From positions 1 to 26,031 of the IMG/VR virus record IMGVR_UViG_3300032605_000122: a stretch of 26,031 bases of DNA; one strand, 5' to 3'. The stretch comes from a virus. The position numbers and the translations under genes were made by a program. Below the pieces are notes generated by a model. It ran no database searches, was not told the origin of the DNA, and saw only the letters and a list, made by a program, of their open reading frames with translations. The number at the start of each line of letters is the position of its first letter. Positions within the stretch are counted from its first letter, which is position 1. Positions 1-26,031 of this stretch are shown here, one piece after another.

Positions 1-80
1 GCCTCTGGGAGAAGAGCCTGACCTGGGACGAGCAGCGGGCGGCCTGCGAAGAGTACAGGCCGCACACAGTGGGGAAGTAG
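1..80 (+). CDS. 3' end of an unidentified gene (partial)
   Basis: An open frame enters from the left edge and ends at the TAG at 78-80. Its last 25 residues begin LWEKSLTWDEQ and end YRPHTVGK. The next gene starts one base after the stop, as expected for a member of the same operon. The fragment is rich in charged and aromatic residues, as in real phage proteins, but it is too short to assign a family or function. Confidence 0.55.
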   Translation, partial: LWEKSLTWDEQRAACEEYRPHTVGK

Positions 81-81
81 C

Positions 82-474
82 ATGAAGGAATACTTGGATC
101 AGTGGACCCTCGGGCAATTGATCGACGCCCTGGAGGCCGTCGGCGACAAGGCGAACGCCTGCCGCTTTGACTTCTGCCACGCCGTTCCCGGAAAGCTCGA
201 CAGCTATCGGGGATACTACGAGGACCTGGCGCTGGGCTGGGAACCGCAGACAAATTATCCAGAGCCGACCGTGGCGCACGTTCTGGACACTCTGAAGAAG
301 CAGATCGGAACCACCGTTCACGGCTACAAGGGGGGTGACTACGTCGTCTCGCGCGATCAGACAGTCTATGTGGCCAACTACGGAGAGACTGGCTCCACCG
401 GCATCGTCGGAGTCGACAGCACCTATACGACCGTCATCCGAACGGTCTGCACAAACCCGGCACCCGACCGATGA
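82..474 (+). CDS. Small conserved phage protein of unknown function
   Basis: This 130-residue protein starts at ATG 82, with a GGGGAAG stretch just upstream as ribosome binding site. The N-terminal part (residues 8-20, TLGQLIDALEAV) and the stretch FDFCHAVPGKLDSYRGYYEDL (about 28-49) followed by LALGW recall a recurrent phage protein with an LxxALE...FDF...LDSYRGxYxxLALGW pattern and a C-terminal KGGDYVVSRDQTVYVANYGE region. Neither a catalytic motif nor a membrane segment is visible, so it is probably a soluble cytoplasmic protein. Its stop overlaps the next start as ATGA, indicating translational coupling. The family resemblance is from memory; the function is unknown. Confidence 0.8.
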   Translation: MKEYLDQWTLGQLIDALEAVGDKANACRFDFCHAVPGKLDSYRGYYEDLALGWEPQTNYPEPTVAHVLDTLKKQIGTTVHGYKGGDYVVSRDQTVYVANYGETGSTGIVGVDSTYTTVIRTVCTNPAPDR

Positions 475-959
475 TACCGGACGGCCGCGCCGTGATCATC
501 GGCATGAACAACGAGGACGGCGGGGAGGCGCTCGCGCTGCACCCCGCCACGCGCGCCGGGGCCCGATTGCTGAAGTTCTCCGGGATGACCCGCGACGAGA
601 TGATAGCGGGCTTCCAGCGAGTCAACCTCCTGTACGCCCAGTCCTGGGTCATGACGGAGGCCCGCCGCGCCGCCGACCGGCTGATGGAGCACCTGGGCGG
701 CCGCACCTGCGTGGTGCTGGGCCGAGACGCGTGGCGCGCGCTGGGGCTCCCCCACCAGGCCAGGTTCTGGGAGCGGCACACGCACCGCTTTGTGGCCGGC
801 TTCCCGCCGGCCGAGACCGAGGCGTGCTTCTACTCCATCCCGCACCCCTCGGGGCTGAACCACTACTACAACCGCAGAGACAACCAGAAGAAGGCCGCAG
901 AGGTGCTCTACGACGCCCTGCGCCGCAGCAAGGAGAAGTCAGTTGTCAGCCACGCCTAG
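471..959 (+). CDS. Uracil-DNA glycosylase superfamily-like protein
   Basis: This 162-residue protein starts at ATG 471, overlapping the previous stop as ATGA. It has the layout of the phage branch of the UDG fold superfamily: an N-terminal strand and loop VIIGMNNEDGG (residues 8-18), where motif A of UDGs sits; the segment GMTRDEMIAGFQRVNLL (38-54); a central strand CVVLGRDAWRALGLP (81-95); and a C-terminal PHPSGLNHYYN (about 126-136), equivalent to the HPS motif B that contacts DNA. Canonical members excise uracil or related lesions from DNA. The motif A acid or asparagine is not obvious, so activity is uncertain, and it might act as a decoy or a base-binding protein. Context with the helicase downstream suggests DNA metabolism. 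Confidence 0.6.
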   Translation: MIPDGRAVIIGMNNEDGGEALALHPATRAGARLLKFSGMTRDEMIAGFQRVNLLYAQSWVMTEARRAADRLMEHLGGRTCVVLGRDAWRALGLPHQARFWERHTHRFVAGFPPAETEACFYSIPHPSGLNHYYNRRDNQKKAAEVLYDALRRSKEKSVVSHA

Positions 960-1473
960 AGAGAACCTGAACCCGGACGAGATCCGGGACTACGCCCGCG
1001 AGCAGCTTAAGAAGAACCCGGACGACATCCTGGCCTGGCTGCAGTACATGCTGGACATGACCCACGCCGACCGGGAGGAGGGCTTCCGGGTCGGGGACCA
1101 CGTCGCGGCCAACCGGCACGACGCCCTGGTCCAGAAGTTCGCCGCAGCCGTCCAGGAGATGAGCCGCCTACGCCAGCACAACCAGGTGACCGTCCAGGCC
1201 CTAATGAACACGGTGGAAATCAGCCTGCGCAACGCCAAGGCCCCGCCCTGGAGAGCCACGCACCTCCACTACAAGGGCACGGCCTACCGAGTCCTCTCCA
1301 TGAAGGTCCTCAACGCCGAGGAGACCGAGGCCTTCCCAGCGGTGGTCTACGACAACGAGCAGGGCCAGGTTTACACGCTCTCTAAGGAGAAGTGGGAGAG
1401 CCGGCTGGAGAGTGGTCGGCTGCGCTACGAGCCCCTGATCCCGGAGCGAGACCTGACGACCCTGCCGCGCTAG
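943..1473 (+). CDS. DUF1653-like protein
   Basis: This 176-residue protein most likely starts at TTG 943. An AAGGAG at 930-935 is correctly spaced and there is no ATG before residue 36. The start overlaps the preceding gene by 17 bases. The N-terminal half (residues 10-95) is helical and charged. The C-terminal part, from HLHYKGTAYRVLSM (107-120) through YDNEQGQVYTLSKEKWESRL to RYEPL (161-165), matches the H-x-HYKG-x-x-Y-x-V pattern of DUF1653, a small beta-rich domain common in bacteria and phages. In phages this domain is often attached to other modules; its biochemical role is unknown. The domain call rests on motif recognition. Confidence 0.7.
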   Translation: MSATPRENLNPDEIRDYAREQLKKNPDDILAWLQYMLDMTHADREEGFRVGDHVAANRHDALVQKFAAAVQEMSRLRQHNQVTVQALMNTVEISLRNAKAPPWRATHLHYKGTAYRVLSMKVLNAEETEAFPAVVYDNEQGQVYTLSKEKWESRLESGRLRYEPLIPERDLTTLPR

Positions 1474-1504
1474 AATTTATTTTGACCCCGAAGTAACTTC
1501 CCGC

Positions 1505-1533
1505 TTGACTTCCCCGGGGAGGGGGCCCAAGAT
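1505..1533 (+). promoter_or_regulatory. Possible sigma70-type promoter in the 93-base intergenic gap
   Basis: The only sizeable gap in the plus-strand block (1474-1566) holds TTGACT at 1505-1510 and, 17 bases later, a weak -10-like CAAGAT at 1528-1533. The spacer contains the perfect palindrome TCCCCGGGGA (1511-1520). An AT-rich tract at 1473-1483 lies upstream. The -35 is good and the -10 is poor, so this is a candidate only. Confidence 0.3.
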
Positions 1534-1566
1534 GTCCCTCATAGCATCATAGCAGGAGACTTTCCG

Positions 1567-1758
1567 ATGTTCAATCAACTCCTCCACCTGATCGCCCTCG
1601 AGTACGCCTATCAGGGTCGCATGCGCGCCCATGGCGGCAACGGCGCGGGCGCGACCTACAAGACCAGCCGCAGAGAGTTTCTGAAGCTGAAGTGGGTTCA
1701 GAAAGCTCCTTGGCTCCAGCTGGGTGGTCCGGCCCCGTACGCTTTTCAGGAGCGCTGA
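1567..1758 (+). CDS. Small basic hypothetical protein
   Basis: This 63-residue protein starts at ATG 1567 behind a well-spaced AGGAGA (1554-1559). The N-terminal segment MFNQLLHLIALEYAY could form an amphipathic helix. The middle and C-terminus are basic (RREFLKLKWVQK), ending PAPYAFQER. No known family is recognised. The stop lies two bases before the helicase start, and the helicase ribosome binding site is inside this gene, so the two are co-translated. Possibly a helicase-associated or regulatory peptide, but that is inferred from position alone. Confidence 0.65.
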   Translation: MFNQLLHLIALEYAYQGRMRAHGGNGAGATYKTSRREFLKLKWVQKAPWLQLGGPAPYAFQER

Positions 1759-1760
1759 GA

Positions 1761-3389
1761 ATGGCCTCCCTCTCCGGCATCACCAGCGGTCCCGCCAGGC
1801 AGCCCCGCCGCCCGCTCCCCGAGTTCGACTTCGGCCGCCGGCCCTCCGAGCTCCAGGCAGGCTTCTTCGACTACGTGTTCAACGGGGAGGGCAACGCGGT
1901 CCTCAAGGCCGTCGCGGGCTCGGGCAAGAGCACCAGTCTGGTCTGGGCGCTGGCCTACATCCCAGAGAGCGCCTTCGTCACCATCCTCGCGTTCAGCGCC
2001 AAGATCGCGCCAGAGCTCAAGGAGAAGGTGGCCGAGCTCGGCCGGCGGATCGGCCGGCCCTTCAAGCGCGTCTCCGTCAAGACCTTCCACTCCCTCGGCT
2101 TCGGCGCGGTGCTGCGCAAGATCGGCAAGGGCTACGGCGAGTGCGAGCCCGACGACCGCAAACTGCGCAAGCTCTTCTTCGCCAAGTTCGGCCCCGAGGC
2201 GGACGCCCTCTACGGCTCGTTCGTGGCCGACCTGGTGTCTCTCGGCAAGGGCCAGGGCATCGGCACCCACCTCTGCGAGGACACGCCCGCGGCCTGGGAG
2301 GCACTGGTGGACCACCACGCGCTGTTCCTGGACAGCGAGGAGGCCGACGAGTGGACGGCCATCAAGTTCGCCCACCGCCTCCTGATGCTCTCCAACGAGG
2401 CCGCCCTGCGCGGAGAGCTGGACTTCGACGACATGATCTATCTACCGGTCCTCTGGCGGCTGAGCATCTGGAAGAACGACTGGGTGTTCGTGGACGAGGC
2501 CCAGGACACCAACCCCTGCCGGCGCGAGCTTGCCCGCATGACCCTGCAGCCCTGGGGCCGCCTGGTGGCGGTGGGCGACGATGCCCAGGCCATCTTCGGC
2601 TTCACGGGGGCCTCGCACGACGCCCTGGACCAAATCAGGGAGGACTTCGGGGCCCGGGAGCTCCCGCTGACCGTGAGCTACCGCTGCCCGAAGATAGCCG
2701 AGACCCTGGTCCGGGCCATCCCGATGATCGACAATGGGTTCACGGTCTGGGAGGGGGCCCCGGCCGGCGTCGTGGAGCACCTCTCGGAGAAGGAGGCCCT
2801 CGCCAAGCTGGGGCCTAGGGACGCGGTCCTCTGCCGCAACACCGCCCCCCTGGTCAACCTCGCGTTCAGGCTCATCTCGGCCGGGCGCGGGTGCGTGATC
2901 CTGGGCCGCGACATCGGCAAGAGCCTCCGGGAACTCGTGGAGAAGCAGAGCGTCGCCACCATCAAGGGTCTGGAGGGCAAGCTGGAGGCCTACCGCGCCC
3001 GGGAGGTCAAGCACCTTACCAAGAAGGGCAAGGAGGGCCGGCTAGTCAGCTGGGAGAAGAAGATCGCTGCCGTCCACGACCGCGTAGACAGCCTGATGAG
3101 CATCTGCCGCGGCCTGCCCGAGGGCGAGCGGACTGTCCAGGGCCTGCTGCTCCGCCTAGACACTATGTTCCGGGACGACGGCCGGGGCGTGCTGACTCTC
3201 TGCACGATGCACAAGGCCAAGGGCCTGGAGTGGCCGCGCGTGGCCATCCTGCAGCCGGAGCTCATCCCCAGTCCGTTCGCCCGGCGCGAGCACCAGCTGC
3301 GCCAGGAGTACAACCTGCGCTACGTGGGGGAGACCCGCTTCCAGCAGGAGCTCTACTTCATCAAGGCCGAGGAGCAGGGCAATGGCTGA
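1761..3389 (+). CDS. UvrD/Rep-type superfamily 1 DNA helicase
   Basis: This 542-residue SF1A helicase would unwind DNA with ATP in the cytoplasm, in phage replication, recombination or repair. Motifs appear in order: motif I AVAGSGKST (residues 50-58), Ia LAFSAKIAPEL (76-86), TFHSLGFG (108-115), motif II VFVDEAQDT (242-250), motif III VGDDAQAIFGFTGAS (271-285), motif IV SYRCP (306-310), motif V TMHKAKGLEW (482-491) and motif VI YNLRYVGETR (517-526). Motif VI continues FQQ instead of the usual AKK/AQ. It is shorter than UvrD or Rep (about 670-720) and has no nuclease domain. ATG 1761 is chosen because CAGGAG (1748-1753) precedes it; the frame is open further upstream to a GTG at 1692, inside the preceding gene. 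Confidence 0.93.
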   Translation: MASLSGITSGPARQPRRPLPEFDFGRRPSELQAGFFDYVFNGEGNAVLKAVAGSGKSTSLVWALAYIPESAFVTILAFSAKIAPELKEKVAELGRRIGRPFKRVSVKTFHSLGFGAVLRKIGKGYGECEPDDRKLRKLFFAKFGPEADALYGSFVADLVSLGKGQGIGTHLCEDTPAAWEALVDHHALFLDSEEADEWTAIKFAHRLLMLSNEAALRGELDFDDMIYLPVLWRLSIWKNDWVFVDEAQDTNPCRRELARMTLQPWGRLVAVGDDAQAIFGFTGASHDALDQIREDFGARELPLTVSYRCPKIAETLVRAIPMIDNGFTVWEGAPAGVVEHLSEKEALAKLGPRDAVLCRNTAPLVNLAFRLISAGRGCVILGRDIGKSLRELVEKQSVATIKGLEGKLEAYRAREVKHLTKKGKEGRLVSWEKKIAAVHDRVDSLMSICRGLPEGERTVQGLLLRLDTMFRDDGRGVLTLCTMHKAKGLEWPRVAILQPELIPSPFARREHQLRQEYNLRYVGETRFQQELYFIKAEEQGNG

Positions 3390-3591
3390 CGCAGAGAACG
3401 AGATTGTCGAATTCGGCTGGGAGCCCGGCGCAAGCGGGCGTTTCTACATCCTGACCGGCCCTCGTCGCCGCAAGCACATCGTGCCCGATGAAATGCGCCT
3501 TAGCCTGAGCGCGCATCGCATCGACCTGGGCGCGGACTATCCTTTCATCGACGATGCCGAAGGCGTCGCCATCAAGCCCAAGGTGAACTGA
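3382..3591 (+). CDS. Small hypothetical protein
   Basis: This 69-residue protein starts at ATG 3382, overlapping the end of the helicase gene by 8 bases, with GAGGAG at 3368-3373 as ribosome binding site. It is acidic at the N-terminus (MADAENEIVEF) with a basic patch GPRRRKHIV in the middle. A short beta-strand region FYILTG precedes the patch and an acidic stretch YPFIDDAEG follows it. No family is recognised. Codon usage is slightly more AT-rich than the helicase gene, in common with the next gene, which suggests the pair was acquired separately. Confidence 0.65.
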   Translation: MADAENEIVEFGWEPGASGRFYILTGPRRRKHIVPDEMRLSLSAHRIDLGADYPFIDDAEGVAIKPKVN

Positions 3592-3592
3592 C

Positions 3593-3943
3593 ATGACCGA
3601 CACAGAGGGCGGGAAGATGCTGACGGATGAGCGCATCGCAGAAACAATTGAGATTGCTCGCCGTACAGCGGCCAACCCGAAAGCATCCGGCTTAGAAGAA
3701 AATCTCGCGCTTGCGGTAATTTTTCTCGCAAACTGCCGCGCCCAGCCAGCACCAGAGGAGGTGCGTGCGCAAATAAAAGAGGAGTGCGCGAAGGTTTGCG
3801 ATGCGTATGCCGAATGGGCACATGAAGAATTGAAGACATGCCCAGATTTCGTTCGTCAGTCCCGCATCAACTTCGCCTCCGCCGGAATCGCATTGGGGGC
3901 CCGCATCCGCGCCCTAGGAGCAAAGCCGGAGATGAAGTTATGA
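3593..3943 (+). CDS. Small phage accessory protein, IKEECAKVCD type
   Basis: This 116-residue, mostly helical protein starts at ATG 3593, one base after the previous stop. It contains LTDERIAETIEIARR (residues 10-24) and later QIKEECAKVCDAYAEWAHEE (60-79), with a C-terminal IALGARIRALG. This layout recurs in small phage accessory proteins that carry AIRxECAxxxD followed by an IRAL tail. The function is not known. It is visibly less GC-rich than its neighbours: 33 and 34 of 60 bases are G or C in 3661-3720 and 3721-3780, against 47 of 60 in 2521-2580 of the helicase. This suggests recent gain. Confidence 0.7.
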   Translation: MTDTEGGKMLTDERIAETIEIARRTAANPKASGLEENLALAVIFLANCRAQPAPEEVRAQIKEECAKVCDAYAEWAHEELKTCPDFVRQSRINFASAGIALGARIRALGAKPEMKL

Positions 3944-4464
3944 GCCACGACCGAGGGTGCCCCTGCGGCCGGGAGCCGTACGAGTACGAGGACTGCACGA
4001 ACGAAGTCTGCTGGAAGAGGCCCGGCGGCCCCCGTATCCACCAGGCACCGTCCCCGATCATGGACCCAGAGACGCCCGTGCAACCGGGCAGTGTGGGAGC
4101 GCCTGAATCAAGCGCCCCAGGGGGCGGCCTAGGCTGCGACCGAGCGCATCGGCAAAAAGGCGCGCAGGTGCCGAGGGCCACAGCCGCCCCCATTCCATCT
4201 CGGCCGATGCCGGACTACGCCACCGTCCCGGCCCGGCACATGATCCCGGGCATCTCGCTCTACCTGGAGAAGGGCGTCCCGCCGGGGAGCTTCCTCATGG
4301 CGCTTCTACAGAACGACCTGGCCGGCGCGGTGCGGACCGCAGACCACGTCAACCTAGTCTTGATGCGCGAGTGGGTCCTCTGGCTCCACAACAATCTGCC
4401 GGCCGAGTGCCACGGCTCTCCGGAGAGGGTGGAGGCCTGGTGCGACAAGCTGGAGGACACCTGA
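3940..4464 (+). CDS. Phage protein with N-terminal Cys cluster and C-terminal PPGSFL domain
   Basis: This 174-residue protein starts at ATG 3940, overlapping the preceding stop as ATGA. The N-terminus has four cysteines (C7, C9, C19, C24) in a CPCG...C....C arrangement that could bind zinc. A Pro/Gly/Ala-rich linker follows (about 28-90). The C-terminal part (about 95-170) has RHMIPGISLYLEKGVPPGSF, then LMALLQNDLAGAVRTAD and a final CHGSPERVEAWC. This C-terminal part recalls small stand-alone phage proteins of about 75-100 residues with the same PPGSFL...NDL...AxxxAD...PxxCxGSPExVxxW pattern. The N-terminal half therefore looks like a fusion. The function is unknown; nucleic-acid binding by the Cys cluster is a guess. 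Confidence 0.72.
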   Translation: MSHDRGCPCGREPYEYEDCTNEVCWKRPGGPRIHQAPSPIMDPETPVQPGSVGAPESSAPGGGLGCDRAHRQKGAQVPRATAAPIPSRPMPDYATVPARHMIPGISLYLEKGVPPGSFLMALLQNDLAGAVRTADHVNLVLMREWVLWLHNNLPAECHGSPERVEAWCDKLEDT

Positions 4465-4466
4465 GT

Positions 4467-4658
4467 ATGAACGCGCTCTCCTACACGCGGCCGCTCTGGT
4501 CGTTCACCAGCCCGGTGGCGGTCAGCCTGCCGGCCCACAACCTGTCCCTGATCAGGGAACGCCTCCTGCGTGACGAGCTGGGGCGCAGACTGGTCCTCCT
4601 GGACCCCGCGGAGGCCGAGCGCCGACTCAAGGCTCGGGGCAGGGAGGACGGACAGTGA
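4467..4658 (+). CDS. Small hypothetical protein
   Basis: This 63-residue protein starts at ATG 4467, two bases after the preceding stop and downstream of TGGAGGA (4451-4457). The N-terminal half is neutral and aromatic (SYTRPLWSFTSPVAVSLP). The C-terminal half is charged and helical (SLIRERLLRDELGRRLVLLD, then PAEAERRLKARG). No family is recognised. The stop overlaps the next gene's GTG start as GTGA. A small regulatory or adaptor role is possible but unsupported. Confidence 0.65.
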   Translation: MNALSYTRPLWSFTSPVAVSLPAHNLSLIRERLLRDELGRRLVLLDPAEAERRLKARGREDGQ

Positions 4659-4915
4659 AGAACGAGGCGATGACCATCACCATCGAGGACCCCGCGCACC
4701 AGAGGCTCCGCCCTGGCGCGACGATCCGCGTCGGCAACAACGACGAGCTCAAGAGGGAGGGCCTGGGCACCATGCCGGGCCTCTGGGAAGTCACCTACGT
4801 CTACTCGGCCGAGCAGGGTAGGCAGAGGTACGACGTCGTGCCGGCGGCCATCAATCGGCACCAGCTGAGGGCGAGGCTGAAGAAGATCGCCAAGGGCAAC
4901 TTCAAGAGAGGATAG
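4655..4915 (+). CDS. Small hypothetical protein
   Basis: This 86-residue protein probably starts at GTG 4655, overlapping the previous stop as GTGA, with AGGGAGGA (4641-4648) upstream. An in-frame ATG at 4670 is an alternative. It is beta-rich at first (MTITIEDP, PGATIRVGNNDELKREG, GLWEVTYVYSAEQG) and ends in a basic helix (RHQLRARLKKIAKGNFKRG). A small beta fold with a basic tail would suit nucleic-acid contact, but no family is recognised and the idea is only inference. Confidence 0.65.
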   Translation: MKNEAMTITIEDPAHQRLRPGATIRVGNNDELKREGLGTMPGLWEVTYVYSAEQGRQRYDVVPAAINRHQLRARLKKIAKGNFKRG

Positions 4916-4919
4916 CAAC

Positions 4920-5174
4920 ATGGGACTCCTAGGAAGAGTAGTGATCGCGGCCGCGCTGTTCGGGCTGGGCTGGATGGCCGCCCGGGGAGACGTCAGCTGC
5001 AGGGTCTCCCCGGAGGCCCTCTCGCGGCTCAGGGACGCCGGGGCGGGCGTCCTGGACCAGGCGACGAGCTATGCTCACGGGCAGGACTGGGGACGCCGGG
5101 ACGGCTCCCCCACGCCCCTGGGCCGGGACCTCGGCGGCTCGGCGGACCCCGCGAGCGGGAGGGCGCGTTGGTAG
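4920..5174 (+). CDS. Small membrane-anchored or exported protein
   Basis: This 84-residue protein starts at ATG 4920 behind AGAGAGGA (4907-4914). Residues 5-21 (GRVVIAAALFGLGWMAA) form a single hydrophobic segment, either a signal anchor or a signal sequence, followed by RGDVSC. The rest is polar, helical at 30-50 and then rich in Gly, Asp, Arg and Ser. It probably sits in the inner membrane with the C-terminus in the periplasm. It overlaps the following TTG-start gene by 7 bases. The family is unknown; small early phage membrane proteins of this kind often alter the host envelope. Confidence 0.6.
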   Translation: MGLLGRVVIAAALFGLGWMAARGDVSCRVSPEALSRLRDAGAGVLDQATSYAHGQDWGRRDGSPTPLGRDLGGSADPASGRARW

Positions 5175-5368
5175 CCGTCATAGCCATGGCGATGTGCACG
5201 CACTTCGCCGGCTACTGGGACTGCCGCGCGATGCCGCAGCCCTTCCCCACCGAGCAGATGTGTCTGGAGATGCTGGATGCGTATCGTTCTAGGACGAGTA
5301 ACCCCAACATCTCCTACGTCTGCATGAAGCGCGAGAAGTGGGATGGCTGGGTCAGGGTGCCGGAGTAG
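5168..5368 (+). CDS. Small cysteine-containing protein
   Basis: This 66-residue protein is read from TTG 5168 with GGGAGG just upstream; an in-frame ATG at 5186 (residue 7) is an alternative start. The N-terminus VAVIAMAMC is hydrophobic, and four cysteines (near residues 10, 19, 32 and 52) lie in a short aromatic-rich domain that includes GYWDCRAMPQPFP and NISYVCMKREKW. The pattern suggests a small disulfide-bonded exported domain, though a zinc site is not excluded. It follows a membrane protein gene and precedes another. No named family is recognised. Confidence 0.6.
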   Translation: MVAVIAMAMCTHFAGYWDCRAMPQPFPTEQMCLEMLDAYRSRTSNPNISYVCMKREKWDGWVRVPE

Positions 5369-5377
5369 GAGGACGAC

Positions 5378-5770
5378 ATGACGCCGACGAGAGAAGAGCA
5401 CGCCGAGGCAGAGATGCTGAGGCCGGCGCGAGCAGGCGAGCCCGGGGTCACCCTGAGTCCTCCCGTCGCCATCCCCTCTTGGGCCCGGAGCGGAGATCTC
5501 ATCTACACGGATGGTCCCAAGGCCGGCGTTCTGATCGACCACCACGCGCGGCCCGTTGACTGGCATGGCCGCCGGGCCCGACCCTGCTGGTTCGGGAGCT
5601 ACGCCACCATGGCCTGCGCCATCATGAGCGGGCAGATCAGCTGCCCGTCAGAGGTCTCGGTCAGGCCGATCCCGGGCCGGTTGGAGCCCAGGGCGGAGGT
5701 GGGCTGGCTGGGCTACGCCGTTTTCCTCGCCCTGCTCGCCGCAGCCGCCACCTGGCCTATCTGGAAATAG
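5378..5770 (+). CDS. Protein with a C-terminal membrane anchor
   Basis: This 130-residue protein starts at ATG 5378, preceded by a strong AGGAGG (5367-5372). Residues 1-105 are soluble and beta-rich (SGDLIYTDGPKAGVLIDHHA, then PCWFGSYATMACAIMSG). Residues 110-127 (WLGYAVFLALLAAAATWP) form a tail-anchor-like membrane segment that ends three residues from the C-terminus. No family is recognised. It is the last gene of the plus-strand block and is followed directly by the terminator hairpin. A tail-anchored protein facing the cytoplasm is the simplest topology. Confidence 0.65.
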   Translation: MTPTREEHAEAEMLRPARAGEPGVTLSPPVAIPSWARSGDLIYTDGPKAGVLIDHHARPVDWHGRRARPCWFGSYATMACAIMSGQISCPSEVSVRPIPGRLEPRAEVGWLGYAVFLALLAAAATWPIWK

Positions 5771-5771
5771 A

Positions 5772-5801
5772 AAAGGCCCCCGGAGCTATCCGGGGGCCTT
5801 T
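5772..5801. terminator. Strong bidirectional terminator between convergent blocks
   Basis: A perfect 12-base-pair stem, AAAGGCCCCCGG (5772-5783) with CCGGGGGCCTTT (5790-5801), closes a 6-base loop AGCTAT. The stem carries an A-run on one flank and TTTCTT on the other, so it can act as an intrinsic terminator on both strands. It lies exactly between the last plus-strand stop (5768-5770) and the last minus-strand stop (5827-5829). Confidence 0.9.
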
Positions 5802-5826
5802 CTTCTACCTGTCTTAGAGAGAACGG

Positions 5827-6327
5827 CTACTTGGCGGCGTACGCCCTCAGGCGGGCGTAGACGCGCGGCCCGGTCATGGAGGGCACCGCCGGCCGCGGCG
5901 CGGCGACGCCGAGCACGCCCAGGATGGCCGCGATCATCGGGACGATGGCCTGCAGGTCGGCCAGGACCGTCTGCAGAAGCGGCGGGAGGCCGCCGACGCC
6001 GCCCACCGCCGAGGCAATGGCGGTCACCGCCGAGGCGATCTGCTGGTAGATCGACCCGGTGGTACTCGAGGTCGCCGAGGCCAGCGCGTTCGCGGCGGCC
6101 TGGAGGGAGGCCGCAGCGGTCTGAACGGCCGTCACGACGGCCGGCCCTACGCCGAGGGCCGTCAGGTCCGGGACCAGGGCGAGGGCCGCCGCGGCCGCCG
6201 CCTGGGCATACTGTATCGCGGCCTGAGGAACCAGGCTCCCGATGGAATTGGTCCCGCAGGCCGAGAGGCCCAGTGCGGCGGAGCCCATCAGGGCCCCAAC
6301 GAATAAGCGACGATTCACCTGGATCAA
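5827..6327 (-). CDS. Alanine-rich lipoprotein
   Basis: This 166-residue protein starts at TTG 6327, overlapping the upstream stop as TTGA, with GGGAG seven bases upstream; GTG at residue 4 is an alternative. The N-terminus has NRR, a hydrophobic core and a lipobox LSAC (residues 21-24), so the mature protein should be lipidated at C24. The rest is strongly Ala/Val/Leu-rich, with hydrophobic helices such as AQAAAAAALALVPDLTALG and LQAIVPMIAAILGVLGVAA. The C-terminus is basic (RVYARLRAYAAK). It is the promoter-distal gene of the late block. Phage lipoproteins act in lysis (spanins) or superinfection exclusion; which applies here is unknown. Confidence 0.7.
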   Translation of the reverse strand: MIQVNRRLFVGALMGSAALGLSACGTNSIGSLVPQAAIQYAQAAAAAALALVPDLTALGVGPAVVTAVQTAAASLQAAANALASATSSTTGSIYQQIASAVTAIASAVGGVGGLPPLLQTVLADLQAIVPMIAAILGVLGVAAPRPAVPSMTGPRVYARLRAYAAK

Positions 6328-6512
6328 GACTGCTCTCCCTCGCTGACCGACACCACCGCGGTGCCGATGACGTCCACGAGGGCGTCCCCGTGGGCCTCTA
6401 GGTACGACTTGATCGCACCCCTCTCGAACACGCTGGCCGCCGCGATCTGCGGGGTGGCCCAGTCGTTGAGGGCCTGCCGGGCGGCGGCCCTCTGTGCGTC
6501 TGTCAGTGCCAT
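6324..6512 (-). CDS. Small hypothetical protein
   Basis: This 62-residue, largely helical and acidic protein starts at ATG 6512 behind a weak purine-rich site (GAGAAGAAG). It begins MALTDAQRAAARQALNDWA and ends VVSVSEGEQS. There is no membrane segment, signal or known motif. It lies 12 bases downstream of the cysteine peptidase gene and is coupled to the lipoprotein gene by a TTGA overlap, so it belongs to the same operon. Function unknown. Confidence 0.6.
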   Translation of the reverse strand: MALTDAQRAAARQALNDWATPQIAAASVFERGAIKSYLEAHGDALVDVIGTAVVSVSEGEQS

Positions 6513-6524
6513 TCTTCTTCTCTT

Positions 6525-7268
6525 TCAGTTGTCCATGAGGATGGTCCAGAAATCGGACCCGTGCTTCTCCAGGTAGCCGCGGGGGAGTTTGCAGTAGCCC
6601 CGGCGGCCCAGGGAGTCCCGGCAGCCCCACCGGCTGCCCCAGCTGTTGAGGACCACGTCGTGGTCCGGGGCGTAGCCCGCGAGCAGCATGCAGTGCATGC
6701 CCACCTTGGTCTCCAGCGCCCGGGGCATGGGGACCAGCCCGGTCTCGGAGACCTGGTCGGACTCGAAGGCGGCGAACACCGGCACGCCGATGACCACCGG
6801 CCGGCCCAGGAAGATCGTGCTGTTGATCGACGCCCGGTCGGTCCCTACCCTGCAGTACTCCAGGGCGCGGTGGCGCAGGGCGTCCTGGTAGACCTCCGGG
6901 GGCGGGGGCTGGAGCAGGCGGTCGTAGCCCCAGGAGGACTCCAGCGCCGCCCCGCGGGTGGCCACGGCCTTGATGACGTCCCTGATCTGCCGTCCGCAGT
7001 CCCCGGTGTTGCCCTCCAGCACCCCGGCGTCCCAGTAGGGCTGGGAGCGGGAGAGGACCACGTCGGGCAGGTCGGAGTTGATCAGGTTGTAGCGGATGGC
7101 CGCAGTCACTCCGTGGGCCGTGCAGGTGCCGTAGGGGCCCTGGTCCATCGCGTCGGGCAGCCAGGGGGTCAGGTCGTGCGAGAGCGGCACTATGAGGGGG
7201 ACCTGCCTCGGTGAGAAGAGGTGGTCCCTGGGGTCGTCCTGGTCTCGAACGCATCCGTATCCGCGCAT
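6525..7268 (-). CDS. Papain-like (C1A) cysteine peptidase
   Basis: This 247-residue protein starts at ATG 7268, overlapping the stop of the upstream small lipoprotein gene by one base. It has the papain fold signature: oxyanion Gln (Q43) and catalytic Cys (C49) in DQGPYGTCTAHG; catalytic His (H192) in VGMHCMLLAGY; catalytic Asn (N208) in VVLNSWGSRWG, followed by the typical GRRGYCKLPRGYL strand (222-234). A long inhibitory propeptide and a signal sequence are both absent, so it would be active in the cytoplasm or carried on the virion. C1A enzymes occur sporadically in phages. Possible roles include virion protein processing, attack on host proteins, or help in lysis, as its neighbours suggest. 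The family call is firm; the role is inferred. Confidence 0.85.
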   Translation of the reverse strand: MRGYGCVRDQDDPRDHLFSPRQVPLIVPLSHDLTPWLPDAMDQGPYGTCTAHGVTAAIRYNLINSDLPDVVLSRSQPYWDAGVLEGNTGDCGRQIRDVIKAVATRGAALESSWGYDRLLQPPPPEVYQDALRHRALEYCRVGTDRASINSTIFLGRPVVIGVPVFAAFESDQVSETGLVPMPRALETKVGMHCMLLAGYAPDHDVVLNSWGSRWGCRDSLGRRGYCKLPRGYLEKHGSDFWTILMDN

Positions 7269-7438
7269 CAGAACCTCTGTCTCCAGCCTATCAGGTAGTC
7301 CTCGCCGTTGAGGCCGGTGCGGGCCGGGTAGGCGCCCGTCAGCGGTCTCTCCCAGGCGGTCACGCAGCCGCCCAGGGGCAGCGTCAGGAGTGCCAGGAGT
7401 GCCAGGCTAAGGAGCCTTGCCGCCAGTGAGCGAGGCAA
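7268..7438 (-). CDS. 56-residue lipoprotein, candidate o-spanin
   Basis: A small frame from TTG 7438 to TGA 7268-7270 encodes a signal sequence (MPRSLAARLL followed by SLALLALLTL) and a lipobox LGGC (residues 22-25), leaving a mature lipoprotein of about 32 residues that ends DYLIGWRQRF. AAGGA lies eight bases before the TTG. The gene overlaps the 3' end of the holin gene by 32 bases and its TGA overlaps the peptidase ATG, filling what would otherwise be a 138-base gap. Its size, lipobox and place beside holin and endolysin fit an outer-membrane spanin subunit. The usual proline-rich mature part is lacking, so the assignment is tentative. Confidence 0.65.
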   Translation of the reverse strand: MPRSLAARLLSLALLALLTLPLGGCVTAWERPLTGAYPARTGLNGEDYLIGWRQRF

Positions 7439-7649
7439 TCTGCTTGTCCTTGGAGCTGGAGCCCGCGCTGGAGCCCAGCCAGTAGTTGACCACGAGCACG
7501 AACGCCCCGCCCAGGGTGCCCCCGGCCGTGTTGACCACGTCCTTCATGTCGGTGGGGACGGGGAAGAAGATGATCCCGATGAGGTAGGCCATGAAGGCCA
7601 GGATGACCAGGATGCTGATGGTCACTCGTCCGACGTTCTCCACGTTCAT
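7407..7649 (-). CDS. Holin with two membrane segments
   Basis: This 80-residue protein starts at ATG 7649 behind GGGAGA. Residues 9-29 (VTISILVILAFMAYLIGIIFF) and about 41-58 (TAGGTLGGAFVLVVNYWL) are membrane helices. A charged C-terminal tail follows (SSAGSSSKDKQIASLTGGK). The VVNYWLGSSAGSSSKDK ending is characteristic of a common group of small phage holins. It would form lesions in the inner membrane that release the endolysin encoded just upstream in the same operon. Both ends facing the cytoplasm is the likely topology. Confidence 0.85.
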   Translation of the reverse strand: MNVENVGRVTISILVILAFMAYLIGIIFFPVPTDMKDVVNTAGGTLGGAFVLVVNYWLGSSAGSSSKDKQIASLTGGKAP

Positions 7650-7659
7650 GCCATTCTCC

Positions 7660-8118
7660 CTACTCAGGCCAGCGGGCCACTAAGACGTCGCCGATGAACT
7701 GGTGCTTCTCCCCCATGCGGCGGCTAGTCACCTCGGGCGGATTGCACCAGTTGTCGAAGGCTGCGGCCGCGCCCTCGTAGTCCCCGGCGTTGAGCGCGCG
7801 CAGGATCGAGCAGGGGCCGCCGTGGTCCCCGGCGCGGAGGGCCCACTCGCCGCAGTTGACGCTGAAGCTGACCAGGGCGTCGTACTGGTCCTGATTGAGC
7901 GGGACGGTCACGGACGCGTCCACGGCCGCCTCGAAGCGCCGGACGTCTTCCTCGAAGGAGGCGTCCACCTGGTCGTTGGTCCAGAAGAGACCCAGGTGGA
8001 CCTCTGGGCCGGTGTGGCCCACGCCGATGGTGGGGCGGCCGCGGCTGTCGAGGTACGCCTCGTTCCGGCGGTCCTCCCTGAGCTCTATGAGGGTCCGGCC
8101 GCGCGGGCTGGTCCGCAT
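7660..8118 (-). CDS. GH24 endolysin (T4 lysozyme family muramidase)
   Basis: This 152-residue enzyme would hydrolyse the MurNAc-GlcNAc bond of peptidoglycan. The start is ATG 8118, overlapping the upstream stop by one base. The active-site segment reads ELREDRRNEAYLDSRGRPTI then GVGHT, with E15, D24 and T30 at exactly the spacing of E11, D20 and T26 in T4 lysozyme. Later come PLNQDQYDALVSFSVNCG (about 94-111) and WCNPPEVTSRRMGE near the C-terminus, typical for the family. There is no signal or SAR sequence, so access to the wall should depend on the adjacent holin. Confidence 0.93.
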   Translation of the reverse strand: MRTSPRGRTLIELREDRRNEAYLDSRGRPTIGVGHTGPEVHLGLFWTNDQVDASFEEDVRRFEAAVDASVTVPLNQDQYDALVSFSVNCGEWALRAGDHGGPCSILRALNAGDYEGAAAAFDNWCNPPEVTSRRMGEKHQFIGDVLVARWPE

Positions 8119-8543
8119 CAGTTGGCCCGGCCCGGGCTCAGCGGGTAGACCCGTTTCTTTATGTCATCCATGTCGTTCTCGAGGTGGTTGATGCGGTCGC
8201 CCTGCCCCGCGAAGCGGCCGGTGGCGGTGGCCGACAGGTTGTTGATCTGGAGCTGCAGGTTGTTGATGCTCCCCTCGGTCCGGCCCCGGAAGTCGATCAG
8301 GGTGCTGTTCATCAGGGCCACGCTGCTCTTGATCTCCTGGAGAGCCTTGCCGTTGTCCTTGCGGTCCTCCTTGTAGGAGGCCCAGACCTCCTGCCCGGCC
8401 CAGCCCGCGACGCCAAGAAAGCATGCGCAGACGATCATTGCACCGCTACCAGCAAGCTGGAAATAAGCGTTCTCGGCGGCCTCTTTGGCGAATTTGTAGA
8501 GGCGGCCCTCCTGCCTCTTCTCGACGACTTCGGCATCACTCAT
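8118..8543 (-). CDS. Membrane protein with periplasmic coiled coil, candidate i-spanin
   Basis: This 141-residue protein is read from ATG 8543, which has AGGAGT at the right distance; the open frame extends upstream without a better start. Residues 1-27 are charged and cytoplasmic. Residues 28-50 (YFQLAGSGAMIVCACFLGVA and onward) span the membrane. Residues 55-133 are a long charged helical region (ALQEIKSSVALMN, NNLQLQINNLS, INHLENDMDDIKK) likely to form a coiled coil. One N-terminal membrane segment plus a periplasmic coiled coil next to the endolysin fits an inner-membrane spanin, paired with a lipoprotein of this region. A tail-fibre-linked or other membrane protein is the alternative. 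Its 5' end lies in an AT-richer patch. Confidence 0.7.
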   Translation of the reverse strand: MSDAEVVEKRQEGRLYKFAKEAAENAYFQLAGSGAMIVCACFLGVAGWAGQEVWASYKEDRKDNGKALQEIKSSVALMNSTLIDFRGRTEGSINNLQLQINNLSATATGRFAGQGDRINHLENDMDDIKKRVYPLSPGRAN

Positions 8544-8554
8544 AGAAAGTACTC

Positions 8555-8914
8555 CTACGGGATGTTGACTGCTTCGCTTGGCGCGACGAACGGCTGCCCT
8601 GTCGCGAGTGCCGTCGCGAGCGCGACCTGACAGGCGTATCGGAACTGCCACGCGCCCTTCGCCATCGCGAGGAACTGCGCCTGCGTCCAGATTTTAGTAG
8701 AGCCTGGCGGGTACGAGAACGTGTCGGTGCCGGAGGGAAGCTCGTTGAAGATCGAGATCGCCGCGACCATGCGGCTCAGGGCGTCGGCCCCGATAGGATC
8801 GAGAGATATCGAACCATTGAGCGCGGGCGTACCGGTCGAAGTCAATGTGATGCCTGTTGCGAGCACCTGATTGACTTGTGCGATGAGAACGGCAGCAGCG
8901 CTGGTGTCTGTCAT
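8555..8914 (-). CDS. Tail-fibre-associated protein (DUF4376-like C-terminus)
   Basis: This 119-residue protein starts at ATG 8914, one base beyond the tail fibre stop. The N-terminal part is Thr/Ala-rich (VNQVLATGITLTSTGTPALN). The middle, IGADALSRMVAAISIFNELP, leads into SGTDTFSYPP and a C-terminal helical segment IWTQAQFLAMAKGAWQFRYA that resembles DUF4376-type endings of proteins encoded beside phage tail fibres. Such proteins may assist fibre folding or attachment. It shares the lower G+C content of the fibre's distal part, so the two probably move together. Recognition is by general pattern only. Confidence 0.5.
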   Translation of the reverse strand: MTDTSAAAVLIAQVNQVLATGITLTSTGTPALNGSISLDPIGADALSRMVAAISIFNELPSGTDTFSYPPGSTKIWTQAQFLAMAKGAWQFRYACQVALATALATGQPFVAPSEAVNIP

Positions 8915-8915
8915 G

Positions 8916-10553
8916 TCAGCGCACTCCCATTACGCTGACGCGGTTTGTGTCAACGCTACCCGTTGACCAGTTGTACACGAGGAACCGTACCGTGGTCGTG
9001 GTGACGGTGTTGGCAGCCCCCGTACTGACGATCCCTGTGTAGTAAGACCCGGAGGTGCTGCCAACTGCAGAGCCGGCAATGGTGTAATTGGCGTCGGTGA
9101 TTGCGCTGGTGAACGTGAACGTATAGTCCCCTGTGCCATTTTTCGTAATCGACGCGACATTGTAAGAGCCAGATAGACACGTAGGAGAGCCGGCCGTTCC
9201 GTCGAACACGCAGCGAAAAACAACCTTGCCGCCTGCTACAGCATTGCTGGAAGAAGTGTCGGCATAAGCCTGCGTTGAAACGTTCACACCACCTGCGCCC
9301 GGCGATCCAGTCGTCGCGGTCGTGCTAGGTGGCAGCGCCGCAGACGCGACGACGTGGCCCGAGCCATCGCCCGAGAGAACGCCGGTCGAAGTGCCACCTG
9401 AGAGGGCGGTCGTCCCGGAGACGATGGTACCGGCCGCTCCTATCGCCGTCCAGGTGGTCGAGCCGCTACTGTTGTAGTAGGGAACGCCGCCGCTGTTGTC
9501 GAGGTACAACGTGCCCTTGGCCGCACTGAAGGTGGGGGCTCCTATCCCCCAGCAGTAGCCGTAGACTGACGTGCTGGAGGCGAAGTAGCATTGCGAGGCA
9601 GAGCCGCCCGAGGTAGGAGCTGTGCCGCTGAACGCCGTGTGGGCCCCGGTGCTCGTGAGGCTGGTGAATGCCCCCGTCCCAGGGGTCGTGCCGCCGATTG
9701 CGCCCGGGGAGGCGAACGTGGCCCCGTTCAGCTGGGCCGCGTTGACGTTGGTGATGTTGGAGCCGTTGCCGCTCGCCGGGGTTCCCAGGATGGGGGCCAC
9801 GAAGGTCTGCTGACCGGTCCAGGTGTTGGCGTGACCCAGGGCCAGCGAGGCCGTCACCGCGCCGGTCGTCGGAGAGACGGTCAGCGTGCCGTCGCTGTTG
9901 GAGACGGACGTGACGTCGGAGGGGTCCGCGGTGAAGGTGTAGGTCCCCGCGCCGGTCCTCTTGATGAAGCCCGTGCCGCTGAAGCCCGTGATGTTGTCGA
10001 GCGCCGTGCCGCTGGGGGAGGCGCTGTTGGTGCCGCCGTTCGCCACGGGCAGGGTTCCCGAGACGTGCGTGGTGAGCCCGATCTTGCCCCAGGCTGGCGC
10101 GACGCCCACGCCTCCGGAGATTAGCGCGTTGCCCGTGGCCACGTCGGCCAGGCGCGACAGCGCGCTGGTCCCGCTGGCGTAGAGGAGGTCTCCGATGACG
10201 TAGGCGGGCAGGCCCGTCCCGCCGCTCGCCGCGGCGAGCGTGCCGCCCAGGACCACCGCTCCCGTCGTCGCGCTGCTCGGCGTCAAGCCGGTCGCGCCGC
10301 CCGAGAACGAGGCCACGGAGCCTCCGGTAGTCGGCACCGCCACGCCCTTGATGAACAGAGAGTCGAAATTGGCCGAGCCCGCGCCCTTGCACCCGCCCGT
10401 GACGCTGCCGGGCAGGGTCAGGCAATAGGCCGCGTCCTTGGGGTAGATGGCCGAGCCGTTGAGCAGCCAGGGGCCGGGCGGCGGGGAGGGCTGGGCGGCC
10501 GCGGTCAGCGGAGCCAGGGCGAGGAGGACGGCGAGGAGGAGCTTCTTGAGCAT
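8916..10553 (-). CDS. Tail fibre / receptor-binding protein with signal-like N-terminus
   Basis: This 545-residue protein is taken from ATG 10553; GTG 10562 is possible. It is dominated by Gly, Ser, Thr and Ala with repeated fibre motifs: SGGTGLPAYVIGDLLYASG, LPVANGGTNSASPSGTALDN, GHANTWTGQQTFVAPILGT and IGGTTPGTGAFTSLTSTGAH. Such motifs recur in trimeric tail-fibre shafts. The last 110 residues (KVVFRCVFDGTAGSP, GDYTFTFTSAITDANYTI, TVRFLVYNWSTGSVDTNRVS) look like a beta-sandwich tip that would bind the host receptor. The N-terminus is unusual: MLKK, a leucine-rich core and TAAAQ give a textbook Sec signal with an AxA site (about residue 20). The segment after about residue 310 (below base 9600) is less GC-rich than the rest, suggesting a swapped tip. 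Confidence 0.82.
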   Translation of the reverse strand: MLKKLLLAVLLALAPLTAAAQPSPPPGPWLLNGSAIYPKDAAYCLTLPGSVTGGCKGAGSANFDSLFIKGVAVPTTGGSVASFSGGATGLTPSSATTGAVVLGGTLAAASGGTGLPAYVIGDLLYASGTSALSRLADVATGNALISGGVGVAPAWGKIGLTTHVSGTLPVANGGTNSASPSGTALDNITGFSGTGFIKRTGAGTYTFTADPSDVTSVSNSDGTLTVSPTTGAVTASLALGHANTWTGQQTFVAPILGTPASGNGSNITNVNAAQLNGATFASPGAIGGTTPGTGAFTSLTSTGAHTAFSGTAPTSGGSASQCYFASSTSVYGYCWGIGAPTFSAAKGTLYLDNSGGVPYYNSSGSTTWTAIGAAGTIVSGTTALSGGTSTGVLSGDGSGHVVASAALPPSTTATTGSPGAGGVNVSTQAYADTSSSNAVAGGKVVFRCVFDGTAGSPTCLSGSYNVASITKNGTGDYTFTFTSAITDANYTIAGSAVGSTSGSYYTGIVSTGAANTVTTTTVRFLVYNWSTGSVDTNRVSVMGVR

Positions 10554-10555
10554 GG

Positions 10556-10855
10556 CTACCACTGGACTGCGGTGAAGGGATGATTGAGGTCGGGCGCGAC
10601 GACCTGGGTGACCGTGCCCTGCCCGGGGATGGCGACGTAGGTGCCGCCGGGCCAGATCGCGAAGGTGGTCCCGCCCTCTGCCAGCTGCGGCGCGGCCCCG
10701 GTAGGGTCTACGTACAGGGGCTCGGTGGCCGTGGAGGGGTTGGTGATCCAGCCCCCGTTGATGTCCTGGCCCAGGGCGACCACGGGCACGCTGATGGCCC
10801 CCGTGGTCAGGTTAGGCCCGGGCGTCGGGATGACTTGGGGTGCCACGGTGGCCAT
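10556..10855 (-). CDS. Small beta-rich tail protein, paralogue of a neighbouring protein's N-terminal domain
   Basis: This 99-residue protein starts at ATG 10855 behind AGGAGG. The run SVPVVALGQDINGGWITNPS, then EPLYVDPTGAAP and FAIWPGGTYVAIP, aligns with residues 20-108 of the gpI-position protein (12226-13311): both have TTG...PV-x-VA, GG-x-x-x-NP-x-TA, E-x-LYVD, GT and PGG-x-x-x-IP in the same order. It is therefore probably a small virion beta domain made both as a separate protein and as a fusion. Position between two fibre genes supports a fibre or baseplate connector or decoration. No named family is recognised. Confidence 0.7.
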   Translation of the reverse strand: MATVAPQVIPTPGPNLTTGAISVPVVALGQDINGGWITNPSTATEPLYVDPTGAAPQLAEGGTTFAIWPGGTYVAIPGQGTVTQVVAPDLNHPFTAVQW

Positions 10856-10865
10856 GCGCGGCCTC

Positions 10866-12215
10866 CTAGAGCTTGATGATCAGGTTGAGGCCCAGGGAGG
10901 GCGGGATCGGCACGATGGTGGAGGTATGGGTGTGGCCCGAGCCGGCCACCGTGATGCCGCCGGCCCCCACGTTGCCGTAGTCGACGCTCTCGGTGCCGCT
11001 GACCACGCTGTAGGACTGGCTGCCGCCGCTGCTGCCGAGCACTGGCTCGAAGCCGATGACCGCCTGCGTGAGGCGCGAGGAGGGCGTCCCGCCCATGTAG
11101 TTGTTGCCGTAGACGAAGGCGCCCCGGCCGTCCGGGTACTGGAAGGTGTTGCTGCCGTCGCCGCAGCCGAAGGGGTTGTAGCGGCAGGTCTGGACGCCGC
11201 TCTGGCTGCCCGTGAAGGCGATGGGGGTGCCGTCCTGCGTGGCCGCCACCTGGAAGCTGTTGGTGGAGGGGTTCACCACGTAGTAGTTGGTGGCGGTGCT
11301 CAGCCCGGTGGGCAGCGTCCCGGTGGTCTCGAAGGAGACCTTGGAGCCGAGCGGAATGCCGTGGTTCGCCCAGTTGACCACGCCGGGGCTGGCGATGGTC
11401 AGCGTGACCGTGGCCGCTGCGGTGATGGCGTTGAACAGGGAGGCCTGGGACACCCGGTTGCCGGTCTGCCCGTAGGCGAAGGCCCAGCCGGCGGGGGCGG
11501 TGATGGCCGCGGTCCAGACCATGGAGCCCGAGGGAGAGAAGCTGGCGTTGGCCAGCTGCGCGGGGGTGATGGCGCTCTGCGTGTCGGTGCCGGCGGCGAC
11601 GGCCGCGGAGGTGGCCGGGGCGGTCCCCTGGTACTCGAAGTGCGTGCCGTCCCAGATGGTGTCGGTGATGACGCCTGCCCCGACCTCGCCGCCGACGCAG
11701 GCCGAGCCGTCCCGGCGGACCAGCGGGGCCGCGCCCCAGCCGGCGTTGATGGTGGTGGCCCCGTTGTTGGCGTTGCCGGTGAGGAAGCGGATGGGCGTGC
11801 CGGCGGGCGGCGCGGTCCCGATGGCGGGGGTGAAGCCCACCACGTAGGCGTTGGCCACGCCGGTGTCCACGCCGTAGTTGGTCGACTGCGTCTGGAGCTG
11901 GGTCAGCTGGACCAGCGTCTCCAGCTGACCGGCCGTCATCAGGTTCCCGAAGAGGTCGTTGGCGCTCCAGTTGAGGGCGGTGGTGCCCTCCTGGGCGCGC
12001 TGCATGGTGATCTGGTCGCCCGTGACCGCGGTGACCCAGACGATCTCGTGCAGGAGGCCCGTGGCGGCGTCCGTGAAGGTTCCCACGAAGTACTGCCCCG
12101 CCGAGGGCGGGGCGAACAGGATGCCGCTGCCGGAGGCCAGGTTGGCCGTGGTGGCGGTGTTGGTGATGGACCCCGCGAGGGTGCTCTGGGCGTTGTTGGC
12201 GGCGATCAGCTGCAT
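10866..12215 (-). CDS. Tail fibre protein with tail-collar domain
   Basis: This 449-residue protein starts at ATG 12215. The N-terminal 90 residues (STLAGSITNTATTANLASGS, GTFTDAATGLLHEIVWVTAV, QRAQEGTTALNWSANDLF) match the usual attachment region of many phage fibres. A collar domain begins SPSGSMVWTAAITAPAGWAF (about 227-246) with the LFNAI helix and resumes at GCGDGSNTFQYPDGRGAFVYG (about 350-370). Between the halves (about 269-346) lies an inserted beta module with NHGIPLGSKVSFETTGTLPT, NYYVVNPSTNSFQVAAT and SGSQSGVQT features. The C-terminus has a GSGHTHTS histidine cluster typical of short-fibre tips, where it often binds metal. The protein would sit on the baseplate and contact the host surface. 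Confidence 0.85.
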   Translation of the reverse strand: MQLIAANNAQSTLAGSITNTATTANLASGSGILFAPPSAGQYFVGTFTDAATGLLHEIVWVTAVTGDQITMQRAQEGTTALNWSANDLFGNLMTAGQLETLVQLTQLQTQSTNYGVDTGVANAYVVGFTPAIGTAPPAGTPIRFLTGNANNGATTINAGWGAAPLVRRDGSACVGGEVGAGVITDTIWDGTHFEYQGTAPATSAAVAAGTDTQSAITPAQLANASFSPSGSMVWTAAITAPAGWAFAYGQTGNRVSQASLFNAITAAATVTLTIASPGVVNWANHGIPLGSKVSFETTGTLPTGLSTATNYYVVNPSTNSFQVAATQDGTPIAFTGSQSGVQTCRYNPFGCGDGSNTFQYPDGRGAFVYGNNYMGGTPSSRLTQAVIGFEPVLGSSGGSQSYSVVSGTESVDYGNVGAGGITVAGSGHTHTSTIVPIPPSLGLNLIIKL

Positions 12216-12225
12216 GGGGCTTGCC

Positions 12226-13311
12226 TCAATTCGTGTTCACGATGAACTGGTACTGGAAAGGGAGCTCGAGCGCGCCGGCCTCCACCGCCGCCTTGAAGAT
12301 CGGGATGTAGGGCGACGTCGGCAGCGCGATGGACGTGGTGTTGAGCTCGTTGAAGGCCGAGGTGTTGAAGGCCCCCGTGTTGAAGGTGGCCCCCGACTGC
12401 GCGAAGCGGCGCGTCGTCTGCAGGTTGATGTCTATCTGATTGCCCGCGCCGAAGGTCACGGACACCTGGTAGGTCTGGTCCGTCTGGCCCGGGCCGCCGT
12501 CGGTGCCGGTGAGGAACCTCTGGACGCGGCGCTTGAGCCATCGGACGTCGAAGGTACGGCCGTCCCCGCGCCACAGGTGCCAGGTGAGGACGCGCTTGAA
12601 CACGTCGTCCGAGGTGACGTAGAAGCTGGCCGGCCCGAGCAGCTTGAAGTCGTTGAACGGGATGGTGTTGAACGCGGCGGTGTTGAAGGGGCCCAGCATC
12701 TTGGACAGGCCGGCCGGCAGCACCGGGCGCTGGATGCCGTAGATGCCGGCCGCCACCCAGTCCAGCAGCTTGCCGGTGATCAGAGGACCTGTGTAGACGG
12801 GCAGGGAGATGTTGGCGAACCAGCCGATGTACGACTGGGCCATCTGGTTGTAGGCGTCCACGAACGCCTGGAGGTCCTCGTCGTCGTTGTACTGCTGGTA
12901 GAGGTAGCTGGGCAGGCCGCCAGTGACCGTGGTGGGGCCGGAGGGCGGGAAGCTGCCCGCGGCCGGCGGGACGTACCCCGGCGGGGGCTGCACCACGACC
13001 CCCGCCACGCGGTGGCCGGCGGAGGCCGCGTTGATGGAAACGCCCAGACCCGCGTAGTTGTCCGGTATCCTGAAGCGACCGCCGGGCTGCACCATGACGC
13101 AGGTCCCGGTCTGCCCCAGGACCGCGGGGTTCACGCAGTCCACGTAGAGGGCCTCCGCCGCGGGCAGCCCCTGGGAGGCCGCCGTGGCCGGGTTGACCAC
13201 GTAGCCTCCCAGGCAGGGGCCGTAGGCCACCGTTACCGGGCGACCCCCCGTGGTGACCACGGAGTTGACCAGGGGCCAGACCTTGGTCGGGGCGGTGACG
13301 AGCCTGACCAC
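12226..13311 (-). CDS. Tail protein in the gpI position (baseplate/fibre connector)
   Basis: This 361-residue protein starts at GTG 13311, overlapping the J-like gene's TAG by one base. Residues 20-108 form a beta domain homologous to the 99-aa neighbour encoded at 10556-10855. A Pro-rich linker (PPPGYVPP... about 109-127) follows. The main part begins with LPSYLYQQYNDDEDLQAFVD and AYNQMAQSYIGWFANISLPV, then GKLLDWVAAGIYGIQRPVLP, a pattern seen in tail proteins of other contractile phages. Two phenylalanine-centred pentad repeats occur: GPFNTAAFNTIPFND (208-222) and ATFNTGAFNTSAFNEL (308-323). Its place directly after the J-like gene and before the collar fibre corresponds to P2 gpI, but sequence similarity to gpI is not evident. 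Confidence 0.6.
   Translation of the reverse strand: MVRLVTAPTKVWPLVNSVVTTGGRPVTVAYGPCLGGYVVNPATAASQGLPAAEALYVDCVNPAVLGQTGTCVMVQPGGRFRIPDNYAGLGVSINAASAGHRVAGVVVQPPPGYVPPAAGSFPPSGPTTVTGGLPSYLYQQYNDDEDLQAFVDAYNQMAQSYIGWFANISLPVYTGPLITGKLLDWVAAGIYGIQRPVLPAGLSKMLGPFNTAAFNTIPFNDFKLLGPASFYVTSDDVFKRVLTWHLWRGDGRTFDVRWLKRRVQRFLTGTDGGPGQTDQTYQVSVTFGAGNQIDINLQTTRRFAQSGATFNTGAFNTSAFNELNTTSIALPTSPYIPIFKAAVEAGALELPFQYQFIVNTN
12343..12390 (-). repeat. 15-base coding repeats (pentad array 2 of the gpI-position gene)
   Basis: Tandem 15-base units encode F-N-T/E-x-x pentads (residues 308-323 of the gpI-position protein). On the plus strand the core GTGTTGAAGG recurs twice, and a diverged unit starts CGTTGAAGG. 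Confidence 0.75.
12646..12690 (-). repeat. 15-base coding repeats (pentad array 1 of the gpI-position gene)
   Basis: Three tandem 15-base units encode PFNTA-AFNTI-PFND (residues 209-222). The plus-strand core GGTGTTGAA is shared with the arrays at 12343-12390 and 24336-24386. Confidence 0.75.
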
Positions 13312-14987
13312 TATCCCTGCACCACATTGATGCCGGTCGCCGCCGCCGTGAAGTAGGACAGCGGGTCGCCCACGATGATCTCGGTGCCTGCGTCGGGCGG
13401 GGTGCCCACGCCGTCTATGGAGACCGAGAACACCAGCCTGGTCAGCAGGTAGGGAGCCAGGATGCTCTCTATGGAGGCCTGGAATACTGCGTTCATCTCC
13501 AGGAGGTTGAGCGGCTGGCCGGTCGGCACGCTGTTGACGTAGTCCGCCAGCGCGGGAGCCGCGGCCTGGGCCACCGCCGTGGTGCTGACGAAGTTCGGCG
13601 AGGAGGTGTTCCAGACCACCGTCATGGTAACGTTCTGCGGCGGCGGGCTCACGTAGGGGATCTGGTAGGTGTCCGGGTAGTCCGTGATGGTGACCAGGAC
13701 GTTGCGCAGGTTGGGGGTGATTACCCCGCCGCTGACCCAGTCCGAGAGGCCCGAGGTGTCGTAGTTGGCCGTTCCCGCCAGCACCTGTCCAAACGTCGCG
13801 GCGGGGGAGGTCAGGGTGGTGGTCTGGGCCGCCAAGATGGTGGTGCCGGAGGTGCCTGCGAGGGCCGTGTAGTTCCCGTTGTAGCCGGCGGGGGAGGCCC
13901 CCGAGACGGTGAAGGATGAGCCCGGCGTGATGCCGTGCGGGGTCGCCGTGGTCCCCGTGATTCGACCGCCCGCGGTGCTGGCCCAGGTCAGGTTGGACAG
14001 GTTGATGGCGGGGAAGGCCGTGCCTAGGGAGAACGAGGTCTCCGTCGGCACCGCCAGGACCACGAAGTTTCCGCTGTACCCGCTGGGGGTGGCGCCCGTG
14101 ATCTTGACCGCCTGCCCCGGGGAAAAGAGGTGGTTGATGTTGGTGGTCACCACGCCGGGGTTGGCCTTGGTGACGCCGATGACCTCCAGCGTGGAGCCCA
14201 CCAGGTTGGCGATGTCGGGCACCGCCTGGTAGATGGCGTAGGCCACCTGGTAGGGGTCCCCACCACCGCACACGATCGTCCACTTGCCGGTGGACTGGTC
14301 CGCCACCGCCGAGACCAGGCGCGTCTGCACGTTGGGCACGTTGCCGAGCAGGGTCTTCAGGTAGGAGAGCATCCCCTGGGAGGCCGCCAGCTGGGCCTGG
14401 AGCACGCGGGCGCGGTAGGAGGTCTCTGTCTCGGCCCCGGTGCCGGGGGTGCCGGGCACGCGGTTGGTGAAGGTCAGCGGGAAGCCGCTGGGGACGGAGG
14501 TGACCCGCTGGCTGACCGTGCCGGCCGGGACGGACCAGGTGCCCCCCTGAGTGGCCAGCGCGAACAGCTGCTGGCTCTCTCCGTCCGAGCCGATGACGCC
14601 GCCGTCCACCAGCGCGTACTGGAAGGTGCCGTCCGAGACCAGGAAGCCCTTGCCCAGGACGAAGCCAGGGTTGCCCGTGAAGGTCACCAGCACGCTGGTG
14701 TTGCTGCCCAGGCCGATAGGCACCCCCGTCTGCTGCCCCACCTGGGCCAGGACGAAGGCGTTGGCACCCACGGGGCTGATGCTGTTGATCAGCTCCACCA
14801 GGCCCTGGTTGAGCAGGATCAGCGCGCCGGTGTCCGTGGAGGCGATGTCCTCCGTCAGGGTGCCCGGCAGGTTGAGCGTGGCCTTGGGGTTGATCTTGGC
14901 GACCAGCGTGAGCAGCGCTTGCAGCAGGTCCGCCGGGGGCGTGGGGGCCAGGCCCGCGGGGCCCAGTACGACGGGGAGGTCGGTCAT
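13311..14987 (-). CDS. Baseplate J-like protein with two inserted beta modules
   Basis: This 558-residue protein starts at ATG 14987, overlapping the previous stop as ATGA. It is recognised as a baseplate J family (gpJ/gp6-like wedge) protein by an N-terminal helical part (DLLQALLTLVAKINP, GALILLNQGLVELINSISP), the GANAFVLAQVGQQTGVPIGL segment (about 74-93), GTGAETETSYRARVLQAQLA (182-201), a helical SQGMLSYLKTLLGNVPNVQ and the late ITDYPDTYQIPYVSPPPQNV motif (434-453). Family members form the ring of the baseplate wedge. Two modules of about 60-75 residues (about 269-330 and 331-405), each with H-G/L...G and GYNGN/GYSGN, sit in a loop between the core and that late motif, making it longer than a minimal J protein. 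Confidence 0.9.
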   Translation of the reverse strand: MTDLPVVLGPAGLAPTPPADLLQALLTLVAKINPKATLNLPGTLTEDIASTDTGALILLNQGLVELINSISPVGANAFVLAQVGQQTGVPIGLGSNTSVLVTFTGNPGFVLGKGFLVSDGTFQYALVDGGVIGSDGESQQLFALATQGGTWSVPAGTVSQRVTSVPSGFPLTFTNRVPGTPGTGAETETSYRARVLQAQLAASQGMLSYLKTLLGNVPNVQTRLVSAVADQSTGKWTIVCGGGDPYQVAYAIYQAVPDIANLVGSTLEVIGVTKANPGVVTTNINHLFSPGQAVKITGATPSGYSGNFVVLAVPTETSFSLGTAFPAINLSNLTWASTAGGRITGTTATPHGITPGSSFTVSGASPAGYNGNYTALAGTSGTTILAAQTTTLTSPAATFGQVLAGTANYDTSGLSDWVSGGVITPNLRNVLVTITDYPDTYQIPYVSPPPQNVTMTVVWNTSSPNFVSTTAVAQAAAPALADYVNSVPTGQPLNLLEMNAVFQASIESILAPYLLTRLVFSVSIDGVGTPPDAGTEIIVGDPLSYFTAAATGINVVQG

Positions 14988-15358
14988 TGGAGGGGTGCCC
15001 GCACGTAGATGGGTGGGATCTTGGACCCGTTCTTGGTGATGATCGAGACGCCGTAGGTCGGCGTGGGATCCTGCGTCTTGGCGATGGTCAGCGCGGCGAA
15101 GTAGGGCGAGAACCGCTGGGCCGCGAGCGTGACGTAGAGGTCTGGAGCGACCTGCTGCTGGACGCTGGTCTTGGCCGGGATGCCCCAGTCTCCGTAGAAG
15201 GGGGACTCGTTGAGGTTGAGCTTCAGGGCCTGCGCCAGCCAGGTGATGGTGAGCGCGTCGTTGTTGCCGAGCGCGTCCGTCTCCACCATCTCCCAGGGTC
15301 CGAACACCTGCCTCCCCGAGGCGTCGGTGCCGACCACGGGCCTGCCGTAGATCCTCAC
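14984..15358 (-). CDS. Baseplate wedge protein, W/gp25-like
   Basis: This 124-residue protein starts at GTG 15358, overlapping the spike gene's stop as GTGA; the longer open frame upstream is only read-through of the neighbouring gene. ALTITWLAQALKLNLNESPF followed by YGDWGIP (about 36-62) fits the gp25/gpW core, where a helix and an (E/N)xPFxxxxG loop precede the beta part. The gene lies between the V-like spike and the J-like gene, exactly where P2 encodes W. Family members form the inner baseplate and start sheath assembly. Sequence evidence is modest and the position is strong support. Confidence 0.65.
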   Translation of the reverse strand: MRIYGRPVVGTDASGRQVFGPWEMVETDALGNNDALTITWLAQALKLNLNESPFYGDWGIPAKTSVQQQVAPDLYVTLAAQRFSPYFAALTIAKTQDPTPTYGVSIITKNGSKIPPIYVRAPLQ

Positions 15359-16020
15359 GAGGGCGGGTCCGGCAGCACGGGCGGATGGGGCGGATGATTG
15401 TTCACGGTCACCCCCTGCGTGTAGTCGTCTATGACCCAGGCCCCCGGGCCGGTCTGCGTGATGCGCATGCCGCACCCGCCCACGTCGTAGCTGAAGGACT
15501 TCGCGCCGTAGATGGTCACGTTACCCTCCTTGTCGATGGCGATCCTGACCGTGGAGCCGTTGGGGCCCGGGCCGTTCTCTCCGTCGTCCCTAAGGATCAC
15601 GCCGTTGGGGCCGTTGATCTCTGTGGCCTCGGGGTCGTCCGCCGGCCTGAGCTCGCCGCCGCCCAGCGCCAGGAAGCCCACCGCGCTGAGGTTGCCCTGG
15701 GGGGCCATGGTGGCGGTACCGCCGCCCAGTCCCGAGACCCCTCCCAGGTAGACGTCGCAGGGCACGAGCATCCCCGGGTCGCCCGGCTGGATGGGGAAGC
15801 GCACGTACCTCGGGTAGAGGACTGGCACCGTCAGCTGGGGGAACTGCTGGACGGGGTCCTGGACGTCGATGTCCACGGTCACGACGGTCCCCGTGTCGTC
15901 CACGGAGGAGACCGTGCAGGGCAGGCTCTTCCCCAGCGTCTCCAGCGCGTGGTCTATCATCGCCTGCACGTAGTACTGCAGGTTCTTGATCAGCGGGCTC
16001 TTCTGGGAGTCGTCGGCCAT
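15355..16020 (-). CDS. Baseplate spike / assembly protein V (Gp138-like)
   Basis: This 221-residue protein starts at ATG 16020. After a short helical region (LQYYVQAMIDHALETLGKSL, 14-33) comes an OB-fold-like domain (about 34-125: CTVSSVDDTGTVVTVDIDVQ, VPVLYPRYVRFPIQPGDPGM, LVPCDVYLGGVSGLG), typical of the Gp138 N-terminal domain in phage puncturing devices. Residues 135-208 look like a small beta-helix (PNGVILRDDG, GSTVRIAIDKEGNVTIYGAK, GGCGMRITQTG, VTVNN). The C-terminus HPPHPPVLPDPPS resembles a His/Pro-rich spike tip, though the exact HxH iron site of P2 gpV is not seen. It would form the central tail spike that pierces the outer membrane. Confidence 0.85.
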   Translation of the reverse strand: MADDSQKSPLIKNLQYYVQAMIDHALETLGKSLPCTVSSVDDTGTVVTVDIDVQDPVQQFPQLTVPVLYPRYVRFPIQPGDPGMLVPCDVYLGGVSGLGGGTATMAPQGNLSAVGFLALGGGELRPADDPEATEINGPNGVILRDDGENGPGPNGSTVRIAIDKEGNVTIYGAKSFSYDVGGCGMRITQTGPGAWVIDDYTQGVTVNNHPPHPPVLPDPPS

Positions 16021-17100
16021 CTACTTGGTGCCGCTGAGCTGGGGGTTGACTATGTAGGCATCTATCACCGTGACCCAGGCGTCCGCAGAGGCCTGCCGGA
16101 AGTGCCCCAGTTGGTGGAGGGACTGCACCTGGAACTTGCCCTGGAAGATGGAGCGGTTCCGGATGGGGGAGTTGGGCGTGGCCGCGGCCGGGGCGGTGAC
16201 CACGTAGGGCGCGGCCAGCTTCTCGGGCAGGCGGAGGTAGTCCCCCACCGCCAGGTCTCCGCGCATGACCGTCTTGAAGTTTATGGTCACGGGGTCGATG
16301 AAGGTCGGCTGCCCGATCATGTCCTGGAAGGCGATGTCCCGCGGGTTGGACGCCGTCCAGTTAGTGAAGCCGTCCGAGGTATTGTCGAACACCAGGACCT
16401 TCTTTCCAGTGACGGTCACGGAGACGCCGCTGTTTGAGTAGGGCACGCCCGTGACGGTCTTGATACCGTTGAACTGTTGGCTCTTGGAGACCCTCTTGAG
16501 CCAGTTGGCGAAGGAGCTCAGCTTGCTGTAGGAGCCCTTCTGGTCGTAGTTGAAGACGAACTGGGGCGAGAGCTGGACCACTATCTCGTAGCCCGGGAGC
16601 GCCGTGGTCAGTGCCTGCTTGATGCCCTGGCTCATGGGCTGGTTGGCCGGGCAGTTGAGCTGGAAGTTCTTCTTGACCTGGCCCCCGCCGGTCGGGGGCT
16701 GGAGGATCATGTCCAGCCGCATGACGTTGCCCACCCAGGAGCCGAACGCCTGGTAGATCGTGCCGGAGAGGATCAGGCCTGCCTGGTTGTTCTGACTGGC
16801 CGCGGTGGCCAGGGGCAGGCCTGGCTTCATGCCGGCGCGCACCTCTATGCTCATGCCGTTGAGGTCGAAGGACTGGGCCAGCTCCTTGATGCCCACGCCC
16901 CAGACCGAGAGCCTGGAGCCGAACCAGGGCGTGTCGTAGGACGTGATGGGGAAGTCCATCTCCAGGTCGAGCGCGCCGGGGAGACTCTTGCCGTTCACGA
17001 AGCTGGTGAACGTGCTCTGGACGCCGGTCTGCTGCATGAACTGCGGCTGGACCAGGGCTCCCGTGTCAGGATTGGTGATCTTGATGTCGTAGTAGCGCAT
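16021..17100 (-). CDS. Baseplate hub-like tail protein (gpD position)
   Basis: This 359-residue protein starts at ATG 17100, one base after the upstream stop. Beta-rich segments include MRYYDIKITNPDTGALVQP, SLPGALDLEMDFPITSYDTP, LSVWGVGIKELAQSFDLNGM and SIEVRAGMKPGLP (about 93-106), which recall tail hub proteins of the gp27/gpD type. Later segments (ANQPMSQGIKQALTTALPGY; SSFANWLKRVSKSQQFNGIK) resemble the gpD-style middle helices. Placement immediately upstream of the V-like spike is the hub position in contractile tails. It probably joins tail tube and spike. The family call is by pattern and context. Confidence 0.65.
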   Translation of the reverse strand: MRYYDIKITNPDTGALVQPQFMQQTGVQSTFTSFVNGKSLPGALDLEMDFPITSYDTPWFGSRLSVWGVGIKELAQSFDLNGMSIEVRAGMKPGLPLATAASQNNQAGLILSGTIYQAFGSWVGNVMRLDMILQPPTGGGQVKKNFQLNCPANQPMSQGIKQALTTALPGYEIVVQLSPQFVFNYDQKGSYSKLSSFANWLKRVSKSQQFNGIKTVTGVPYSNSGVSVTVTGKKVLVFDNTSDGFTNWTASNPRDIAFQDMIGQPTFIDPVTINFKTVMRGDLAVGDYLRLPEKLAAPYVVTAPAAATPNSPIRNRSIFQGKFQVQSLHQLGHFRQASADAWVTVIDAYIVNPQLSGTK

Positions 17101-17101
17101 C

Positions 17102-17593
17102 CTACGGCGAGACCTCGAACTGCCTCGTGGGATCGCGGTAGACCAGGGTGCTCGTCTGGAAGTAGCCACCCGCCAGGTCGAGGTCCCAGCTCAGGGTGCC
17201 CAGCGCCGCGGAGGGGCCGGGGTCTCCGGCCAGCGGGTAGGAGAGGGTGCTGGGCCCCGTGATCAGGCAGGGGAACGTCCCGTTGTAGGCGGCGGGGGAG
17301 CAGTCCCGGACCGTCAGCTCGATAGTCTGGCCCACCGCGTAGCCGTGCGGCTGGGCGGTCACCACGCTGGCCGCCCCGGTGGCCCACGAGAGCCCCTGGA
17401 TGGCCACGCCGGCCGGCGAGCCTACCAGGGAGCGGTAGAACACCATGGTCCCGTTGAGTGCGAACAGGGCCAGGTACCATCGCTGCCCGAACAGGAGGTA
17501 GGGCACTATCGCGGTGTAGGTGTTCCCGTCCAGGGTCGGCTGGAACTGGAAGTTGCTCTGTGCCGGGGGCTCGAAGTTGAAGTAGGTGGTCAT
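17102..17593 (-). CDS. Baseplate plug-like protein with inserted beta module
   Basis: This 163-residue protein starts at ATG 17593, overlapping the preceding stop as ATGA. N-terminal PPAQSNFQFQPTLDGNTYTA and then LLFGQRWYLALFALNGTMVF (about 33-52) fit the small baseplate plug proteins (DUF6983-like), in which a beta barrel contains a W-Y/F-L-x-L...DG core. Their usual length is near 100 residues. Here an extra module of about 70 residues (66-135) with SWATGAASVVTAQPHGYAVG, AYNGTFPCLITGPSTLSYPL and GDPGPS intervenes before the final GGYFQTSTLVYRDPTRQFEV. The module is of the same type as those in the sheath and J-like proteins. It would lie near the hub in the baseplate centre. Confidence 0.7.
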   Translation of the reverse strand: MTTYFNFEPPAQSNFQFQPTLDGNTYTAIVPYLLFGQRWYLALFALNGTMVFYRSLVGSPAGVAIQGLSWATGAASVVTAQPHGYAVGQTIELTVRDCSPAAYNGTFPCLITGPSTLSYPLAGDPGPSAALGTLSWDLDLAGGYFQTSTLVYRDPTRQFEVSP

Positions 17594-18378
17594 GGGGCGG
17601 GCAGTGGGGAAACGGAGAACTGGCCCGGCGCGATGGCCGCGGCGTAGCCCGGGATGGCGGTGGTGCCGGCCGCCGCGGAGTTAGTCAGCGCGGGGGACAG
17701 GACCGTGCCGGCCAGGCCGGTGGTGGTGCCGCCCGCGGCCCCGATGCCGGACCAGGCCGGCGTCTGTCCGGGGAGCTGGAGGCTGCCGCTGATCTGGCTC
17801 ATGAGGGAGCTCTGCGCGGCCTGGATGTCGCTCAAAGTGATCAGGGGCTGCTCGAAGTCGAAGGTCCAGGCATTCTGGGGCTGCCTGCTCCCACCCCCAG
17901 AGGTGTCCCTCAGCGCCCTCAGCACGCAGCTGGTGTAGACGTAGGAGGGCGTCATGACGATGTAGGTGCCGCCGCTCTGGTTGTGCAGGGAGAGCGCGGC
18001 CTGCAGGGCCTGGAAGACCGCCAGCTTGAGGAAGTAGCCGAGCGGCCCCTTGGCCGGCGTCGTCATCCTCATGGAGACCACCAGCGGCTGCTGGATGACT
18101 GCGTTAGCCGCGATGCCCTGGTTCCCGAAGGGGTAGCGCGCCAGGTCCTGGTTGATCAGCGTGGCCCCGGGCAGGGGGTCGAAGTTGGCGAAGAAGCCGT
18201 CCAGGTCCAGCGAGTCCGAGCCGCCCGACAGCAGGCCGAGCGGGAAGTTCAGCGCCTCCGTGATGGCGATGAGGGGTAGCATCTGACCCGGCATGACCTT
18301 GGCCAGGCCGCCGGTCAGGATGATCGGGGACAGCTGGAAGGCGAGCTTCCAGACCGCGAGACCGGCGCTGATGCTCAC
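17590..18378 (-). CDS. Conserved contractile-tail protein between tape measure and hub
   Basis: This 262-residue protein starts at GTG 18378, overlapping the tape-measure stop as GTGA. Recognisable stretches are AVWKLAFQLSPIILTGGLAK (8-27), LPLIAITEALNF, DGFFANFDPLPGATLINQDL and QQPLVVSMRMTTPAKGPLGY, SGGTYIVMTPSYVYTSCVLR and ITLSDIQAAQSSLMSQISGS. This arrangement recurs in Bcep781-like and related phages at the same place. The C-terminal 60 residues are Ala/Gly/Thr-rich and probably flexible. It is likely a baseplate or tail-hub-associated structural protein. Its precise role is not known to me. Confidence 0.65.
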   Translation of the reverse strand: MSISAGLAVWKLAFQLSPIILTGGLAKVMPGQMLPLIAITEALNFPLGLLSGGSDSLDLDGFFANFDPLPGATLINQDLARYPFGNQGIAANAVIQQPLVVSMRMTTPAKGPLGYFLKLAVFQALQAALSLHNQSGGTYIVMTPSYVYTSCVLRALRDTSGGGSRQPQNAWTFDFEQPLITLSDIQAAQSSLMSQISGSLQLPGQTPAWSGIGAAGGTTTGLAGTVLSPALTNSAAAGTTAIPGYAAAIAPGQFSVSPLPAP

Positions 18379-20180
18379 TGCAGGATACTCGGGCCGGGGG
18401 TGCCCACGCCGCTGACCCCGCCCGCGTTGGCGATGCTGGTCACGGCGCTGCCGCCAGTGTTGTTGTTGATAGTGACCTCCACTCCGGAGTTACGGAGGTA
18501 GTTGGCGGTCTCTCGGTAGGGATGGTCGCCGCTGCGGTTTGTCCAGTTGTCCAGCCCCGCGAGGCCGCCGCGACGATAGATGTCTACGGCCGCCGGACCG
18601 CCATTGTAGTCGGCGAGGATCTCGGCCTTATTGCCGTGGTACTTCTGATCCAGTTGAGAAAGGAGCTTCTGGGCCATCTCCTTGTTCTTGACCGGGTCGT
18701 AGCGGTCGTCTGGATCGTAGCCCAGGCCGCGGGCCGTCTCCGGCATGATCTGATAGACGCCCACCGCGCCGGCTGGAGACATGCGGCCGTCCGGCGTGCC
18801 CTCTAGGCGACGCACCAGGTCCAGCATGTCGGAGCCGGCGGCCGAACCGGACATGGTGCTGCCGGCCGGGGGCGTGTCCACGATGGGGGTGCCGTCGGGG
18901 AGGTACTTGACGCCCCCGTTGGAGGGGCTCAGCGGGTTGGTCTTGCCCCCCTTGCCGAACGACGACGAGGTGGAGTTGTGGTCATTCTTCATGGAGCCGT
19001 GGGTGGCGTCGGCGATGGCCGCGTTCTTGCGCTTCTCCTCCTCGCTCTCGGGCAGTAGCCCCAGCCAGCGCGCCCAGCTGACCATCTTCTTGGCCGCGTA
19101 GGAGATGCCGTCGGCCAGGTCCTTGATGTCCTGCTTGAAGGCCGGCTTGTTGACGTACTGCCCGAACTCGTGGAGCCCCTCGGCGACCCAGTGGACGCCG
19201 TCCTTGAAGCCCTGGCCCCCGATCAGCTGCTTGACCGCGTCGCTGAGGCCGTCGGCGAGCTGCTTCAGCTCTGGGGCCAGCGGCGAGAGGGCCTCTATGA
19301 AGGTGGACTTGATCTTGATGCCGGCCCCCTCCAGGGCCATGTCGAACTCCTGCATGTCCTTGAGGGCCTTGTCGCTCACGCCGAAGTCGGCCATGCGCTT
19401 CTTGTAGCCCTCGGCGTCCAGGTCCGCGTCCGAGGCGGTGCTCAGCCGCCGCATGGTCTCGATGTCCACGCCGAGCGCGCCCAGGCCCCGGCCCTGGATG
19501 ACCCGTCCCCAGGTCTTGGGGTCGCTGGACTGCGCCAGTGCTCGGACCCGCTTGAGGACTTCTACGGACTCCTCGGCGGTGTCTCCGTGCTGCCCCGGGA
19601 CCATCCCCAGGGCGTACATGGCCCGGGCCTCCTGCGAGCCCAGGTCGCCCTGGGCAGAGGAGACTCCTCGCACTATCCCGCTGGTGTCTGCGAAGCGTCC
19701 GTAGGTGAGGTCAAAGGCCCGCTTGGCCCCGTAGGACAGACCCAGGCCCGTGGCCTCTCGGCGCCCCGCGCCGGCCCCGGCCGCCAGTCTCTCGAAGCCC
19801 CAGACCGACCCGCCCAGCGCCAGTCCGGAGGTCAGGCTGAAGATGCCCGTCCACTTCTCCAGGGAGCGCGTGGCGGCGACGATGTTCCCCGCGATCGTCT
19901 TGGAGCTGCGGGCCATCGAGTCCCAGTAGAGGGCCGCCTTGCTGGAGTGCTGCTCGACCTTCTTGTTCTCGTTGGCGATGTCCCTCGCCATGTGCTGCTG
20001 GGCGAGCATCAGCGCAGCCATGGCCTTGAAGCCCTTGGCCATCGCCTCGTTCTCCTTGGCGACGTCGGCCCACATCTCGGGCTGCTTGGACAGCACCTCG
20101 TTGTAGCGGTCGAACTCCTTGGTGAACTCCTGGAGGTTCGACTGAACATCGAGCGAGACGATCTTCTTTACGACGGGCAT
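18375..20180 (-). CDS. Tail tape measure protein with C-terminal lytic transglycosylase domain
   Basis: This 601-residue protein starts at ATG 20180. The N-terminal 120 residues are strongly helical (LQEFTKEFDRYNEVLSKQPE, ANENKKVEQHSSKAALYWDS) and are followed by Gly/Ala-rich membrane-like stretches (FSLTSGLALGGSVWG, LAAGAGAG), typical of tape measures. Residues about 450-565 form a lytic transglycosylase (SLT-like) domain: LVRRLEGTPDGRMSPAGAVG then VYQIMPETARGLG, with E460 as likely catalytic acid, and DYNGGPAAVDIYRRGG. The enzyme part would open peptidoglycan locally as DNA enters. At about 1.5 angstroms per residue, 601 residues suggest a tail near 90 nm. The gene directly follows the frameshifted chaperones, as expected. 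Confidence 0.92.
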   Translation of the reverse strand: MPVVKKIVSLDVQSNLQEFTKEFDRYNEVLSKQPEMWADVAKENEAMAKGFKAMAALMLAQQHMARDIANENKKVEQHSSKAALYWDSMARSSKTIAGNIVAATRSLEKWTGIFSLTSGLALGGSVWGFERLAAGAGAGRREATGLGLSYGAKRAFDLTYGRFADTSGIVRGVSSAQGDLGSQEARAMYALGMVPGQHGDTAEESVEVLKRVRALAQSSDPKTWGRVIQGRGLGALGVDIETMRRLSTASDADLDAEGYKKRMADFGVSDKALKDMQEFDMALEGAGIKIKSTFIEALSPLAPELKQLADGLSDAVKQLIGGQGFKDGVHWVAEGLHEFGQYVNKPAFKQDIKDLADGISYAAKKMVSWARWLGLLPESEEEKRKNAAIADATHGSMKNDHNSTSSSFGKGGKTNPLSPSNGGVKYLPDGTPIVDTPPAGSTMSGSAAGSDMLDLVRRLEGTPDGRMSPAGAVGVYQIMPETARGLGYDPDDRYDPVKNKEMAQKLLSQLDQKYHGNKAEILADYNGGPAAVDIYRRGGLAGLDNWTNRSGDHPYRETANYLRNSGVEVTINNNTGGSAVTSIANAGGVSGVGTPGPSILQ

Positions 20181-20186
20181 GGGGAC

Positions 20187-20983
20187 CTACCCTGTCAGGG
20201 TCCGCCGGAGGTTCTCCACGGAGCGTATCAGCTCTATGGTCGTCCGCTGGCGGAAGAGGTGGGGACTGGGGTAGGCCCAGTCCCTGAACTGACCGAAGTA
20301 CTGCTCCCAGCCCGGCCCGGCGGCCCAGGCTAGACTAGCACTGACGACAGTGGGGTGTCCGAGCTCTCTTTCGTAGTCTCGGCCGGCGTCGACGTCGGCA
20401 AGGAAGCTGCGAATTCCGTAGCAGTCGATGACACGATTTGCGCGCTGTAGACGCGCATCATCGGGAATACGTACTGCTTCTGCTCCTTCCTGGTCTGCAA
20501 CCACGAGACCGCAGTAAAAAAAGCGGCGTTGCTCATCACCTCCTTGTACTCCTCGGGGGTGATGACCTCCTGGCGCAGGGCCTCGGCGACGGGCATGGGC
20601 TGCCAGCCCCTCTGCGGGTCGAGGGCTATGATGGAGGTCAGGCGCTCGATCTCGTTGATCAGGCCCTTCTGGACCTCCTCCAGGGTGCCCTCGCGCTGGG
20701 CCAGCTGGCGGATTATCAGCAGCGCCACGCGGCCGGCCATGCCGACCCCGAAGTTCTTGCCGTAGACGGTGGTGATGACCTCCGCCAGGAGGAGGGCGTA
20801 CCTCTCGTACGTCTCCTCCAGAATCGGGACCGAGTGCGCGTACAGCTTCCGCATGACGGGCTCCATCACTGGGCGCCCGTTTTCGAGGACGGGCTTGCCG
20901 TCCTCGAGCCTCGGCCTGACCTGGTCGGTCTCCTGCTCGATCTCGAGCACCAGGTTCATCTTCTTGTTGATCTTCGCTGCCAT
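20187..20983 (-). CDS. Frameshifted tail assembly chaperone (gpGT-like fusion, -1 frameshift)
   Basis: Reading from ATG 20983 and slipping back one base on the heptamer at 20516-20522 gives a fusion of about 265 residues: 156 residues of the upstream protein, then YCGL and the downstream frame (VVADQEGAEAVRIPDDARLQ and onward) to TAG 20187-20189. The downstream frame is exactly -1 relative to the upstream one, and its only own start candidate is an internal GTG at 20504 without a ribosome binding site. In tailed phages the short and long chaperone forms coat the tape measure and recruit tube subunits. The location between tube and tape measure is canonical. Confidence 0.88.
20330..20983 (-). 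CDS. Tail assembly chaperone (gpG-like, non-shifted product)
   Basis: This 217-residue, mostly helical protein starts at ATG 20983 behind AGGAGA. It has KINKKMNLVLEIEQETDQVR, ILEETYERYALLLAEVITTV, RVALLIIRQLAQREGTLEEV and QGW-like LDPQRGWQPMPVAEALRQEV regions. The slippery codons encode F155-F156. The unshifted C-terminal tail (TAVSWLQTRKEQKQYVFPMM and onward) ends in a Ser/Thr-rich stretch. It would act as the abundant chaperone form during tail assembly in the cytoplasm and not be part of the finished virion. The overlap with the shifted frame runs over about 187 bases and is less GC-rich: 31 of 60 in 20461-20520. Confidence 0.85.
   Translation of the reverse strand: MAAKINKKMNLVLEIEQETDQVRPRLEDGKPVLENGRPVMEPVMRKLYAHSVPILEETYERYALLLAEVITTVYGKNFGVGMAGRVALLIIRQLAQREGTLEEVQKGLINEIERLTSIIALDPQRGWQPMPVAEALRQEVITPEEYKEVMSNAAFFTAVSWLQTRKEQKQYVFPMMRVYSAQIVSSTATEFAASLPTSTPAETTKESSDTPLSSVLV
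20516..20522 (-). other. Programmed -1 ribosomal frameshift site (slippery T TTT TTT)
   Basis: On the minus strand the upstream gene reads GCT TTT TTT ACT, so T TTT TTT lies in the X-XXY-YYZ register at codons 154-156. Seven identical bases in a high-GC gene stand out. Slipping back one base enters the open downstream frame as TAC TGC GGT CTC GTG. Confidence 0.87.
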
Positions 20984-21029
20984 GCTTCTTCTCCTGCTAC
21001 TACTGTAGTCCTACCCCTGGTCGTTCCGG

Positions 21030-21488
21030 CTACCCCGCGTTGAAGAGTGCCGAGTTGATCAGGTAGTAGCCGCCGATGGTGACCACGAACCCGGCGTCCT
21101 CGCCCGCGAACGAGAGCTCGCGGATGTTGCGGATGGCACAGTTGTTCACCGGGTAGATGGGCACGCCGCCCGAGGCCTGGGAGACGTCGGGGTAGACCTG
21201 GCCGTTGCCCAGGAACGTGTTGGTCTGGCGCTGCTTCTCGTACAGCGCCGCCAGGTTCTGCGTCTTGAGCAGGGCCATCGTGATTAGGATGGGCTGGTAG
21301 GGCTCGGGCGACTGGACCTGGCCGGTCATCGTGTTGATGAACGTGGTGGCCTCTCCGTCGAACGAGATGGAGATGCCGGCCTTGCCCAGGTATGGCGCGG
21401 TCACGTTGAGCTCCGGGTGGTCGGTCCAGTATACGGAGCCGAGTACCCGGTTCAGGTTGCCCTGTGGGACGAGAGGATTGCCGGGCAT
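21030..21488 (-). CDS. Tail tube protein
   Basis: This 152-residue protein starts at ATG 21488 with GGAGG eight bases before, directly after the sheath gene. Beta-rich segments dominate: NVTAPYLGKAGISISFDGEA, TFINTMTGQVQSPEPYQPIL, AIRNIRELSFAGEDAGFVVT and IGGYYLINSALF. QPILITMALLKTQNLAALYE is the central helix seen in tube proteins of contractile tails. Hexameric rings of this protein would stack to form the inner tube. The order sheath, tube, chaperones, tape measure supports the call more strongly than any single motif. Confidence 0.82.
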   Translation of the reverse strand: MPGNPLVPQGNLNRVLGSVYWTDHPELNVTAPYLGKAGISISFDGEATTFINTMTGQVQSPEPYQPILITMALLKTQNLAALYEKQRQTNTFLGNGQVYPDVSQASGGVPIYPVNNCAIRNIRELSFAGEDAGFVVTIGGYYLINSALFNAG

Positions 21489-21491
21489 GGG

Positions 21492-23150
21492 TTAGCCTCC
21501 CTGGACCACGAACTGGTTGACGTTGAGGTTGACGATGATCTTGTCGAACCCGCGCAGCGGCGTCATGACGACCGAGAGGCCGCCGTAGAGGCCGGTCTTG
21601 TAGTTGCTCGGGTTGAGCGTGAGGTAGGAGATGAACGGCTGGGCGTTGACCACCGCCTGACCGTCGTAGACCCCTGCCTCCAGGTTGGCCAGGAACTGCG
21701 TCTGCGGCAGCCCGACCTGGTTGGGCGAGCCCAGGATGAGGCCGTAGGAGATGCCGTTGGCCAGCGTCCGCGCCGCCACGCCCGCCAGGCGGTTGATGCC
21801 GTCCTGGTTGTAGTAGAGCGGGTTGACCGGGTTGTTGCTGCCGTTGATCACGGCGTTGGCCAGGTCGAGGTTGAGGTTGATGGCCGCCCAGTCGATGGAG
21901 TACCAGAAGTTGAACGGGTTGCCGTCCAGGTTGTTGCCGCCGAAGAGGATGTCGAAGGAAACGCCCCCCTGGCTCCCGGTCCCCGCGTAGCTCCAGTTGG
22001 CCGTCGTGATGGCAGAGATGGTCGGTCCCATGCCGCGGGTCTGGAACGGCGTCACGCCGCTGAGCTCGCTGTACTCCAGCGGGGTCACCTTGTTGGTGCT
22101 GGAGGGCGCGTAGTTGAGCGTGGTGTAGAATACCGAGGCCAGGGAGTACTCCGTGGCCGGCACGCCCGCGCTGGCGTACAGGCTGGCCACCAGCGTGCCC
22201 TCTACCGAGATGGCCCCCGGGTCCGCCGCCACGTTGGCGATCAGCGTCATCCCGGTGGTGCCGGGCTGCGCGATGAACTGGCCGTTGTAGCCCGCGGGCG
22301 TGCAGCCCGTGACCGTGAACAGCTGCCCCGGGGCCACGCCGTGGTTCGTGGTGGTGGTCAGGGTGATCTGGCCGCCCGAGTAGGAGGCGTTGGTGAGGGT
22401 GTTCTGGCCCCAGGTGCCCGTCAGCGGGTTCTCGATCATCCCGAAGACGCACTTCATCGCCGAGTTGTACCTCTTGTAGTTCTGGAGGTTCGACGTGACG
22501 AAGAAGTAGGTCTTGGCGGTGTTGCTCTCGAACCCAGCCAGGAAGGCCAGGAAGGAGGGCACGCCGTCCCAGTCGCGCGGGACCAGGTAGGAGTAGAAGA
22601 ACTGGTCGGAGTTGGCGATGAACGAGGCCAGCGCCGTCACGCCGGCCGCCGGCTCCCCCGCGCCGAGCTCCAGCACGTAGACCGGGTTCTGGGAGCCCTG
22701 GGCGAAGTAGCTGCCCACCATCGCCTGGAGGTCGCCCACGCCGCGGGCGGTGTAGGTGCCCGGGGTGGTGGCCGGGGAGGTCCCCGGGTTGGTCGACAGG
22801 TAGTAGGTGAAGGTGCTCGCCCCGGTGGAGATGGCGTTGACCGTGCCGTTGTAGGTGGTGGGGACGGCCCCGGCCACCGTGGTCACGAACGCCTCTCCCA
22901 CCGCCACGCCGTGGGCGGCAGTGGCGGTGGCGGTGACCTGCCCGCCGTAGGCCGAGGACCAGGTCAGGGAGGTCAGGGTCAGCGGGGCGGGCAGCAGCGG
23001 CGTGAGGTCGCCCGCCTGCGTCAGGAGCGCGTCGTTCTGCGCCCCCAGGACGGTGCCCCCCTGGCTGAGGAGCGCCCCCGTCTTCTGCAGCGTGCTCGGC
23101 GTCGGGGGCGTCGAGATGCTGACGTTGACTACTACGATGGGGTTCGCCAT
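21492..23150 (-). CDS. Tail sheath protein with two inserted beta modules
   Basis: This 552-residue protein starts at ATG 23150 behind AGGAGG. The core matches Bcep781-like (DUF3383-like) sheaths: MANPIVVVNVSISTPPTPST, QKTGALLSQGG, AFFIANSDQ-like FIANSDQFFYSYLVPRDWDG, ESNTAKTYFFVTSNLQNYKR, ATEYSLASVFYTTLNYAPSS, KVTPLEYSELSGVTPF, QVGLPQTQFLANLEAGVYDG and a C-terminal DKIIVNLNVNQF strand. Two modules of about 70-75 residues (about 60-135 and 251-321), each with an HGVAxG core and a YNG turn, interrupt the core. Sheath subunits surround the tube and contract to drive it into the cell; the modules probably project outward. Confidence is high on context and sequence. Confidence 0.87.
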   Translation of the reverse strand: MANPIVVVNVSISTPPTPSTLQKTGALLSQGGTVLGAQNDALLTQAGDLTPLLPAPLTLTSLTWSSAYGGQVTATATAAHGVAVGEAFVTTVAGAVPTTYNGTVNAISTGASTFTYYLSTNPGTSPATTPGTYTARGVGDLQAMVGSYFAQGSQNPVYVLELGAGEPAAGVTALASFIANSDQFFYSYLVPRDWDGVPSFLAFLAGFESNTAKTYFFVTSNLQNYKRYNSAMKCVFGMIENPLTGTWGQNTLTNASYSGGQITLTTTTNHGVAPGQLFTVTGCTPAGYNGQFIAQPGTTGMTLIANVAADPGAISVEGTLVASLYASAGVPATEYSLASVFYTTLNYAPSSTNKVTPLEYSELSGVTPFQTRGMGPTISAITTANWSYAGTGSQGGVSFDILFGGNNLDGNPFNFWYSIDWAAINLNLDLANAVINGSNNPVNPLYYNQDGINRLAGVAARTLANGISYGLILGSPNQVGLPQTQFLANLEAGVYDGQAVVNAQPFISYLTLNPSNYKTGLYGGLSVVMTPLRGFDKIIVNLNVNQFVVQGG

Positions 23151-23186
23151 AGAGGCTACCTCCTAGCTGGGGTGGAGGGGGCCTTC

Positions 23187-23498
23187 TTACTTGGTGAAGA
23201 AGGACACGCTGCCGGTGGTCAGGCCCGTGGTGACCACGCAGAGGCCGACCTGAAAGCCGACCGGGGCCGGCGGCACGAACTCGAAGGTGTTGGCGAGGTC
23301 GATCGGGCCGGCCAGCAGCGTGCCGGTGTTGTCGAGGCCGTCGTACACGGACATCGTGGCCCCGGACTGGCCCTTGTTGCAGGTCACCGAGGAGACCACG
23401 CCCGGGCCGCTCTTGACCAGGGTGGTGGTCGCGGTGTTGATGCAGGTCGACTTGACGGCCGGGGCGGTGACGATGGCGGCGTTGGCGTTCTGGGTCAT
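23187..23498 (-). CDS. Small beta-sandwich virion protein, possible decoration protein
   Basis: This 103-residue protein starts at ATG 23498 with AGGAG upstream. It is rich in Val, Thr, Ser and Gly: TTTLVKSGPGVVSSVTCNKG, ATMSVYDGLDNTGTLLAG, PIDLANTFEFVPPAPVGFQV and TTGLTTGSVSFF. The layout of a strand, a GVVxSVxxNKGxxGATMSVYD motif and a final VVTTG strand recalls small phage virion proteins with an immunoglobulin-like or similar beta-sandwich. Such proteins decorate heads or tails. It lies between the sheath and neck-type genes. Decoration is an inference; only the fold class is visible. Confidence 0.6.
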   Translation of the reverse strand: MTQNANAAIVTAPAVKSTCINTATTTLVKSGPGVVSSVTCNKGQSGATMSVYDGLDNTGTLLAGPIDLANTFEFVPPAPVGFQVGLCVVTTGLTTGSVSFFTK

Positions 23499-23510
23499 GA
23501 TCGGTTTCTC

Positions 23511-24575
23511 CTAGACTGACAGTTGTTGAACGTAGATTTCGTCGCCCTGCACCAGGCACTCTTCGATGACCTGGCGGGCGACGTTGCGGATGCTCTGCTG
23601 GTTGTAGCTGACCTGGAAGGTGATCCGCTTCTTCATGGCCAGGGTGAGCAGCTCGCTCTGGGCGGCCTTGACGTCGCGGACGGTCGGCGTGTTCATCAGG
23701 CCGAGCAGGCCCGTGTCCGTGCCGTAGGCTATGGCGGCGTCCTGGAAGGTCAGCGCCGCGTCGTTGGAGGCCCCGAAGAGCGTCACCCGGACGGTGTCCC
23801 GGGCCAGCTGGTAGTGCGATGCGGTCGGGCCCAGCGTGGGGACCGCCTGGATGACCTCCGTGTCCTCCTCGCCGATGTGGACCGCGCCGTAGGGAGGCGG
23901 CAGGTTCTGCGGCACCGCGAAGGAGGGGTACAGCGGGATGACCGGGAAGGGCAGCAGCACCGGGTAGGGCGGGGCGTAGGCGTTGATGGCCAGCCAGGCG
24001 GGCAGCGAGTTGGAGACCACCACCTGCCGCCCGTTGAAGTCCGCCGGGCTGTCTATCAGCTGGCTCTCCATCGTGGAGTAGACCGCGTCGCCCACGTAGT
24101 GCCAGAGCCCGGCCTGGCGGTAGAAGTTGGAGCGCGAAGAGAACGCGAAGCGGATGCGGTCGATCGTCGCGATGAAGAGGGTGTTGGGGCCCACTCGGTT
24201 GAGGCCCTGAACCTCCTGCTCAGAGGTGAAGGTCACGCGGTTGACCGCGTAGTTGGCCTCCTCGGTCTGGCTCATCCCGGTGGCGTAGTGCAGGGAGCCT
24301 CGGGCCTCCAGCGTGTTGTCCTCCACGCCCGCGGCGGCCGCGCCGTTGAAGGGGGCCGTGTTGAACGCCGCGGTGTTGAACGCCGCCCCCCGGACCAGCG
24401 CCGCGGGGGTCAGGAGGGGGGCGGCCACCCAGAACACGAAGCCGTCCACCGGCAGCACGAGTCGGTTGTACTGCTGGAAGACGACCGACTGGTTGGAGCT
24501 GATCGCCCTCTCGCCCTGGCGCAGGTCCGCGGCCAGGGGCGAGGCGGAGCCGATGGCCTCGTCGAGAGTGGGCAA
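23511..24575 (-). CDS. Large structural protein with FNT pentad repeats
   Basis: This 354-residue protein starts at TTG 24575, with a strong AAGGAGGAG eight bases upstream. It has SNQSVVFQQYNRLVLPVDGF, VFWVAAPLLTP (residues 32-57), then the array AAFNTAAFNTAPFNGAA (64-80), a beta-rich middle (GSLHYATGMSQTEEANYAVN, RVTFTSEQEVQGLNRVGPNT, FIATIDRIRFAFSSRSNFYR) and the C-terminal ALTFQDAAIAYGTDTGLLGL and KKRITFQVSYNQQSIRNVAR. Long proteins with the same N-terminal and C-terminal segments occur at this place in Bcep781-like phages. It is probably a tail or neck structural protein; its exact role is unknown to me. Confidence 0.7.
   Translation of the reverse strand: MPTLDEAIGSASPLAADLRQGERAISSNQSVVFQQYNRLVLPVDGFVFWVAAPLLTPAALVRGAAFNTAAFNTAPFNGAAAAGVEDNTLEARGSLHYATGMSQTEEANYAVNRVTFTSEQEVQGLNRVGPNTLFIATIDRIRFAFSSRSNFYRQAGLWHYVGDAVYSTMESQLIDSPADFNGRQVVVSNSLPAWLAINAYAPPYPVLLPFPVIPLYPSFAVPQNLPPPYGAVHIGEEDTEVIQAVPTLGPTASHYQLARDTVRVTLFGASNDAALTFQDAAIAYGTDTGLLGLMNTPTVRDVKAAQSELLTLAMKKRITFQVSYNQQSIRNVARQVIEECLVQGDEIYVQQLSV
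24336..24386 (-). repeat. 15-base coding repeats (FNT pentads)
   Basis: Tandem 15-base units encode AFNTA-AFNTA-PFNGA (residues 65-79 of the structural protein). The plus-strand core GTGTTGAACGCCGC occurs twice in tandem and also, as diverged copies, in the gpI-position gene more than 11 kb away. Confidence 0.8.
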
Positions 24576-24578
24576 CGC

Positions 24579-24947
24579 CTACTCCTCCTTCTCGGCTTCC
24601 TCCTCGGCCGGCCGCGGGGGCCACACCGCCGGCCGCGGGCCCCGGTAGACCCAGCCGTGCGCGGCCAGGTACTCGGGGGAGAAGCCCAGGCGGTTGCCGG
24701 TGCCCAGGACGGGCAGCCAGCAGGAATTGGGGCCGGACCACTGCATGGCCACTCCGTGGCCGCCGTGGGGCGGGGTCAGCACGTGCCAGCTGCCGTCCGC
24801 CACGGGGGCGGGGGGCGTGGCGCGGGCCGGCGCGTGGGCGCAGCGGGCGGGCAGCGCGGGGCGCCCCACGTGGACGTAGCCGCGGCCGTGGCTGAAGACG
24901 TGGCAGCAGGGGTCCTGGTGGGCCTGCTCTCTGTTGACGTTGGTCAT
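24579..24947 (-). CDS. Hypothetical protein, Pro/His-rich with acidic tail
   Basis: This 122-residue protein starts at ATG 24947, overlapping the preceding stop as ATGA, and ends three bases before the next gene's start. The N-terminal 50 residues are rich in His, Cys, Pro, Ala and Arg (QDPCCHVFSHGRGYVHVGRP, CAHAPARATPPAP). A compact aromatic region follows (SWHVLTPPHGGHGVAMQWSG, GNRLGFSPEYLAAHGWVYRG), and the end is acidic (AEEEAEKEE). No family is recognised. The coupling on both sides supports it as a real gene despite high GC content. It could be a small neck or head accessory protein, but nothing beyond position suggests that. Confidence 0.55.
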   Translation of the reverse strand: MTNVNREQAHQDPCCHVFSHGRGYVHVGRPALPARCAHAPARATPPAPVADGSWHVLTPPHGGHGVAMQWSGPNSCWLPVLGTGNRLGFSPEYLAAHGWVYRGPRPAVWPPRPAEEEAEKEE

Positions 24948-25444
24948 TGCTCTATCCAGACCTTGACCGAGGCCTGGTAGAGCCCCGTGTCTATGAAGGA
25001 GGGACGGCGCGGGTTGGAGCCCGCGTAGGGGTGGGCCAGCCGGTGGTTGACGCCGGCCAGCGCGGCCTGGGTCGGGACCGCCAGCGTGGGGCCCTTGAGG
25101 CTGGCCTGGTACTCGGCCTCTCTCGAGGAGAGGTAGTGCTTGAACCAGGCCTCTATCTCGGAGCAGGCCGGGGCGAATATCTCGGGGTTGGCCGGGCGGT
25201 TGTTGAGGACGTTGTCCAGGTCTCCCAGGACCGCCTCCACCAGGCTCTCCTCTATGCGGTCGCGGTAGGCCTCGAAGAAGGTCTCCATGACCGCGTAGTG
25301 GTCCTCCAGGTACTCCGCCACCTCTCCGGTGGTGATGCTCAGGGTGACCTTGCGGCGCTTCTTGAAGGGCTTGCCCTTCTTGGTCAGGTGCTCCTGCTCG
25401 TAGGCGTAGGGGACGTCGATGACCCCTATGTTGAGGGTCGTCAC
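24944..25444 (-). CDS. Neck / tail completion-type protein
   Basis: This 166-residue protein starts at ATG 25444, with the upstream gene's stop overlapping. NIGVIDVPYAYEQEHLTKKG leads into a basic stretch (KPFKKRRKVTLS) and TTGEVAEYLEDHYAVMETFF, EAYRDRIEESLVEAVLGDL (helical), SEIEAWFKHYLSSREAEY and a conserved-looking C-terminal PTQAALAGVNHRLAHPYAGS followed by NPRRPSFIDTGLYQASVKVW. The RPSFIDTGLY...S...W ending is reminiscent of tail-completion proteins and is found beside connector genes in similar phages. It would act in head-tail joining. The assignment is by context and recalled similarity. Confidence 0.62.
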   Translation of the reverse strand: MTTLNIGVIDVPYAYEQEHLTKKGKPFKKRRKVTLSITTGEVAEYLEDHYAVMETFFEAYRDRIEESLVEAVLGDLDNVLNNRPANPEIFAPACSEIEAWFKHYLSSREAEYQASLKGPTLAVPTQAALAGVNHRLAHPYAGSNPRRPSFIDTGLYQASVKVWIEQ

Positions 25445-25968
25445 CCCCAGCAGCCGCGCGACAATCCCACGATGCCCGGCCCGTAGGACTGCGCGATGCC
25501 GAGGTACTGCCGGCCCCAGGGGGTCTGGAGGTTGGCCAGCTGGCTCACCGTGAGCTTCTTCGCCCAGTCGGGCACGTCGTAGCTGGCGGAGGTGCTCTCG
25601 TCGCTGGCCGAGGTGATGGCCCCGCTGACGAAGCCGTTGAGGTTGAACTGCTTGCGCGTCCAGGCCCAGTAGGCCATGGGCGGCTTGGAGCCCCTCACGG
25701 CCGGGGCGTCCGGGGCGTCCTGGGCGAAGTTGACCAGGCGGTCTCCCGCCAGGTTGTACACCGCCAGCGCGTAGGGCGACAGGGAGTCCGGCGTGCCCAG
25801 CGGGGGGACGGGTCCCCCCACGCTCCTGAGCGAGGGGTTGACGAACATCAGCGCCACGTTGTAGGACATCCCGATGACGGGGCTGTCGTCTGGGAGGACC
25901 GCTGGGGACACCCCCATGACCTTTCGGATGAACGGGTCTAGGTAGTAGGAGAGGTTGGGCTGACTCAA
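25441..25968 (-). CDS. Head-tail connector (neck adaptor)-like protein
   Basis: This 175-residue protein starts at TTG 25968, overlapping the upstream stop as TTGA, with AGGTGG eight bases upstream. Recognisable stretches are SYYLDPFIRKVMGVSPAVLP, SPYALAVYNLAGDRLVNFAQ, YWAWTRKQFNLNGFVSGAIT, SASDESTSASYDVPDWAKKL and TVSQLANLQTPWGRQYLGIA, QSYGPGIVGLS. The last two recur in neck or connector proteins of Bcep781-like phages. It probably sits between portal and tail. Function is inferred from context; similarity is recalled rather than computed. Confidence 0.62.
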   Translation of the reverse strand: MSQPNLSYYLDPFIRKVMGVSPAVLPDDSPVIGMSYNVALMFVNPSLRSVGGPVPPLGTPDSLSPYALAVYNLAGDRLVNFAQDAPDAPAVRGSKPPMAYWAWTRKQFNLNGFVSGAITSASDESTSASYDVPDWAKKLTVSQLANLQTPWGRQYLGIAQSYGPGIVGLSRGCWG

Positions 25969-26031
25969 GGCCTGACCACCTGGATGGTCGCGCCCTGGCT
26001 GTTCTCCACGAACGCGATGTGGAAGTCGGCG
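25965..26031 (-). CDS. 3' end of a gene running off the window (partial)
   Basis: A minus-strand frame enters from the right edge and ends at TGA 25965-25967. The visible residues are ADFHIAFVENSQGATIQVVR followed by P. Its stop overlaps the next start as TTGA. The beta-rich ending (VENSQGATIQVV) suits a small virion or head-completion protein, but the fragment is too short to identify. Confidence 0.55.
   Translation of the reverse strand, partial: ADFHIAFVENSQGATIQVVRP

Follow-up and report, generated by a model that had tools for sequence, protein, structure and literature searches.

A gene on the minus strand of the window (the whole 26,031-nucleotide stretch of viral DNA analyzed here) very likely encodes a predicted tail assembly chaperone in two forms, G and GT, the longer of which would arise by a −1 ribosomal slip on the heptamer T_TTT_TTT. 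The preliminary description had proposed a programmed −1 frameshift joining the two frames, and this proposal was supported by the relatives, in which the heptamer in its register, the −1 protein, and the dual coding are all conserved. The use of −1 slippage to make two tail helper proteins from one gene is a well-known trick; the predicted frameshift described here is of an ordinary kind and has good support, and many related phages share it although their public annotations do not mark it. The predicted GT fusion consists of G residues 1 to 156 followed by the 109 residues encoded in the −1 frame, giving a protein of 265 aa. The features of the locus are listed in Table 1.

Table 1. Features of the G/GT locus and its neighbors in the window
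Feature	Start	End	Strand	Evidence
Gene G, 0 frame, 217 aa, predicted tail assembly chaperone, short product	20330	20983	−	phrog_11810 (unknown function), E 2.2e-31
T extension, −1 frame, 109 codons + stop TAG (20189–20187)	20187	20515	−	tblastn, dN/dS, PHROG match
Dual-coded region, 61 sense codons of G + stop, 0 and −1 frames	20330	20515	−	constraint on both frames in relatives
Slippery heptamer T_TTT_TTT	20516	20522	−	sequence; homologous site kept in relatives
AAGGAGGTGAT, near-perfect anti-SD match, candidate 5′ stimulator	20535	20545	−	anti-SD hybrid scan
Predicted tail tube, upstream neighbor	21030	21488	−	position after sheath; phrog_6566 (unknown function)
Tail sheath	21492	23150	−	phrog_205, E 5.9e-27
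Predicted tape measure, C-terminal SLT transglycosylase domain	18375	20180	−	domain + gene order

In the minus-strand sequence, the heptamer occupies codons 154 to 156 of the open reading frame 20983–20330, confirming the register that had been assigned to it: the third base of codon 154 (GCT) is the first T of the run, and codons 155 and 156 contribute the remaining six. The strand reads AAC GCC GCT TTT TTT ACT GCG GTC TCG TGG around the run, and the first shifted codon is TAC (20516–20514), so that the junction reads FF-YCGL. The predicted tryptic peptides of the window phage are EVMSNAAFFYCGLVVADQEGAEAVR for the junction in GT and EVMSNAAFFTAVSWLQTR for unshifted G. Among all 26,031 bases, the heptamer was the only run of at least six A/T bases, with 0.10 T7 runs expected per dinucleotide shuffle (both strands), and it was the only in-register XXXYYYZ sequence with Y = A or T among the 4206 codons of the 15 minus-strand CDSs. 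Phe is encoded in these CDSs by 145 TTC versus 6 TTT codons, two of the rare TTT codons being those of the heptamer. When the G gene was recoded synonymously with the codon usage of the window preserved, T7 was regenerated at the site in 0 of 20,000 re-draws. The T7 run in the window is not a product of chance.

As had been reported, the −1 frame runs open through 109 codons as far as 20187, and it is also open for 158 codons 5′ of the heptamer. This openness had been offered as support for the frameshift; it is real, but it carries little weight in such a G+C-rich window because the −1 frame across the overlap stayed open in 74% of the synonymous re-draws as well. The earlier count of 31 G+C among the 60 bases at 20461–20520, below that of the neighboring sequence, was exact, and the overlap as a whole has a G+C content of 58% (108/187) versus 64% upstream and 68% downstream.

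Homologues of G were found in Klebsiella, Yersinia, Shewanella, Actinobacillus, E. coli, and Pantoea phages and in about 80 IMG/VR contigs. G was approximately 25 to 34% identical to "hypothetical" proteins of the Klebsiella phages Chronis, RothC, and RothD and of the Yersinia vB_YenM phages, as well as of Shewanella QDWS, Actinobacillus pPE4, E. coli Rac-SA53, and Pantoea PdC23; in these phages, its relatives always lie 5′ of a transglycosylase gene or of the gene in the tape measure position. In tblastn searches, the −1 protein independently matched the −1 frame of most of these phages, where it is unannotated, with the match starting at the heptamer, from query residue 1. The homologous Phe-Phe pair is encoded by T_TTT_TTT in the same register, with A as the next base, in all of the phage records examined; therefore, the shifted protein reads FFY. 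A frameshift annotation at the locus was absent from the phage records examined, those of the Felixviridae (RothD and PdC23) included. Likewise, the word "frameshift" does not appear in the main text of the article in which Felixviridae was proposed for RothD, and the main text of the Yersinia phage paper does not mention a frameshift in these phages. Two other IMG/VR contigs, of 63.7 and 37.4 kb (L010 and L011), match the window with 100% identity across the compared 6.65 kb, indicating that the genome of this virus is larger than the window. Neither contig points to a host, and a search of genome contigs for the window protein yielded no relatives.

The 80 IMG/VR loci and the phage records yielded 54 distinct −1 proteins, that of the window included. 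Although the search for this first set demanded Phe-Phe, it did not demand TTT, and N_TTT_TTT was found at the aligned Phe-Phe in all 54 distinct loci (48 T7, 5 G_TTT_TTT, and 1 C_TTT_TTT), each of which has also kept the −1 frame. Every Phe codon at the slip site was TTT (108/108), whereas elsewhere in the same ORFs of this set TTT and TTC occurred 100 and 230 times, respectively. A second search, seeded with the T protein alone and unbiased for the heptamer, yielded 34 further distinct loci, and a slippery heptamer was present in 30 of them (27 T7, 2 G_TTT_TTT, and 1 T_TTT_TTG). The remaining four (L103, L104, L105, and L181) have T_TTT only, reading TAT TTT or TCT TTT with the first Phe replaced by Tyr or Ser, and both frames are otherwise kept. 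Even phages with only about 30% protein identity to the window have conserved the dual coding, the −1 protein, and the heptamer in its register.

A T run of this kind could also act during transcription: RNA polymerase would add a base on the run, and ordinary translation of the altered message would give the same GT. One added U indeed results in the same frame, and the homopolymer comprises 7 T's in the window and 8 in many relatives. The runs on which bacterial transcriptional slippage has been described in a review, however, comprise 9 A or T (PMC5009743), more than in the window. The run consists of only six T's in six of the 54 relatives and of only four in another four loci, all of which nevertheless keep the frame arrangement; moreover, the run everywhere stays in the register that a ribosomal slip site has. 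We consider transcriptional slippage improbable, and a −1 slip of the ribosome remains the preferred explanation.

The coding status of both frames was assessed in 45 equal-length relatives, in which the dN/dS values, being pairwise sums over related sequences, describe a pattern rather than formal tests. In the stretch past the G stop that is read in the −1 frame only, dN/dS was 0.17 with no stops, as compared with 1.9 and 1.6 in the other frames. Within the overlap, the values were 0.55 for the 0 frame and 0.58 for the −1 frame, neither of which contained stops, whereas the third frame displayed a dN/dS of 1.23 and about three stops per sequence. The share of variable fourfold sites was 0.57–0.60 upstream of the slip and dropped within the overlap, to 0.35 in one half and 0.16 in the other. 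The unshifted C terminus of G is conserved, and the distance from the slip to the 0-frame stop is 61 to 64 codons in most loci (62 codons, or 186 bases, in the window), farther than in P2 or lambda. Since the slip lies this far before the stop, G and GT differ in their C termini, and GT is not simply G with a short addition.

Independent initiation at GTG 20504, giving a separate T protein, would be another way into the −1 frame. This codon is in frame, is the first ATG/GTG/TTG of the −1 frame in the window, and was the start chosen by a mechanical ORF finder. However, the window sequence has no Shine–Dalgarno sequence at a usable distance from it, the strong one at 20545–20535 lying about 30 bases upstream. 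Most relatives have no start at this position, and conservation reaches back beyond the GTG as far as the heptamer (T alignment residues Phe2, Tyr3, and Leu6). In addition, 23 of the 54 distinct loci have no ATG, GTG, or TTG in the whole −1 frame, and hence internal initiation cannot explain the family; many relatives have a −1-frame stop 2 to 9 codons 5′ of the heptamer. These results, which uphold the earlier view that the overlapping frame has no credible start, make initiation at GTG 20504 very unlikely. A chance T run combined with a spurious open frame in G+C-rich DNA, although compatible with the frequent openness of the −1 frame in the re-draws, has a negligible probability, as the heptamer never reappeared in them, both the heptamer and the T protein are conserved in distant phages, and the conservation of the −1 protein refutes it.

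We also searched for elements that might stimulate the slip. On the 5′ side, AAGGAGGTGAT lies 12 bases from the heptamer, and its predicted hybrid with the anti-SD sequence (−18.7 kcal/mol) was the strongest in the 12.7 kb scanned (12,700 positions), the next being −15.5 kcal/mol. This match was not conserved in the relatives compared, and it appeared in 42% of the synonymous re-draws because the encoded peptide is K-E-V-M. On these two grounds, we did not favor a selected dnaX-like SD stimulator at this position; the match may play an active role, but it is not evidence of design. RNA folding 3′ of the heptamer, which the preliminary description had suggested as a check, gave a divided result: stretches of 36 nt (just after the heptamer) and 116 nt folded modestly better than shuffles (z = −1.7 and −2.0, respectively), whereas those of 76 and 111 nt did not. 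The consensus fold of the relatives on the 3′ side was weak, and no Rfam match was found at the locus. A downstream hairpin or conserved 3′ structure was likewise not favored, as neither the folds nor the consensus of the relatives supported it consistently.

The G/T gene sits between the tube and tape measure genes, as had been claimed, although these two neighbors were themselves assigned largely by position. The T stop (20187) precedes the predicted tape measure start (20180) by seven bases. The order sheath, tube, G/GT, and tape measure is common to the relatives and matches that of P2 and Mu; the place of the tape measure is often annotated as "lytic transglycosylase" or as "tape measure protein" in the relatives. 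The predicted tape measure of the window is short (601 aa). The identity of G and GT as tail chaperones was weaker than had been stated: comparison with P2 E, lambda G, and Mu gp41 gave no match, neither did the Pfam and NCBIfam chaperone models, and the predicted structures of G and T (pLDDT 84 and 73, respectively) had no significant PDB match. Links to known chaperones by sequence or by fold were sought, and none was found. The predicted chaperone role rests on gene order and architecture, since there is no profile or fold match. Tail assembly chaperones diverge strongly in sequence, and for this reason the missing similarity to known chaperones is not decisive.

The arrangement resembles that of E and E+E′ in phage P2, which likewise has a contractile tail, places the pair between tube (FII) and tape measure (T), and ends its −1 frame at the tape measure start. 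The P2 shift occurs on T_TTT_TTG, 21 bases before the end of E, whereas the slip in the window lies 186 bases before the end of G, and G of the window has no sequence similarity to P2 E. In lambda, too, one gene between the major tail protein and the tape measure gives two products, G and GT, by a −1 shift; its tail, however, is noncontractile, the annotated start of its T frame lies 19 bases short of the end of G, and its G protein has no detectable similarity to that of the window. The lambda mechanism has been reviewed, with a molar ratio of 30:1 (PMC5009743). SEA-PHAGES frameshifts average 26 bases (PMC10885494), as compared with an overlap of 186 bases in the window. The E. coli dnaX cassette (SD, slippery heptamer, and stem-loop) shares with the window an SD-like sequence 5′ of a homopolymeric heptamer, but the SD of the window follows from the encoded peptide and is missing from the relatives compared, and no conserved stem-loop was found; the dnaX frameshift, moreover, shortens its product (PMC5009743). 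The proposed Felixviridae (RothD, PdC23, and relatives) possess a similar tail module, which has homologous G, T, tube-position, and tape measure genes in the same order with the same heptamer, although the window is only about 30% identical to it in G and T and has a G+C content of 67%.

From the site, its register and conservation, the coding of both frames, and the lack of a start codon in some relatives, we infer that the shift occurs and that it occurs by ribosomal slippage. Most ribosomes would read G through to its 217 residues, and a minority would move back by one base while tRNA-Phe is on T_TTT_TTT and continue in the −1 frame to give GT. By analogy with lambda gpG/gpGT, the shared 156 residues may coat the tape measure protein, the 109-residue T domain may recruit tail tube subunits, and the efficiency of the slip may set the G:GT ratio. 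G would keep its own conserved C terminus, the two products differing by a C-terminal swap. Against this reading stand the weak 3′ structure, the nonconserved SD, the four T_TTT relatives, in which the slip site is poor, and the lack of similarity to known chaperones. A more tentative possibility, which we regard as somewhat improbable, is that this lineage exchanges a conserved G C terminus of about 61 residues for a T extension of about 109 residues across about 190 bases, and that four environmental members slip on a lone T_TTT, in the P-site, with no tandem heptamer. On that reading, the unshifted product may have a second role of its own.

With the frameshift recognized, phrog_11810 and phrog_14324, both of unknown function and the latter matched by the T extension including FF, would become parts of one gene and gain a predicted function. 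Gene models would also be corrected in many temperate phages, among them the recently proposed, gut-associated Felixviridae, in which the T protein is not annotated as part of the gene. The natural series of T7, G/C_TTT_TTT, T_TTT_TTG, and T_TTT at one homologous site also offers a direct test of the requirement for the heptamer.

Several observations on other minus-strand genes of the window were made. The tail sheath (21492–23150) and the baseplate wedge protein (13311–14987) each contain two copies of a repeat of about 60 residues (..HGxxPGxxFTVxGxxPxGYNG..), and a looser version of it seemingly occurs in the ORF at 17102–17593. The sheath and wedge proteins both match phrog_9998, and the repeat is probably an inserted surface domain common to virion proteins. 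Short FNTxxFNTxx pentapeptide-like repeats were present in two predicted structural proteins encoded far apart (12226–13500 and 23511–24575). Finally, the protein encoded at 6525–7268, near a phage lysozyme gene at 7660–8118, showed a weak match to papain-family cysteine proteases (Pfam E 0.0075, below the cut-off).
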